A DNA stretch of 64,000 bases, taken from NCBI GenBank assembly GCA_949287065.1, contig CASEEV010000049.1:1-64000 (forward strand), in the 5' to 3' direction. The notes under the pieces were generated by a model. The model was not told the origin of the DNA, did no database searches, and worked only from the letters and a program-made list of their open reading frames with translations. This document shows, in pieces, positions 1-64,000 of this stretch. The stretch is from an uncultured Collinsella sp. (lineage in GTDB: Bacteria; Actinomycetota; Coriobacteriia; Coriobacteriales; Coriobacteriaceae). The position numbers and the translations under genes are program-made. Position 1 is the first letter of the stretch. Each line of letters starts with the position of its first letter.

Positions 1-173
1 CGCTCCTTGGTGCGGGCGACGAAGGACTTGACGACCTTGAAGTTGACGTCGGCCTCGAGCAGCGCCATGCGGATCTCGCGCATCGCGGTATCGATGTCGG
101 CCTCGGTGAGCTTGCCCTTGCCGCGCAGCTTGTCAAAGGTGTCGTTCAGTCGGTCGGAAAGGCTGTTGAACAT
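1..173 (-). CDS. ffh: Signal recognition particle protein Ffh, N-terminal fragment
   Basis: Only the first 57 or so codons are in the window; the gene runs off the left edge. The visible protein begins MFNSLSDRLNDTFDKLRGKG and continues into the helical N-domain typical of Ffh, the SRP54 GTPase that binds 4.5S RNA and signal peptides and docks with FtsY. The ATG has a strong AGGAGG-type ribosome site about 7 bases upstream. It lies 48 bp downstream of ftsY, its receptor partner, on the same strand, as in many actinobacteria. The G-domain and M-domain are not visible. Confidence 0.9.
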   Translation of the reverse strand, partial: MFNSLSDRLNDTFDKLRGKGKLTEADIDTAMREIRMALLEADVNFKVVKSFVARTKE

Positions 174-221
174 AGAGGAGACCTCCTCGGGGATAAAGCG
201 AGCCCTGGCGGGGCGGTTCGG

Positions 222-1136
222 TTAGTTGGCGCCGGTGAGCGCGCGGCAGAACGCGAGCGCGTCGAAGGGCTGCAGGTCCTCGACCTGCTCGCCGACGCCG
301 ATGCGCAGGATCGGGAGCTTGAGCTTGTGCGCGACCGCGAGCGCGATGCCGCCCTTGGCCGTGCCGTCGAGCTTGGTCATGATGACGCCCGAGAGGCCGA
401 GCGCCTCGTTGAACTCGAGCGCCTGGTTGAGGCCGTTCTGGCCCGTGGCGGCGTCGATGACGAGAACCACCGAGACGGGCATGGGGCCCGCCGCGCACTT
501 GGCGGCGCGCTTGCGGGTGACGTTGACGACCTTGGCGAGCTCGCGCATGAGCTCGTCGGAGGTGTGCAGGCGGCCGGCGGTGTCGATGAGCACGAGGTCG
601 GAGCCGCGGGCGTCGGCCGCGTCGAGCACGTCGTAGCATACGCTCGCCGGATCGGCGCCGCGCTCGCGCTTGACCACGGGCACGCCGGCGCGCTCGCCCC
701 AGACGTCGAGCTGCTCGATGGCGGCGGCGCGGAAGGTGTCCGCCGAGCCGATGACCACGCGCTTGCCCTGATGGGCCATGGCGTGCGCGATCTTGCCCAC
801 CGTGGTGGTCTTGCCCGCGCCGTTGATGCCGACGAACAGCACGCACGACGGCGTGTCGGAGAACGGGTCGCGCTCGGGCGCCACGAAGTCCTGGGCCAAG
901 CGCTTGGCGAGCGCCTCGCGCAGCTGCGAAGCGGTCTTGAGGTTCTTGCGCGCCGCCTCGTCGCGCAGGTCGTTGCTGACCTCGATCGCAACGTCGGCGC
1001 CCATGTCGCCCATGACGAGGGTGTCCTCGAGGTCCTCCCAGAACTCCTCGGTCACCTCGCCGCCGAAGTAGAAGACCTCGTTCAGGGCTTCGCGGCTTCG
1101 CTCGAGGCCGCGTTTCAGGGAATCAAACAGACCCAT
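222..1136 (-). CDS. ftsY: Signal recognition particle receptor FtsY
   Basis: Receptor GTPase that docks SRP-ribosome complexes at the membrane. Starting at the ATG of MGLFDSLKRG gives 304 residues: a short helical N-domain with no long acidic A-domain, then the G-domain with P-loop GINGAGKTT (about residues 103-111), DTFRAAA, DTAGRLH and the TKLDGTAKGG guanine-specificity loop. An in-frame GTG 15 bases upstream is possible, but it would overlap the end of smc; the chosen ATG lies one base after the smc stop. It is part of the rnc-smc-ftsY-ffh run and is probably cotranscribed and translationally coupled with smc. Confidence 0.97.
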   Translation of the reverse strand: MGLFDSLKRGLERSREALNEVFYFGGEVTEEFWEDLEDTLVMGDMGADVAIEVSNDLRDEAARKNLKTASQLREALAKRLAQDFVAPERDPFSDTPSCVLFVGINGAGKTTTVGKIAHAMAHQGKRVVIGSADTFRAAAIEQLDVWGERAGVPVVKRERGADPASVCYDVLDAADARGSDLVLIDTAGRLHTSDELMRELAKVVNVTRKRAAKCAAGPMPVSVVLVIDAATGQNGLNQALEFNEALGLSGVIMTKLDGTAKGGIALAVAHKLKLPILRIGVGEQVEDLQPFDALAFCRALTGAN

Positions 1137-1137
1137 G

Positions 1138-4100
1138 CTACCTAACACCACCTTGCTTGATATGGTCCAGCTTCTGGCTCACGACGCGGCTCACGCCGTC
1201 GGCCTGCATGGAGACGCCGTAGAGCACGTCGGCGTCCTCCATGGTCCTGCGCTGATGCGAGATGACGATGAGCTGCGTACGGTGGCGCAGCACGTCGATC
1301 GCATCGAGCAGTTTGGAGAGGTTCGAGTCGTCTAGGGCGGCCTCGACCTCGTCGAGCACGTAAAACGGCACCGTTCGGGTACGGTACACGGCAAAGAGCA
1401 GCGCGAGCGCCGTGAGGCTCTTCTCGCCGCCGCTCATGAGCATCATCTTGGTAATGCGCTTGCCGCGCGGCTGCGCGACGACCTCGATGCCCGTCTCGGA
1501 CGGATGGTCCGGATCGGTCATCTCGAGGTGCGCGGCACCGCCCGGGAAGAGCATGCCGAAGATCTCCTGGAAGTTGCGGTCGACTTTCTCGAAGGTCACG
1601 AGGAACTGCCGCCGCATCTTGCGGTCGATGGCCGCGGAGATCTTCGTGAGCGCGCTACGGGCGCTCTCGAGGTCCTTGAGCTGGACCTCGATGTAGTCGG
1701 CGCGCTCCTTGAGGCGATCGTACTCCTCCATGGCCACCTGGTTGACCGGGCCGAGGTTGCTGATCTGAGCCGTGAGCTTACCGAGTTCGCGCTCGGCCGC
1801 CGCACGGTCGTCGGGGGCCGGCAGCTTGAGCGCCTCCTCGAGAATCACGGCGCCGTCCTGCGTGATGGCGCGCACGGCGTTCTCGACCTGAACCTCGAGG
1901 CGCCCGCGCTCGACTTCGATGGCGTGCTGCGAGGCGTTCGCGCGCTCGAGCTCGTCGTGAGCGCGGCGCGACTCGGCCTTGGCGCCCTCGATCGTGCGCT
2001 TGAGGGAGTCGGAGTCGGCCTCCTCGATACGCGAGCGATCGCGCAGGTGCGCGGCCTTCTGCTCGGCGCAGTCGAGAAGCGCGCGATAGGTCTCGCGCAG
2101 CGGATCGACGCGCAGCCGCAGCACCTCGAGGGAGCGCGCCTGACCCGCGGCGGTGCGAATGCGGCGCTCGATGCCAGCGAGGCGGTTGGCGAGCTCGGGC
2201 TCGCGGCGCTCGAGGTTGCGCAGGCGCTCGGCGGCCTGCGCGGAGCGCACCTTGATCTCCGAGAGACGGGCCTGGGCGTCGGCCTCGAGCAGGCGCGCGC
2301 GGGCCATCTCGTCGTTCTTCTCGTCGAGCTCCTCGTTGAGCGCGGCCGCGCGGTCTTCGGCGTCCTCGCGAGCACAGGAGAGCTCCTCGAGCTTGGGCTG
2401 CGCGGCGCGCACGGCCTCCCCGGCCTCAGCGCGGCGGCGCTCCACCTGTGCGCGCTCGGAGGTGCTCTGGCGAACGATCTCGTCAAGGCGCCCGACATCC
2501 GATCGGACGGCTTTGAGCTCGCCCTCGGCCGCGGCAATGGAGCCTGCGACCTCGGCCACGCGCTCGCGCGCTGCGGCAAGCGCCGCCTGCGCGTCGTCGA
2601 CCGCTGTCGAGGCGGCACGAGAAACCTCCTCGAGCTCGGGCAGAAGCTCGCCGAGCTCGCGGATCCGGCGCTTGCGCTCGAGCACGCCGCGCGCTTTGTC
2701 GGCCTCGGTACCCACGCGCACGACGGCGCCTCCGCTCACGCGCGTGCCATCCGGCGTCACGTACACCACGCCGTCGACCGCAGGCGCTGCGAGGGCCTCG
2801 TCAAGCGAGCCCACCACGCGCAGGTTCCCGAGAAGGGCGCTGACCGCGCCCTCGAACCCGGGGCGCACGACGAGCCTGTCGAGCAGCGGGTAGCCGGCGG
2901 CGTCCGCCACTGGCGCCGCCTCGGCCGTCTGCGAGATCACGAGCGCGTGCCCGGAGCCCTGCGCCGCCTCGGCGCAGGCCGCAACGTCGGCGAGCGCTGC
3001 GGCATCAGCCACCACGAAGGCATCGACGTCCTCGCCCAGGATACCTTCCACGAGCTGCTCGAGCTCGCGCGGCACCTCGATGACGCCGCCGATGCGGGCG
3101 CGGATCGCATCGGCGCGGGCGCGCTCCACATGGGCCGCCAGCGGCGAGGCGGCGCTCGCTTGGCGGTCGAGCTTCTCGAGACTGGAAAGCTCCACCTGCA
3201 CCTCGGAGAGACGGCGGCGCGCCTCGGTCTCGGCGTTGCGCGCCGCCACCACGGCGTCGGACGCATCGGAAACCGCCTGCTTGGCCTCGTCGCGGGTGCG
3301 GCGCGTGTCCTCGAGCTCGGCTGCGAGCTCCTCGGCACGGTCGCGCCTGCTCGCAAGCGACGCCTCGGCGTTCTCTATGGCTTCGGTCAGCTGGTCGATA
3401 CGGCTTGCGTACAGCGAGTCCTCGACCTCGGCGTTCGCAAGCGTCTCGCGCACCTTCGCGAGCTCGAGGGCCGCGGCGTCGGCAGCGCGCTGCTGCTCGC
3501 GCGCCTCGCGACCGATGCGCCCGATAAGGGCATCGAGCTCGGTTCGGGCACGGCGCAGACGCTCGGCCTCGGGCTCGGCCTCCATGAGCTCGTCCGCGGC
3601 AGCGTCGGCCGCGCCGCGCACGTCCTCGAGCTCGCGGCGCACGTCTTCGAGCTCGCCGGCGATGCGGCGCTGCTGATGCTCGGAGCCCGAGAGCGAGCCG
3701 CGCAGCTCCTGCAGGCGCGCGGCCATGTTGCGGCCCTTCTCCTCGAGCAGGCGCATGTCGGACGCAAGGCGCGTCACCACGTCCTGCATCCGCCGGCGCT
3801 GCTCGCCGAGATCGCCCACGAACAGGCCCTTCTTCTCGAGCATAACCTGGAGCTTCTCGAGCTCGCGGTCCTTCTCGTCGGCGCGGTAGCGCGCAACCTC
3901 GATCGCCGCCTCGGCTTCCTTGGCGCGGGTCTCGACGCCCGACCACTGCTCCTGCAGGCGCCTCAGGTCGTCAACGGCGAGCACCGTCGTGAGCTCCTGG
4001 GCGCGCGCGGTAAGCTCCTTGTGCTTGCGCGCGCGCTCGACCTGGCGCTCGAGGGGCCTGAGCTGGCGGCGGATCTCGCGGTTGATGTCGCGGGCGCGCG

Positions 4101-4665
4101 TCAAGTGCTCGTCCATGCTCCTGATCTTGCGCAGGCTCCGCTCCTTGCGGCGCTTGTGCTTGGAGATGCCTGCGGCCTCCTCGATAAGCGACCGGCGCTC
4201 CTCCGGGCGGCTCTGGAGAATGGCGTCGAGCTTGCCCTGGCTGATGATGGAGTGAGTCTCCTTGCCGAGGCCCGAGTCATGCAGGATGTCCTGAATGTCC
4301 ATGAGGCGGCAGGGACTCGCGTTGATGAGGTACTCGCTCTCGCCGGAGCGGTACATGCGGCGCGTGATGGCGACTTCGTTGAAGTCGACAGGGAGCGTAC
4401 GGTCCGAGTTGTCGAGAACGAGGGTCACCTCGGCCACGCTCACCGGCTTGCGCGCCGACGAGCCCGAGAAGATCACGTCCTCCATGGCCTGGCCGCGCAG
4501 CTGCTTGGCACTCTGCTCGCCGAGGACCCAGAGGATGGCGTCGGAGATGTTGGACTTGCCCGAGCCGTTAGGGCCCACGACGACCGTGAGGCCGGGCTCG
4601 AAGACCATGTGGGCCCGGTCGGCGAACGACTTGAATCCTTTGAGCGTGAGGGACTTGAGATACAA
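1138..4665 (-). CDS. smc: Chromosome partition protein Smc
   Basis: Condensin-type ATPase that compacts and segregates the chromosome together with ScpA and ScpB, which are not in this window. The 1,175 residues show the full architecture: N-terminal Walker A GPNGSGKSN (31-39), a long coiled coil, a globular hinge around 510-650, a second coiled coil, and the C-terminal signature LMSGGEKSL (about 1076) with Walker B FYVLDEVEAALDD (about 1101). The start is a TTG preceded by GAGG, and the residues after it (YLKSLTLKGFKSF) match the family N-terminus. It sits 12 bases after rnc. Confidence 0.98.
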   Translation of the reverse strand: MYLKSLTLKGFKSFADRAHMVFEPGLTVVVGPNGSGKSNISDAILWVLGEQSAKQLRGQAMEDVIFSGSSARKPVSVAEVTLVLDNSDRTLPVDFNEVAITRRMYRSGESEYLINASPCRLMDIQDILHDSGLGKETHSIISQGKLDAILQSRPEERRSLIEEAAGISKHKRRKERSLRKIRSMDEHLTRARDINREIRRQLRPLERQVERARKHKELTARAQELTTVLAVDDLRRLQEQWSGVETRAKEAEAAIEVARYRADEKDRELEKLQVMLEKKGLFVGDLGEQRRRMQDVVTRLASDMRLLEEKGRNMAARLQELRGSLSGSEHQQRRIAGELEDVRRELEDVRGAADAAADELMEAEPEAERLRRARTELDALIGRIGREAREQQRAADAAALELAKVRETLANAEVEDSLYASRIDQLTEAIENAEASLASRRDRAEELAAELEDTRRTRDEAKQAVSDASDAVVAARNAETEARRRLSEVQVELSSLEKLDRQASAASPLAAHVERARADAIRARIGGVIEVPRELEQLVEGILGEDVDAFVVADAAALADVAACAEAAQGSGHALVISQTAEAAPVADAAGYPLLDRLVVRPGFEGAVSALLGNLRVVGSLDEALAAPAVDGVVYVTPDGTRVSGGAVVRVGTEADKARGVLERKRRIRELGELLPELEEVSRAASTAVDDAQAALAAARERVAEVAGSIAAAEGELKAVRSDVGRLDEIVRQSTSERAQVERRRAEAGEAVRAAQPKLEELSCAREDAEDRAAALNEELDEKNDEMARARLLEADAQARLSEIKVRSAQAAERLRNLERREPELANRLAGIERRIRTAAGQARSLEVLRLRVDPLRETYRALLDCAEQKAAHLRDRSRIEEADSDSLKRTIEGAKAESRRAHDELERANASQHAIEVERGRLEVQVENAVRAITQDGAVILEEALKLPAPDDRAAAERELGKLTAQISNLGPVNQVAMEEYDRLKERADYIEVQLKDLESARSALTKISAAIDRKMRRQFLVTFEKVDRNFQEIFGMLFPGGAAHLEMTDPDHPSETGIEVVAQPRGKRITKMMLMSGGEKSLTALALLFAVYRTRTVPFYVLDEVEAALDDSNLSKLLDAIDVLRHRTQLIVISHQRRTMEDADVLYGVSMQADGVSRVVSQKLDHIKQGGVR

Positions 4666-4677
4666 GGGGACCTCGCT

Positions 4678-5409
4678 TTACGCGTTTTTGCGCGGCGTCA
4701 CGACGCCCTCTTTGGTAAAGCCCAGGCGCTCGAGCGCGTCGCGCGCCGCAGCCGCCTCGGCCTCCTTCTTAGAAGAGCCCTCGCCGCGGCCCGCGCGCAC
4801 ACCGCCTACGAACACCACCGAGGTAAAGGTCGGGCTGTGCGCAGGGCCGGCGGTACCGACCACCTTGTACACGGGCGGCTCGGCCTTGTCGCGCTGGATA
4901 CACTCCTGCAAGAACGACTTGGGGTTGCTCGGGCGCTCGGCGCGCTCGGTGGCGAGGTGGGGCTTTAAGGTGCGCATGATGAAGTCCTCGGCAACAGCGC
5001 GGCCGCCGTCGAGGTAGAGCGCGCCCACCAGCGCCTCGTACACGTTCTCGAGCGCGGAGTGCAGGCCGCGGGCCCCGGTGCCAGCCTCGGACGCGCCGAA
5101 GATGATGCAGTCGGCGAGGCCGATCTCGGCGCCCACCTCCGAAAGGGTCTCGCCCGATACCAGCGAGATCTTGAGACGGGTGAGCTTGCCCTCGTCAAAC
5201 TGCGGGAAGCTCTTGAAGAGCGACTCCGCGACGATGGCGCCCAGAACCGAGTCGCCGAGAAACTCGAGCCGCTCGTACGATGCGGAGACGGGCAGGCCCT
5301 CCGCAGCGGAAGGGTGCGTGATCGCCGATTCGATCAGCTCGCGGTTCTCGAACATATGCCCGCAGATCTCTTGGATGGCGCGGACTTTGGCCGCTTTATG
5401 GTGGGACAC
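4678..5409 (-). CDS. rnc: Ribonuclease III
   Basis: Double-stranded-RNA endonuclease that processes pre-rRNA and structured mRNA. The 243 residues contain the catalytic signature ERLEFLGDSVL (46-56), a second acidic cluster in ENVYEALVGALYLDGG, and a C-terminal double-stranded-RNA-binding domain beginning near PKSFLQECIQ (about 163) and ending with GEGSSKKEAEAAAA. It heads the rnc-smc-ftsY series. The 136-bp gap up to plsX holds no acpP, which often sits there in other bacteria. Confidence 0.97.
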   Translation of the reverse strand: MSHHKAAKVRAIQEICGHMFENRELIESAITHPSAAEGLPVSASYERLEFLGDSVLGAIVAESLFKSFPQFDEGKLTRLKISLVSGETLSEVGAEIGLADCIIFGASEAGTGARGLHSALENVYEALVGALYLDGGRAVAEDFIMRTLKPHLATERAERPSNPKSFLQECIQRDKAEPPVYKVVGTAGPAHSPTFTSVVFVGGVRAGRGEGSSKKEAEAAAARDALERLGFTKEGVVTPRKNA

Positions 5410-5545
5410 GTAAAGCCTCGAAACTCATCATGCCCGCCCGCCGGCGCAGGGCCGTGCGAGCGGGCGCTCGTTTACTTCAAATGCGCTCAGCGCATACAGA
5501 TAAAATTGTACCCGCTCGCCTACCGGCGCTCAAGGACGGGCAGCC

Positions 5546-6568
5546 CTACGCCACCAAACCGTCGATGGAGTCGGCGATGGTCTCAACGAGCTTGCCACGC
5601 ACCGCGCGCGCCGTTGCGAGCGTACCGTTCTTGACCGCCTCGACCGAGGTGGCGCCGTGGCCGATGAGCACGACGCCCTTGAGACCCACGAGCATGGCGC
5701 CGCCGATAGCGTCGCCGGAAATCTTGTCCTTGATCGAAGAGAGCGCGGGCTTGGCGAGAAGCGCCCCCACCTTGGCGCGGGGCGAGGAGTACAGGGCGCC
5801 CTTCAGCTCCTTCAACAGGAACTTCACCGTGATCTCGACCGACTTGAGGGCCACGTTGCCCGCAAAGCCGTCGGCGACCATGACATCGGTGGAGCCCGAG
5901 AGCAGGTCGGTGCCCTCGCGGTTGCCCACGAACCCGGGGACCTTCTCCTTGAAGAGCGGGAAGCAGGCATTGGTGAGCTTGGAGCCCTTCTCGTCCTCGG
6001 TGCCGTTGGAAAGCAGGCCTACGCGCGGGTTCTCGATGCCGCAGACGATGCGCGCGTACGCGGACGCCATGAGGGCGAAGTGCATCATGTCGCGAGGGTC
6101 GACGTCGGGGTTTGCGCCCATGTCGGCGAGCACCGTCACGCCGCCGGCCATGTTGGGCAGCGCGCTCGTAAGGCAGGGGCGCACCGAGCGCACCTCGGAG
6201 CCGTCGCGGTACTTGAACGGCTGAACAAAGGCGGCAGCGGCCGCCGTGCAGGCTCCGGTGGACCCGGCCGAGAAGAAGCCCTGGGCGTTGCCCTTGCGCA
6301 CCGCGCGGCATCCGACGACGATCGACGACTTGCGCTTGCGCATGACCGCCTTGATGGGATCGTCTTCCATGGTGATGACGTCGGGAGCGTGCAGCGCCTC
6401 GGCTCGACCGGCGTGCTGGGCGCAGAACGGGTCGACGATCTCGGCGGGTCCGCAAGCGAGCACCGTGAGGTCGGGATCGGCCTTGAGCGCCTCGGCGATG
6501 CCGCCGAGAACGACCTCCGGCTTCTCGTCGCCGCCCATAACGTCTACGCAAACGGTTACCTTCTCCAT
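5546..6568 (-). CDS. plsX: Phosphate acyltransferase PlsX
   Basis: Converts acyl-ACP to acyl-phosphate, the acyl donor for PlsY in the first step of phosphatidic-acid synthesis; a peripheral membrane enzyme. The protein is 340 residues, the family's usual length, and starts with VDVMGGDEKPEVVLGGIAEA. It also has the internal blocks ALMASAYARIVCGIENPRVGLLSNGTE and SGDAIGGAMLVGLKGVVLIGHG seen in PlsX. GGAGGG lies 9 bases before the ATG. The position after rpmF and DUF177 is the classic arrangement, although a terminator-like hairpin separates plsX from rpmF. Confidence 0.97.
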   Translation of the reverse strand: MEKVTVCVDVMGGDEKPEVVLGGIAEALKADPDLTVLACGPAEIVDPFCAQHAGRAEALHAPDVITMEDDPIKAVMRKRKSSIVVGCRAVRKGNAQGFFSAGSTGACTAAAAAFVQPFKYRDGSEVRSVRPCLTSALPNMAGGVTVLADMGANPDVDPRDMMHFALMASAYARIVCGIENPRVGLLSNGTEDEKGSKLTNACFPLFKEKVPGFVGNREGTDLLSGSTDVMVADGFAGNVALKSVEITVKFLLKELKGALYSSPRAKVGALLAKPALSSIKDKISGDAIGGAMLVGLKGVVLIGHGATSVEAVKNGTLATARAVRGKLVETIADSIDGLVA

Positions 6569-6620
6569 ATGAAGCCCTCCTTGTGCGAGCGGCGATACGC
6601 GCGCTGGCGCGCCGCCCGTT

Positions 6621-6653
6621 ATAGAAAAGGCCGGCTCAAAGGGAGCCGGCCTT
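6621..6653 (-). terminator. Hairpin terminator after rpmF
   Basis: A perfect 10-bp inverted repeat (AAGGCCGGCT/AGCCGGCCTT, arms at 6627-6636 and 6644-6653) with a 7-base loop is followed on the minus strand by TTTTCTATAA. It lies between rpmF and plsX, so it should stop or attenuate transcription entering plsX from rpmF. A TATAAC immediately downstream could act as a -10 for plsX. Confidence 0.75.
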
Positions 6654-6682
6654 GCATCATGCTCTGCGTTGCCACCCGAGGG

Positions 6683-6862
6683 TTACTCGGTGACGATGAC
6701 CTCGCGGTCCTTGTAGAAGCCGCAGTTGGGGCACACGCGGTGCGGGAGCTTCACAGCGCCGCACTGCGGGCAGATGGAACGCGCAGGGGCGCTCATCTTC
6801 ATGTTCGCGGAACGACGGTGATGGGTAGCGGCGCGGCCTTTTTTGTACTTAGGTACTGCCAT
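6683..6862 (-). CDS. rpmF: 50S ribosomal protein L32 (zinc-ribbon form)
   Basis: Small large-subunit protein of 59 residues beginning MAVPKYKKGRAATHHRRSAN. It keeps two CxxC pairs, ICPQCG and VCPNCG, so it is the zinc-binding C+ form. The start is fixed by the conserved N-terminus and a GGAAGG site upstream; a longer in-frame reading upstream is not supported. The gene order DUF177-rpmF-plsX is widely conserved, which strengthens the call. Confidence 0.97.
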   Translation of the reverse strand: MAVPKYKKGRAATHHRRSANMKMSAPARSICPQCGAVKLPHRVCPNCGFYKDREVIVTE

Positions 6863-7019
6863 GATGACCTTCCTTAACTTTGACGAGCGTGTCGCTCTCA
6901 TATACATATACGATGCGCGAACACGCGCAAGCAGAGATATTAGCACAACGAATCGGCGGATGCCAACACCACAGATAACCCACAAAGCAGCCAAAACTGC
7001 GGGTTTCTGCGGTGCGCCC

Positions 7020-7574
7020 TTAGTCGTCGAGCTTGAGGTTCTTGAGCGCCGCGAAGGGATTCTCGTCGCTCTGGACGTAGGCCTCCTTGGCCTTCTCGGC
7101 GCAGTCGCAGGACTCGTGGTTGAGGTTGCAGCCGCACACGGGGCACAGACCGGCGCAATCGGGCTTGCACAGGAGCACGAACGGCGTCTCCATCACCACG
7201 GCGTCCCCCAGAGGGCCGGCAAGGTCTACCGTAAGGTTCTCGCCGACAAGCTCGAAGCCCTCCTCGCGCGCCTCCTCATCGTCGGGCTCCTTAAAGAGGA
7301 AGTACTCCTCCACCTCGCCCGCAATGTCAAAGGACGCCGGGTCGAGGCAGCGGTCGCACTTGCCTTCGGCGCGCGCTCGCACGATGCCCGTGACCAGGAT
7401 GCCGTCGCCGGTATGCGTAAGCGCCACGTCGTAGTCAAACCCGTCGTCGAGACGATACTCCTGACCGCCAACAGAATAGCGCTCGAGCGGCACATGACCG
7501 TTTTGGGTAAACGTGTCACCTGCCTGCTCGAGGCGCTCTGAGCAGTCGATGATGATCGGCTTTATTTCCTGCAT
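7020..7574 (-). CDS. DUF177 (YceD-like) protein
   Basis: This 184-residue protein belongs to the DUF177/YceD family that is almost always encoded just before rpmF and is linked to 23S rRNA or ribosome assembly. Family features visible are the CDRCLDP motif near residue 95 and a C-terminal cysteine cluster CKPDCAGLCPVCGCNLN, suggesting a zinc site. The C-terminus is acidic (ENPFAALKNLKLDD). It is followed after about 157 bp by rpmF and preceded by the SepIVA-like coiled-coil gene. Confidence 0.88.
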   Translation of the reverse strand: MQEIKPIIIDCSERLEQAGDTFTQNGHVPLERYSVGGQEYRLDDGFDYDVALTHTGDGILVTGIVRARAEGKCDRCLDPASFDIAGEVEEYFLFKEPDDEEAREEGFELVGENLTVDLAGPLGDAVVMETPFVLLCKPDCAGLCPVCGCNLNHESCDCAEKAKEAYVQSDENPFAALKNLKLDD

Positions 7575-7583
7575 ATGATCAGG

Positions 7584-8087
7584 CTACCAAGCAATGTCGT
7601 TCGAACCGGTGTCTGCGTTCTGGTTGAGCATCTGGCGGCAGCGCGTGACCGTGGAAGTCAGGCTCTTGAGGTTCTCCTCGAGATGCGTGAAGACCTGGTC
7701 GGCGTAGTCCTCGGCAGCGTAGCGCGTGTCGCGCTCGTACTGCTGGGCCTGGTCGCGGATCTCGTCGGCCTGCTGCTGGGCCAAGCGGACGATCTCCTGG
7801 TCGCCGGCGATGACCATAGCCTGCTGCTGAGCATCGGCGATGATGGAGTCGGCCTGGGCAGAGGCGGAAGCGAGAAGCTCGTCGCGCTCCTTGAGGATGC
7901 GCCGCGACTTCTGCCACTCCTCGGGGTAGCTCATCTTGATCTCGTCGAGGATGTTGTAGAACACCTCGGTCTCGATGACCTTGCGCTGCCCGTTCGAGCC
8001 AAACGGCGGCTTAGCCTCCTCAATGAGCGCCTCGAGCTCGTCGACCAAGCTCTCGATGCGCTCGCCGGGATTCCTCTCCCCTGGCAT
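7584..8087 (-). CDS. Coiled-coil protein, SepIVA/DivIVA-like
   Basis: 167 residues from the ATG of MPGERNPGERIES, chosen because AGGAG sits 7 bases upstream; earlier in-frame ATGs lack such a site. The N-terminal half has a DivIVA-type segment ending in FYNILDEIKMSYPEEWQKSRRILKERDELL, followed by a long alanine/glutamine-rich coiled coil (ASASAQADSIIADAQQQAMV). Layout and position, directly upstream of DUF177, resemble mycobacterial SepIVA (Rv2927c), a septal factor encoded next to the DUF177 gene Rv2926c. The division or cell-wall role is inferred from synteny and architecture only. An F-type ATPase b-like label would be a low-complexity artefact. Confidence 0.6.
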   Translation of the reverse strand: MPGERNPGERIESLVDELEALIEEAKPPFGSNGQRKVIETEVFYNILDEIKMSYPEEWQKSRRILKERDELLASASAQADSIIADAQQQAMVIAGDQEIVRLAQQQADEIRDQAQQYERDTRYAAEDYADQVFTHLEENLKSLTSTVTRCRQMLNQNADTGSNDIAW

Positions 8088-8203
8088 ACGGGCTCCTTTC
8101 ATGAATATTCCAGTTATGCTCCACATACTACCACATGGTGGCCAGTGGTAACGCACAACGCAATCTCTTGTGGCGCTTCTGTTGACGCGAACAGCCCCTG
8201 GGG

Positions 8204-8704
8204 CTACACGGCGTAACGGCGACGGAGCGCCTCGGCAACGTTGTCGGTCACGAGCTGCGACACGTCGCCTCCGAACGAGGCGATCTGCCGGACCACCGAG
8301 GAGGAGATGTAGCCGTACTGTGGCGCGCTCATGACGAAAATCGATTCGAGGTGGTTGTCCAACCGGTAGTTGAGATCGGCCTGCTGCAGCTCGTACTCAA
8401 AGTCGGTCATGGCGCGCAGGCCCTTGACCACGGCATCGGCGCCCATCTCGCGGGCAAAGTCTACGAGCAGCCCGCGGAAAGGGCGCACCTCGACCCCGGG
8501 AATCTCACCAAGCGACTCGCGGGCAAGCGCCACGCGCTCGTCAAGCGAGAAGGCCGTTCCCACGCCGTTCTTGCCGAGGGACTCCGCCACGGCAACGGTC
8601 ACGAGCGGGCAGATGCGCCGCGCGCGCTTGACGACGTCGATATGGCCGTAGGTGATGGGGTCGAACGTGCCGGGAACGAGCACGTGCTGAATGGTATCGG
8701 GCAT
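8204..8704 (-). CDS. coaD: Pantetheine-phosphate adenylyltransferase
   Basis: Catalyses the fourth step of CoA synthesis, ATP plus 4'-phosphopantetheine to dephospho-CoA. It is 166 residues, normal for CoaD. The N-terminal HVLVPGTFDPITYGH carries the (T/H)xGH nucleotide-binding motif (18-21), and GYISSSVVRQIA near residue 128 is the ISSxxxR motif. The chosen ATG matches the family start; an in-frame extension upstream has no family similarity. It lies 58 bp after rsmD on the same strand. Confidence 0.97.
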   Translation of the reverse strand: MPDTIQHVLVPGTFDPITYGHIDVVKRARRICPLVTVAVAESLGKNGVGTAFSLDERVALARESLGEIPGVEVRPFRGLLVDFAREMGADAVVKGLRAMTDFEYELQQADLNYRLDNHLESIFVMSAPQYGYISSSVVRQIASFGGDVSQLVTDNVAEALRRRYAV

Positions 8705-8762
8705 CAGAACCCTCCGTATCGCATCGGCTGCACATGCAGCAACAGGTAAGTCCGCGCTCGGC

Positions 8763-9347
8763 TCAGAGCGCCTCGGGATCGTAACGGAGCAGGTCGACGG
8801 CGGTCTTTCCGTAGCGATGCGTGCGCAGGTTCTCAAAGCCGGGCGCCTCGAGCACGTCGGTTGCAGCCGAGCGCTCGTAGAGCACGACGGCGTCCTGAGC
8901 GAGCATGCCCTGGCCCGCGAGGTCGGCGAGCAGAGCCCCGACCGGCTCGTTGCCGAGCGCGTACGGCGGATCGAGCGTCACCACGTTGAAGGGAGCGCCC
9001 GGAACGCGCCCCTTGCGCGCCGAGAGGCACGCGTCGCCGCAAACGGCGCGGTAGGCCGAAGCCGCGGGGCCGAGCTTGGCGATATTGCGCTTGAGCTGGG
9101 CGAAAGCGCGCCGGTCGATCTCGAAGAACGTGGCGTGCGCCGCCCCGCGCGAGAGAAGCTCGAGCCCAAAGGCGCCTGACCCGGCAAAGGCGTCGAGCAC
9201 GCGCGCGCCGGCGATACCCTCGGGCAACGCAGCGTCGAGCGACGAGGTGCACGCCTCGCGCACGCGATCGGTCGTGGGCCTCGTGACCTCGTTGCCCTGG
9301 AGCGCGTCGATCGTGCGCCCGCGCCACTGTCCGCCGATGATCCTCAT
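8763..9347 (-). CDS. rsmD: 16S rRNA (guanine966-N2)-methyltransferase RsmD
   Basis: SAM-dependent methyltransferase acting on G966 of 16S rRNA. The 194-residue protein starts MRIIGGQWRGRTI, has the SAM site VLDAFAGSGAFGLELLSRGA and the catalytic NPPY-type motif as TLDPPYALG. Its ATG overlaps the recG stop by four bases (ATGA), so translation is probably coupled. The recG-rsmD-coaD order is common in Gram-positive bacteria. Confidence 0.95.
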   Translation of the reverse strand: MRIIGGQWRGRTIDALQGNEVTRPTTDRVREACTSSLDAALPEGIAGARVLDAFAGSGAFGLELLSRGAAHATFFEIDRRAFAQLKRNIAKLGPAASAYRAVCGDACLSARKGRVPGAPFNVVTLDPPYALGNEPVGALLADLAGQGMLAQDAVVLYERSAATDVLEAPGFENLRTHRYGKTAVDLLRYDPEAL

Positions 9348-11518
9348 CCGCCGCTCACCTCTTTGAATACGTCTCCGTAGCGCCTCACGATCTCCTGCCG
9401 TACGGGAATGAGCGCCGGCGCGCTGAGATCGCGGGAGTACCTGAGCATGGTGCGCGCATCGTCGCGGGCAACCGCGATGAGCTGCGCGTCGTCTTCCAAA
9501 TCCACGAACCGAAGCGATACCCCGCCGTGCTGCCTGAAACCGAGGATCTCGCCCTCGTGGCGCAGGCGCAGGTCGATCTCGGCGAGCTCGAAGCCGTCCG
9601 AGCTCTTCTCGAGGGCCTCGAGCCGCTCGTGGGCGGCCGAGGTCTTTCCGCTGCGCTTCGCGTAGGTCATGATATAGCAACTGCCCGCATGTTTGCCACG
9701 CCCCACGCGCCCGCGCAGCTGGTGGAGCGTTGCCAGGCCGAAGCGCTCGCCGTTCTCGATCACCATGACCGTGGCGTTGGGCACGTCGACGCCCACCTCG
9801 ACGACCGTGGTGGACACCAGGATGTCGATCTCGCCCGCGCGGAAGGCGTCGATGACGCGCTCCTTCTCGGCCGCCGACATGCGACCGTGCAGCGCCTCGA
9901 CGCGCGACTGGGGAAACACCTCGCGTGAGAGGCGCGCGAGCTCCTCCTCCACCGAGTGCAACCGCACCGGGGCGCGACCTCCCTCGTCGGCCCGCGCCGC
10001 CGGCACGTCGTCGAGCTCGTCGGTGCTGTCCGAGGGGGCCACGAGCGGGCAGACGACGTAGGCCTGATGGCCCTCCGCAAGCGCCTTTCCCACCGCTTCG
10101 TAGGCAAGATCGCGGTTGGCCTCGGTGAGAACCTTGGTCGCAACGCCGGCGCCCGGGACCGGGCGCTTGCGGATGACGCTCGTATCGAGGTCACCGTACA
10201 CCGTCAGCGCGAGCGTGCGCGGAATCGGAGTCGCCGTCATGACGAGAAGGTCGGCCCCCTCCCCTTTCGAGCGAAGCTCGTTGCGCTGATGCACGCCGAA
10301 GCGGTGCTGCTCGTCGATGACCACGAGCGAGAGGCTCTTGAAAACGACGTCGTCGGAGAGAACCGCATGCGTGCCGAAGAGGACGTCGAGCGACCCGTTC
10401 GCGAGGTTTTCGAGCAGACGCGCCCGCTCCGCTTGCGGAGTCGCACCGGTGAGCAGCGCCCACGAAACCCCCGCCTGCTCGAGCAGCGGTCCGGTCTTGA
10501 CGGCGTACTGCTGCGCAAGCACGCTCGTGGGCGCCATCACGCACGCCTGCGTGCCCGTATCGGCAACGCAAGCGAGCGCCATGGCCGCCACGGCGGTTTT
10601 GCCCGTGCCGACATCGCCCAAGAGCAGGCGGTTCATAACGTGACCAGGGTCTGACATGTCGGTCAGGATCTCGCCCACGCACGCCTCCTGCTCGTCGGAA
10701 AGGCTGAAGGGCAGTGCGCGCCCGAGAGCCTCGACATGGCGCGCAGGCGTATGCGCAACCGCACGGACGCCGAGCAGGTCGACGTCGTTGCGGAGGCGCA
10801 GGGCGAGTTGGAGAAGCAGGACCTCCTCGTAGGAGAGCCTGCGGCGTGCCAGGCGCACGTCGGCCATCTGCCGGGGAAAGTGAATAGAGCGCAAGGCGCG
10901 TCCGCGGCTCATGAGGCCGCGCTGCGCCCGCAAGCGGGCGGGCAGCGGGTCGCACACCTCGCTCACCCGTTCGAGCGCCGAGGCGACGATCCTGCGAGAC
11001 CATGCAACCGTAATGCCCTCGGTGACCGAGTGCACCGGAACGATCGAGCCCGTAGCGCTGCGCTCGTCGATCTTCTCGTAGAGTGGGGCCTGCATGCGCT
11101 TGAAGCCGTAGTTGAACTCGACCTTGCCGTGCAGCGCCACACGGTCGCCCGGCGCCAACTGCTGGGCGATCCAGGGCTGCTTGAAGAAGGTCGCAACGAT
11201 AACGCCGGTGGCGTCGAGAGCCGACACCTCGGTGATGTGCATGCGCGGGCGCGGGCGCTTCTCGACGATGCGGTCGACGTTGACGACCACGGTAGCCACC
11301 TGGCCGATCGGCGCCTGCTCGACCGAGAGCGCGTGCGAGAAGTCGAGGTAGCGGTGAGGAATGCGCTCGAGAAGGTCAAGGCAGGTAGCAACCCCCAGGC
11401 GATCGAGCGCCTGGGCGCGCGCGCCGCTCACAAAGTGCAGCCGCGATGCAGCTTCGCCTAGGGCGCAGGTGCGCTCTAGGCGAAGCGAGACGTCTGATAT
11501 GGCGGGAGCGCTCCTCAT
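9344..11518 (-). CDS. recG: ATP-dependent DNA helicase RecG
   Basis: Branch-migrating helicase that remodels stalled forks and Holliday junctions. The 724 residues include an N-terminal wedge/OB domain, Walker A LLLGDVGTGKTAVAAMA, the DEQH box (VIDEQHRFGVHQRNEL), motif III TATPIPRTLAL and the helicase C-terminal motif HQLRGRVGRGKHAG. The ATG used has no obvious ribosome site (the bases before it are C-rich), so the exact start is less certain than the identity. It sits 18 bases after the FakA-like gene. Confidence 0.96.
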   Translation of the reverse strand: MRSAPAISDVSLRLERTCALGEAASRLHFVSGARAQALDRLGVATCLDLLERIPHRYLDFSHALSVEQAPIGQVATVVVNVDRIVEKRPRPRMHITEVSALDATGVIVATFFKQPWIAQQLAPGDRVALHGKVEFNYGFKRMQAPLYEKIDERSATGSIVPVHSVTEGITVAWSRRIVASALERVSEVCDPLPARLRAQRGLMSRGRALRSIHFPRQMADVRLARRRLSYEEVLLLQLALRLRNDVDLLGVRAVAHTPARHVEALGRALPFSLSDEQEACVGEILTDMSDPGHVMNRLLLGDVGTGKTAVAAMALACVADTGTQACVMAPTSVLAQQYAVKTGPLLEQAGVSWALLTGATPQAERARLLENLANGSLDVLFGTHAVLSDDVVFKSLSLVVIDEQHRFGVHQRNELRSKGEGADLLVMTATPIPRTLALTVYGDLDTSVIRKRPVPGAGVATKVLTEANRDLAYEAVGKALAEGHQAYVVCPLVAPSDSTDELDDVPAARADEGGRAPVRLHSVEEELARLSREVFPQSRVEALHGRMSAAEKERVIDAFRAGEIDILVSTTVVEVGVDVPNATVMVIENGERFGLATLHQLRGRVGRGKHAGSCYIMTYAKRSGKTSAAHERLEALEKSSDGFELAEIDLRLRHEGEILGFRQHGGVSLRFVDLEDDAQLIAVARDDARTMLRYSRDLSAPALIPVRQEIVRRYGDVFKEVSGG

Positions 11519-11536
11519 GGGGGGAGGTCCCGAGCG

Positions 11537-13210
11537 CTACTCGATGGAGAAGATGATCGGGTACAGGGGCTGCTCGCCGCGATGCGCGTCGACCTCGAGA
11601 TCGGGATTCTCCTCCTCGATGGCGCTCACGATCTTCTCGAACTCCTCATCGGGCATATCGGCGCCGGCGAGGATCGTGCAGGAGTCGCCCTCCCCCTCTT
11701 CCTGCATGCGGCGGATGCACTCGAGCGTGACCTCGGCAACATCGGAACCCACGACCTCGATGGAGTCGCAGATGATGCCCATGACATCGCCGTCGTGGAT
11801 GGGGGATCCGTCTGCGGCGGCGGAATCGCGGACCGCATGGGTAACCTCGCCGTCGCGCACCGACGCGATGGCCTCGCGCATGTCGTCGATCACGTCGTCG
11901 AGCTCGGAGTCGGGCATGACCGAGAAGAGCGCCGAGAACGCCTGGGGAACCGAGCGCGTGGGCAGAACCACGACGCGGCGGTCGGAGCACGCGGACGCAG
12001 CGGCCTCGGCGGCCATGCGGATGTTGGAGTTGTTGGGCAGGATGACGACGGACTCGGCGTTGACCTGCTCGACGGCAGAGAGGAGGTCGGCCGTGGAGGG
12101 GTTCATCGTCTGGCCGCCCGAAACGACGACGTCGACGCCGAGCGACTTCAAGATCTCGGCCTCGCCGGAACCGGCGGCAACCGCCACGAAGCCGAGCGGC
12201 TTAGGAGGCGCCGCGGCCTCCTCGGCGGCAGCGTCCTCGTCGGCGTGGATCTTGGCCGTGCGGTCATGGGACTCCATGTCCATGTTGTGGATGAAGACCT
12301 CGTAGACCTGGCCGAACTGGAGCATGTACTCGAGCACGCGGTTGGGCTCGTTGGAGTGCACGTGAACCTTGAAGTCGGGGTAGGCGCCTACGACGAGCTC
12401 GCAGTCGCCGAGCGTGGCGAGATGGGCGAGCGCCTCGTCCTCGTCGAAGGGCTTCTCGGCCTTGAAGAGGAACTCGTTGCAGTAGCGGTACTCCGAGCCC
12501 TCCCAGTCGTCGTTTGCCTCGATGCGCACGCGCGAAAGGGCCTCGTCCTTGGCGTCGCCGGTCGACTCGAAGGTCGCGGCGATCTCGGGAGCGGCGGTCT
12601 CGCGGCCGAGCACGGCGGCTACGAAGTTCTCGATGAAGATCGCGAAGCCAAAGGCGCCGGAGTCGACCACGCCGTTCTCTTTAAGAACCGGGAGCAGGTC
12701 GGGCGTGCGGGCAACGCTCTGGTAGGCCTCGACCACGATGGCGTCGAGGGTCTCCTGGAGCGTGCAGCGCTCCTTCTCGCACGCGTCGGCACGGGTCGAG
12801 ATGTCGCGCAGGACCGTGAGGATCGTGCCCTCGACCGGCTTGCGGACCGCCTGGAAGGCGACTTTGACCGAGCGGCGGAAGGCGGCGGCAACGTCGGACG
12901 CGCTCACCGGGCTCTTGGCGTCGACAAGGCCCTCGGAAAGGCCGCGCAGGATCTGCGAGGTGATGACGCCGGAGTTGCCGCGCGCGCCCATGAGCGAGCC
13001 GTGGGTGATAGCGCCTGCCACGGCCTTCATGTCGGCGTCCTCGGGAAGGGCGGCGAGCTCCTTCGCGACGGAGTTGAGCGTCAGCGACATGTTGGTGCCG
13101 GTGTCTCCGTCGGGAACGGGGAAGACGTTCAGCTTGTTGATCTCTTCGGCCTTCTCGGCGACCGCGGCGGCGGCAATCGGGAAGCAGGTGCGGATGGTGT
13201 TCTCAATCAT
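11537..13210 (-). CDS. DAK2/DhaL-domain protein, FakA (YloV)-like fatty acid kinase subunit
   Basis: About 557 residues. The N-terminal DhaL-type nucleotide domain holds NKLNVFPVPDGDTGTNMS and GSLMGARGNSGVITSQILRG; the C-terminal half resembles FakA/YloV. FakA phosphorylates fatty acids presented by FakB (DegV family); no degV gene is visible here. The ATG of MIENTIRTCFP is preferred over a TTG three codons earlier because GGAG lies 10 bases before it. Adjacency to an Asp23 gene upstream and recG downstream is the usual Gram-positive setting. The specific kinase activity is inferred. Confidence 0.85.
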   Translation of the reverse strand: MIENTIRTCFPIAAAAVAEKAEEINKLNVFPVPDGDTGTNMSLTLNSVAKELAALPEDADMKAVAGAITHGSLMGARGNSGVITSQILRGLSEGLVDAKSPVSASDVAAAFRRSVKVAFQAVRKPVEGTILTVLRDISTRADACEKERCTLQETLDAIVVEAYQSVARTPDLLPVLKENGVVDSGAFGFAIFIENFVAAVLGRETAAPEIAATFESTGDAKDEALSRVRIEANDDWEGSEYRYCNEFLFKAEKPFDEDEALAHLATLGDCELVVGAYPDFKVHVHSNEPNRVLEYMLQFGQVYEVFIHNMDMESHDRTAKIHADEDAAAEEAAAPPKPLGFVAVAAGSGEAEILKSLGVDVVVSGGQTMNPSTADLLSAVEQVNAESVVILPNNSNIRMAAEAAASACSDRRVVVLPTRSVPQAFSALFSVMPDSELDDVIDDMREAIASVRDGEVTHAVRDSAAADGSPIHDGDVMGIICDSIEVVGSDVAEVTLECIRRMQEEGEGDSCTILAGADMPDEEFEKIVSAIEEENPDLEVDAHRGEQPLYPIIFSIE

Positions 13211-13230
13211 GGCGCGCAATCTCCGTGGGG

Positions 13231-13587
13231 CTAGTTGTCGAGGCTCTTCATACCGTCGACGTGGATGACGATGGAAAGCTTGGCAGGGTCGAGCTCAGCG
13301 ACTTCGGTGAGCATAAAGGTGACCGCGCTCGCGAGGTTCGCGCTCACCGACTTCATGTTGACCCCCGCCTCGAGCACGACGTGCAGATCGACGGCGAGGC
13401 CCTTCTCGGTGGCCGTGACCACGACGCCCTTGCGCAGACGCTGCGCCGCGAGAACGCGCACGCTCTCGGCGCCCTGGAGCTGCTCGGCCATGCCCACCAC
13501 GCCGTAGCACGAAAGGGCGGCGTAGCCGGCGATGTCGGCAATCACGTCGTTGGCGACGCTCAAGGTACCGGCGATGTTCTCTGCCAT
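13231..13587 (-). CDS. Asp23/Gls24 family envelope stress protein
   Basis: A 118-residue protein starting MAENIAGTLSVANDVIADIA with the family core YAALSCYGVVGMAE and VDLHVVLEAGVNMKSVSANL. Asp23 proteins are cytoplasmic, often membrane-associated proteins tied to cell-envelope homeostasis. GGAG lies 8 bases before the ATG. It sits 20 bases upstream of the FakA-like gene and is divergent from rpmB, a conserved arrangement. Confidence 0.9.
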   Translation of the reverse strand: MAENIAGTLSVANDVIADIAGYAALSCYGVVGMAEQLQGAESVRVLAAQRLRKGVVVTATEKGLAVDLHVVLEAGVNMKSVSANLASAVTFMLTEVAELDPAKLSIVIHVDGMKSLDN

Positions 13588-13645
13588 GCGAGTCTCCTTC
13601 TCTCCGTACACCGCAAGCAGGGTGATCGTATATTTGTGCCCCTGC

Positions 13646-13651
13646 ATTATA
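13646..13651 (-). promoter_or_regulatory. Probable -10 of the asp23-fakA-recG unit
   Basis: The minus strand reads TATAAT here, 58 bases before the asp23 ATG, in otherwise GC-rich DNA. The -35 region is poor (TTCGCG at the expected distance). Confidence 0.5.
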
Positions 13652-13758
13652 ACCCGCGCCGCCCTGCCCGCGAACCGTACATAATGGCAACACGGAAGCG
13701 CGAGGCCCCCACCCGGGCGCCGCATATGCGCAGCAGGGAGTTTTTTGCTGCACGTCTC

Positions 13759-13787
13759 TTGCACGCACCGCATGTTTTGAGTACAGT
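13759..13787 (+). promoter_or_regulatory. Promoter upstream of rpmB (distal)
   Basis: TTGCAC and TACAGT are separated by exactly 17 bases, the best sigma-70-type match in this 380-bp intergenic region. Transcription from here would give rpmB a leader of roughly 175 bases. Confidence 0.6.
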
Positions 13788-13908
13788 GGTTGGGCCTCGC
13801 GCGGTCGCTACCCGCGCATGTGGACGGGGCGCAAATGAAGCATTATCGAACTCGGAGCTTTTCCCTAGGTGAGCTGTGTAGATTATCTGCGCGGCCCCTT
13901 GTTTGTGG

Positions 13909-13914
13909 TATAGT
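13909..13914 (+). promoter_or_regulatory. Extended -10 close to rpmB (proximal)
   Basis: TGGTATAGT matches an extended -10 (TGn plus TATAGT). No good -35 precedes it, which is usual for extended -10 promoters. It would start transcription about 50 bases before the rpmB ATG. Confidence 0.5.
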
Positions 13915-13968
13915 TTCCGAGCTGTTTGAGTAACGCAGCGCACGAAGCGCTCAAGGAGGGTTCCAAAG

Positions 13969-14157
13969 ATGTCCAAGGTTTGTGAGATTTGCGGTAAGCA
14001 CCCGGTTGCCGGTCGTTCCATCAGCCATTCGCACCGTGTTACCAACCGTACGTTCCGTCCGAATATCCAGCGTGTCTACGTTGTCGTCGACGGCCATCGC
14101 CGCAAGATGAACGTCTGCACCGCTTGCCTCAAGTCGGGCAAGGTGGCCCGCTCCTAA
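13969..14157 (+). CDS. rpmB: 50S ribosomal protein L28 (zinc-ribbon form)
   Basis: 62 residues starting MSKVCEICGKHPVAGRSISH, with the L28 core RTFRPNIQ and the C-terminal CTACL. The two CxxC pairs (CEIC and CTAC) mark the zinc-containing C+ form. The AAGGAGGG ribosome site precedes the ATG. It is a single-gene unit ended by a strong hairpin terminator and is transcribed away from asp23. Confidence 0.98.
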   Translation: MSKVCEICGKHPVAGRSISHSHRVTNRTFRPNIQRVYVVVDGHRRKMNVCTACLKSGKVARS

Positions 14158-14186
14158 CTGCGTTACCGCATATATTTTGAGCGCCG

Positions 14187-14216
14187 AGCGCCTCGCATGC
14201 AGCGGGGCGCTTTTTT
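14187..14216 (+). terminator. Terminator of rpmB
   Basis: Arms at 14187-14196 and 14202-14211 (AGCGCCTCGC with GCGGGGCGCT, one G-T pair), a five-base loop, then six T residues. This is a typical intrinsic terminator 30 bases after the rpmB stop. Confidence 0.9.
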
Positions 14217-14350
14217 ATGGCATACGGCTGGGCATGCGTTCAGGTACCCACAGGTCAAAAGATATATGCGTCCCGAGACCCTCCTCCCTGCGCTGCGAAA
14301 CCGCCGGCATGAAGACGGCTCGCATAACGCGAACCCCCTGATGGGGCGCC

Positions 14351-14530
14351 AAGCAAAAAGCCACTTGATATGGCTGCCTGCGCTAAAGCACGGGCGATAC
14401 GGGCGGCTTTGCCAAAAATGCACATGAGACGAGTGGCCCACGCAAAATTGCACGCGATACGGACGGTCTGTGCTAAAGCGCTCGCGATACTGGCGGTCTG
14501 CGCAAAAACGTGCGCGATACGGGAACCGAT
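14351..14530 (+). repeat. Array 1 of a 30-bp tandem repeat
   Basis: Six consecutive units of exactly 30 bp, with no spacers. Most units share a CGCAAAA/TGCTAAAG box, then CGCGATAC, then GGCGGTCTG. The last three units (14441-14530) are the most alike; the units at 14351 and 14411 are diverged, and weak similarity may continue leftward to about 14290. The same repeat returns in the opposite orientation at 14641-14730. This is not CRISPR, because there are no unique spacers. Confidence 0.85.
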
Positions 14531-14610
14531 TTACGATCTTACGTCATATGTTCTACAGCACCAATCTTTTTGAGGAGCAATTGCGCACATATTCTGGATC
14601 GCGAGCGATG

Positions 14611-14730
14611 AATAGAGTGGTTTGGCGTCATGAGGCCTGGTATCGTGTGCGTTTCTGCGCAGCCGGTCAGTATCGGAGCGATTTCTGCACAGCAGGCCAG
14701 TATCATTTGCCTTTTTGCACATACGGCTGC
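14611..14730 (-). repeat. Array 2 of the 30-bp repeat, inverted
   Basis: Three clear 30-bp units (14641, 14671, 14701) and one decayed unit (14611) match the reverse complement of array 1. For example, the reverse complement around 14650-14674 reads GATACTGACCGG then CTGCGCAGAAACG, against GATACTGGCGGT then CTGCGCAAAAACG in array 1: 25 aligned bases with four differences. Together the arrays form a large inverted repeat around about 14570. Confidence 0.85.
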
Positions 14731-14861
14731 ATTAGGCAACGTTACCCATCGACCAACGCAACCCGTTAACAACGAGAACTCGTTTGGGCGCAACCAGGGC
14801 ATTGAGCGAAGCTTGTGCCGTTGTTAGTAAACACGAGATTGTCGTGACTTTGTGAATTGCG

Positions 14862-14895
14862 TTTCGACAGTTCTTAACTTTTGTTTCAACAGTTC
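14862..14895 (+). promoter_or_regulatory. Paired direct repeats upstream of adhE, possible operator
   Basis: TTTCGACAGTTC (14862-14873) and TTTCAACAGTTC (14884-14895) differ at one base and lie 22 bp apart start to start, two helical turns, about 90-120 bp before the adhE -10. Just upstream is a small inverted repeat, CACGA-GATTG-TCGTG. The regulator is unknown; only a TTGTGAA half-site resembling Rex boxes is seen nearby. Confidence 0.4.
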
Positions 14896-14980
14896 GCTGT
14901 TTTCGCAGCTCAGAGAGATTAAACGATTTACCATTTTGCACGCCGGTAAATATCTGGGCAAAAACCATTCTCGCTCCGAA

Positions 14981-14986
14981 TATAAT
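14981..14986 (+). promoter_or_regulatory. -10 element of adhE
   Basis: A perfect TATAAT 40 bases before the adhE start. The expected -35 position reads GCAAAA, a poor match, which would fit activator-dependent transcription. Confidence 0.6.
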
Positions 14987-15026
14987 AAAAGCTGCCTATC
15001 GTCTTTCTAGTTTAAGGAGCTGAGAG

Positions 15027-17708
15027 ATGGCAAAGAACGTTTCTAAGGCTGAGGAGATCAAAGAGACTCCTGCCGCTCCGGCAGAGCAAGTCCCCGAGAT
15101 CGTCGACACGGTAGAATCGCTTGAGGCCAAGCTTGCTGCTATGCGCAAGGCCCAAGCGATTTTTGCTACCTACACCCAGGAGCAGGTCGACAAGATCTTC
15201 TACGAAGCCGCCATGGCTGCCAACAAGCAGCGCATCCCGCTGGCGAAGCTCGCTGTCGAGGACACCGGCCGCGGCATCGTCGAGGACAAGGTCATCAAGA
15301 ACCACTACGCCGCCGAGTACATCTACAACGCTTACAAGAACACCAAGACCTGCGGCGTTATCGAGCGCGACGAGGCGTACGGCATGACCAAGGTCGCCGA
15401 GCCCATCGGCATCGTCGGCGCGGTCATCCCCACCACCAACCCGACCTCGACCGCGATCTTCAAGTGCCTCATCTCGCTGAAGACCCGCAACGCGATCATC
15501 ATCTCGCCGCACCCGGCTGCCGCCAAGTGCACCATCGCCGCCGCCAAGGTCGTCCTCGACGCCGCCGTCAAGGCCGGTGCCCCCGAGGGCATCATCGGCT
15601 GGATCGACGTCCCCTCGCTCGAGCTCACCAACAAGCTCATGAGCGACGTCGACATCATCCTCGCCACCGGCGGTCCCGGCATGGTCAAGGCCGCTTACTC
15701 CTCCGGTAAGCCCGCCCTCGGCGTCGGCGCCGGCAACACCCCCGTCGTCATCGACGAGACCGCCGACATCAAGCTCGCCGTCAACTCGATCATCCACTCC
15801 AAGACCTTCGACAACGGCATGATCTGCGCCTCCGAGCAGTCCGTCACGGCTCTCGACTCGATCTACGACCAGGTCAAGGCCGAGTTCGAGTACCGCGGCT
15901 GCTACTTCGTCAAGCCCGGCGAGGAGACCGAGAAGCTCCGTGCCGCCATGTTCAAGAACGGCGCTCTCGACCACCGCATCCCCGGCATGCCCGCGCCCAA
16001 GATCGCCGAGCTCGCCGGCATCGAGGTCCCGGCCAAGACCAAGATCCTCATCGCCGAGGTCACCTCTACCGACCCCAACGAGGAGGAGTTCAGCCACGAG
16101 AAGCTCTCCCCCGTCCTCGCCATGTACCATGCCAAGGACTACCAGGAGGCTGTCGACAAGGCCGAGCACCTCGTGCTCGCCGGTGGCCCCGGCCACACCG
16201 CGTCCCTCTACGTGCACCCCGCCGAGAAGGACAAGATCGCCCTCTTCGAAGAGACCATGAAGGCCTGCCGCATCGTCATCAACACCCCGTCCTCGCAGGG
16301 CGGCATCGGTGACCTGTACAACTTCGCGATGATGCCCTCCCTCACGCTGGGCTGCGGCTCCTGGGGCGGCAACTCCGTTTCTGAGAACGTTGGGGTGAAG
16401 CACTTGCTGAACATCAAGTCTGTTGCCGAGCGCCGCGAGAACATGCTGTGGTTCCGCGCGCCCGAGAAGGTCTACTTCAAGAAGGGCTGCACGCCGGTTG
16501 CCATCGACGAGCTCGGCCGCGTCATGGGCAAGAAGCGCGCCTTCATCGTCACCGACTCCTTCCTGTACAAGAACGGCAACTGCCGCGCCATCGAGGCCAA
16601 GCTCGACGAGCTGGGCATCGCTCACGACTCGTTCTACGACATCTGCCCCGACCCGCGCCTGCAGGACGCCATCAAGGGCGCCGAGCGCATGCGCCTCTTT
16701 GAGCCCGACGTCATCATCGCCATCGGCGGCGGCTCCGCTATGGACGCCGGCAAGATCATGTGGCTCATGTACGAGCACCCCGAGGTCAACTTCGAGGATG
16801 CCGCCATGGACTTCATGGACATCCGCAAGCGCGTCTTCACCTTCCCCGAGATGGGCAAGAAGGCGTACTTCGTGGCCGTTCCGACCTCCTCTGGTACGGG
16901 CTCCGAGGTGACCCCCTTCGCAATCATCACCGACGCCGAGACCGGCATCAAGTGGCCGATCGCCGACTACGCGCTGCTGCCGAACATGGCCATCGTCGAC
17001 GTCGACAACGCCATGACCGCTCCTAAGGGCCTCACCTGCGCCTCGGGCATCGACGTCATGACCCACGCCATCGAGTCCTACGTCTCGATCATGAGCTCCG
17101 ACTACACGCGCGGCCTGTCCATGCGCGCTGCCAAGCTCGTTTTCGAGAACCTGCCCGCGGCTTACGAGAAGGGCGCTGCCGACCCGCACGCCCGCGAGGA
17201 GATGCACAACGCCTCCTGCCTCGCCGGCATGGCCTTCGCCAACGCCTTCCTCGGCGTGAACCACTCCATGGCCCACAAGCTCGGCGCCTTCCACCACATC
17301 CCGCACGGCCTGGCCAACGCCGTCATCCTGACGCGCGTCATGCGCTACAACGCCGCCGAGAAGCCGGTCAAGATGGGCACCTTCTCCCAGTACCAGTATC
17401 CGCACGCCCTCAAGGACTACGCGGATCTCGGCCGTTACTGCGGCTGCACCGGCGCTGACGACCGCGAGGTGTTCGAGAACTTCATCAAGAAGCTCGAGGA
17501 CCTCATGGATACCATCGGCATCAAGAAGACCATCGCCGAGTACGGCGTCGACGAGAAGTACTTCCTCGACACCCTCGACGAGATGACCGAGCAGGCCTTC
17601 AACGACCAGTGCACGGGCGCCAACCCGCGCTACCCGCTCATGAGCGAGATCAAGGAGCTCTACCTCGACGCGTACTACGGCCGCGAGCCGAAGTCCTACG
17701 AGGAGTAA
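15027..17708 (+). CDS. adhE: Bifunctional acetaldehyde-CoA/alcohol dehydrogenase AdhE
   Basis: Reduces acetyl-CoA to acetaldehyde and then ethanol, regenerating NAD+ in fermentation; family members assemble into spirosome filaments. The 893-residue protein is a full fusion. The N-terminal aldehyde dehydrogenase domain has catalytic Cys267 in NGMICASEQS. The C-terminal iron-dependent alcohol dehydrogenase domain has IGGGSAMDAGKIMW (about 565) and the metal-binding histidines in NHSMAHKLGAFHHIPHG (about 745-762). AAGGAG precedes the ATG. Codon use is strongly biased to C-ending codons, as in highly expressed genes. It has its own promoter and is followed by a kinase-fold gene. Confidence 0.98.
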   Translation: MAKNVSKAEEIKETPAAPAEQVPEIVDTVESLEAKLAAMRKAQAIFATYTQEQVDKIFYEAAMAANKQRIPLAKLAVEDTGRGIVEDKVIKNHYAAEYIYNAYKNTKTCGVIERDEAYGMTKVAEPIGIVGAVIPTTNPTSTAIFKCLISLKTRNAIIISPHPAAAKCTIAAAKVVLDAAVKAGAPEGIIGWIDVPSLELTNKLMSDVDIILATGGPGMVKAAYSSGKPALGVGAGNTPVVIDETADIKLAVNSIIHSKTFDNGMICASEQSVTALDSIYDQVKAEFEYRGCYFVKPGEETEKLRAAMFKNGALDHRIPGMPAPKIAELAGIEVPAKTKILIAEVTSTDPNEEEFSHEKLSPVLAMYHAKDYQEAVDKAEHLVLAGGPGHTASLYVHPAEKDKIALFEETMKACRIVINTPSSQGGIGDLYNFAMMPSLTLGCGSWGGNSVSENVGVKHLLNIKSVAERRENMLWFRAPEKVYFKKGCTPVAIDELGRVMGKKRAFIVTDSFLYKNGNCRAIEAKLDELGIAHDSFYDICPDPRLQDAIKGAERMRLFEPDVIIAIGGGSAMDAGKIMWLMYEHPEVNFEDAAMDFMDIRKRVFTFPEMGKKAYFVAVPTSSGTGSEVTPFAIITDAETGIKWPIADYALLPNMAIVDVDNAMTAPKGLTCASGIDVMTHAIESYVSIMSSDYTRGLSMRAAKLVFENLPAAYEKGAADPHAREEMHNASCLAGMAFANAFLGVNHSMAHKLGAFHHIPHGLANAVILTRVMRYNAAEKPVKMGTFSQYQYPHALKDYADLGRYCGCTGADDREVFENFIKKLEDLMDTIGIKKTIAEYGVDEKYFLDTLDEMTEQAFNDQCTGANPRYPLMSEIKELYLDAYYGREPKSYEE

Positions 17709-17724
17709 GTCCGACCGTTCGCCG

Positions 17725-17818
17725 AATCCGCTTCGGCTACGCCCCCAGGTGCCGCGTGCCCCGGGTATACCAAAAGGCAAGGCCGAAGCGGATTGAAGCG
17801 GTGATATTCAAGCGCTTC
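17725..17818 (+). other. Inverted repeats between adhE and the kinase-fold gene
   Basis: A perfect 13-bp inverted repeat (AATCCGCTTCGGC at 17725-17737, GCCGAAGCGGATT at 17782-17794) encloses 44 bases. A second small hairpin follows (GAAGCG at 17795 with CGCTTC at 17813) and ends in ATTTT. It may reduce read-through from adhE or form a regulatory leader for the next gene; there is no long T-run. Confidence 0.45.
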
Positions 17819-17847
17819 GCATTTTGAGACATTTGGAGGAGTGCACC

Positions 17848-18606
17848 ATGAAACTATCCGACAGCAAAGTTGTGGTCGTCAGCCGCGGCAACAAGGTCGT
17901 TTACGACTGCGATAACCGCATCGTCAAGGTCTTCAACGAGACCAAGCCCGCCGCCGACGTGTTCAACGAAGCGCTCAACCTTGCCCGCATCAACGAGTCC
18001 GGCATCCGCTCGCCCCACATCCTCGAGGTCTCCAAGTCCGAGGACGGCTGGGCCCTCGCTACCGAGAAGGTCCCCGGCGTCACCCTCGCCGAGAAGATGG
18101 CCGCCGAGCCCGAGAAGTTCGACGCCTACCTCGAGCAGTTCGTTGAGCTGCAGGTCGAGATCCACGGCCACACAGCGCCGATGCTCAACCGCATGCGCGA
18201 CAAGTACTCCCGTATGATCAACGGTCTCAAGACCATCGATGCCACCGCCCGCTACAACCTCCTCGAGCGCCTCACCGGCGTCAAGAAGGAGTACGCGGTC
18301 TGCCACGGCGACTTCAACCCGTCCAACGTGATCGTCTCCGACGACGGCGCGCTGTACGTCTGCGACTGGGCTCACGCCACGCAGGGCGCTCCTGCCGCTG
18401 ACGCTGCGATGACCTACCTGCTCTTCGCGCTCAACGACAAGGACCTCGCCGAGAAGTACCTCAAGCTCTACTGCGCCAAGGCCGACGAGCCGATGCAGGT
18501 CGTCCGTCACTGGATGCCCATCGTCGCCGCCGCCGAGCTCTCCCGTGGCCGCAAGGTCAACGAGGAGTTCCTCATGAGCTGGATCGACGTCTTCGATTAC
18601 CAGTAA
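17848..18606 (+). CDS. Aminoglycoside phosphotransferase/choline kinase-fold protein
   Basis: 252 residues starting MKLSDSKVVVVSRGN, with GGAGGAG 9 bases upstream. It has the phosphotransferase catalytic loop VCHGDFNPSNVIV (HxDxxxxN) and the later metal-binding aspartate in VCDWAHATQG. The N-terminal lobe has a lysine in NRIVKVFNE that could contact ATP. Members of this fold phosphorylate antibiotics, choline, homoserine or sugars; the substrate cannot be told here. Its place directly after adhE with high-expression codon use argues for a metabolic rather than a resistance role. It ends at a strong terminator. Confidence 0.75.
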   Translation: MKLSDSKVVVVSRGNKVVYDCDNRIVKVFNETKPAADVFNEALNLARINESGIRSPHILEVSKSEDGWALATEKVPGVTLAEKMAAEPEKFDAYLEQFVELQVEIHGHTAPMLNRMRDKYSRMINGLKTIDATARYNLLERLTGVKKEYAVCHGDFNPSNVIVSDDGALYVCDWAHATQGAPAADAAMTYLLFALNDKDLAEKYLKLYCAKADEPMQVVRHWMPIVAAAELSRGRKVNEEFLMSWIDVFDYQ

Positions 18607-18633
18607 GCCGTCGTATCAGCCTGTTGGCCGAGC

Positions 18634-18687
18634 AAAGCCCCCGGTTCCGCACGCATGGCGCGTTGCCCTTGGAACCGGGGGCTTTTT
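18634..18687 (+). terminator. Terminator after the kinase-fold gene
   Basis: A 15-bp perfect stem (AAAGCCCCCGGTTCC with GGAACCGGGGGCTTT), a loop of about 22 bases, and a short T-run. It lies between two convergent genes and could also slow transcription arriving on the other strand. Confidence 0.85.
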
Positions 18688-18718
18688 CTCCCTATTGTTT
18701 AGCGACAAGACCAGGCAC

Positions 18719-19423
18719 TTACGACGCGTCATCAAAGACGTACGCCACCGCGCAGCCCTTGTGGCACACAATCGCGGCGTCGCCAGTACGGATAACGTTC
18801 GACACGCCGAGGTCGCTCAAAAGGTCGCAAGCATGGTGGTCGAGCTCCCACTCCATGCCCCGTTCTGAGACCACGGTGCCAGGGGCAAGCGGGATAAACG
18901 AGAAGTGCGCGCCCAGCATCGCCGGTACGGACCAAGCGTCCCCCGCACGGACGATACGACCCTTAAGACCGTCCTCGACAAGCTCGATCTGACGGGCGTC
19001 TCGCATAAGCGTGCCAAGCACTGCCAAGAAGTGGTCGGGCCTTCCGCCGCCAAAGCAGGTAAGGCTGAGACGCGCACCGGGAATGCGCTTCTCAACCGCG
19101 CGGAGGGCGAGCGTGAGGTCGGTGAAGTCCTTGTGGGGGTCGTAGGTCTCGCGCTCGCAGGAACCCGAGGCCATCAGGTCCTCAAGATAGCTCGCTGCTG
19201 CAGGTGACGCGGTGTCGCAGTCGCCGCAGAACAGGTCAGGCGCCGCCCCTGCCTCCATGAGACGGTCGAGACCGCGGTCAACCGCAACCACATAGTCGCA
19301 CGCACCTGCAAGACGCCGAACAAGCTCGGGCGACGACGGCTCGGGAGAACCGCCGACGAGCAGCACCCGGGCACCCCGAGCTACCGCAGCGGAGCCTCCC
19401 GCTTGCTCGAGCGCGGCGCTCAT
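18719..19423 (-). CDS. Thiamine pyrophosphokinase
   Basis: Transfers pyrophosphate from ATP to thiamine, giving the TPP cofactor. The 234-residue protein has the family motifs VAVDRGLDRLMEAGAAPDLF followed by CGDCDTAS, and DPHKDFTDLTLALRAVE (the KDxTD block), then LTCFGGGRPDH. The start MSAALEQAGG overlaps the stop of the HAD gene by four bases (ATGA), favouring this ATG over one further upstream. Coupled translation with a HAD phosphatase might suggest handling of thiamine phosphates, but that link is inference. Confidence 0.88.
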   Translation of the reverse strand: MSAALEQAGGSAAVARGARVLLVGGSPEPSSPELVRRLAGACDYVVAVDRGLDRLMEAGAAPDLFCGDCDTASPAAASYLEDLMASGSCERETYDPHKDFTDLTLALRAVEKRIPGARLSLTCFGGGRPDHFLAVLGTLMRDARQIELVEDGLKGRIVRAGDAWSVPAMLGAHFSFIPLAPGTVVSERGMEWELDHHACDLLSDLGVSNVIRTGDAAIVCHKGCAVAYVFDDAS

Positions 19424-20148
19424 GACCGCCGTCCGGAAAGGTCCGCCACGGGGCATGTGGCGTTCGGACCGTCGGCTTGCGCATCGAACGAAAGAATGTC
19501 GCCGAGCGAGAGCTGCTCGAAGGAGTCGACGAAGATCGAGGAGCCCGCCCGCACGACGTTGCGGTCAGCGCGCCCATGCGCGTCATAGACGCCGAGCGTA
19601 TGGTAGCCGGCTTTATGGGCCGCAGCGAGACCGAACATGGCGTCCTCGAAGACCCACGCCTCCCCCGGCGCCGCGTCGGGAGCCAGACGACTCAGGGCGA
19701 GGTGGTACACATCCGGATGCTCCTTCGAAGCGCCTGCCTCCTCGGTTGTCACAAGGCACGTAAAGTAGCCGTCGATCCCGTTTGCGGCAAGCCCGAGGCG
19801 CACCATGTCCTCGTCGGTCGACGTGGCGATGCCGAGCGGAATGCCCTGAGACCGCGCCTCCTCGAGAAACGAGCGCACGCCGGGGCACACGCTGATCTCG
19901 TGGGCGTACTTCTCGCGCAGCATGTCCTTGAGCTCAGTGATGAGGGTCTCCGCGCTCTCGCCGATGCCGAGCTTCTCGTGGTAGTAGGCGATCTCCTCGG
20001 GCATGGCGAGGTGCTCGGTGGCGGCAAAGTCCTCGGGCGTCATGTGAATGCCGTAGCGCCCCACGAGCTCCGGGTAGATGTTGAGCCACATGCCCATCGA
20101 GTCGATGAGCGTGCCGTCGCAGTCAAAGATGAACGCACGGGGTGTCAT
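19420..20148 (-). CDS. HAD-superfamily hydrolase, beta-phosphoglucomutase-like
   Basis: A 242-residue cytosolic HAD phosphatase. Motif I is FDCDGTLIDSM, motif II is GIATSTDED, a lysine follows in GASKEHPDVYHLA, and motif IV is WVFEDAMFGLAAAHKAG. The alpha-helical cap between motifs I and II places it in the subfamily of phosphoglycolate phosphatases and beta-phosphoglucomutases. The substrate is unknown. GAGGATTTGC precedes the ATG. It is coupled to the downstream thiamine pyrophosphokinase gene and divergent from sbcDC. Confidence 0.85.
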   Translation of the reverse strand: MTPRAFIFDCDGTLIDSMGMWLNIYPELVGRYGIHMTPEDFAATEHLAMPEEIAYYHEKLGIGESAETLITELKDMLREKYAHEISVCPGVRSFLEEARSQGIPLGIATSTDEDMVRLGLAANGIDGYFTCLVTTEEAGASKEHPDVYHLALSRLAPDAAPGEAWVFEDAMFGLAAAHKAGYHTLGVYDAHGRADRNVVRAGSSIFVDSFEQLSLGDILSFDAQADGPNATCPVADLSGRRS

Positions 20149-20317
20149 GCAAATCCTCCTCAGTCGGTCCCGTACATCATAGCGGGTCAGCGCGACTATG
20201 ATGCGCTGCTTGCGCGTAAAGAACGTGTTCGACTGCCGCGGCCTGCCCTGATTGCGAGTCAGGCGCTGTGCTCCCCCGCTCCTATGAACGCGTTGTGTAG
20301 GTGTCCGCACCGGAAGG

Positions 20318-20323
20318 TACAAT
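20318..20323 (+). promoter_or_regulatory. Candidate -10 of sbcDC
   Basis: TACAAT lies 83 bases before the sbcD ATG in the 257-bp divergent region; TTGTGT 19 bases upstream could serve as a loose -35. No other notable signal was seen in this gap. Confidence 0.35.
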
Positions 20324-20405
20324 CGTTGGCAAAACACCTCAGGCGCCCTGGGAGCCCGTCGTACATGGCGCCGCCCGACCAGTCCGCCACAGAAAGCGAG
20401 GGGCC

Positions 20406-21566
20406 ATGCGCCTGCTGCATCTTTCTGACCTGCACATTGGCAAGCACGTAAACGAGTTCCCCATGCTCGACGACCAGAAGCACGTCTTCCAGCACGTGCT
20501 CGACGCGCTTGGGCCGCAGAAGATCGACGCCGTGCTCATCGCCGGAGACGTCTACGACAAGTCCGCGCCGAGCGCCGAGGCGGTTGCTCTTGCCGACTGG
20601 TTCTTGTCCGAACTTATTGCGCGTGGGGTGGCGGTGCTCGTCATACCCGGCAATCACGACTCGGCCGAGCGCATAGCCTACGGCGGCGCCATTATGGAAC
20701 GCCAAGGGCTCCACGTTGCGCCGCGCTACACGGGCACCATTATGCAGGTCGCGCTGCAAGACGAGCACGGCACGGTCGTCTTCTGGCTCGTGCCCTTTTT
20801 GCGCCCCGCTCTCGTGAGGCCCTTCGCTCCAGACGAGAAGATCGAAAACTACACCGACGCGCTCCGCTGGGCGCTGAGAACGCAGCCTCTCGACCAAAGC
20901 GTGCGCAACGTAGCGCTCGCGCATCAGTTCGTGACCGCCGGCGGCGCCTCCCCGGAGCGCTGCGACTCCGAGACCGTTGCCGTGGGCGGCGTCGACAACG
21001 TCGACGCCGCGGTGTTCGACGGCTTTGACTACGTGGCGCTCGGGCACATCCACACGCCCCAGCATGTGGGTCGGCAGACCGTTCGCTACGCCGGCAGTCC
21101 GCTCAAGTACTCGTTCTCCGAACGGGCGCCCAAACGCGCCCCTATCGTCAGCCTCGGCGCCAAAGGCAGCGAGCCAGTGCTCGACTACCTCGATCTGCCG
21201 CCGCTGCACGACATGCGCGAGATACGCGGCCCCCTCGACGAGCTCGTTGCAGAAGACGTGGTAGCAGCCGCACCGGCAGACGATTACCTGCACGTCACCC
21301 TGACCGACGAGAACCCGCCGCTCGACGCGCTCGCGCGCCTGCGCGCCGCGTACCCCAACGTCATGACGCTCGACTTTGACAATGCGCGAACGCGCGCGGC
21401 AGAAACAAGCCTGGTCAGCCAAGGCGCGGATAAAAAGGCCGCGCCCTTAGAGCTGTTCCGCACGTTCTTTGCCGAGCAGAACGGAGCCGACCTCACCCCG
21501 GCACAGGACAAGATCGTTCAGCGAGCGCTTGACGCCGCAGCAGAGAAGGAGGCGACGCGTCGATGA
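20406..21566 (+). CDS. sbcD: Exonuclease subunit SbcD
   Basis: Mre11-like Mn-dependent nuclease that with SbcC cleaves hairpin and protein-blocked DNA ends. 386 residues from MRLLHLSDLHIGKHV. Phosphoesterase motifs in order are DLHIG, LIAGDVYDKS, PGNHDSAER, ALAHQF and ALGHIHTPQ. Its stop overlaps the sbcC start by four bases. The start is placed by the conserved N-terminus and a GAGGGG site. Confidence 0.95.
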   Translation: MRLLHLSDLHIGKHVNEFPMLDDQKHVFQHVLDALGPQKIDAVLIAGDVYDKSAPSAEAVALADWFLSELIARGVAVLVIPGNHDSAERIAYGGAIMERQGLHVAPRYTGTIMQVALQDEHGTVVFWLVPFLRPALVRPFAPDEKIENYTDALRWALRTQPLDQSVRNVALAHQFVTAGGASPERCDSETVAVGGVDNVDAAVFDGFDYVALGHIHTPQHVGRQTVRYAGSPLKYSFSERAPKRAPIVSLGAKGSEPVLDYLDLPPLHDMREIRGPLDELVAEDVVAAAPADDYLHVTLTDENPPLDALARLRAAYPNVMTLDFDNARTRAAETSLVSQGADKKAAPLELFRTFFAEQNGADLTPAQDKIVQRALDAAAEKEATRR

Positions 21567-24500
21567 GACCCACCAAGCTCACGATCTCGGCCTTCGGTCC
21601 CTACGCAGACGAGGTCACGATAGACTTCGAGCAGCTCGGCCGCGAGGGAATCTACCTTATCTGCGGCGACACCGGCGCTGGCAAGACAACGATCTTCGAC
21701 GCCATCTGCTACGCGCTCTTTGGCTCCGCAAGCGGCACGGACCGCTCGGAGCGCACCCTGCGCAGCGACTTCGCCGACCCCGACACCCCCACCTTTGTGG
21801 AGCTCGCGTTTACCTACCGCGGCAACACCTACGCCATCAGGCGCTCGCCGCGCTACGAGCGCCCCAAGAAGCGCGGAGTCGGCACGACCGAAGAGGATCC
21901 CAAAGTCTGCTTCGTGCGCCCCGATAAACCCGCGCTCACCAAACGTGCCGAGGTCGATGCGGCGATGACGGAGCTTCTCGGCATCGACAGGGCACAGTTC
22001 GGCCAGATCGTGATGATCGCGCAGGGAGACTTCAGGCGTCTGCTCTCGGCATCCACCAACGACCGTCGCGCCATATTCCGTCGCCTCTTTGGCACCGAGG
22101 TGTACCAGCGCTTTCAGAACACCCTCGAAGACGAGCGCAAGGCGCTCTACGGTCGGGTCCGCAATGCCGAAACGCTAGTCGCGGCGCTCGCCGAGCAGCT
22201 GCGCCCAGAACCCTGCAGCGAAGGCGAGACGGCTCTCGACGAGATGCGCAGCCGCAGCGCGTTGACGGCGCAGGCACTGCTCGAACTCGCGCAACACCTC
22301 GTTGACGCCGACGAGCCCGCCCTTCGCGACACCGAGGCAAAGCTGCTCGCCACAGAGAAGCGCATCGACGCCCTGGCGCGCGAAGAGGAGCGTGGCCTCG
22401 CCGCCGAGCGCCTGCGCGATGAGCTTGCCTGCGCGCAACGCGAGCACGACCAGCTCGCGCAGCTCAGGCCCGAGCTCGAACAGAGGCTCGCGCAGGCAGA
22501 AACCGCCCTTCCCGAGCGCAATGATGCCGCTGCTCAGGCAACACTGCTCACCGATGCCCTGAACGACTACCGGGACTACGCGGCAGCGCAGAGAACCACC
22601 GAGAAGGCGCGCAGGGAGCGCGCCGATGCCCAGGCCCGCTTTACGCGAGCCAAAGAGCAGCGCGAAGAGCTCGAGGAGGCCCGGCGCAGTACGGCGGCGC
22701 GCCTAGACGGCCTGGCCGATGCGCGCGTCCTTCTCGTACAGGCACAAGCCGCGCTCAGAGATGCGGAGCATGCCCAGCAGGAAGCAGACGAGCTCGTCCA
22801 CCTGCATCGGGATCTGCGCACGATCAGAGAGGCGCTCGCCGCCTCGGAGAACGAGCTTGCCAAACGCAACGCCGATACCGAGCGCCTGAACGAGGAGCTG
22901 GCGTCTCGAGAAGACCAGCTGGCCGCGGAGCGCGCCCGCGCAGAAAACCTGAAAAACGCTCCGGCAGAGCTCGAGGCAGCCCGCTCCGCAAGCAAGACGC
23001 GCGCCGACGAGCTCAACCGTGTCCGCGAATACCTAGGCGCCCTGTGCAATGCGCAAGACGCAGAGCAGGCAGCGCGCGGCGAGGAGATTGCGGCTGCGGA
23101 TGCTTATCGGCGCGCCGCCGCATGCGCCGAAAGCGCCCAGGCGCGCTTTGCCGCCCTCAACAGGGCTTTCCTCGACGGACAGGCAGGTGTTCTCGCCTCG
23201 ACCCTTAAAGAGGGCGCGCCGTGCCCGGTTTGCGGCTCTCTGAGCCACCCGGCGCCTGCCGCCCGCGACGTCAGCACGCCCTCCCAGGCAGAAGTCGAAA
23301 CTGCCGAAACCGAGAGAACGCGCAGCGAGCAAGCCGCCGCCAAAGCGTCGGCTGAAGCCAAGGCGGCGCGAGCCCTGCACGCCGACCGCGCAAAAGCCCT
23401 TCTGGCGCTCGTTGCCGACCACGGCGACGAGCAAGCGCTGCTAAGCCGCGAGCAGAAGGCGCAAAACGACCTCGAGAATGCCCACGCCCAGGAGGCGCAG
23501 GCCCGCAAGCGCTTGGAAGAGCTGATCGAGCTGCGCGACCTCATTGCCGAGCGCGAGCAGACGACCGTCGAGCTTCGCCAGCGCATAGCCAACGTCGGCT
23601 CCTCGGTGACCGAGCTCACGGCAGAAAGCTCGGCCAGAAGAAGTCGTTGCGAGGTTCTCGAGGCTCAGGCGCAAGGCATCGACGAGGCCACCGCACGCGC
23701 CGCCGCACAAGAAGCGGCAGACAACGTCACGAAAGCGCGCAATGCCGTCGACGCACGCGCTGCAGACGCCCGCGAGCTCGACCTTCTGGACAAGCGTCGC
23801 GCGCAGAGCGAAAACGACGCGCTGGCACTTGACCGGGAGGTCGAAGATGCCAGAGACCGTGCGGAGTCCTGCTCACGGGAGCTGCGCGTTGCCGAGGCAA
23901 AGCGCGACATCATTGCGCTCAGGCTCCCCTACCCGACCCAAACTGAAGCTCAAGCCGCCCTCAGCGCCGCCCAGGCAACCGTCGAGGGCATCGACTCTGC
24001 GGTGAGCCGGGCACGGTCATCCCTCGAGCGCCACCAACGCGCCGAGGAGGCGGCGGCAGCGCGCACTTCGAGCCTCGCAGACCAGGTCGACGCCGCTCAG
24101 AGCATCGATCTCGGCAACGTAGGGTCGCAACTTGCCGAGGCACAAACCGCTCACGAGGAGCTCAAGTCCGCGCGCGACGCCCTTCGCAGCCGCACAGAGG
24201 CAAATGCCGCCGTTGCGCGTCAGCTCGAAGCGATCAACGCGCGCAGCCAGGCTGATATGAAGGCGTACGACGAGATCGCGCCCGTTGCCTTCACCGCCTC
24301 GGGCACGCTTACCGGCCATGACCGCGTCACCTTTGAAACCTACGTGCAGACGCTCTACTTCGACCGGATGATCAACGCCGCCAACCGGCGTCTCTCGGTG
24401 ATGACAACGGGGCGCTACGAGCTCGTCCGCCGCACCAAGACCATCAACCGCAGCGAGAAAAGCGGTCTCGACCTCGACGTGATCGACCACTACACCGGCA

Positions 24501-24811
24501 AGGAGCGCGACGCGTCCTCGCTCTCGGGCGGCGAGGCGTTCAAGGCGTCGCTCGCGCTCGCGCTCGGCCTCTCCGACGTCGTACAGGCAAACGCAGGCGG
24601 CATTCAGCTCGACACGATGTTCATCGACGAGGGTTTCGGCTCGCTCGACACCGAGTCGCTCGGGCTCGCCATCAAAACGCTCACCGAGCTCACCGGCTCG
24701 GGCAAGCTCGTCGGCATCATCAGCCATGTTGACGAGCTCAAAGAATCCATCGACCGCAAGATCGTCGTCTCGCGCTCGCGCACGGGCAGCACGCTCAAGC
24801 TCGAGGCGTAA
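21563..24811 (+). CDS. sbcC: Exonuclease subunit SbcC
   Basis: Rad50-like ATPase partner of SbcD, 1,082 residues. The N-terminal Walker A is CGDTGAGKTTIFDAICYALFG; long coiled coils flank a zinc hook with PCPVCGS near residue 553; the C-terminal signature is SLSGGEAFKASLALALG and Walker B is MFIDEGFGSLD. The window shows the complete gene; a convergent metallophosphatase gene follows after 83 bases containing a GC-rich ACGGGGC/GCCCCGT stem without a T-run. Confidence 0.96.
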   Translation: MRPTKLTISAFGPYADEVTIDFEQLGREGIYLICGDTGAGKTTIFDAICYALFGSASGTDRSERTLRSDFADPDTPTFVELAFTYRGNTYAIRRSPRYERPKKRGVGTTEEDPKVCFVRPDKPALTKRAEVDAAMTELLGIDRAQFGQIVMIAQGDFRRLLSASTNDRRAIFRRLFGTEVYQRFQNTLEDERKALYGRVRNAETLVAALAEQLRPEPCSEGETALDEMRSRSALTAQALLELAQHLVDADEPALRDTEAKLLATEKRIDALAREEERGLAAERLRDELACAQREHDQLAQLRPELEQRLAQAETALPERNDAAAQATLLTDALNDYRDYAAAQRTTEKARRERADAQARFTRAKEQREELEEARRSTAARLDGLADARVLLVQAQAALRDAEHAQQEADELVHLHRDLRTIREALAASENELAKRNADTERLNEELASREDQLAAERARAENLKNAPAELEAARSASKTRADELNRVREYLGALCNAQDAEQAARGEEIAAADAYRRAAACAESAQARFAALNRAFLDGQAGVLASTLKEGAPCPVCGSLSHPAPAARDVSTPSQAEVETAETERTRSEQAAAKASAEAKAARALHADRAKALLALVADHGDEQALLSREQKAQNDLENAHAQEAQARKRLEELIELRDLIAEREQTTVELRQRIANVGSSVTELTAESSARRSRCEVLEAQAQGIDEATARAAAQEAADNVTKARNAVDARAADARELDLLDKRRAQSENDALALDREVEDARDRAESCSRELRVAEAKRDIIALRLPYPTQTEAQAALSAAQATVEGIDSAVSRARSSLERHQRAEEAAAARTSSLADQVDAAQSIDLGNVGSQLAEAQTAHEELKSARDALRSRTEANAAVARQLEAINARSQADMKAYDEIAPVAFTASGTLTGHDRVTFETYVQTLYFDRMINAANRRLSVMTTGRYELVRRTKTINRSEKSGLDLDVIDHYTGKERDASSLSGGEAFKASLALALGLSDVVQANAGGIQLDTMFIDEGFGSLDTESLGLAIKTLTELTGSGKLVGIISHVDELKESIDRKIVVSRSRTGSTLKLEA

Positions 24812-24894
24812 CTGAACGGGGCACCTCCCCGGGCGCCCCGTACTGCCTCGCGAAGGCCTCTCTTTGCCGATACGGCACTTACGCGTTCATAAAG

Positions 24895-25716
24895 CTACTC
24901 GCCGCTCTTGATGGCCGCGTAGAACCGCGCGCCGTCGTCGAGGCGCAGAATGCCCACGCGCCCCTGGCCTGCTCCCGCGGCGGCGGAGCAGTCGATGTTG
25001 ATGCGGTCGGGCACGCCGCCGGTGTCCCACGTGGCGCCAACCTCGACGATCTTGCCGCGCCCCTCCTCGTCGGTCATGGGCTCGCACGGGCGGTCGACGT
25101 AGTAGCTCAAGAGGATCGTCGGCGTATGGCCGGCTATAACCACCGGGCCGCGGCCGTTGCGGTCGATAAGGCCAGTCGGCTGGGACCAGAAGGGCGCCCT
25201 GATCCATACGACGTCCTCGATGGTCTGCGCCGCCATCGCCTCGTCGACGGAGCCGGTCTCCGCGTACACAGGTGCAGCGATCTCGGGATTGATACCGGCA
25301 TGAACGAGCAGGTACTGACGGTCGCCCAGGCGCACGTCGAAGTACAGCGGCAGCGCGCGCACCCAGTCGACGATCTCCTGGAACTCGTCGTCCTCGAGCT
25401 TGTCGAGGCCCTCGAGCGTGGTGAAGCCGCCGTTGAGCGCCCACAGGTCGACCGATTCATGGCGGATAAGGCCGAACAGGCGCTTCTCCTCTAAGTGGGC
25501 CACGGCGTCGAGCATCATGTGCTCGTGGTTGCCCAGAAGCACGTGCGCGTTGGGCAGCGAGCGCACGAGCTTGACCACGCCGAGCGGGTCGGGCCCGCGA
25601 TCGACCATGTCGCCGAGCACGAAGAGCGTGTCGCTCGACCCGAGCGAGATCTTCTCGAGCGCCTCGTCAAAGGCGCGCAGATGGCCGTGGGCGTCAGAGG
25701 TTACGTATACCGCCAT
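24895..25716 (-). CDS. Calcineurin-like metallophosphatase (Ser/Thr-phosphatase/ApaH-PrpE type)
   Basis: 273 residues with the binuclear-metal motifs TSDAHGH (D-x-H), LGDMVDRGPD (GDxxDRG) and LLGNHEHMM (GNHE) within the first 75 residues, then histidines in LVHAGI and IAGHTP. This spacing matches bacterial PPP-type phosphatases, which act on phosphoproteins or dinucleoside tetraphosphates; the real substrate is unknown. It is a stand-alone gene with a GGAGGG ribosome site, convergent to sbcC. Confidence 0.85.
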   Translation of the reverse strand: MAVYVTSDAHGHLRAFDEALEKISLGSSDTLFVLGDMVDRGPDPLGVVKLVRSLPNAHVLLGNHEHMMLDAVAHLEEKRLFGLIRHESVDLWALNGGFTTLEGLDKLEDDEFQEIVDWVRALPLYFDVRLGDRQYLLVHAGINPEIAAPVYAETGSVDEAMAAQTIEDVVWIRAPFWSQPTGLIDRNGRGPVVIAGHTPTILLSYYVDRPCEPMTDEEGRGKIVEVGATWDTGGVPDRINIDCSAAAGAGQGRVGILRLDDGARFYAAIKSGE

Positions 25717-25880
25717 GGTTCCCTCCTTCCGGTTCCTGACCCATGATACCCGTAGCAGCCCAAATCAAGCAACTTTTGGCACGTAGCGCGTCAAAGAGCA
25801 TGCGGATCCCCGGGAACGCATCGCCCCGAAGCATCACCGGAACAAAAAAGAGCGCCTTGCCGGAAGCCTTTGCCAGCCTC

Positions 25881-26801
25881 TCAGCGCCCGAGCGCCTCGA
25901 GCGCAAGAGCGAGCTCGCCGCGCACCGTCTCCTGAAACGCGGCGCAATCGACCTGAGAAAGCCCGTAGCCGATGGTATAGGGAGAGGAGACCCAGCGCGG
26001 CATGGCCTTCATCCACAGCATGTCGCCCAGCGGATAGAAGAACAGGTTGTACGACGTGCAGGCGCCCCCGTGGTACGTCTCGAGCAGGTAGCGCGCGATC
26101 ACCTGCGCGCAGTCGGCGAGCGCGTCCACCCGACGCGCCGCATCGCCCACAAGGGCGGCTACGGGCTCTGCCGGAGCCCACGGGGCAAAGGCGGGCCCTT
26201 CTCCGCCTTCCCTGCGAGGCTCGAAGGTCTCGCTGCGGCAAAGCGCATGCGGCGGCAGGCCCTCTGCCGATATCCCGACGTTGATCTCCTCGAGGCCCAT
26301 GACAGGATGCTCGGAGAGCGTCACCCGAACGTCTTCGGTGCGGTACACCTCGGTACCCGCAACGTTCTCTGGAGCGACCCTGGCGTAAGCGTTTGCGTGC
26401 TCGAGCCCCACGATCTGCATATGGGGGTGCAGAAGCGACCCGCCCGAGAGCGGCCCGAAGTTCTTGAACATAACGACGCTCTCGAACCGGGCATCCGCGC
26501 TCATGGCGGCAAAGCACTCGAGCGCGAACCGAAAGACGCGACGGTTGGTCGCGCGGTCGTAGCGCGAGGGACCGCCCTCGTGGTCGGATGACTCGATGAC
26601 CACAGTCTGCACCGTGTGCCGCAGCGTGCGGTACTTGTTCATGAGCCAGATACGGTCGTCTTCGTGCCGAAAGATGTCGCTCAGGCCCGCGACGTCGCAA
26701 AACGGGCAGGGATTCTCGCGGTGGCGGATGTTCTCGGGCTTCTTGCGCGCAACGCCCGGCTCGAACACCAAGAGATCGGACAGGTCTCGCCGCTGGTCCA
26801 T
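25881..26801 (-). CDS. DUF4931 protein (GalT-like HIT superfamily)
   Basis: 306 residues. The N-terminal part has a metal-site-like ENPCPFCDVAGLSD, then LMNKYRTLRHTVQTVVIESS and the HIT-type block FKNFGPLSGGSLLHPHMQIVG, which is the arrangement of DUF4931 proteins and resembles galactose-1-phosphate uridylyltransferase. HxHxQ-type chemistry suggests nucleotidyl transfer or hydrolysis; the substrate is not known. The ATG of MDQRRDLSDL is used. Longer in-frame readings run into ureD and are not real. It may be cotranscribed with the urease genes or use a TATTAT -10 in the 146-bp gap. Confidence 0.75.
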   Translation of the reverse strand: MDQRRDLSDLLVFEPGVARKKPENIRHRENPCPFCDVAGLSDIFRHEDDRIWLMNKYRTLRHTVQTVVIESSDHEGGPSRYDRATNRRVFRFALECFAAMSADARFESVVMFKNFGPLSGGSLLHPHMQIVGLEHANAYARVAPENVAGTEVYRTEDVRVTLSEHPVMGLEEINVGISAEGLPPHALCRSETFEPRREGGEGPAFAPWAPAEPVAALVGDAARRVDALADCAQVIARYLLETYHGGACTSYNLFFYPLGDMLWMKAMPRWVSSPYTIGYGLSQVDCAAFQETVRGELALALEALGR

Positions 26802-26947
26802 GGGCCTCCTCCAAACAATGCGAGCCTCTCCGCAAGCTCCCTCGGCATGCGCGCCCTCGCGATTGCTCACACTGCCTCCCGTCGTCAGTTCCAACCACAT
26901 AATACGGCACTGTTCCCGGACGTGAGCCGAGAGAGGCTGATCAAAGC

Positions 26948-27856
26948 TCAGAGGTGGGAGACGAGCGCGGCGGGAAAGCCCGCAGCAGCGGCAACACGAG
27001 CGAGATTGCGTTCCAGATCCTGCGCACGGCAGCCCAACAGGCGCACCGCCCATCCCCTCGTCCCCGATGCGCATCGCAGGCGAGTGACGCCGCCCATCAC
27101 CGTCGGCGTCGAACAACGAGCACCCTCGTCTGCGCAAACCACTTCCTGAGCGGCCTCCGTTTCACGGCTGATGAGCTCCCGAGCGCTCCGGAACGTCTCT
27201 TCCGTGCAGCCGGGTCCCAGCACCACCAAACTCGCCAGGTGCGTGCATCCTTCAAAGAAGCCCAAGCCTTCCAGGTCGTTCTCGGCGGGGTCGAGCACAA
27301 GGTTGTCGGCAAATACGGGCTCGCCGCCCACACAGACCTGCACGCGACTTACAAAACGCGCGAATCGGAAACGCTCTCCGCGGGCCGCGCGGCCGCACGA
27401 CACAACCTCGGCATAAGCCACCTGCGCCGTTGCGTCGGCAAGATCTATGCGGGTAGACCCGGCAAAACGCGAGCCGGCAAACGGAATGACCGGCTGCTGC
27501 CAATACAAGAGCCGCCCTCCCGCAGCCACCTCGAGCAAAGTTTCGCGCGATGCCCCGCCAGGGCCGGCCATCCGGTGAACCTTCTCGTACGCTTGCGAGC
27601 TCATCGCAAGCGCGGCACCCGACCCAACTGCCACCCGCACGCACTGCGCATCGCCCTCCATAAGACCGGCCGACGAGCTCATGGCAACAACATGCGCCCA
27701 TTCGGGCGCGGTGGGGCTATGCAACGGCTTCATCACGCGGAGGGGCGGCGTGGCAAACGCATGCTCCAGCGTCGTGGCTCCCGCGGGCCCGCGAATCGTC
27801 TCGAGCTCCAGCACGGTTGGACGGCCGTAACGGTTGGCCGTCGTAACGTTGCTCAC
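26948..27856 (-). CDS. ureD: Urease accessory protein UreD (UreH)
   Basis: Scaffold that binds apo-urease with UreF and UreG during nickel insertion. 302 residues; family blocks include [29 protein letters not shown] and [16 protein letters not shown]. The start is a GTG that overlaps the ureG stop (GTGA), so the two are coupled. It is the last urease gene, consistent with the ureABCEFGD order of many Gram-positive bacteria. Confidence 0.92.
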
Positions 27857-28467
27857 TTAGGGACCCCCTCCAGCAGCACATTGGCGCGGATCCACGCTTC
27901 GACGGCGGCGACGCCCTCTCCCGACCGCGTGTTGGTAAATACGAAAGGACGCTCGTCGCGCATACGGCGCGCGTCGCGCTCCATGACCTCAAGGCTTGCG
28001 CCCACGTACGGAGCCAAGTCGGTCTTGTTGATCACGAGAAGGTCGCTGCGCATAATACCCGGTCCGCCCTTGCGCGGGATCTTGTCGCCTTCCGACACAT
28101 CGATCACAAAGATCGTGGCATCCGCCAGCTCTGGTGAGAACGTGGCGGAAAGATTGTCGCCGCCGCTCTCGATAAAGACGAGCTCGATGTCGGGATGTTG
28201 GCTCACCAGGTCGTCAACCGCCTCGAGGTTCATGCTCGCATCCTCGCGGATGGCGGTGTGCGGGCAGCCCCCGGTCTCCACGCCGATGATGCGGTCGAGC
28301 GGCAGCACGGAATGCTTCGCGAGGAACTCGGCATCCTCCTTGGTGTAGATGTCGTTGGTGACGACGCCCATGCTGTAGGAGTCTGCCATGCGACGGGTCA
28401 GCGCCTCGATAAGCGCGGTTTTGCCTGACCCGACGGGCCCAGCGACTCCGATGCGCACATAAGACAT
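27853..28467 (-). CDS. ureG: Urease accessory GTPase UreG
   Basis: SIMIBI-class GTPase that delivers nickel to urease. 204 residues starting [20 protein letters not shown], which contains the P-loop. The metal-binding CPH motif is in [15 protein letters not shown], the [17 protein letters not shown] switch region follows, and [11 protein letters not shown] gives guanine specificity. All features needed for activity are present. A GGAAGGAA site precedes the ATG. Confidence 0.96.
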
Positions 28468-28540
28468 ATGGTCGTTCCTTCCTCTAAAAAACGGCGGGCA
28501 AAGCAAGATGCGACGGCAACTCGCAACGCGCCGCCGGAGA

Positions 28541-29251
28541 TCAGCTCATAAACAAACGTGTGTACAAGGTTTCGTGTTCTATGGAGCGCACGTCAAAACC
28601 AGGTGAAGAGCGCCCCAGCTCCTCGGGCGCAGCGGCGAGCGCCTTCTCGACGCAGCGCGTCTGCGCGCAATAACTCTGTCGCACTATGCGCTGCCCAGCA
28701 GTCTGGCTCAGCGGGACCGCCTTCACGCAGCACGTGACCATGGCCGAGACCTGAGCGTACAGGTAGCGGCGCAAGAGGTCGGCAAGCGGTATGCCCGCGG
28801 CAGGCGCAAACGCACCGAAGGCCGTGTTCAGGTGATGGGCTCCCGTTTGGGCGTAGCCCAAGAAGAACGAGCATGCATCTCGGTCGCAACCTGGCTCTCG
28901 CGCGTCCTCGTCAAGCAGCTCGCAAGCGGTGCGGCAAAACCTGCCGCCAAGCTTGCGAGACGCCTCGCGCAGCTCGCTCGGCGCTCGATACGCCGCAAGC
29001 CATGCTTCCAGCCTGGCGAGACCCTTGGCGTCGCGGTCACAGGCTCGCTCAAACGCAAGGCACATCCCCAATAGCTCGGTGTAACATAGCGGCCCTTCCA
29101 GCTGCTGGCGCACATAGTCCGCCGCCGACTTCGGATCGTCAACCACGCCTCGCTGCACATATGTCTCGAGGCCAAAGGAGTGAGCGTACGCACCGATGGG
29201 AAACGTCGGGTCGCACACCTGCGCGAGCATGAGCTCGGCCTCGGGACTCAT
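28541..29251 (-). CDS. ureF: Urease accessory protein UreF
   Basis: Activates and gates UreG in the pre-activation complex. 236 residues starting [20 protein letters not shown]; the family motifs [22 protein letters not shown] and [10 protein letters not shown]-like [18 protein letters not shown] are visible. The ATG overlaps the ureE stop by four bases, fixing the start. Confidence 0.92.
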
Positions 29252-29850
29252 CGCGGGCCATCTTCTCGCGAAACGCTTGATGCAGCGCTGTGAGATGCAG
29301 GATGCTTGCAATCAGCATCGGCTGCATGGTTGTGACCGTGCGCGTGTCCGGGAACCGAAAAACCCGCCGATATCTGCCTGCCCGGATCCAGCGGCATCCT
29401 GCCAGCCCGTACCTCCACGCCCGGCATGCGTGAAAGAAGGGAGCGCAGCGGCTCATTAGGCGATGTGGCGAAACATCCCGTGCGCTTGGCAGCAAACAGC
29501 GGCGCATGCGTGTTGCCGACGGCCCACGCAATCCGCGCAGCAGCGAACACGTCGTGCTCGTCAACCTGAATAATCAGGGCGCTCTCCTCCTTTATGCGCG
29601 CTACAAGAACGTGCTGCGTAAAGTCATCGATGCCGAGCACGTCGCCATCGCGTATGCCCCGGCGCTGCGCCTCCTCACTGAGTCTGATGCCCACCTCGGT
29701 GCCCTCAGAGCCCACCTTGCGCTGAACGCGCTTGTGGCACTCGTCCCACGAGAAGAGCACCTCCTCCACCACGTAGCCCCCCAGCCGTTTTGAAAGCTCG
29801 TGATGCATGTCCTCGTCGCGAAGCGACCCTATGACGTTCTCACAGATCAT
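29248..29850 (-). CDS. ureE: Urease nickel metallochaperone UreE
   Basis: Nickel-binding chaperone, 200 residues. The N-terminal domain is MICENVIGSLRDEDM and so on; the C-terminal domain has the conserved AWAVGNTHAPLFA histidine region. The tail is histidine-rich (GHAHGHNH, then KHPASHS), the classic nickel-storage end of many UreE proteins. GGAGGG lies 5 bases upstream of the ATG. The gene sits 41 bases after ureC and overlaps ureF. Confidence 0.92.
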   Translation of the reverse strand: MICENVIGSLRDEDMHHELSKRLGGYVVEEVLFSWDECHKRVQRKVGSEGTEVGIRLSEEAQRRGIRDGDVLGIDDFTQHVLVARIKEESALIIQVDEHDVFAAARIAWAVGNTHAPLFAAKRTGCFATSPNEPLRSLLSRMPGVEVRAGRMPLDPGRQISAGFSVPGHAHGHNHAADADCKHPASHSAASSVSREDGPR

Positions 29851-29891
29851 ATATCCCTCCAGTGCCACCTGTTCCGGCGGCGTCAAGATGG

Positions 29892-31613
29892 CTAAAACAG
29901 CCTGTAGCGCTGCGCCAACGGCAGCGTGTCAACCGGAGCGCAGGTAACCGCCTCGCCGTCCACCCGCACCTCGTAAGTCTCCGGATCGACGTCAATATCC
30001 GGGGTCGCGTCATTGAGGCGCATGTCGCGTTTGCCGATCTTTCGGCACGACTCCACCGGCGCCACTTTGCGCTTGAGCCCGAGCGTCTCGCCCACTCCGC
30101 GCTCTGCCGCGGCGCGAGAGGTAAACGTAAGACAGCTCGCCGCGCGCGCCATTCCGTCCGCACCGAACATCGGACGCATCAGCACTGGCTGCGTGGTGGG
30201 GATCGAGGCGTTGGCGTCGCCCATGCGCGCCGCGCAAATGAAACCGCCCTTTACCACCACCTCGGGCGCAACGCCGAAGAACCGTGGGTCCCACAGCACC
30301 AGGTCGGCGAGCTTGCCCACCTCGATCGATCCCACGTAGCGGCTGATGCCGTGGGTCACCGCAGGGTTGATCGTGTACTTCGCAACGTAGCGCCGTGCGC
30401 GGAAATTGTCGTTGCCGTGCCCCCTATCCTCTGACAGCGGTCCGCGTTGAGCGCGCATTTTGCTCGCCGTCTGCCATGTGCGGGTGATCACCTCGCCCAC
30501 GCGGCCCATGGCCTGGCTGTCCGAGCTCATCATGGAGAAGACTCCCAGGTCGTGCAGCACGTCCTCGGCGGCGATGGTCTCGGGGCGTATGCGGCTGTCG
30601 GCAAAGGCCACGTCTTCGGGAATGCGGCTGTCCAGATGGTGGCAGACCATGAGCATGTCGAGATGCTCGTCAAGCGTGTTGCGCGAGAAGGGCATGGTGG
30701 GGTTTGTCGAGCTTGGCAGCACGTTGGGCTGGCTGGCGATGCGCATGATGTCCGGCGCGTGGCCGCCGCCGGCCCCTTCGGTGTGGTAGGTATGAATGGT
30801 GCGCCCGCCGATGGCCGCCACCGTGTCCTCCACGCACCCGCACTCGTTCAGGGTGTCGGTGTGAATGGCAACCTGCACGTCGTAGTCGTCGGCAACGGAA
30901 AGCGCGGCGTCTATCGCCGCGGGCGTGGCGCCCCAGTCCTCGTGGACCTTGAGACCGACTGCGCCCGCCTCGATCTGCTCGGCCAAGGGAGCCGCGGCCG
31001 AGCAGTTGCCTTTGCCCAGAAAACCCAGATTCACCGGGTAGGCCTCCGCCGATCGCAGCATCATGGCGATGTTCCAGGGCCCAGGAGTAGACGTCACGGC
31101 GTTGGTTCCGTCGGCAGGACCGGTTCCTCCGCCGATCATGGTAGTGACGCCGCTCATGAGGGCACATCCCACCTGAGTGGGACTGATGAAGTGGATATGG
31201 GTGTCCACACCTCCCGCCGTGACGATAAGCCCCTCTCCTGCAAGCGCCTCGGTTGCCGCTCCCACTGTCATGCCCGGCGTCACGCCCTCCATAACATCGG
31301 GGTTCCCTGCGTGCCCGATGCCCACGATGAGCCCGTCGCGGATGCCTATATCAGCCTTGTAAACACCCGTCCAATCCAAGATGAGGGCGTTGGTGATCAC
31401 CAGGTCCAACACCCCGTCCGCAGATGTTGCGCCGACGTTCTGGCCCATGCCGTCGCGCAGGGTCTTGCCTCCGCCGAACTTGGCCTCGTCGCCGTAGGTG
31501 GTAAGATCGCGCTCGACCTCGATCACAAGGTCGGTGTCGGCCAGGCGCACCTTATCGCCCGTGGTGGGGCCGTACATGGAGGCGTACGCCTCGCGCGAGA
31601 TGCTCACTGCCAT
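29892..31613 (-). CDS. ureC: Urease subunit alpha (catalytic)
   Basis: Nickel enzyme hydrolysing urea to ammonia and carbamate. 573 residues. Active-site elements are complete: [12 protein letters not shown] (nickel histidines), the carbamylated lysine in [26 protein letters not shown], the flap motif MLMVCHHLD with cysteine and catalytic histidine, and [12 protein letters not shown] with the nickel-bridging aspartate. Length and order match bacterial UreC. GGAGGCAGG precedes the ATG, 18 bases after ureB. Confidence 0.98.
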
Positions 31614-31631
31614 TTGCCTGCCTCCCCTTCT

Positions 31632-32150
31632 CTAAACTCGCCTTGGCTGTCCTCCGCCGTCTTCGGACACGGGGCGCGCGCCGCCGTCGGACACAGCCTG
31701 CGCCGGCGCACCCTGGTCTCCTGCGCAAGCCGAACCGCCCAAGGCATAGCGCTTGCCGTCGAACCCCACGGCGACGCCGGGGGTGTACCAGCTAAATCCG
31801 CGTTGCTCCGCCCGATCGAGCGCCGCCGCGCATGCGCCCGCGTCGTCAAGCGCGCCCTGCGCGAGCCCGTTCAAGCCGAAGACGCGCCGCGCACCCGCAA
31901 TGCCAACGAGACGCACGCGCTTAACCTCACCAGGCTCAAAGCGCACCGACGTGCCCGAGGGCACGTCCAGCCGGTACCCAAACGCGGCGGCCCGGTCGAA
32001 CCGCAGGCAGCGGTTTGCCTCGAAGAAGTGCAGATGCGACCCTACCTGTACGGGACGGTCGCCCGCGTTGGCAACGTCGAGCTCCACCGTGGGACGGCCG
32101 TCGTTGAGAAGAACAGAACCAGGAGCGCAGATAACCTCGCCCACGTTCAT
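31632..32150 (-). CDS. ureB: Urease subunit beta, with C-terminal extension
   Basis: Structural subunit of the urease trimer. The first 110 or so residues match Ure[59 protein letters not shown] and ARRVFGLNG. The protein continues to 172 residues, about 60 more than usual, through [23 protein letters not shown] into a proline/glycine-rich tail. The start overlaps the ureA stop by four bases. Whether the tail is folded or functional is unknown. Confidence 0.95.
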
Positions 32151-32461
32151 CGCGCCACCTCCTGAATGGGATCGTGCACAGTCACGAGCTTGGTTCCGTC
32201 GGGAAACGTGCACTCCACCTGCACTTCTCTGACCATGCCCGCAACACCGTCCATAACGTCTTGCGATGTGAGAATCTCGCGACCCGCGCTCATTAGCTCA
32301 GCCACGTCCTCGCCGTCGCGTGCGCGCTCCATGATCTCGGAGCTTATGAGCGCCACCGCCTCCGGATAGTTGAGCTTGAGGCCCCGAGCTCGCCGCTCGG
32401 AGGCCAGCTGTCCCGCCAGGTGGAGCATGAGCTTCTCCTGGTCCCGTTCCGTCAAATGCAT
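32147..32461 (-). CDS. ureA: Urease subunit gamma
   Basis: 104 residues starting [20 protein letters not shown], with [19 protein letters not shown] and [20 protein letters not shown], all diagnostic of UreA. Length is normal. GGAGAGGG precedes the ATG. It is the first urease structural gene, 72 bases after urtE, with no terminator or clear promoter between them, so it is likely cotranscribed with the transporter. Confidence 0.97.
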
Positions 32462-32533
32462 GCCCTCTCCTTTCTGCCGCAGCGTCACGGCACCGGGCGG
32501 CTCGGGCGGCCGCCCTCCTCAGAAGCCGCGGGG

Positions 32534-33223
32534 CTAGAGCGCCATGGTCTGCTTGAGCGCCTCTTGGTCGAGCGCGTCGGGCGCGCCGTGCTGAACGATC
32601 TCGCCTTTCTCGATCACGTACACGTCATCGGCCACCTCGAGCGCGAACTCGAGATACTGCTCCACCAAAAGCACGGCCACGTCCTGCTTGATCTGGCCGA
32701 GCACGCGACCGATCTCGGAGACCACGGACGGCTGGATGCCCTCGGTGGGCTCGTCGAGCACTAGCACGCGCGGGCGGGCAACCAGCGCGCGGGCTATGGC
32801 AAGTTGCTGCTGCTGACCACCGGAGAGATCTCCGCCTTTGCGGTTCAGAAACTCCCGCAAGATCGGAAACGTCTCGAAGAGGCTCTCGGGAATCTCGTGC
32901 ACCGACGGGTTGGCCTCCATACCTAGCTCGAGGTTCTCGCGCACGGTGAGCTGCGGAAATATCTCGCGGCCTTGCGGGACGTAGCCGATGCCGGCGCGCG
33001 CCCGTTCGTAGGCGGGCAGCCCCTCCAAGTGCTTGCCGTCGAGTTCGATCTGGCCGGCAGGCGCGGACACGAGCCCCATGAGGGCCTTGAGCGTCGTGGT
33101 CTTGCCGGCTCCGTTGCGCCCCACCAGGGCCGTTACCTTGCCCTTCTCGGCCTTCAGGCTCACACCGTGGAGCACGATGCCCTCGCCGTAGGTGGCGAAC
33201 ATCCTCTGGATCTCAAGCGCCAT
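32534..33223 (-). CDS. urtE: Urea ABC transporter ATP-binding protein UrtE
   Basis: LivF-like ATPase of a branched-chain-type importer, 229 residues: Walker A GRNGAGKTTTLKALMG, Q-loop GYVPQGREIFPQLTV, signature LSGGQQQQLAIARAL, Walker B VLVLDEPTEGIQPSV and H-loop VEQYLEFAL. The EPTEGIQPS Walker B region is typical of UrtE. The ATG overlaps the urtD stop by one base (TGATG). The urease genes directly downstream support urea as substrate. Confidence 0.93.
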   Translation of the reverse strand: MALEIQRMFATYGEGIVLHGVSLKAEKGKVTALVGRNGAGKTTTLKALMGLVSAPAGQIELDGKHLEGLPAYERARAGIGYVPQGREIFPQLTVRENLELGMEANPSVHEIPESLFETFPILREFLNRKGGDLSGGQQQQLAIARALVARPRVLVLDEPTEGIQPSVVSEIGRVLGQIKQDVAVLLVEQYLEFALEVADDVYVIEKGEIVQHGAPDALDQEALKQTMAL

Positions 33224-34008
33224 CACTTCTCGCCCCCTCGTCCCAGGTACACGTCAATCACCGTCTGGTTCTGCGAGACCTCGTCCATAGTGCCCTCGGC
33301 GAGCACCTTGCCCTCATGGAACACCGTCACGTTGTCAGACACGTCCTTGGCGAACTGCATGTCGTGCTCCACCACGACGACGGAGCACTCCTGTTTGATG
33401 CGCTGTAAGAGCTCTGCGGTGTGCTCGGTCTCGCGCCGACTCATGCCGGCCACCGGCTCGTCCAACAGCAGAAGGTCGGGGTGCTGCGTGAGCAGCATGC
33501 CGATCTCGAGCCACTGCTTCTCGCCGTGGGAAAGCCGCGTGGGATAGTCGAAGCATTTGTCATAAAGCCCGATGAAATCCAGGATGTAGCGAATGTAGTC
33601 GCGCTGGTCGGGCTTGAGGTTCAAGAAGGTGGTGGAGTAGAGACTGTGGCGGTTAGCCGCTGCGAGCTCCATGTTCTCGAGAATAGTGATGCCGGGAAAG
33701 ACGCTGGGCGCCTGGAATTTGCGGCTGACACCCAAGTTTGCGATTTTGTAGTCCTTCATGCGGGAAAGGTCGTATTTTCCTTTGAACATGATGCGCCCGC
33801 CGGCAATGCGGTTCTTGCCGCAGATGGCGTCCAAGATGGTCGTTTTGCCGGCGCCGTTGGGACCGATGAAGAAACGGATCTCGTGGTCGCCCACCGTGGT
33901 GCTGACATGGCTGATGGCGTGGAACCCGTTGAAGACCACGCTCACATCCTCAATGGAGAGCAGCGCCGGGGCGTCCTGCTCGCGAACGAGGTTTGCGGTA
34001 TCGCCCAT
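33223..34008 (-). CDS. urtD: Urea ABC transporter ATP-binding protein UrtD
   Basis: LivG-like ATPase, 261 residues: Walker A FIGPNGAGKTTILDAICG, the UrtD-type GVSRKFQAPSVFPGITILENMELA, signature LSHGEKQWLEIGMLL, Walker B LLLLDEPVAGMSRRE and H-loop VEHDM. The LSHGEKQWLEIGM form is characteristic of UrtD rather than of amino-acid importers. The ATG lies one base after the urtC stop. Confidence 0.93.
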   Translation of the reverse strand: MGDTANLVREQDAPALLSIEDVSVVFNGFHAISHVSTTVGDHEIRFFIGPNGAGKTTILDAICGKNRIAGGRIMFKGKYDLSRMKDYKIANLGVSRKFQAPSVFPGITILENMELAAANRHSLYSTTFLNLKPDQRDYIRYILDFIGLYDKCFDYPTRLSHGEKQWLEIGMLLTQHPDLLLLDEPVAGMSRRETEHTAELLQRIKQECSVVVVEHDMQFAKDVSDNVTVFHEGKVLAEGTMDEVSQNQTVIDVYLGRGGEK

Positions 34009-34009
34009 G

Positions 34010-35293
34010 TTAGGCCTCCTTTCTGGAAGCGGATGCAGAGTCAGACGATGTCTGGCCCGCAGTCGGCGCATGTGCGCCCGACGAAGCGGGGTCTCTCTCG
34101 TCTGAAGAGTCGTCAGAGAACGCCGGCGAGGGCGCAGGCTGCATGGCGGGCGCGCCGTCAAAGGCCGGGTCGACGTTTACCGCGGCAACGTCAGCCGGGC
34201 ACGAAGCGACAAGGGCCAAGGAGCCCGCGCCGCCTGTGTGCGAGCGATTGAGCCATGCGCGAACGCGCGCCGGAACGCGCGGCAGATCCATAAGGCCGCC
34301 CGGGAGAAAGAGCACGACCACGATGCAGACCAGACCCAGCAGGTAGTTCCACAGATCGGGGAAGGTCTCCGAGGCAACCGTCTCCACTCCGCTGGTCAGA
34401 AGCGCGCCGATCACGGCGCCCACAAGCGTGCCGCGCCCGCCGATGGCAACCCATACGATCATCTCGATGGAAGGCGCCACGCCCACGTCGGCCGGCGTGA
34501 TGATGCCCACCTGGCTTACGTAGAGGGCTCCGGCGATGCCGGCCACTGCGGCGGAAAGGGCGTAGACGAACACCTTGAAGACAGCGGTGTTGTAGCCGGT
34601 GAAACGAACACGGTTCTCGGAGTCTCGGATGGCCATGAAGATCTTGCCGATGCGACGGTTGACCAAGAAGAAGCAGAGCGCGAAAACGGCGACGAGCACT
34701 GCGAGCGTGACGTAGTAGAGCGCGACCTTTGTCGCGGAGCTCGCAAGCGGTGCGCCCAGGATCGTGTCGAAGTCAGTGAGGCCGTTGGAACCGCCGGTGT
34801 ACTGCTGGCTGCCGACCAGAAGCACGCTCATGATCAGCGCCAGCGCCTGCGAGAGAATGGAGAAGTACACGCCCTTGATGTTGTGCAGGAAGGTGAGCAG
34901 GCCCACCGCCACGGACACGACCACGGGAACGAGAACCACCATGGCAAAGGCGAAGGCGGGGTTGGCAAACGGCGTCCACCACGCGGGCAGCGCGTCGAAG
35001 CCTGACCACTGCATGAAGTCGGGGATGCCGCCGCCCGCAGCCGCGAGCTTGAGGTACATGGCCATGCAGTAGGCGCCGAGGCCAAAGTACACGCCATGCC
35101 CCAAGCTCATGATGCCGGTATAGCCCCAGATCATGTCGAGCCCCAGGGCAACGACGGCGTAGCACATGAAACGTGCGATGAGGGTGGTGCGGAATAGGGG
35201 CAGCACCGCTGGCACTACGGCCAGCATCGCAAAGATGACGAACGCAAGCACGAGACGGTTGCGCTGCGTTTTTGACGATTGCGTAAGAGCCAT
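34010..35293 (-). CDS. urtC: Urea ABC transporter permease UrtC
   Basis: LivM-like integral membrane permease of 427 residues, with roughly ten hydrophobic segments between residues 12 and 345 and family blocks YTGIMSLGHGVYFGLGAYCM, FMAIRDSENRVRFTGYNT and WVAIGGRGTLVGAVIGALL. After the last membrane helix there is an unusual tail of about 70 residues, rich in alanine, serine and aspartate and probably disordered. It lies 10 bases after urtB. Confidence 0.93.
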   Translation of the reverse strand: MALTQSSKTQRNRLVLAFVIFAMLAVVPAVLPLFRTTLIARFMCYAVVALGLDMIWGYTGIMSLGHGVYFGLGAYCMAMYLKLAAAGGGIPDFMQWSGFDALPAWWTPFANPAFAFAMVVLVPVVVSVAVGLLTFLHNIKGVYFSILSQALALIMSVLLVGSQQYTGGSNGLTDFDTILGAPLASSATKVALYYVTLAVLVAVFALCFFLVNRRIGKIFMAIRDSENRVRFTGYNTAVFKVFVYALSAAVAGIAGALYVSQVGIITPADVGVAPSIEMIVWVAIGGRGTLVGAVIGALLTSGVETVASETFPDLWNYLLGLVCIVVVLFLPGGLMDLPRVPARVRAWLNRSHTGGAGSLALVASCPADVAAVNVDPAFDGAPAMQPAPSPAFSDDSSDERDPASSGAHAPTAGQTSSDSASASRKEA

Positions 35294-35303
35294 GGGATAC
35301 CTC

Positions 35304-36209
35304 CTACTCGTCCTCGAGCGAACGGCTGCTCACTGCGAAGATGCCCTTGGGACGGAACTGCAGAAGCAGGATGACCGCGAGGAAGATGAGCGCTTGGCCA
35401 AGCGATGCGTCGGTTAGGAACTCGAAGATGGACTGGCCGATGCCTATGAACCCGGCGCCGAACACCGAGCCGAAGACAAACCCCGCTCCGCCTACGACCA
35501 CGGTCATGAAGGCCTGAGTGATGTAGTTCTGGCCGAGACCCGACCCTACGAGGCCGATCCACGTGAGCGTGCAGCCAGCCAAGCCGGCGAGCCCCGAACC
35601 CAGCGCAAAGGTAATGGCGTCCACGCGGCGCGTATTGACGCCGAGGGCCGCCGCCATGGGGCGGTTCTGCATAACGGCACGGACCGTGCGACCGAAGCGC
35701 GTGCGGAACATGAAGAGGTACACGCCGAGCAGGCACGCGAGCGCGATCACGAGGATCCAGATGCGCGTGTACGGCAGCGCGATCCCGCCGATCTCAAAAC
35801 TGCCGGCCAAGTAGCTCGGCACCTCGACGCCCACATTGGCAGAGCCGAAGAGGTTGCGCGCCAGCTGCTGGAGCACAAGCGACAGTCCCCACGTGACGAG
35901 CAGGCTGTCGGCGACGCGGCCGTAGAGCCGGCTCACGATGAGCTTCTCGACCACTGCGCCCAAGGCCGCCGCAACAACGAACGACATCACGATTGCCACC
36001 GGCACGTAGAGCCCAAAGGCATCGCCAAAGCCCGAGAAGGCGCCCTGCACGACATAGGCGGTGTAAGCACCCACCATAATGAACTCACCATGTGCCATGT
36101 TGATGACATGCATGAGGCTGAAGGTAACCGCCAAGCCGATCGCTGCGAGAAACAGAATCGAGCTCAGGCTGATGCCATTGAAAGCCTGCATGACAAGCGT
36201 TTCTACCAT
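35304..36209 (-). CDS. urtB: Urea ABC transporter permease UrtB
   Basis: LivH-like permease, 301 residues starting MVETLVMQAFNGISLSSILF. Family motifs are INMAHGEFIMVGAYTAYVVQ and RTRFGRTVRAVMQNRPMAAALGV. About eight hydrophobic segments span the protein. TAAGGAGG lies upstream of the ATG; the gene follows urtA after 10 bases. Confidence 0.93.
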   Translation of the reverse strand: MVETLVMQAFNGISLSSILFLAAIGLAVTFSLMHVINMAHGEFIMVGAYTAYVVQGAFSGFGDAFGLYVPVAIVMSFVVAAALGAVVEKLIVSRLYGRVADSLLVTWGLSLVLQQLARNLFGSANVGVEVPSYLAGSFEIGGIALPYTRIWILVIALACLLGVYLFMFRTRFGRTVRAVMQNRPMAAALGVNTRRVDAITFALGSGLAGLAGCTLTWIGLVGSGLGQNYITQAFMTVVVGGAGFVFGSVFGAGFIGIGQSIFEFLTDASLGQALIFLAVILLLQFRPKGIFAVSSRSLEDE

Positions 36210-36219
36210 GTGCGCCTCC

Positions 36220-37536
36220 TTAGGAAAGGTCCTTGGCCCAGGCATAGCCCGTAAGGTACGGGTCGGGCTTGAGCGGTTCGTCCGACGCCCAGACCTCGTC
36301 GATGAGGCCGTCGGCGTTGACGCGGCCGATACGGACGGTCTTGTACATATGCTGGTTGTCGCCGTCGATGGTCATAAGGCCCTCGGGCGCCTGAAACGTC
36401 ACGCCCCCGGCAGCAGCGCGCACGTCGTCGACCTCGAAGCTTCCGGCCTTCTCGCAGGCCGCCGCCCACAGATGCACGGCGCAGTAACCGGCCTCGATGG
36501 GGTCGTCGGTAACACGTCCGGAGCCGTAGCGCTCCTTGTAGGCGGCCACGAAGCGGTCGTTCTCGGGCGTAGAGGTGGTCTCGTAGTAGTTCCACGAGGT
36601 CATATGCCCTTCGAGATAGCTTGCGCCAATGCCCGCCACCTCTTCCTCGGCAACCGACACCGAGCAGGTCATGAGATCGTCTGCGGTAATGCCGGAGTCA
36701 CGCAGCTGCTTGAAGAACGAGACATTGGAGTCGCCGTTCAGCGTGTTGAAAACGTAGTCGGGCTGGGCGGCGCGAATCTTGTTGATAACCGTGGCGTAAT
36801 CGGTATGCCCCATGGGCGTGTACTCCTCGCCCACGATCTCATATCCCTTCGCGGCAGCCTGCGCTTTGATAACCGTGTTAGCGGTGCGCGGGAACACGTA
36901 ATCCGACCCCAGCAAAAAGATCCGTTTGCCGTATTGCTCTGCAAGATAGTCAACCGCCGGCACGATCTGTTGGTTGGGTGCCGCACCCACGTAGAAGATG
37001 TTCTTGGACGACTCCATGCCCTCGTACTGCACCGGATACCACAGAAGTCCGTTGCAACGCTCGAAAACCGGCAGCACGGCTTTGCGCGAGGCGCTGGTCC
37101 AGCATCCGAATACCGCAGCGACGTGATCGCTCATGAGGAGCTTCTCGGCCTTCTCGGCGAACGTAGCGTTGTCGGAGGCACCGTCCTCCACAACCGGCAC
37201 GATCTGACGTCCCAAAACGCCGCCCGCCGCGTTGATCTCCTCGATAGCCAAAAGCTCGGCGTCGCGCACCGATGTCTCGCTCATAGCCATCGTGCCCGAG
37301 AGCGAATGCATAACGCCAACCTTCACCTCGCCCGCCCCGATGTCAGGCACGGCTCGGGCGGCACCGTCAGCGTCCGCTCCGACGCCGGACAGCGCGTCGG
37401 CAAGCGCGCTGCCCGCACATCCCGAAAGCCCCATCGCCGCAGCGCCCAAAAGACCCGCCGCGCTCGCCTTCAGCAGAGTCCGACGGCTGGGCATGCAGCC
37501 TTGGCACTTGGCATCGTTGCCCACCTGTGCTCTCAT
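36220..37536 (-). CDS. urtA: Urea ABC transporter substrate-binding lipoprotein UrtA
   Basis: Extracytoplasmic urea receptor, 438 residues. The N-terminus has a twin-arginine motif ([10 protein letters not shown], about 17-26), a hydrophobic stretch and a lipobox LSGC with Cys40, so the protein is probably exported by Tat and lipid-anchored. The mature part matches UrtA/AmiC-type type-I periplasmic binding proteins: [53 protein letters not shown]. It is the first gene of the urea transport-urease block, with a long upstream region. Confidence 0.93.
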
Positions 37537-37995
37537 TGGCTTCCCCCTTCACTTTTTGGCGGCCAATGAACCGTCCGCATCACTTCGGAACTACGGGCGG
37601 CATGAATGTAAGGTTAGGAAGGCAATATTTCTGTTGTGCTGCAAGCGGGTGAGTTTGCGTAAGCGCAACCAAGGCGAAACGTCGACTCGCGCACGCGAAA
37701 CCAAGACACAGCGCAACTGCAACTAACGCGCAACCTGCCTTTAACACAACGGGTGTATGGAAGGAATCTTCTACGGCGTATAATCGGTATACGGCTTGAA
37801 CTTCATCATGAGCGGCATGGCTGGCTCCGCAAACGGCAACCAATGACAGGGCCGTTCGGAAAACAGGGCGCCCCGACCGCCTGGCCCTCAGGCGCTTGAC
37901 CCGGCGCCCGCGGCGTGCCGATTGTATGGCATCGGCGCACCTCAGACGAATTTGGATACAATACCGCTTGTGACTAACTGCTCAGGAGGAACAAC
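37537..37995. other. Divergent control region between urtA and the FmdB-like gene
   Basis: 459 bp without a convincing gene. It is less GC-rich than its surroundings and contains repeated GCGCAAC and GCGAAAC boxes, a short palindrome GTATA-ATCGG-TATAC (37778-37792), and TACAAT (37957-37962) 34 bases before the FmdB-like ATG. A small minus-strand frame with one hydrophobic stretch exists at 37580-37843 but has no supported start. Confidence 0.6.
37663..37734 (-). promoter_or_regulatory. Repeated GCG(C/A)AAC boxes upstream of urtA
   Basis: GCGCAACCAAG (37663-37673) and GCGAAACCAAG (37695-37705) differ at one base and are 32 bp apart, three helical turns; further GCGCAAC copies start at 37711 and 37728. 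They lie about 125-200 bp before urtA and could be operator sites for a nitrogen regulator; which one cannot be said. Confidence 0.35.
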
Positions 37996-38253
37996 ATGGC
38001 ACGTTACGACTACAAATGCACGTCCTGCGGGACGGTCTTCGAGGTCCAGCACGGCATGACCGAGCGCCCCGAGGTTCACTGCCCGTCCTGCGGCGCCGAC
38101 GCCGAGAAGGTCTTCACGCCCGCCGGCATCGAGTTCAAGGGTTCGGGTTTCTACAACACCGACCAGCGCGGCGGCTCCAGCTCCACCGCCGGAACCTCGG
38201 GCTCCAGCAGCTCCGAGGGCGGCTGCGCCAACTGCCCGCACAAGGACAACTAG
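37996..38253 (+). CDS. FmdB-family zinc-ribbon protein
   Basis: 85 residues starting MARYDYKCTSCGTVFEVQHG. Two CxxC pairs (CTSC and CPSC, residues 8-36) form the FmdB/CxxC_CxxC_SSSS-type zinc ribbon. A serine-rich linker follows, ending GGCANCPHKDN with another CxxC. The family name comes from a putative regulator in formamide/amide utilisation, but its function is generally unproven. CAGGAGG precedes the ATG. It stands alone and is divergent from urtA. Confidence 0.85.
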   Translation: MARYDYKCTSCGTVFEVQHGMTERPEVHCPSCGADAEKVFTPAGIEFKGSGFYNTDQRGGSSSTAGTSGSSSSEGGCANCPHKDN

Positions 38254-38300
38254 TTCGCGCTTCCCCTTTCGCCCGGTAACCGGAAGAGTTCCGAAGCCTC

Positions 38301-38414
38301 TGCAAACCGACGTCGGGTTGCACCTGAAAAACGACTTCGGTTTGCAGAAGAACCAGGGGTTTTGCCAAACCCGACATCGGTTTTCAGTCCCAACCCGAAC
38401 TCGGTTTGCAGAAG
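38301..38414. repeat. Palindromic intergenic repeats, two tandem modules
   Basis: Two similar modules of about 50 bp (38301-38350 and 38363-38414) each contain two near-palindromic units of the form AAACCGAC-n-TCGGTTTGCAG. The TCGG cores start at 38313, 38337, 38377 and 38401, so the two units in each pair are 24 bp apart. The outer arms can form hairpins. It lies between the FmdB-like stop and the leuB terminator. Confidence 0.7.
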
Positions 38415-38453
38415 ATCGATCAGAAGGCGCGGTAGGCGGGCATAGAGACGAAA

Positions 38454-38486
38454 GCAGGCCCTCCCGGCAATGCCGGGAGGGCCTGC
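38454..38486 (-). terminator. Terminator of the leu operon
   Basis: A perfect 15-bp stem (GCAGGCCCTCCCGGC with its complement) and a 3-base loop, followed on the minus strand by TTTCG, 45 bases after the leuB stop. The T-run is short, but the stem is very stable. Confidence 0.75.
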
Positions 38487-38530
38487 TGCGTTGCGACAAC
38501 GTCCTGATCAGGGCCTGCGTCGAGAAGCGC

Positions 38531-39604
38531 CTAGCCGTTCTTGATCTCGGCGCAGATGGCGCGGCCCATGTCGGAGCAGGTCATGTACTCGTCGCCGGGC
38601 TTGGCGATGTCGGCGGTGCGGAAGCCAGCGTCGAGCACGCGGCCCACGGCGTCCTCGATGGCCTTGGCCTCGGCTGGCAGGTTGAAGCTGTAGCGCAGCA
38701 TCATGGCAGCCGAGAGGATCGTGGCGATGGGGTTTGCGAGGTTCTTGCCCGCGATGTCGGGCGCGGAGCCGTGGATGGGCTCGTACATGCCGCGGCTCGA
38801 GAGCGAGAGGCTTGCGCTCGGCAGCATGCCGATGGAGCCGGTGATGCAGCTGGCCTCGTCGGAGAGGATGTCGCCGAAGAGGTTGCCCGTGAGAATGACG
38901 TCGAACTGGCTCGGGTTGAGCACGAGCTGCATGGCGGCGTTGTCGACGTAGAGGTAGTCGAGCTCAACGTCCGGATAGCCCTCGGCCACGCGCGCCACGG
39001 TCTCGCGCCACAGGCGGCTCGTCTCGAGCACGTTGGCCTTGTCGACGCTCGTCACGTGGTTGTTGCGCTGGCGGGCCATCTCGAAGGCGCGGCGCGCGAT
39101 GCGCTCGATCTCGGCAACGGAGTAGGTCATGTCGTCGTGCGCGCGGCCGTCGGCGTCGCGCTTCTTCTCGCCGAAGTACACGTCGCCCGTGAGCTCGCGC
39201 ACCACGACGAGGTCGAGGCCGTTGCCCAAGCGCTCGGGCTTGAGCGGGCAGGCGTCGGCGAGCGGCGCCCAGAGCTGCGCCGGACGGATGTTGGCAAAGA
39301 GACCGAGCTCCTTGCGGATGCCGAGGAGCGCCTTCTCGGGCCGGTTGGCGGCAGGCTGGCTGTCCCACTTGGGACCGCCCACCGCGCCGAGCAGCACGCT
39401 GTCGGAACCCTGGCAGATGTCGACCGTGCGCTCGGGCAGGCACTCCCCCACCGCGTCGATGGCGGCGCCGCCGATCAGCGCCTCGGTGAACGTAAACGTG
39501 TGGCCGAACTTCTCGCCCACCGCCTCGAGCGCGCGCATGGCCTCGGAGACGATCTCGGGACCGATGCCGTCGCCCTTCAGAACTGCGATGCTGTACTCCA
39601 TCAT
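38531..39604 (-). CDS. leuB: 3-isopropylmalate dehydrogenase
   Basis: NAD-dependent oxidative decarboxylation in leucine synthesis. About 357 residues: GDGIGPEIVSEAMRALEAV, the LGAVGGPKWD block, RELTGDVYFGEKK, the catalytic region NVLETSRLWRE and DILSDEAS, and the NAD site HGSAPDIAGKNLANPIA. Two adjacent ATGs (MMEYS) could each be the start; GGGGCG precedes them. It is the last gene of leuACDB, 58 bases after leuD. Confidence 0.96.
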   Translation of the reverse strand: MMEYSIAVLKGDGIGPEIVSEAMRALEAVGEKFGHTFTFTEALIGGAAIDAVGECLPERTVDICQGSDSVLLGAVGGPKWDSQPAANRPEKALLGIRKELGLFANIRPAQLWAPLADACPLKPERLGNGLDLVVVRELTGDVYFGEKKRDADGRAHDDMTYSVAEIERIARRAFEMARQRNNHVTSVDKANVLETSRLWRETVARVAEGYPDVELDYLYVDNAAMQLVLNPSQFDVILTGNLFGDILSDEASCITGSIGMLPSASLSLSSRGMYEPIHGSAPDIAGKNLANPIATILSAAMMLRYSFNLPAEAKAIEDAVGRVLDAGFRTADIAKPGDEYMTCSDMGRAICAEIKNG

Positions 39605-39662
39605 CGCCCCTTTCGTGTACGAATAGCTAAACCGCGGGCATGCCCGCTTTAGAGAGCCGCAG

Positions 39663-40154
39663 CTAGACGCCTCGGGCCTTCAGGCTGTTGAGCAAGCCGC
39701 CGTGCTCGATGATGCCGTTGATGAACTCGGGGAACGCGAGCGCCTGGTACTCCTCGCCGCGCGTGATGTCACGGATGAGGCCCGTGGCGAAGTCGATCTC
39801 GACCTCGTCGCCGTCCTGGATCTTCTCGGCGGCCTCGGCGCACTCGAGGATGGGCAGGCCGATGTTGATGGCGTTGCGGTAGAAGATGCGGGCGAAGCTC
39901 GCGGCAATGACGCAGGACACGCCGTTCTGCTTGATGACGAGCGGCGCGTGCTCGCGCGAGGAACCGCAGCCGAAGTTGCGGTTGGCCACGACGATGTCGC
40001 CGGGCTTCACGCGCTCGACGAACGTGGCGTCGATGTCCTCCATGGCGTGCGTGGCGAGCTCGTCGGGATCGGCGATGTTGAGGTAACGGGCCGGGATGAT
40101 GACGTCGGTGTCGACGTTGTCACCGTATTTGAAGACGGTGCCGTGTGCGTTCAT
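39663..40154 (-). CDS. leuD: 3-isopropylmalate dehydratase small subunit
   Basis: Swivel domain of the isopropylmalate isomerase, 163 residues starting [20 protein letters not shown]. The [18 protein letters not shown] loop contacts substrate. It pairs with LeuC, whose gene ends 12 bases upstream. Length is typical of the archaeal/clostridial-type LeuD (about 165), shorter than the enterobacterial form (about 200). Confidence 0.95.
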
Positions 40155-40166
40155 GTTGATCCTTCC

Positions 40167-41426
40167 TTAGAGCGTGGCCGGGTCGGTGATGTGGCCGGTA
40201 ACGGCGCTCGCGGCGGCCACGGCCGGGCTCGAGAGGTACACCTCGGAGTCCACATGGCCCATACGGCCCACGAAGTTGCGGTTGGTGGTCGAGATGGCGC
40301 GCTCGCCGGCAGCGAGGATGCCCATGTAGCCGCCCAGGCACGGGCCGCAGGTGGGGGTGGAGATAACGGCGCCGGCCTCGATAAAGGCCTCGGCCAGGCC
40401 CTCGCGGATGCACTGCAGGTACACGTCCTGCGTGGCGGGGATCACGATGGCGCGCACCCACGGCGCCACATGGCGGCCGCGCAGGATGTCGGCGGCGACG
40501 CGCATGTCCTCGATGCGGCCGTTGGTGCAGCTGCCGATAACCGCCTGCTGGATCTCGACGTCGGCGAGCTCCTCGACCGGCTTGGCGTTCTCGGGCAGAT
40601 GCGGCACCGAGACCGTGGGGCGCAGCGTCGAGAGGTCGATGGTGACCGTGCGCTCGTACTCGGCGTCGGCATCGGCCTCGAAGACCTTCCAGGCGCGCGG
40701 CACGCGGCCCTCCATGTAGGCCACGGTCTTCTCGTCAACGGGGAAGATGCCGTTCTTGGCACCGGCCTCGATGGCCATGTTGGCAATGGAGAAGCGGTCG
40801 TCCATGCTGAGCTCGGCCACGCCGGGGCCGCAGAACTCGAGGCTCTCGTACAGGGCGCCGTCGACGCCGATCTCGCCGATGAGGTGCAAGATGACGTCCT
40901 TGCCCGAGATCCAGGGCGCCTTGGTGCCCGTGAGCTCGACCTTGATGGCCGAGGGGACGCGGAACCAGGCCTTGCCCGTGGCGATGCCGGCAGCGCAGTC
41001 GGTGGAGCCCACGCCCGTGGAGAACGCGCCAAGCGCGCCGTAGGTGCAGGTGTGGGAGTCGGCGCCGATGATGCAGTCGCCTGCGGCAACGATGCCCTGC
41101 TCGGGGAGCAGCGCGTGCTCGATGCCCATGCGGCCCACGTCGAAGAAGTTCACGATGCCGTGCTCGCGCGCAAAGTCGCGGCACTCAACGCACTGCTCGG
41201 CGCTCTTGATGTCTTTGTTGGGTACGAAGTGGTCCATGACCAGGGCCACCTTGTTCTTGTCGAAGACCTTGTTGAGATCGGCCTTCTTGAGCTCGCGGAT
41301 TGCCACCGGACCAGTGATGTCGTTGGCGAGCACGAGGTCGATGTCGGCCTCGATGAGCTGGCCGGGCACCACCTCGTCGACCCCGGCGTGCGCCGCCAGG
41401 ATCTTCTGCGTCATGGTCATTCCCAT
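40167..41426 (-). CDS. leuC: 3-isopropylmalate dehydratase large subunit
   Basis: Aconitase-family subunit with a 4Fe-4S cluster, 419 residues. Cluster cysteines are seen in VIGSCTNGR and [24 protein letters not shown] and [10 protein letters not shown] are further family blocks. The start [10 protein letters not shown] is used because GGGGCAAACTCTT precedes it; an ATG two codons later is an alternative. The length fits the archaeal/clostridial subfamily. Confidence 0.95.
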
Positions 41427-41560
41427 AAGAGTTTGCCCCTTCTGTGCGTCGGCGAGAGCGCGCGTGCGCGCGTGTCTTGCCATTGTCTCAGATCAAGGCG
41501 AGAAGCGCGCGCCAAAGCGGCGCCGCTCGCCTGCTTGAACCCAACGTGCGGGCCCGCCGC

Positions 41561-43252
41561 CTACGCGAGCATGCGATTGATGGCCGACAAGTAGCCCTTG
41601 ATGGACGCGGCGATGATGTCGGGGTCGACGCCGCAGCCCCACGCGCTCTTGCCGCCCTCGGCCTCCACCTGCACGTACGCCGCGGCGCGGCTGTCGGCGC
41701 CGCTCTCGAGCGCGTGCTCGTGGTAGGCGGTGAGGTGATTCTCGATGCCGAGGCTGCTCACGGCCTCGGCCACGGCGTCGAGGCGGCCGTTGCCCGTGCC
41801 GATGACCTCGCGGCTGACGCCGTCCTTCTCGACGGTGATGAAGACCTTCACGCCGCCGCCCTCGGGACGGATGAAGTGGAAGTCCTTGAGCGCGATGGCG
41901 CCGGCGCGGTTGACGAACTCGCGCTGGAAGATGTCGTGCACCTCCTCGGGAGCGAGCTCCTTGTGCGCGTGGTCGGAGACGTTCTTGACGGCGTAGCCGA
42001 ACTCCTCGCGCATGGCCTTGGGCAGCACGTAGCCGTAGGCCTTCTCGAGCACGTATCCCACGCCGCCCTTGCCGGACTGGCTGTTGATGCGGATGACGTC
42101 GGTCTCGTAGTGACGGCCCACGTCCTCGGGGTCGATCGGCAGGTACGGCAGCGTCCAGCGGTCGGGGTTGTGCTCGTCGCGGTAAGCGAAGCCCTTGGCG
42201 ATGGCGTCCTGATGGCTGCCCGAGAAGGCGGCGAACACGAGCTGGCCGGCGTAGGGCTGGCGCGGGCTCACGTCCATGCGGGTCAGGCGCTCGTACATCT
42301 CGACGAGCTCGGGCATGCGGCTGAAGTCGAGCTTGGGGTTCACGCCGTGGCTGAACATGTTCATGGCCAGCGTGATGATGTCGACGTTGCCCGTGCGCTC
42401 GCCGTTGCCGAAGAGCGTGCCCTCGATGCGGTCGGCGCCCGCAAGGATGCCGAGCTCGGCGTCGGCCACGCCGGTGCCGCGGTCGTTGTGCGGATGCAGC
42501 GAGAGCACGACGTTCTCGCGGTACTTCATGTTCTTGCTCATGTACTCGACCTGGCTGGCAAAGACATGCGGCAGGCTCATCTCGACCGTGGCGGGCAGGT
42601 TGATGACGGCCGTGCGCTCGGGCGTGGGCTGCCACACGTCGAGCACGGCGTTCACGACCTCGAGCGCGTACTCGGGCTCGGTGCCCGTGAAGCTCTCGGG
42701 GCTGTACTCGAAGCGGTAGTTGGGATGCCCGCCGTCGGCGTCGGTGAGCTCCTTCAGGAGCTTGGCGCCCTCGACGGCGATCTGCTTGATAGCGTCCTTG
42801 TCCTTCTTGAAGACCTGCTCGCGCTGCGCCAGGCTCGTGGAGTTGTACACATGCACGATGACCGGGGTCTTGCAGCCCTCGAGCGCCTCGAAGGTGCGGC
42901 GGATAATGTGCTCGCGCGCCTGCGTGAGCACCTGGATGGTCACGTCGTCGGGGATCATGTTGCGCTCGATCAGGGCGCGGCACAGCTCGAACTCGGTCTC
43001 GGAGGCTGCCGGGAAGCCGATCTCGATCTCCTTGAAGCCGATCTCGACGAGCTTCTGGAAGAACTCGAGCTTCTCGTCCAGGCTCATGGGAACGATGAGC
43101 GCCTGGTTGCCGTCGCGCAGGTCGACGGAGCACCATGCGGGCGCCTCGTCGATGTAGTCCTTCTTGACCCAGTCGATCGAGGGCTCGGGCGGCATGAAGT
43201 AGCCGCGCGCGTACTTGCGGTAGGTTTCGGTGGTGCTGGGATGCTGGGACAT
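41561..43252 (-). CDS. leuA: 2-isopropylmalate synthase
   Basis: Condenses acetyl-CoA with 2-oxoisovalerate, the committed and leucine-inhibited step. 563 residues of the longer LeuA form: catalytic domain with SVDLRDGNQALIVPMS, LHPHNDRGTG (metal-binding HxH) and GNGERTGNVDIITLAMNM, then a C-terminal regulatory domain from about 430 (NRAGAIALKDFHF, GTGNGRLDAVAEA). GAAAGGAACG precedes the ATG. It opens the leuACDB operon, which is preceded by a leader peptide and attenuator-like hairpins. Confidence 0.96.
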   Translation of the reverse strand: MSQHPSTTETYRKYARGYFMPPEPSIDWVKKDYIDEAPAWCSVDLRDGNQALIVPMSLDEKLEFFQKLVEIGFKEIEIGFPAASETEFELCRALIERNMIPDDVTIQVLTQAREHIIRRTFEALEGCKTPVIVHVYNSTSLAQREQVFKKDKDAIKQIAVEGAKLLKELTDADGGHPNYRFEYSPESFTGTEPEYALEVVNAVLDVWQPTPERTAVINLPATVEMSLPHVFASQVEYMSKNMKYRENVVLSLHPHNDRGTGVADAELGILAGADRIEGTLFGNGERTGNVDIITLAMNMFSHGVNPKLDFSRMPELVEMYERLTRMDVSPRQPYAGQLVFAAFSGSHQDAIAKGFAYRDEHNPDRWTLPYLPIDPEDVGRHYETDVIRINSQSGKGGVGYVLEKAYGYVLPKAMREEFGYAVKNVSDHAHKELAPEEVHDIFQREFVNRAGAIALKDFHFIRPEGGGVKVFITVEKDGVSREVIGTGNGRLDAVAEAVSSLGIENHLTAYHEHALESGADSRAAAYVQVEAEGGKSAWGCGVDPDIIAASIKGYLSAINRMLA

Positions 43253-43293
43253 GCTCGTTCCTTTCTCGGAAAACCGCGAGGGCTTAGATACCA

Positions 43294-43410
43294 CGAGAAA
43301 CGCTGCGCGCACAGCAGGGCTCGCGCCCCGCGGCCGTGCGACCGCAGCGTACAGGGCGGCGCGAACGGTGCGGTGCGGCCGAGGCGCGCGAAAGACAGCG
43401 GGGCTTTCGC
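43294..43410 (-). promoter_or_regulatory. Attenuator-like hairpins between the leu leader peptide and leuA
   Basis: Reading on the minus strand, a GCGAAAG/CTTTCGC hairpin (43388-43394 with 43404-43410) follows the leader peptide stop. It is followed by a larger stem-loop closed by CGCTGCG/CGCAGCG (43301-43307 with 43343-43349) and then TTTCTCG. Together with the leader peptide this fits transcription attenuation by leucine; the exact competing pairings have not been computed. Confidence 0.5.
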
Positions 43411-43441
43411 ATCCTCAAGGCGCACGTCACAGCGAACGCGC

Positions 43442-43522
43442 CTAGCGTAGGTTAAGTTGTAGGCAGAGGGAGAAGCGCGCGAAGGAGGCGCCGGCGCTCA
43501 GTGCGATGCTGCCGTTCGTCAT
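43442..43522 (-). CDS. leuL: leu operon leader peptide
   Basis: A 26-codon frame, MTNGSIALSAGASFARFSLC and then LQLNLR, with an AGGAGG ribosome site 7 bases before its ATG. Four of the last nine sense codons are leucine (CTC, CTA, CTT, CTA); the CTA and CTT codons are unusual next to the CTC/CTG preference of neighbouring genes. It ends 189 bases before leuA. Ribosome stalling at these codons when leucyl-tRNA is scarce would favour read-through into leuACDB. Leucine leader peptides before leuA are known in other actinobacteria. Confidence 0.8.
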   Translation of the reverse strand: MTNGSIALSAGASFARFSLCLQLNLR

Positions 43523-43951
43523 GGCGCGTCCTCCTTCGGATCGTGCGGGCACGCGCCCGCTCTTCACGTGCTCCTCAGTGTAGCGCAGGTACCTGCCGGA
43601 CGATCGAGCGCGTCCGCGAGCGGCAACATTCCCGAAACAAACGGCGCCAAGAAGCGTTCGGAGGCAGGAGCGCGAACAGCCTACGCAGAAAGCAAGCGTA
43701 CGCAATTTGTGACTTTACTCTGCCGGTTAAACGTTTTGCTCGCCCAGCTAATCTCGCATTTTGCGTAGGCTCGCATGTTGCGCAACGACATGGAGAAGAA
43801 CGCGGATAACCGGCGGGGCCTCCCGGGGCTTTGTTGCCTGCTCAAGCACATCCTGATTCACGACGAAAGCGCCGGAAACGGCGCTTTCTGTTCATGCGGA
43901 ACCTCGCATTCAACAAAGCCCCGGGAGGCTCGAGACGTCACCCTATCACTC
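43523..43951. other. Region between the leu leader and the LtaS-like gene
   Basis: No gene seen in these 429 bp. It contains a possible leu -10 (minus-strand TACACT, 43577-43582), a 17-bp direct duplication around 43755-43788 (CTCGCATTTTGCGTAGG then CTCGCATGTTGCGCAAC), and the structured 3' region of the LtaS-like gene described separately. Confidence 0.6.
43818..43929 (-). terminator. Nested hairpin structure after the LtaS-like gene
   Basis: A perfect 19-bp inverted repeat (GCCTCCCGGGGCTTTGTTG at 43818-43836, its complement at 43911-43929) encloses a second perfect hairpin (AAAGCGCC with GGCGCTTT, 43866-43873 and 43880-43887, six-base loop). It starts 22 bases after the gene's stop. It probably terminates or stabilises that transcript. 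Confidence 0.6.
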
Positions 43952-46213
43952 CTAGATAAGCTTGTCGGGGTTGGCGGCGTCCTGACCCTCGACGGCGAGC
44001 ACCTGCGAGTCGTCGCCGAGCGGGCGGAAGAGCTTGCGGTACTGCATCTCGCGCAAGTCGCCGTAGGCCTGGGGAGCGTCGGCGCCGTGCTCGTGCCAGA
44101 CGCGCTTCTCGTCTGCGTAGGCGGCCATGGTCACCATCGGCAGCTCCTCGCGCACGGCGAGAAGCGCCTTCTCGTAGTCGGAGAGCGGCGCCCCTACGGC
44201 CTCGAGCACGAGCGCGCCCAGGTAGTTGGTGCTCATCGTCACGTCCTCGCTTGCTTGCTCGGCGCCCGCCACGTCGTAGTTGGCCCACACCACGTAGTCG
44301 GTGCGGTAGATGCGCATGGCGTGCTCGAGCTCGTCATCGTCATCCATGAGGGCGTCGTTGTACTCACTCGCGAAGAAGGGCTGGTGGTCGCCGAAGAACA
44401 CGAGAACCACGGGGCGGTCGAGCTCGCGCAGGGCGTCCATGAACTCCTCGAGCGCGCGCTCGGACTCGTCGATAAGGCTCAGGTACTCGTTGGTCTCGGG
44501 CCCGCTCTCCTCGTCCACGAGGTCGTAGTCAACATAGGTGCGGGCAACGTCATCGGGCAGCTCGCCCGTGAGATAGCCCGAGTGGTTCTGCATCGTCACG
44601 TCGAAGATGAACTGGGGGCTGGCGTCGTTCTCAAGACGCTCCAAGATCGCGTCGTACGTGGCGGCGTCGCTCACGAGGTCGCGCAGGGTATCGGCGCCTT
44701 CAAAATCGTCGATCGTGAGGAACTCGTCGAAGCCGAGCGAGGCGTAGGCGTGCTCGCGGTTCCAATTGGTGCCGAGGTTGGGGTGCATGGCGCAGGTATC
44801 GTAGCCCGCATCGGCCAGCTCGCGCGCAAGGCTCGGGGCGTTTGAGAGGTCGTAGGACTGGAAGGGGTACACGCCGTTGCCCACGAAGCCCATCGAGAGC
44901 CCGGTCAGAAACTCGAACTCGGTGTTTGCCGTGCCGCCGCCGTACGCCGACACGTAGAGGCTTCCCTTCATGAGCGCGTCGTCGATCGTCGGGAAGAAGT
45001 CGAGGCCTTCGTAGCCCGCGTCGAGCCCGTCGTAGATCGACAGGTCGCAAAACGTCTCGTTCATGACCGCGACGATGCACGGCTGCTCTTGGGCAAACTG
45101 ATCCTCCGCCGCTGCGCGCGCCTCAGACGCGCCCGCCCCTTCGTCGTAGCGCTGGGCATATGACGCGATAAGCTCGTCGGCCTCCTCGTCGGAATACCCG
45201 CTCGGCTCGTGAGGCCAAATGAGCTGCACGTTTGTCACAAACGACGTGATGAACCCGTACGACCGGTAGCTCTGAGGGAGCTCCCACCCGCTCAAGGTCA
45301 CGCCGATCGCCGAAAGCGGCACCTGCACGAGCGCGAGACCGAGAAGCACGGCGAGCAAAACGCCGCCGGCCACGCTGCCCACGGCGACCGCCGCGCGCGA
45401 GCGGCGCACCGGGCCTGCAAGGGACCCCTCCTCCGTACGCGGGCGGGCATGGGCGCCCAGGGGCTTGCTATCTAAAGACAGCGGCTCGGCCGAGACGAGC
45501 GGGCCGATAGCGCGCACACCCGTGAGGCTCGCCGCGCCTATGGCGAGCGCGCAGAACACGAGGCCCGCCAGACACGTCGGAGAGAGCAGATAGTCGTAGC
45601 CGCCGCTCACCGCGGCCGCCGTTCCCGCCGCCAGCACGTCGCCAGGCGTGATGGGCTGGCCCTTGTAGAGCATGACGAAGTACTCGGCAATGCCGAAACC
45701 CGCGCAGGCGAGCGCCACGAGCGCAGGGCCGACGCCGCGCCGGCAACCCACGAGGTAGAGAGCGCCGCCGGCAAGCGCGATGATAAGGACCTCGATCACC
45801 AGGCCGATGGGGTTCATGAGCCAGATCTGGGGGTTGGAGGGCACCTCGAGCGCCAAGAAGCTCAGAGCCGCAACGCCGAGCACGAGCGCCGCACGCGCAA
45901 GGACCCGGTAGCGAAAGCTCAGCTCGCCGAGCGCCGTGGCAACGCGCCCGCGCAGGCAGGGCACGAGCATGGCGGCGGCGCATCCAGCGCAGAACAGCGC
46001 ATAGACGCCCAGCCCCGCCTCGAGGCGCCCCGCGAGCGACCAGCAGAACGCAAAGACGAGCAGCACGGCGGCAGGCAGCCGCCACGCCACGGCGGACACG
46101 CGCGCCGGCGCACCGATACTACCCATCCTGCGCATCGAGACGGCCATGCCGACGCCGCCCACAAGAATCGCGCACGCCGTGCACGCGAGCATCGCGATGT
46201 CGTTCTCGCTCAT
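43952..46213 (-). CDS. LtaS-like sulfatase-family membrane protein
   Basis: 753 residues starting MSENDIAMLACTACAILVGG. About eight predicted membrane segments occupy the N-terminal half (to about residue 310). The extracellular C-terminal half is an alkaline-phosphatase-superfamily domain with the LtaS-type residues: glutamate in VAVMNETFCDLSIYDG, the nucleophilic threonine in YGGGTANTEFEFLTG, and the metal ligands in VFFGDHQPFF. Such enzymes transfer glycerol phosphate or similar groups to cell-surface glycolipids. Eight rather than the five helices of classical LtaS makes the exact polymer uncertain. It is followed by a nested hairpin and preceded by rsmB on the same strand. Confidence 0.82.
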   Translation of the reverse strand: MSENDIAMLACTACAILVGGVGMAVSMRRMGSIGAPARVSAVAWRLPAAVLLVFAFCWSLAGRLEAGLGVYALFCAGCAAAMLVPCLRGRVATALGELSFRYRVLARAALVLGVAALSFLALEVPSNPQIWLMNPIGLVIEVLIIALAGGALYLVGCRRGVGPALVALACAGFGIAEYFVMLYKGQPITPGDVLAAGTAAAVSGGYDYLLSPTCLAGLVFCALAIGAASLTGVRAIGPLVSAEPLSLDSKPLGAHARPRTEEGSLAGPVRRSRAAVAVGSVAGGVLLAVLLGLALVQVPLSAIGVTLSGWELPQSYRSYGFITSFVTNVQLIWPHEPSGYSDEEADELIASYAQRYDEGAGASEARAAAEDQFAQEQPCIVAVMNETFCDLSIYDGLDAGYEGLDFFPTIDDALMKGSLYVSAYGGGTANTEFEFLTGLSMGFVGNGVYPFQSYDLSNAPSLARELADAGYDTCAMHPNLGTNWNREHAYASLGFDEFLTIDDFEGADTLRDLVSDAATYDAILERLENDASPQFIFDVTMQNHSGYLTGELPDDVARTYVDYDLVDEESGPETNEYLSLIDESERALEEFMDALRELDRPVVLVFFGDHQPFFASEYNDALMDDDDELEHAMRIYRTDYVVWANYDVAGAEQASEDVTMSTNYLGALVLEAVGAPLSDYEKALLAVREELPMVTMAAYADEKRVWHEHGADAPQAYGDLREMQYRKLFRPLGDDSQVLAVEGQDAANPDKLI

Positions 46214-46353
46214 CTGACCTGCTCCCCTCGTTTCGGATCGGGCCTTGGGCGAACACGCGCCCTTGCACGCTATTGTAAACATCGCATGCTCCAGTCGCAC
46301 GAATGCCCGCAAACGGAAGCCGGCGGCAGCAATAGGGCTTGCGGCAGGAGCGC

Positions 46354-47844
46354 CTACCCGCGTTTGACGAGAGCTGCGGCAAAGTGCCCGTCGCACGAAC
46401 CCAGAGCAGGGTGCGTGCGCAAAAAGCCCGCGGGCGTTTGGTGGCTGCGCACCCACGCCGCAAGCGCGTCGCCAGCGCCCGAGCGCGCCAACGCATCGGC
46501 AAACGGCACTGCGTCGAAGCACGCGCCGGTGCGAGATGCCAGGAACTCTTCGACCACGGCCTCGTTCTCCTCAGGCAGGACCGAGCAGGTGGCGTAGACA
46601 AGCGTGCCGCCGGGAGCCACGCAGCGCGCAGCCTCTGAGAGAAGCGCCCGCTGGAGCGCAGGGAGGCTGTTTGGGCAGGCGGGGTCCACGTCTGCCGGCG
46701 TGAGCCTCCAGGGGATCTCGGGATGGCGGCGCATCGTACCCGTGCCGGAGCACGGCGCGTCGAGCAGCACGGTGTCGAAGCCGCAGGCGCAACGGGCGGC
46801 GAGCGTGTCATGGCCCACGAACACGGCGCGCCCCGACGCGCCCAGAAGGTCTGCGGCATCGGCGGCCACGCACGCAACGCCCGCGGCAAGGCCGGCGCGC
46901 TCGAGACGCTCAGAGTTGAGACGCGCCTTGCCCTCGTAAAGGTCAACGGCCACATGGCGGGGAGCATCTCCTACAGGGGCGTCGCAACCGAACTGCCGCA
47001 GCAGCGATTCGATCACATAGGTCTTGGTCCCGCGCCCCGCCCCCAGCTCGAGAAGCGAGCCCGGGCGCGCAGCCGCCGCGGCAACCACCTGAGCCGCAAA
47101 GTCGGATACGGCGAGAGCCTGCTCGCGCGCGAGGCACGATCCGGCAAGTACCCGTGGCGCAGCCAGCGTATAGGCGCCGGCGAGCAGTGCAGGCGGCCCC
47201 TCAAGCGCAAGGCCCTCCCCCGCCGCGCGCCTCTCGAACGCATCCGGCCACAGCGCGCCCGAAGCGTGAACGTACACGGGCGCCGGCTCCAGTGCCGCGT
47301 CGCATGTTTGGGCGAACGTCTCCTCGGCACCCGCGCCGGCAGCCTCGAACCCGGCGCGCATGCGCCGCGCGAGCCAGACGGGAAGACCTGCGCGGCGCGC
47401 GGACGCAACGAGCTCGCGATCATTCTCCGGCGCGTCGTCGGCGCGCAGGTAGGCATCGGCATGAGCCGCCACCTTGCGCAGCACCGCGTTGGCAAGGCCC
47501 GCCGCCGAGCGCGCCCGCGAGCGCACGAGCTCAACGCCCTGGCTCACCGCGGCGGCAGGAGGCGTGTTCAGGTAGAGAATCTCAAACGCTGCCATGCGGA
47601 GCGCGAGGCGCACCGAGGGCGCAACCGACCGCGGCTTGGCAACGAAACGGTCGAGAAGCTCGTCAATCGTGCCGGACGAAGCTGTCGCGCCGAGCGCAAG
47701 GCGCATGGCAAACGAGGCGTCGCGCGCGTCAAGGGCGCGCACGGCGTCCGACGCGTCGAGAAGCTCGCGCACGTAGGCGCCGCGCTTCTCGGCCCGTTCG
47801 AGGACGGAGAGCGCCGCACGGCGCGCAGGGGTCGCCTTGCTCAC
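46354..47844 (-). CDS. rsmB: 16S rRNA (cytosine967-C5)-methyltransferase RsmB
   Basis: 496 residues: an N-terminal NusB-like RNA-binding domain (to about 150, including TPPAAAVSQGVELVRS) and a C-terminal SAM-dependent methyltransferase with LLELGAGRGTKTYVIES, the DAPCSGTGTMRRHPEI catalytic loop and the second cysteine in YATCSVLPEENE. The start is a GTG overlapping the fmt stop (GTGA), so translation is coupled to fmt, as in many bacteria. Confidence 0.94.
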   Translation of the reverse strand: MSKATPARRAALSVLERAEKRGAYVRELLDASDAVRALDARDASFAMRLALGATASSGTIDELLDRFVAKPRSVAPSVRLALRMAAFEILYLNTPPAAAVSQGVELVRSRARSAAGLANAVLRKVAAHADAYLRADDAPENDRELVASARRAGLPVWLARRMRAGFEAAGAGAEETFAQTCDAALEPAPVYVHASGALWPDAFERRAAGEGLALEGPPALLAGAYTLAAPRVLAGSCLAREQALAVSDFAAQVVAAAAARPGSLLELGAGRGTKTYVIESLLRQFGCDAPVGDAPRHVAVDLYEGKARLNSERLERAGLAAGVACVAADAADLLGASGRAVFVGHDTLAARCACGFDTVLLDAPCSGTGTMRRHPEIPWRLTPADVDPACPNSLPALQRALLSEAARCVAPGGTLVYATCSVLPEENEAVVEEFLASRTGACFDAVPFADALARSGAGDALAAWVRSHQTPAGFLRTHPALGSCDGHFAAALVKRG

Positions 47845-48794
47845 GCGAGCGCCTCCCAGGAGCCGCTCTTGTCGCGCTGGCCGGCAGCCCACGCCAAGGC
47901 GGGCATGGAACGCTTGCCGTCGGGCTTGACGTCGACGAGCAGAAGCGCGCCGTCGGCGCAGCCGAGCAGCACCTGCTTGCCCGCAACGACAAAGACGCCG
48001 GCATCGGGCAGCTCGGTGCCGCGCGCGCGGAGCGAGGAGATCTCCTCGGGATCGAGCGCGCGGGCGCACATCACGCGCGCCGGCTTACCGGCGATGACGC
48101 AACGCGCCGGCGCAGCCTCGCCTGAGGCGAGCACACGGCGCTCGTTGGTCTCGGCGGAGACCTCGGGGTCGAGCCTGAGCTCGGCCTTCTCGATCTTGGC
48201 GGCGTGCGTCACAAGCGCCTCGTCCTGCTCGGTCCAGACGCACGTGCCCCGCTCGAGCTCGTCGAGAGCCTCGCAGAGAAGATCGGCGCCGATACGGGCG
48301 AGATCGGCAGTGAGCTCGTCGGCGGTCTTGCCGGGTACCGGCGTGGAGCCCTGCAGGCAGTAGGCGCCGGTGTCGACCCCGTGCCCGATGCGCATGATCG
48401 ACACGCCGGTGACCTCGTCGCCGGCGAGAATGCAGCGCTGGATGGGAGCGGCGCCGCGCCAGCGCGGCAGCAGGCTCGCGTGCACGTTGACGCAGCCGTA
48501 CGGTGCCATCGTGAGCACCGCGTCGGGCAGAATGCAGCCGTAGGCGGCCACGCAGAACACGTCGGCCTCGGCGGCGCGCAGGCGCTCGAGGGCCTCGGGC
48601 GTGATGCGGTTGGTCTCAAAGACGGGCAGCCCCAGCTCAAGGGCGCGCGCCTTCACCGGCGAGGGCTCGAGCTTCTTGCCGCGCGAGCGCACGGCGTCGG
48701 GCCGCGTGAGCACGAGAGCCACGTCGTGCTTCTCGGCGAGCTTCTCCAACGACGGCACCGAAAACGACGGCGTCCCCATAAACACTACACGCAT
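47841..48794 (-). CDS. fmt: Methionyl-tRNA formyltransferase
   Basis: Formylates initiator Met-tRNA using 10-formyl-THF. 317 residues starting MRVVFMGTPSFSVPSLEKLA; the catalytic region NVHASLLPRWRGAAPIQRCI and GVSIMRIGHGVDTG is intact, and a C-terminal OB-type domain follows. GAGGTTGCC precedes the ATG. def lies upstream on the same strand, but about 600 bp of repeats separate the two, unlike the usual tight def-fmt pair. Confidence 0.95.
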   Translation of the reverse strand: MRVVFMGTPSFSVPSLEKLAEKHDVALVLTRPDAVRSRGKKLEPSPVKARALELGLPVFETNRITPEALERLRAAEADVFCVAAYGCILPDAVLTMAPYGCVNVHASLLPRWRGAAPIQRCILAGDEVTGVSIMRIGHGVDTGAYCLQGSTPVPGKTADELTADLARIGADLLCEALDELERGTCVWTEQDEALVTHAAKIEKAELRLDPEVSAETNERRVLASGEAAPARCVIAGKPARVMCARALDPEEISSLRARGTELPDAGVFVVAGKQVLLGCADGALLLVDVKPDGKRSMPALAWAAGQRDKSGSWEALA

Positions 48795-49396
48795 GGCAAC
48801 CTCCTCTTGCCGCCGGCCCGGCATCATCTCTGCGGGCGAAACTTCGCACGTATCTCTTCACCGGCTTCGCCGAGTGAAGAGACGCGCTCAGAAGCGCCCT
48901 CCGAGAAGATGCCGGTCCGGCTCAACGGTTTCTCATCGCTCCGCACCCGGCGACCCTCTTGCAAACAACCTGCGGCTTCGCCGAGCGGGGTTTGGCTTGC
49001 TCAGAAGCTTTTCTCCGGGTAATGCTCCTCCCCTGGGTCAACACTATCGCTCCGCACCCTCAAACATACCAGCAGCCATTCGGCGGCTTCGCCGAGCCAC
49101 TGCGCCCTCCGAGAAGATGCCGGTCCGGCTCAACGGTTTCTCATCGCTCCGCACTCTCAGACCTGATTGCAACCACTCTGCGGCTCCGCCGGGTGGGGTT
49201 GGCTTGCTCTCAGGGCGATGTCTCTCTTGCTCCGGGCCGGAGCTGTTGCCCTGCGAAAAGTGGCTTCGCGCGCATCTCCTGCGCGGGCTTCGCCCGCACG
49301 GAGGCTTGCTCAGAAGCTTTTCTCCGGGCAACAGGCCCGGGCCTAGGCCATCATTAGCGTCTCTCGGCTCCGCCGGGGCGCGGGCGGGGCTTGGGG
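48795..49396. repeat. Mosaic of direct repeats and TTC-loop hairpins between def and fmt
   Basis: No gene is convincing here. Modules recur: a perfect 53-bp direct repeat (48894-48946 and 49102-49154); a perfect 26-bp direct repeat beginning GGCTTGCTCAGAAGCTTTTC (48994-49019 and 49303-49328); and at least five short hairpins of the type CGGC-TTC-GCCG. The most elaborate hairpin is TCTCTTCAC-CGGC-TTC-GCCG-A-GTGAAGAGA at 48853-48882. The 53-bp copies are flanked by further similar sequence, so two units of about 150 bp and a partial third can be recognised. Confidence 0.8.
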
Positions 49397-49933
49397 CTAG
49401 GCGGTTTCGCCGGGTTTAGCGCCGCGGTCGAGGGCGGCCTGGTAGTCGCGCAGGGCGGCGATGCGGTCGGCGGGGTCCAGGCGCTCGAACATGGTCTTGC
49501 CGTGCAGGTGGTCGATCTCGTGCTGGAGGCATACGCAGAGCAGGTCCTGCGAGGCCTCGTAGCGCATGAGGTCGCCGTCGAGGTTGTATGCCTCGACCAC
49601 CACGTGATCCGGGCGCTTGATGGTGCAGGTGAGACCGGGGATCGAGAGGCAGCCCTCGTCAAAGGGGACGAGGTTGTCGGACTGCTCCTTGATCACCGGG
49701 TTGATGAGAACATAAGGGTCGTAGTCGCGCTTGTTGGTGTAGGTCGTGTCGACGATCACGAGCTGGATGAGCTCGCCCACCTGAGGTGCGGCGAGGCCGC
49801 AGCCGGCGGTGTCGAACATGATCTTCTTCATGCGCTTGACGAGCTTCTTGATCTCGGGGGTGATCTTCTCTACCGGGGCGCACTCCTCGCGCAGACGCGG
49901 GTCAGGAGCGAGCACAACGCCGTTCATTTCCAT
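49397..49933 (-). CDS. def: Peptide deformylase
   Basis: Fe2+/metal hydrolase removing the N-formyl group from nascent proteins. 178 residues with all three motifs: GCGLAAPQVG, EGCLSIPG (metal cysteine) and QHEIDHLHG (metal histidines and catalytic glutamate). The start MEMNGVVLAPD is used with AAAGGA upstream. It follows priA on the same strand. Confidence 0.96.
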   Translation of the reverse strand: MEMNGVVLAPDPRLREECAPVEKITPEIKKLVKRMKKIMFDTAGCGLAAPQVGELIQLVIVDTTYTNKRDYDPYVLINPVIKEQSDNLVPFDEGCLSIPGLTCTIKRPDHVVVEAYNLDGDLMRYEASQDLLCVCLQHEIDHLHGKTMFERLDPADRIAALRDYQAALDRGAKPGETA

Positions 49934-50098
49934 GGCGGATCCTTTCGGGCAACGGTATACGCACAATTCACAATCCCCGTTATTGTATCCAAATCCGCCG
50001 CATTCATAAGCGCTGCCCGCGCGGACCCACGGCTCCCCTACGTTTACGGAGCGAACGGAGACGGGGATATGGAGCCTCGCCGTCTGCGCGCAGATCTC

Positions 50099-52539
<2,441 letters not shown>

Positions 52540-52543
<4 letters not shown>

Positions 52544-53115
52544 GCGCGCACGCCCTCCCCCGTCGACGAGAGGTCGAGCTCCATGAAGCCGGTGGCGTGC
52601 GTAAAGCCCTCCCCGTAGTCGCACTCGAAAGTGCCGAGATGCCGGAACCCCTCCGAGCGGTACAGCGCGATGGCGGGCGCGTTGTTGCTGAAGACGTCGA
52701 GCCTGAGCACGCGACAGCCGCGGCTGCGGGCCTGGGCGCAGGCGGCGCGCACGAGGGCGCGGGCGATGCCGCGACCGCGCAGCTCCGGGTCGCTTGTCAC
52801 CAGATGAAGGACAGCGGTCTCGGCGGGCTCGGCATCCGTTCGCCACGGCTTTCCCGCGTAATACGCAGCCGGCCTGTTATCGAGGACAAACGCCCCGGCC
52901 ACGGCGCCGTCGAGACGCGCGCAGAAGAGGTTCCCGGCCCACAGGGAACTGGCAAGGCCCTCCTCCGTAGGGTGCACGCCGAACTCCCAAGCGCAGTCCG
53001 CCGCCGTGCCGCGCATGGCGTCGGAGGCACGGCGGTACAGGTCCTCTACGGAGGCAAGCTCGTGAGGCAGCGCATGACCGACGCTGACGCCTCCCCTGCC
53101 CTTGTCGTCAGCCAT
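52540..53115 (-). CDS. GNAT-family N-acetyltransferase
   Basis: 191 residues. The acetyl-CoA-binding motif A is visible as LRGRGIARALVRAACAQARS, followed by LRLDVFSNNAPAIALYRSEGFRHLG, typical of acetyltransferases that modify amines or protein N-termini. The substrate is unknown. It lies between metK and priA, with its stop overlapping the priA start. The ATG of MADDKGRG is chosen over one 18 bases upstream that would overlap metK. Confidence 0.8.
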
Positions 53116-53120
53116 GGCGC

Positions 53121-54395
53121 CTATGCTCCGCACGCGGCGCGGAGCGCGTCTGCCCGGTCGGTTCTCTCCCAGGTAAAGTCGGCATCGTCGCGGCCGAAGT
53201 GGCCGTAGGCGGCCGTCTTCTCAAAGATCGGGCGGCGCAGGTCGAGGTCGCGAATGATCGCGCCGGGGCGCAGGTCGAACACCTCGGCCACGGCGCGCTC
53301 GATCTTCTCGACCGCCACGTGCTCGGTGCCGAACGTCTCGACCATGACCGAGAGCGGGTGCGCCACGCCGATGGCGTATGCGAGCTCGACCTCGCAGCGA
53401 TCGGCGAGGCCCGCGGCCACGACGTTCTTGGCAACCCAGCGCGCGGCGTATGCGGCGGAGCGGTCGACCTTGGTGCAGTCCTTGCCCGAGAAGGCGCCGC
53501 CGCCGTGACGGCCCATGCCGCCGTAGGTGTCGACGATGATCTTGCGACCGGTAAGGCCGGTGTCGCCCATGGGACCGCCCACCACGAAGCGTCCGGTGGG
53601 GTTCACGTACACGCTTGCCCCCTCCCAGGGGATGCCCGCCGCGTCGAGCACGGGCGCAATCACGTGCTCCATAAGGTCGGCCTTGATCGTGTCGACCGAA
53701 TCGACCTCGGGAGCGTGCTGGGTGGAGATAAGGACGGTCTCGACGCGCACGGGGCGGTCGTCCTCGTAGCGCACGGTCACCTGGGTCTTGCCGTCAGGAC
53801 GCAGGTAGCCGAGCGTGCCGTCGTGGCGCACGGCGGCAAGGCGCTCGGCAAGGCGGCTCGCCAGGTAATGCGGCATGGGCATGTAGGCGGGCGTCTCGTT
53901 GGTAGCGTAGCCGAACATCATGCCCTGGTCGCCGGCGCCGATAAGGTCGAGCGGGTCGGCTGCGCCCTCGCGCGCGTCGAGCGACTCGTCGACGCCCTGC
54001 GCGATGTCGGGGCTCTGCTCGTGGATCATATTGATGACGCCGCAGGTTTCGGAGTCAAAGCCGAACTTGGCGCGCGTGTAGCCGATGCGCTCGATAACGC
54101 GGCGCGCGATCTTCTGCACGTCGACGTAGGCCTGGCAGCGAATCTCGCCGGAAACGACCACGGTGCCGGTGGTCACGAGGGTCTCGCAGGCGCAGCGGAC
54201 GTTGTCGAGACGGGCGGGAACGCCCTTGTGGTCAACGTAGCCCTGGGCCTCGAGCTTGGCCTCCTTAGCGAGAATAGCGTCGAGAACGGCGTCGGAGATC
54301 TGGTCGGCGACCTTGTCGGGATGGCCTTCGGTCACCGATTCGGAGGTGAAGACATAGCTTCTCGGCGCGCGGGTGGAACGAGAGGATTCAGACAT
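53121..54395 (-). CDS. metK: S-adenosylmethionine synthetase
   Basis: Makes SAM from methionine and ATP. 424 residues, slightly longer than average: the N-terminal [33 protein letters not shown] (ATP-binding), [26 protein letters not shown] and [20 protein letters not shown] are all present. GGAGTCGCA precedes the ATG. No SAM riboswitch-like leader was recognised in the short upstream region. An unusual insert ([19 protein letters not shown]) follows the first motif. Confidence 0.97.
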
Positions 54396-54563
54396 TGCGA
54401 CTCCTTCAATAGGCTTGCGCCCGGCGGCCGTTACCATTCCGCCGGGACGATAAGAACGTAATGAGTCATTCTAGCGCGGCAGAGGGCGCGGCCGCGCAAA
54501 AAGGCGCAAGCCGCGCCGATTCACACAGCGCACAAGTGCGGGCGATGCGCGGGGCGCCGATCT

Positions 54564-57377
54564 CTACAGGCGCTCGGGCCGTACCAGGGACCTGCGCCAC
54601 ACGGCCGCCGCGCTCGCAGCAAGCCCGAGAAGCGCAAAGACCGCAAGCCCGATGACAGGCGCAACCAGCGAACCCGTGCCGCAGGCGGCGGTGCGAAGGG
54701 CCGAGGCAAACTCCGGCACGGGAAGCACTGCCCCAAGTGCCGCGAGCGGAGCGAGCACGAACGACGCCGAGAGGAACGTGCCCGCGCACAGCGCCTGCAC
54801 GAGGGCGAGCGCACAGGACACCGGAACCGCGAGCCTTCCCAACCAGAGCCGCAGCGCCTGCGCCACGAAGGCGATCGCCACCGAACCCACAGCGCAAACG
54901 CCCAGATAGGCTGCCGGGCTCGCCACCGCCGTGCCGAACACGGCGCTCAGAAGAAGCGCGCCGACGAGCGTCTGCGCGAGCGCGAAGCCCGCAAGCGGAA
55001 CCGCTCCCAAAGCAGCCACCGCAACCGGGTTGGCGCCTGCCAGCGCGAGGCGCCTCCCGTAGGGCTCGGCAGCGACCGAGAGCGCGAGCGCGCCCACCCA
55101 CACGGCTATCGCAAGCACGCCGGGGGCAACCGTTGCCGCAACCGACGATCCGTTTTGCGACAGCGTGCGTGTGAAAGACACCTGGCGCGTACCGACCTCG
55201 GCGCGATCGGCACGGTTGCGCGCAACGTCGCTCAGCGCGTCCGCCTCGTCGGCAACCGTATCGCCGATGTCCTGCGACGCTTCACGCAGCTGGCCAATAC
55301 CTTCGCCGATGGCGTCGTTAGCCTCGGCGAGCTGGCCCAAGCCCGCAGAAAGCGAGCCCGTGCCGGCGCTTGCCTGCCCCAATGCAGCGCCGAGCGTCAC
55401 ATTGGCCGCTCCGAGCTGCGAGGCGGCATCGGCCATGGTGGTCATGCCCGAGGAGAGCGCAGAAGCGCCCGTCGACAGGGCTCCGAGGCCGCCGCCGAAT
55501 GTCCCGCGCGACGAGAGCTGCTCGCCGATGACGTCAAGACCCGTGGTGAGCGTCGAAGCGAGAGGAACGATCTGGTTGTCCACCGCGTCGCCGGCGGAGG
55601 CAACGCCGTCGGCCAACATGTTGAGGCCGGCAGAAAGGCCCGCGCCCGCTTCCGGGGCATCCGGCAGCTGGCCTGCAAGATCACTGCTGCCAGTGCCGTC
55701 GGTGCCCGCCGCCTCCCCCGTGCCGCCGCCTTCAGCACCGGGCGTATCTGCTGTTACGGCAGAACCATCGAGCGCGCAAACGATGGCGGATGCGTTGTCC
55801 GATGCCTCGGCAGCAGCGTTTTGAAGCTCCGTAGCGCTGTCGTTGAGGGCGTCGAGGTTCTCCTCGCCTGCCGTACCGGCGTTTGCGACCGTATCGGCAG
55901 CGGCGTTGAGCTCCCGCGCGTCGTCGGACACGCCCTGCGCGCGCTCCTCGAGGGCCTGGAGCCGGTCGGCAATGGCATCGAGCTCATCGGCGCTCACGCC
56001 CGCCGCGGCAGACGCAGCGCCCGTCTCCGCTGCAGGGGGCACCTCGTCTTGCAAAGCTTCGATCGAAGGCTCAGTGGCCTGAGCCTCGGCCACGCCCGAC
56101 GTTGCACCAGTCCCCTGTTCGGCCTCCGCACCGGAGGCGGCATACCGGTCATCTACTGCAACGGCACCAGCCGCCTCGGCGGCGCGCTGGCGCTCTGCGA
56201 GCGCGCGCACCTCTGCCGCAAGCGCGGAAGCCTCCTCGGCCACGCCGGGATTCTCGGCGTCGTCGCTGCTGAGCTCGCGCGCGAGGTCCTCGGTCTGAGC
56301 GGGCAAGCCTGCCGCCGCCTCCGACACCTCGCCGAGCGTCTCCTGCGCGCGCTGCGAGGAAGCGCCCACCGCGTCCACCGCCGCGCCCAGGCTTCCGCCG
56401 GGCGCCGTTGCATCGTGGAGCTGCCCTGCGAGCGCATCGGCGTCGGCCACGGCGCCGGCCAGCGCGCGCAGGCCGGCCTCCGCCTCGTCGAGGGTCGAGG
56501 AGAGCGTACCGAAACCCTCCTCAAAACCGCCCGCGATAAGCGAGAGCGACGAGAGGCCCTCCGCCATGGTATCGGACGCCTGCGCAAGGGCGCCCGCACC
56601 GCTTGCGAGCTGCGAGGTGCCCTGGGAGTCGAGCGCGCTGATGCCCTCGGCGAGAGCGAGCGTGCCCGTACCGGTGCCCGTCACGCCAGAGGCGATCTGG
56701 TCGAGGCCGTCGGCAAGCTCGGGCACGGCGTCCGCCATGGTGCGCATGCCCTCCCCGACTGCTTCGGAACCGTCCGCAAGCTGCTCGTATCCCTCGTCGA
56801 GCATCGTCGCGCCGTCAGCGGTGAGCGTGAGCTTGGACGCCGACCCCTGCACGTCGGAGAGCGACGAGAGCACGTAGTTCTCGCCCAGATCGGCGCGGAC
56901 GCGCGCCTGCACCTGCTTGAGCACGGCGGAGCCCGCCTGCTCGGCAAAGGCGTTTCCGCCGTCGGCCGCCGTGACCGTCACTTCTGCTTGTCGAGGGTCG
57001 CCCTTCTCGACCGAGGCTACGCAGGCCGAGTAGTTCTCGGGGATCGTAAGCGCGAGCTCGTAGGTGCCGTCGCTAAGACCCGCGACCGCTTCGTCTTCGC
57101 CCACAACGGACCACGCGAGGTCACCGGACTCCGCAAGGTCGTCGACGAGGTCCTCGCCGGCGCGAACGCGCGCGCCATCGGCGCCGGTTGCGCCCTCGTC
57201 GAGGTTGACCACGGCAACGGGAATGCGGTCCTGCGCGTCGGCGGCGGCGCCGAGAACCGCCACGATCGCGAGCGCGCACACGATTGGCAGCACAGCAGCC
57301 GCGGCCACGCCAAAGCGCGAACGCTCGGAAACAAGGGCTCGGATATGCTGAAGGATGCTCTGCGTCGCGGCGCGCAT
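54564..57377 (-). CDS. YhgE/Pip-type membrane protein
   Basis: 937 residues. One N-terminal membrane helix (about 22-48) is followed by a large hydrophilic outer domain of about 650 residues with many LxxGxxxLxxGxxxL-type helical repeats (for example LASGAGALAQAS, LSTGASALSSGM). The C-terminus has about six membrane helices (from about 705). This is the phage-infection-protein/YhgE layout, distantly related to ABC-2 type permeases and to proteins linked with type VII secretion. Its ATG overlaps the stop of the ABC-like gene (TGATG), so the two proteins probably work together. The exact function is unknown. Confidence 0.8.
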   Translation of the reverse strand: MRAATQSILQHIRALVSERSRFGVAAAAVLPIVCALAIVAVLGAAADAQDRIPVAVVNLDEGATGADGARVRAGEDLVDDLAESGDLAWSVVGEDEAVAGLSDGTYELALTIPENYSACVASVEKGDPRQAEVTVTAADGGNAFAEQAGSAVLKQVQARVRADLGENYVLSSLSDVQGSASKLTLTADGATMLDEGYEQLADGSEAVGEGMRTMADAVPELADGLDQIASGVTGTGTGTLALAEGISALDSQGTSQLASGAGALAQASDTMAEGLSSLSLIAGGFEEGFGTLSSTLDEAEAGLRALAGAVADADALAGQLHDATAPGGSLGAAVDAVGASSQRAQETLGEVSEAAAGLPAQTEDLARELSSDDAENPGVAEEASALAAEVRALAERQRAAEAAGAVAVDDRYAASGAEAEQGTGATSGVAEAQATEPSIEALQDEVPPAAETGAASAAAGVSADELDAIADRLQALEERAQGVSDDARELNAAADTVANAGTAGEENLDALNDSATELQNAAAEASDNASAIVCALDGSAVTADTPGAEGGGTGEAAGTDGTGSSDLAGQLPDAPEAGAGLSAGLNMLADGVASAGDAVDNQIVPLASTLTTGLDVIGEQLSSRGTFGGGLGALSTGASALSSGMTTMADAASQLGAANVTLGAALGQASAGTGSLSAGLGQLAEANDAIGEGIGQLREASQDIGDTVADEADALSDVARNRADRAEVGTRQVSFTRTLSQNGSSVAATVAPGVLAIAVWVGALALSVAAEPYGRRLALAGANPVAVAALGAVPLAGFALAQTLVGALLLSAVFGTAVASPAAYLGVCAVGSVAIAFVAQALRLWLGRLAVPVSCALALVQALCAGTFLSASFVLAPLAALGAVLPVPEFASALRTAACGTGSLVAPVIGLAVFALLGLAASAAAVWRRSLVRPERL

Positions 57378-58150
57378 CAGCGCTCGCCTCCCTGCTGGTC
57401 TGGATAATGCGATCCGGTAGCCGTTGCCCCGTCTTGCGCACGGCGCGCCCGGTCGAGCGCCTCGGCGTCGTCGATCGTAAGCGGCGTGACGGCATCGGCC
57501 ATGAGCGCCGCCCGGGGCTCGGCGGCGGCATAGAGAAACGCCGTGCCCGATACGGCGGCAGCCGCGCGCATGCACGACGCCAAAAGGCGCGCGTCCTCGA
57601 GCGAGCCGAATGTATCCGCCTCGGGAACCACCGCGAGCCGCGGCGCGCCCGCCGCGGCCAAGGCCGCCCCGAGCCGCACCAGAACCGGCTCGGACAAGAG
57701 GCCCACGCGTTCGTCGGCATACGTCGCCAACCGCCATGCGCCCAGGTGCTCGAGCACATCGAGGTCGCTTGCGCGCACGCCGAGCAGCGCGAACTCGTAC
57801 GCGCAGGCCTCGCTCACGGTCGAGCGCGGATCGGGCTCCGACACGCCGGGGACAAAACCGCATCGGGCAACCCGCCTCACAGCGCGCGGCGCGCGCCTAA
57901 CATCGACGCCCGCGACCTCGAGCACGCCCGACGAGGGTCGCACGAGCCCGGCGCAGGCAAGCAAAAGATCGCGGGCGGCGTGTCCGGAGCCTGCGAGCGC
58001 GTGCACCGATCCGGCTTCGACGGTCAGGTCAACATGCTCAAACGAACGGTACGCGCCGTTTGCGTAGCCGAGGTCTGCCGCGCGCACCACGGAACCGGCG
58101 TGCGAGGCGGCATTCGGCTTCAAAACATCGATCTTCTCTTGCGTGGCCAC
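57377..58150 (-). CDS. ABC ATPase-like protein with degraded catalytic motifs
   Basis: 257 residues with the overall layout of an ABC nucleotide-binding domain, but every key motif is altered. The Walker A position reads AGSGHAARDLLLAC instead of GxxGxGK(S/T). The Q-loop region GFVPGVSEPDP lacks glutamine. The signature region is VGLLSEPVLVRLGAALAAA, and the Walker B position is LAVVPEADTF rather than LLLLDEP; no H-loop histidine is evident. It is therefore likely a non-hydrolysing pseudo-ATPase. The start is GTG with AAAGG upstream. It is coupled to the YhgE-like gene. Confidence 0.7.
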   Translation of the reverse strand: MATQEKIDVLKPNAASHAGSVVRAADLGYANGAYRSFEHVDLTVEAGSVHALAGSGHAARDLLLACAGLVRPSSGVLEVAGVDVRRAPRAVRRVARCGFVPGVSEPDPRSTVSEACAYEFALLGVRASDLDVLEHLGAWRLATYADERVGLLSEPVLVRLGAALAAAGAPRLAVVPEADTFGSLEDARLLASCMRAAAAVSGTAFLYAAAEPRAALMADAVTPLTIDDAEALDRARRAQDGATATGSHYPDQQGGER

Positions 58151-58315
58151 GTGTCAGGCCTTTCTCGATACCACCGCTAACCGTGCGCAAACGCAGGACG
58201 AAGCGGAGCTAAGCGTTGTCATATTTGGATACTCTACCCTAAAACAAGCGGCCGATCCCCTCGCCCTGCTCCTTATTTTGAAGGTACCTGCAGGCACCTA
58301 CGCCGCCCCCAAAAC

Positions 58316-58350
58316 GCAAAAAGGCGCGCCGCGAACACGCGGCGCGCCTT
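58316..58350 (-). terminator. Terminator of gltX
   Basis: A perfect 13-bp stem (AAGGCGCGCCGCG with its complement; arms 58321-58333 and 58338-58350), a four-base loop, followed on the minus strand by TTTTTGCG. It lies 25 bases after the gltX stop. Confidence 0.9.
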
Positions 58351-58375
58351 GAGAAAGCTACCGGGACCAGATCTG

Positions 58376-59857
58376 TTACAGAGCCATGGTCTTGGCGCGA
58401 TCGATGCGCGCGAGGCAGTCGGCCTTGCCGATAAGCTCCATGGTCTCGCCGAGCGGCGGCGATACCAGGTTGCCGCACACGGCGGCGCGCACGGCCTGGA
58501 ACACGACGCGCTTCTTGAGGTCGAGTTCCTCGGGCAGCGGCTCGAGCGCCGCGTCGATGGCCGCGGCATTCCAATCGTCGGCGGCAAGGGCGTCAAGCGT
58601 TGCGCGAGCGGCGTCGAGCACCGAGGCCATGCCCTCTTTGGCAAGGCCCTTCTTAACGGCCTTCTCGTCGTACTCGAGCGTGTCGGCCGTCTTGAAGATC
58701 ATGCCGCACACGCCGGCGACCTCGCCGAGCTTCTTCACGCGCGGCTTGACAATCTGCGCCAGCAGGAGCATCTCGGCCATGGGCAGGTGGTCGGCGTTGT
58801 CGACGAGCCCGGCCTCCTCAAGCTCAGGCGCGAGCACCTTGTCGGCAAACTCGGCGTCGCTCATGGCGTTGAGGTACTCGGCGTTCATCCAGTCGAGCTT
58901 CTTGGGATCGAAGGTCGCGGGGTTCTTGGAGATGCGCTCGAGCGAGAACTGCGAGGCGAGCACGTCGCGCGGGATGATGGTGGTCTCGCCGTCGAGCGAC
59001 CAGCCAAGCAGCGACAGGTAGTTCACGAACGCGTCGGAGAGGTAGCCGGCGTCGCGGTACTCCTCCACCGAGGTGGCGCCGTGGCGCTTGGAGAGCTTCT
59101 TGCCGTCGGTGCCGAGAATCATGGAGATGTGCGCGAAGGTGGGCGTGGGCGCCCCGAGGGCCTCGTAGACCATGACCTGGCGCGGGGTGTTGGAAAGGTG
59201 GTCATCGCCGCGGATGACATGAGTGATGCCCATGGCAGCATCGTCGACCACGGTGGCGAAGTTGTAGGTGGGTGTGCCGTCGGAGCGGACGATCACGAAG
59301 TCGTCGAGCTCCTTGGCGTCGAAGGTCACCTGTCCGTGCACCGCGTCGTCGATAACGACGTCGCCGCGGTCCTCGGGAACCTTGATGCGCAACACATAGG
59401 GCTCGCCGGCCTCCATGCGGGCGCGCGCCTCGTCGACCGGAATGTTACGGCAGCGGCGCTGGTAGCCCTGGAACGGGTCCTTGCGCTCCTTGGCTGCCTT
59501 GCGATCTGCCTCGAGCTGCTCGGACGTGCAGAAGCACGGGTACGCCTTGCCCTCGGCGAGCAGGCGCTCGGCAGCCTCGCGGTAGAGATCGGCGCGCTCG
59601 GTCTGCGCGTACGGGCCGCACGGGCCGCCGACCTCGGGGCCCTCATCCCAGTCGAGCCCGAGCCAGCGCATGGCGCGGAGAATGATCTGGGTGTTCTCCT
59701 CCGTGGAACGCGTCGGGTCGGTGTCGTCGATGCGCAGGATGAACGTGCCGTGGTTGGCGCGGGCAAAGGCCCAGTTGTAGATGGCGGTGCGGGCGCCGCC
59801 GATGTGCAGGCGGCCGGTCGGCGACGGCGCAAAGCGAACGCGAACAGGTGCGGTCAT
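58376..59857 (-). CDS. gltX: Glutamyl-tRNA synthetase
   Basis: Class I aminoacyl-tRNA synthetase, 493 residues. The HIGH motif is in RFAPSPTGRLHIGGARTAIY and the KMSKS equivalent is GKKLSKRHGATSV; FCTSEQLEADRKAA resembles the zinc region of the family. In organisms without GlnRS this enzyme also charges tRNA-Gln for later amidation; whether that holds here cannot be seen. It is a single-gene unit with its own terminator. Confidence 0.97.
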   Translation of the reverse strand: MTAPVRVRFAPSPTGRLHIGGARTAIYNWAFARANHGTFILRIDDTDPTRSTEENTQIILRAMRWLGLDWDEGPEVGGPCGPYAQTERADLYREAAERLLAEGKAYPCFCTSEQLEADRKAAKERKDPFQGYQRRCRNIPVDEARARMEAGEPYVLRIKVPEDRGDVVIDDAVHGQVTFDAKELDDFVIVRSDGTPTYNFATVVDDAAMGITHVIRGDDHLSNTPRQVMVYEALGAPTPTFAHISMILGTDGKKLSKRHGATSVEEYRDAGYLSDAFVNYLSLLGWSLDGETTIIPRDVLASQFSLERISKNPATFDPKKLDWMNAEYLNAMSDAEFADKVLAPELEEAGLVDNADHLPMAEMLLLAQIVKPRVKKLGEVAGVCGMIFKTADTLEYDEKAVKKGLAKEGMASVLDAARATLDALAADDWNAAAIDAALEPLPEELDLKKRVVFQAVRAAVCGNLVSPPLGETMELIGKADCLARIDRAKTMAL

Positions 59858-59992
59858 GCGGTTCTCCCCTTTAAGGTTTTACGGAGCCAAAGACAAGCGG
59901 CCGCGCACGGAACGCCAGCACCGAAGCGGGCCGCAGAGGTTCGTCTGTTGCATTATACGCAGACGCCCCGCCCGAGGGCATGGCCGCAACAA

Positions 59993-60048
59993 TAAAACAC
60001 GCGGCCCGGGCAGCCCGCGGGGTCACTCCCGCAAGCCGCTCGGGCCGC
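59993..60048 (-). terminator. Terminator after pcp
   Basis: An outer stem GCGGCCCG/CGGGCCGC (60001-60008 with 60041-60048) with an inner GCGGG/CCCGC hairpin, followed on the minus strand by GTGTTTTATTG. It ends the pcp unit before gltX. Confidence 0.7.
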
Positions 60049-60052
60049 GCCT

Positions 60053-60080
60053 TATGGGCTGCGGCATGCCGCAGCCCATA
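60053..60080. repeat. Perfect 28-bp palindrome after pcp
   Basis: TATGGGCTGCGGCA followed directly by its reverse complement, 14+14 bp with no loop, 19 bases after the pcp stop and just ahead of the terminator. It could be a protein-binding site or a cruciform-forming element. Confidence 0.8.
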
Positions 60081-60099
60081 CCCGCTTACATTCAGGCGC

Positions 60100-60744
60100 T
60101 TAGCACTCGGTGCCGGAGCCCTCGCCCGCGTCCTCGACGTTCTCGACCGCCGCCTCAAGGCCGAGCGTGATGCCCTTGACCATCATGTCGACCGTCATGC
60201 TCGGCGTCGTGGCCGAGAGGTTGACCGCCTGCTCGGGCGCATAGGGCACATGCAGGAAGCCGCCGCGGATCTCGGGGTGCTCGGTGGCGATGAGGTGCAG
60301 CAGGCCGTACATGACCTCGTTGCAGCAGAAGGTGCCCGCCGTGTACGAAACGGCGGCGGGGATGCCCGCCTCCTTCATGCGGGCGACCATGGCGCGCACG
60401 GGGAGCTTGGTGAAGTACGCCTCGGGAGCGCCCTCGACGATGGCCTCGGCCACGGGCTGGTTGCCCGCGTTGTCGGGGATGCGCGCGTCGACGTAGTTGA
60501 TGCCCACGAACTCGGGCGTAATGTGCGTGCGGCCGCCCGCCTGGCCCACACAGAGCACGATGTCGGGATCGCAGCTCTCAACCGCAGCCTTGACAGCGGC
60601 TACGTCCTCGCCAAAGACGACGGGGATCTGGACCTTCACGACCTCGGCCCCCGCAATGGTCTCGGGCAGACGCTGCACGGCCTCGAGGGCAGGGTTGATC
60701 TTCTCGCCGCCAAAGGGCTCGAAACCGGTAACCAGGATCTTCAT
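60100..60744 (-). CDS. pcp: Pyroglutamyl-peptidase I (pyrrolidone-carboxylate peptidase)
   Basis: Cytosolic cysteine peptidase removing N-terminal 5-oxoproline from peptides. 214 residues starting MKILVTGFEPFGGEKINPAL. The catalytic cysteine is in AGTFCCNEVMYGLLH and the histidine in GGFLHVPYAPEQ; the glutamate region is VGQAGGRTHITPE. It lies 109 bases after the DUF979 gene on the same strand, matching a recurring pcp-DUF979-DUF969 cluster. Confidence 0.95.
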   Translation of the reverse strand: MKILVTGFEPFGGEKINPALEAVQRLPETIAGAEVVKVQIPVVFGEDVAAVKAAVESCDPDIVLCVGQAGGRTHITPEFVGINYVDARIPDNAGNQPVAEAIVEGAPEAYFTKLPVRAMVARMKEAGIPAAVSYTAGTFCCNEVMYGLLHLIATEHPEIRGGFLHVPYAPEQAVNLSATTPSMTVDMMVKGITLGLEAAVENVEDAGEGSGTEC

Positions 60745-60853
60745 GGCAACTCCGTTCCCCGGGGAATTCCCCGGAACCAAAAGGGCGGACGCCGAGAAGC
60801 GCCCGCCCGACCGCAGCTCATGCGCTGCTATACCTGTACCCAGTTGCGCGTGC

Positions 60854-61816
60854 CTACAGCGCGCACATCACGATCATGTACACGATCTGCGCGGCGAGCA
60901 TGATAAGGGCAATGGGGATCTGCTTCTTGATGACGCCGTAGTTGTCCTTCATGTCGAGAATGGCAACCGGAAGGATGTTGAAGTTGGCCGCCATGGGCGT
61001 CATGAGGGTTCCGCAGAAGCCGCAGGTGAGCGCCACCGAGCCGATAACGGCGGGATCGGCGCCGAGCGCGAGCACGAACGGCGCGCCGATGCCGACGGTG
61101 AGCACGGTGATGGCGCCGTAGGCGTTGCCCATGACCATGGTGAACACCGCCATGCCGATGGCATAGACGATGATGCCCACGACCATGTTGCCCTCGGGGA
61201 TGATGCCCGAGACCAGGCTCGAGATGACCTCGCCCACGCCGGCTGCCGTGAAGATGGAGCCGAGGGCGGCGAGCAGAATCGGGAGCATCGAGAGCGGGCC
61301 CACGGTGTCGAGCATGCGGCGCGTGTCGTCGAGAAAGACGCGCGGGGTGTTCTTGCGCGAGAAGATCATGAGCAGGATACCGCCGACGACCACGCCGAAG
61401 GTGAGGCCCACGAGCGAGCTGATCTGCGTGAAGAGCGCGAAGATGAGCGCCATGACGCCGAGAGAGAGCGCGGGCACGAAGAGCTTCATGCCGATGGCGT
61501 TGAAGTTGTCGTTCATCTCCTGCTGCGTGGGCTCGCCGCCCTGGCCCTTGCCCACGCGCTGGAGAATCGCGGGCACGACCATGACGAGCACGAGCACGCC
61601 CGCCCAGGTGGACGGAATCCAACGGCCGACGATGAAGAGCAGACCGAGCACGCACCAGAAGACGGCGGTGCCGATGCGCTTCTCGTTGGTCTTGTCGACG
61701 GCGTTGCGCACGCCGGCGTACACCGAGATAAGGCCGATCAGGATGTAGACGACCTCGAGGAGCTTGTCGGAGAGCGTCACATCGGCGCTCTGGAAGAACT
61801 GGATGAACTCGGTCAT
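60854..61816 (-). CDS. DUF979 membrane protein
   Basis: 320 residues with about nine hydrophobic segments, for example LLEVVYILIGLISVYAG and VLVLVMVVPAILQRV, and the conserved block GNAYGAITVLTVGIGAPFVL then CGFCGTLMTPMAANFNILP. DUF979 and DUF969 proteins are encoded together and resemble transporter halves. Their repeated association with pcp and 5-oxoproline genes suggests uptake of 5-oxoproline or related compounds, which is inference. The start overlaps the DUF969 stop by four bases. Confidence 0.85.
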   Translation of the reverse strand: MTEFIQFFQSADVTLSDKLLEVVYILIGLISVYAGVRNAVDKTNEKRIGTAVFWCVLGLLFIVGRWIPSTWAGVLVLVMVVPAILQRVGKGQGGEPTQQEMNDNFNAIGMKLFVPALSLGVMALIFALFTQISSLVGLTFGVVVGGILLMIFSRKNTPRVFLDDTRRMLDTVGPLSMLPILLAALGSIFTAAGVGEVISSLVSGIIPEGNMVVGIIVYAIGMAVFTMVMGNAYGAITVLTVGIGAPFVLALGADPAVIGSVALTCGFCGTLMTPMAANFNILPVAILDMKDNYGVIKKQIPIALIMLAAQIVYMIVMCAL

Positions 61817-62517
61817 GCGCGCTTGCCTCCCTTGGCCTTGCGGGCGCGGCGCGCCATAAGCTTGCGGTCGATGATGTTGTAGTAGATTACGGCGATGAGC
61901 ATGGCGAGCACGGCCACGGGGATCTGGACCGCGGCGAGGTCGACGAGGCTCACGTCGTAGCCGAGGCCCGCAAGCGTGCCCTGAACGAGCAGGCCGCCCG
62001 AGCCGCCGACGAAGAGCACCTGTCCGAAGAACCAAGCGACGTTGTCGATGCCCGCGGACATGCCCTTGAGTTCCTCAACATGGTCTTCGTCGATCTTCTT
62101 GCCGTCGCGCTCAACGGCTGCCTGCGCCATGGGCATGATGACGGGGCGGATAAAGCCGGCCACGCCGCCGAAGTTGACGTTGAACGCGGCGAAGATCACG
62201 CGCACCACGCCGTAGGCCGAGATGATGATGCCCGACGTGGCGTTCTTGAGCTTGCCGATGAGCGCCGCGGCCGCCTGACGCAGGCCATTGCGCTCGAGGG
62301 TGCCGGTGATGACGAAGGTCATGATGAAGATGCACATGCTTCGGTTGGACACGAAGCTGGTGCCGAGGGTCTCCAAGAACGAGCCCACGTCCATGCCGCC
62401 GACCACGGCGGTCACCACGGCGGCCACCATGATGATGAGGATGGAATCGAGCTTCATCGCAAAGCCGATGATTACGATGGCGATTCCGAGGAGTTTGAGT
62501 AGCTCCATGGGGTCCAT
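61813..62517 (-). CDS. DUF969 membrane protein
   Basis: 234 residues, five or six membrane segments: MELLKLLGIAIVIIGFAMKL, VAAVVTAVVGGMDVG, CIFIMTFVITGTLERNGLRQ, SAYGVVRVIFAAFNVNFGG and IPVAVLAMLIAVIYYNII. The FNVNFGGVAGFIRPVIMPMA block is typical of DUF969. GGAGGCGCAA precedes the ATG used; another ATG lies three codons later. It is the first gene of the DUF969-DUF979-pcp unit, divergent from the serine dehydratase gene. Confidence 0.85.
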   Translation of the reverse strand: MDPMELLKLLGIAIVIIGFAMKLDSILIIMVAAVVTAVVGGMDVGSFLETLGTSFVSNRSMCIFIMTFVITGTLERNGLRQAAAALIGKLKNATSGIIISAYGVVRVIFAAFNVNFGGVAGFIRPVIMPMAQAAVERDGKKIDEDHVEELKGMSAGIDNVAWFFGQVLFVGGSGGLLVQGTLAGLGYDVSLVDLAAVQIPVAVLAMLIAVIYYNIIDRKLMARRARKAKGGKRA

Positions 62518-62802
62518 GTTTGCGCCTCCATTCGCATACGGATCCAAGGTGCCCGTGGCATGCCGCACAGCCCGCGAGCATCGGTTTTCGGTGCGATACC
62601 GCTAACGTAAATCACAAGGCTATAGGGTTGGTTGAACTTATTTTTGCTTGGTCGCTGTTTTGTTACTAAATTGTTACGAGACATGCGAGAAGCTCCGGCT
62701 GCCGCAATGTTGGCGGCTGCTACACTCATGCCTAACAGCACTCCCCAACCGCCTGCGCCCGCAGGCGGTTTGCCTGCCCGTCGATCGCCAAGGAGCGAGC
62801 CC
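62518..62802. other. Divergent control region between DUF969 and serine dehydratase genes
   Basis: 285 bp without a gene. It contains TTGTTAC repeated 14 bp apart around 62660-62685, a possible TACACT -10 near 62720 for the dehydratase, and a 10-bp hairpin in its leader (AACCGCCTGC at 62747-62756 with GCAGGCGGTT at 62761-62770) lacking a T-run. Confidence 0.5.
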
Positions 62803-64000
62803 ATGCCGCAGTCGTTCGCAACCACCTCAGCCTTTGAGATCCTCGGCCCCGTTATGGTGGGCCCCTCGTCCTCGCATACGGCGGGCGCCCTGCGCTGCGC
62901 GCAGGTTGCCGCTTCGCTGCTCGAGGAGCGCATCGCAAGCGTGCGCTTTACGCTGTGGAACTCCTTTGCGCACACCTACCAGGGCCACGGCACCGACCGT
63001 GCGCTCGTGGCAGGCGTGCTCGGGCTGTCGACCGACGACGAGCGCATACGCGACGCCTTTGCCCTCGCCCAGGAGCGCGGGCTCGCGTTTGACTTCGTCA
63101 TCGGCGGCGACGACCAGTCGCTCCACCCAAACACCGTCGACATCGAGCTCACCGACGCGCAGGGCCGCACCGCCCAGGTGCGCGGCGAAAGCCTCGGCGG
63201 CGGCAAGGTGCGCATCAGCCGCATCAACGGCGTGCGCGTGAGCATCTCGGGAAGCTACGACACGCTCTTCGTGGCCCATCGCGACGCCCCGGGCGCGCTC
63301 GCCGCCCTCACCGCCGCCCTCTCGGCCGAGAAGGTCAACATCGCCTACTGCCGCACGTACCGCACCGAGCGCGGCGGGGCGGCCTACACGGTGTTCGAGA
63401 TGGACGAGCCCCCCGGCCCCGGAGCGCTCGCCGCCATCCGCCGGCTCGAGCCCGTCTCCTCCGCCACGATCATCGAGATCCCCGGCCGCGCCGCCGCGCC
63501 AGGCGTTACCTGCAACGAGCTCTTTGACAACGGGGCCGAGCTTCTCCGCGTATGCCGCGAGGGCGGACTTACCATCGGCGCCGTCATGGCCGTGCGCGAG
63601 GCCAACCTCATCGGCGAGGAACGCATGGTCGAGCGCATGCGGCGCGTGCTCGCGGTCATGCGCGCCGAGACCGAAGCACCGCTCGCCCATCCTCGCCGCT
63701 CGCTGGGCGGCCTCATCGGCGGCGAGGGCAAGCTCGTTGCCGACGGCGCCGCCAAGCTCGCGCCGGTCCTCATGGGCTCGGTGCAGACCGACGCAGTGGC
63801 CCGAGCCATGGCGGTTCTCGAGCAGAGCGCCTCGATGGGCGTGATCGTGGCCGCCCCCACCGCAGGATCCGCCGGCGTGGTGCCCGGCTGCGTGCTCGCG
63901 CTTGCCAATGCCACGGGTACCGACGACGGAACCATTATGGACGCGCTGTTCTGCGCCGCCGCCGTGGGCCTCAACCTCACCACGCTCGCCTGCGTGGCAG
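62803..64000 (+). CDS. L-serine dehydratase, single-chain iron-sulfur type (partial)
   Basis: Deaminates serine to pyruvate. The gene runs off the right edge after 399 codons. It starts MPQSFATTSAFEILGPVMVG with the beta-domain motif GPSSSHTAGALRCAQVA, includes an ACT-like segment (VSISGSYDTLFVAHRDAPGALAAL), then continues into the alpha (catalytic) domain with APTAGSAGVVPGCVLA, which carries the first expected cluster cysteine. Beta and alpha domains are fused in one chain, as in Legionella or E. coli enzymes. AGGAG lies 9 bases before the ATG. Confidence 0.92.
   Translation, partial: MPQSFATTSAFEILGPVMVGPSSSHTAGALRCAQVAASLLEERIASVRFTLWNSFAHTYQGHGTDRALVAGVLGLSTDDERIRDAFALAQERGLAFDFVIGGDDQSLHPNTVDIELTDAQGRTAQVRGESLGGGKVRISRINGVRVSISGSYDTLFVAHRDAPGALAALTAALSAEKVNIAYCRTYRTERGGAAYTVFEMDEPPGPGALAAIRRLEPVSSATIIEIPGRAAAPGVTCNELFDNGAELLRVCREGGLTIGAVMAVREANLIGEERMVERMRRVLAVMRAETEAPLAHPRRSLGGLIGGEGKLVADGAAKLAPVLMGSVQTDAVARAMAVLEQSASMGVIVAAPTAGSAGVVPGCVLALANATGTDDGTIMDALFCAAAVGLNLTTLACVA

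Follow-up and report, generated by a model that had tools for sequence, protein, structure and literature searches.

Among the closest known systems to the repeats described here is that of the RAYT (TnpA-REP) proteins with their REP and BIME repeats, also called REPtron (PMC2817692, PMC8266576). As in RAYT–REP, one nuclease-type gene, here g1, is flanked by two repeat copies (in 4/4 species) and accompanied by many solo intergenic copies. The repeat type also varies by lineage along with the gene, and the whole looks vertically inherited and domesticated. In contrast to RAYT, a Y1/HUH IS200-like transposase, the g1 product appears Vsr/EDxHD-like by predicted fold and profile and has no Y1/HUH Pfam match. 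REPs are 20-40-nt imperfect palindromes (single GTAG hairpins), often present in more than 100 copies, whereas the repeats studied here are non-palindromic 30-bp tandem units forming facing, phased arrays in some 11-30 copies, and their consensus has no GTAG-type head. Since the defining protein and repeat features of the RAYT–REP family fail, the system is not considered a member of it.

A further comparison is offered by the EDxHD homing endonucleases, of which I-Bth0305I has been reported to act as a dimer on a target that is unusually long, at nearly 60 bp (PMC3943268), which would fit a nuclease acting on a multi-unit array. The resemblance lies in the residues and, through weak matches, in the predicted nuclease fold, but the g1 gene is found outside any intron or intein, amid arrays of which the same genome has many further solo copies. 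Iteron or centromere-like arrays, such as parC of plasmid R1, consist of tandem binding units that flank a central region and assemble into one nucleoprotein complex. The arrays examined here likewise have tandem units on both sides of a core; unlike those arrays, they are chromosomal and numerous in each genome, have inverted arms and adjoin no replication or partition genes that could be seen. MITEs are also short and dispersed, with inverted ends, a likeness that is closest for an element of another genus (G046), but the ends here are unit arrays of variable number, no target duplication was recognised and the associated gene is no recognised transposase. Literature searches, incomplete in their coverage, turned up no account of repeats of this kind in the group; to that extent an EDxHD-like nuclease paired with facing arrays in helical phase looks new, with the RAYT–REP analogy standing beside it.

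Architecture of the array

The window is the whole stretch of 64,000 nucleotides that was analysed. It belongs to the genome G000, and G001, G002 and G003 are the other three available species of Collinsella, a genus of gut bacteria, so that the comparison covers four species, as draft genomes. The features of the array are as follows.

14350..14528, plus strand: left arm, six 30-bp units with box A TGCGCAAAA and box B CGATACGGG (position-weight scan)
14350, 14379, 14409, 14439, 14469 and 14499, plus strand: starts of the left-arm units (position-weight scan)
14379-14423, 14441-14489 and 14490-14519, plus strand: matches of model R1 in the left arm
14529..14631, no strand: core, separating the arms by 103 bp or some 10 helical turns
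14552..14580, plus strand: core site, a degenerate tctacagcaccaatctttttgaggagcaa (TCTACA-N13-TGTAGA-GTAA), at the distance from the left arm (23-24 bp) seen in other elements
14632..14721, minus strand: right arm, three reverse-oriented 30-bp units, which start at 14632, 14662 and 14692
14641-14671 and 14671-14721, minus strand: matches of model R1 in the right arm
14220..14836 (approximate), no strand: sequence present in G000, in place of which the closest sister species has about 90 unrelated bp

An earlier note on this DNA had described six units on one strand facing three or four units of the same exact 30-bp repeat in reverse orientation. The facing arrangement is real and far beyond chance, since it recurs at 12 other places in G000 and in the three sister species. 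The position-weight scan finds three reverse units and not a fourth, and exactness applies to the period, which is 30 bp throughout the plus arm except for one spacing of 29 bp preceding the second unit, and not to the sequence, as the units have diverged. Tandem Repeats Finder reports two short arrays at this locus (75-83%). The consensus of 129 units, TGCGCAAAA-N7-CGATACGGG-N5, comprises two conserved 9-bp boxes whose starts lie 16 bp apart, with variable sequence in between, in agreement with the short conserved boxes, as in protein-binding iterons, that the note had pointed out. True units mostly score 20-39 bits against a background maximum of 14.3 bits over 324,058 positions, with matrices trained on the same units that they score; the first and third plus units of the array are weak, at 14.4 and 16.1 bits. 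Near-identical repeats separated by unique spacers, the mark of CRISPR, are not found: the units are contiguous and diverged, lack spacers and form two inverted arms, so that the earlier dismissal of CRISPR holds.

Dispersal in G000 and its sister species

A search with 380 bases of the window matched about 10 other places in G000, often in both orientations less than 300 bp apart. The sequence-only model R1 recovers at least 13 full elements in this genome, together with a one-armed copy and single units; these element counts rest on model searches. All elements follow one plan of n units on the plus strand, a core and m units on the minus strand. Those of G000 are all intergenic, with unrelated neighbours, and mostly lie between tandem gene pairs, the gene calls beside them coming from a simple codon-usage script and not from an annotated gene set. 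The one-armed array of the window type is located at L079:3446-3564 (G000 C71) and L084:729-847 (G001 C116), a position conserved in both species, and single units are found in G000 at C26:3126 and C54:4200.

The sister species have their own elements, about 11-19 per species, with lineage-specific unit sequences. G001 carries the G000 unit type, and G002 and G003 share the architecture but build it from a different unit, TGGGCGAAAA-N6-T(C/G)ATACGAG. The search of the 30-bp consensus against the genome and its relatives that the earlier note had suggested thus reveals a family dispersed in G000 and present in three sister species, and the absence from relatives that would have spoken for a functionless duplication is not observed, as elements occur in G001, G002 and G003. 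Many element positions are conserved between sister species, one of them in all four (L078=L180=L114=L119), and between orthologous elements such as L018 and L083 conservation is limited to the boxes and the core site. Models R1 and R2 gave no match at the cut-offs used in 63 further genomes of the family. In the genome collection, an exact two-unit pattern had zero matches and an exact single-unit pattern 22 scattered ones, the one recognised true array among them being a sister-species record. Scans of viral contigs for phage carriage returned two and zero exact matches. A local duplication was considered and ruled out, the family being genome-wide in G000.

Core and helical phasing of the arms

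The inter-arm gap is usually 103-105 bp in G000 and G001, and 12 of the 14 cores examined in these two species contain a 25-bp core site, TCTACA-N13-TGTAGA, then GTAA, placed 23-24 bp off one arm. Copies of this site with at most two mismatches occur inside elements only, both in G000 (4/4) and in G001 (3/3), the window copy being too degenerate to count. The site is missing from L012b and L078, and a motif search of the G002 and G003 cores, which are heterogeneous, yielded no single core site.

The gaps of 39 elements from the four species fall on a ladder of 10.55 bp (R=0.87, jitter p=5e-5, clusters p=0.0017). Later elements, with gaps of 39, 19, -1, 73, 9, 9, 94 and 94, fit the period and phase already set on the first 39 gaps (p=5e-4 for 6 distinct values), and all 51 elements together give a period of 10.55 bp with R=0.883 and a cluster p=2e-4, the cluster test being the fair one because element copies share ancestry. 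Furthermore, orthologous elements either keep their gap or step by about one turn, as with the 9 bp of L019 vs the 19 bp of L024. This helical phasing is strong evidence, at the level of sequence, for a protein–DNA complex on double-stranded DNA that would join both arms. Gaps on the period of B-DNA argue for such a phased complex rather than for a hairpin RNA or a peptide, and lend support to the looped nucleoprotein complex that the note had raised as a possibility.

The window copy between rpmB and adhE

The element in the window is a solo one, and the rpmB–adhE interval has no element in G001, G002 or G003. In the alignment this interval measures about 870 bp in G000 and 340 bp in G001 and is shorter still in G002 and G003. 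In this comparison about 90 bp are replaced, the element ends are not sharp, and neither clean insertion ends nor a target duplication could be recognised; no clean empty site was found. The lack of the element in three sister species points to a gain in the G000 lineage, with loss as a possible alternative. The position upstream of adhE, to which the note had drawn attention, is incidental: elements adjoin many unrelated genes and adhE itself is present in the sister species with no element beside it, and there is no reason to link the window element to adhE expression.

A nuclease-like gene between two elements

In G000, two elements separated by 1.6 kb enclose the g1 gene, an open frame on the minus strand of contig C60 (2180-3247), and G003 has a 41%-identical frame likewise placed between two elements. 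A profile search identified one full-length ortholog per species in 4/4 species (E<=3.4e-131), and all four have elements on both flanks. The same search found paralogs in 66 of 67 genomes of the family, far weaker, the best at 1e-34. The gene occupies two chromosomal sites, between rpsI and nagB in G000 and G001 and between an SRAP-type gene and a LuxR-type regulator in G002 and G003; the nagB site of the latter two species holds neither gene nor element.

The predicted structure of the g1 protein is confident (pLDDT 88). Foldseek comparison of this model gave a best E of 0.03, to a viral endonuclease, and all E-values were weak; I-Bth0305I is a weak match (E 0.1, probability 0.93, TM (target) 0.51), and among the matches listed, again with weak E-values, were Vsr (probability 0.75) and AbaSI/PvuRts1I. 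A profile search with g1 reached a DUF559-like nuclease at E 6e-5, PvuRts1I at 0.006 and I-Bth0305I at 0.01, and there was no Pfam match below E 0.01. Comparison with PADLOC defence genes gave none for g1 and weak matches only for the paralogs. The motifs SPME, TPDL (PD), EYDS (EYD), H and D..RR are intact in 4/4 orthologs, and the putative active-site residues E215, D259, E270 and H277, with D..RR, are present in all of these and conserved in the family. By predicted fold and profile, the product looks like a Vsr/EDxHD, homing-endonuclease-like protein. With dN/dS values of 0.21 (G002–G003) and 0.25 (G000–G001, near saturation), the gene is, on codon comparison, under purifying selection.

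Divergence of the gene and its repeats between G000 and G001

G000 and G001 share 54% identity in the nuclease-like gene, vs 89-100% in most element-neighbouring genes. In G001, the arrays at the gene are of a new type, TGGCGAGAA-N6/7-CGATCCTA, for which model R3 detects several dispersed G001 sites and none in the other species. Some new-type sites are positionally orthologous to old-type elements (L179=L017, and L180, which corresponds to the position shared by all four species), and intermediate repeat types are seen at L023 and L083. Repeat turnover in G001 is incomplete, since the old-type elements L021, L022 and L024 remain alongside the diverged gene. Judged from these comparisons, gene and repeats are both strongly diverged in the same sister pair.

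Interpretation and alternatives

The reading put forward here, with a probability of roughly 0.55, is that the array in the window is a solo member of a dispersed family that serves as the binding array of the Vsr/EDxHD protein encoded between two elements. It draws on the dispersal and common architecture of the elements, the phasing of their arms, the bracketing of the gene in 4/4 species, its residues and purifying selection, the co-divergence with the repeats and the analogous paralogs. Each 30-bp unit would bind one protomer via its two boxes, and protomers of facing arms would meet across the core to form one compact complex, which may be why gaps change in whole helical turns. The protein would then cut elements, and repair from other copies could spread and re-type them; cutting and repair could also relocate the gene, as in homing. 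By analogy, the best reading is that the system works like RAYT–REP with an unrelated protein and repeat, and it may be either purely selfish or put to use by the host in chromosome structure or local regulation.

The elements might instead be chromosome-architecture or regulatory sites, that is, long-term host binding sites such as a looping or nucleoid-organising array, with the nuclease-like protein as a domesticated binder or a bystander. The positions conserved between sister species, including the one found in all four, the phasing of the arms and the lack of obvious recent copies within the genus agree with this account. It is nonetheless rather unlikely: some elements, including the one in the window, occur in a single species, the two chromosomal sites at which elements bracket the gene are unrelated, the repeat type turns over as whole sets and a similar nuclease-plus-repeat arrangement exists in another genus in about 30 copies. 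Passive relics, MITE-like remnants of mobile elements that have no present function and owe their regularity to their origin, would also be dispersed and intergenic, with inverted arms round a core and variable copy number, and the G046 copies do resemble a 167-bp MITE with inverted ends. However, the boxes, the 30-bp period and the helical phasing of the gap persist although units have diverged and been gained or lost, and retention between orthologous elements (L018/L083) is confined to boxes and core site, which makes this explanation improbable.

Two readings at the level of RNA or protein fare worse. A transcript folding as one long hairpin, acting as a terminator, processing or antisense signal, is very improbable. 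The whole element as RNA does fold better than shuffles (z=-4.3), as is expected of any inverted array, but single units show no such advantage, nested arm units are in no closer agreement at variable positions than non-nested pairs (0.411 vs 0.407, p=0.38), the gap lengths follow the B-DNA period and the element has no Rfam match; as a functional structure, the long hairpin suggested in the note is thus not borne out. The open frames with a 10-residue period, which arise because 30 is a multiple of three, could in principle encode a degenerate repeat peptide. This has next to no likelihood, as the conserved positions are two 9-bp boxes without a three-base rhythm, unit sequence and number vary freely and open frames exist on both strands, all in favour of the non-coding view of the array taken earlier.

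If the reading of a nuclease with its binding arrays is true, the system would be a second, unrelated solution to the role of RAYT–REP, namely a nuclease gene living with a population of short chromosomal repeats. G000 and G001 would then form a natural experiment on protein/DNA-site co-evolution and on whether homing can operate within one genome, since repeat type and protein have both sharply diverged between two close species. Additionally, the strict helical phasing leads to predictions that are testable with synthetic DNA alone.

Paralogs with other repeats

Several paralogs of the nuclease-like gene have repeats of their own on both flanks. Most paralogs, about 35 of the loci examined, have no repeats on both flanks, and the repeat-flanked paralogs are therefore a subset. 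A tentative extension, somewhat short of even odds, is a family-wide intragenomic homing in Coriobacteriaceae, in which Vsr/EDxHD paralogs would each have a cognate repeat type, with arms facing across a core, as landing and repair sites, co-evolving so fast that sister species differ in type at the same positions.

In G002, the L169 paralog is associated with a second repeat family, GCACCTGCCGAGA, which is dispersed at several sites of this genome and absent from the other three species. Its locations are the following.

L169:1440-1960 and 3795-4015: flanks of the L169 paralog
L190:2492-2925 and L108:6138-6515: other sites, in G002 only

Units of this family, GC[AG]TCTG[CT]CGAGAAGA, often have a 52-bp spacing, with minus arms on the left and plus arms on the right, the opposite polarity. 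The L177 paralog comes from another genus (G046, a complete genome), where a 167-bp element with inverted ends is dispersed in about 30 copies of 77-84% identity; this element is absent from the four sister species searched. The paralog itself lies between two direct, nearly identical 167-bp copies, and the conserved core of the element (C1, about 30 places; L177:2330-2745 and 4150-4480) contains AACCCCCGTGGGTT and CTGCAGGTAGATGA. The L165 paralog (G001 C85) has 23 copies of CTCCCAAGCCGGG in its flanks (1440-2045 and 3606-4140), spaced by about 32/60 bp and in both orientations, with none in the other G001 stretches examined. Short repeats are also present on both flanks of the L178 paralog in G059 (2720-2810 and 4093-4165, TAACTTTCGAAGC) and of the L150 paralog in G074 (1243-1430 and 2913-3106), where TTTCGATTTGTTG stands in mirror arrangement.
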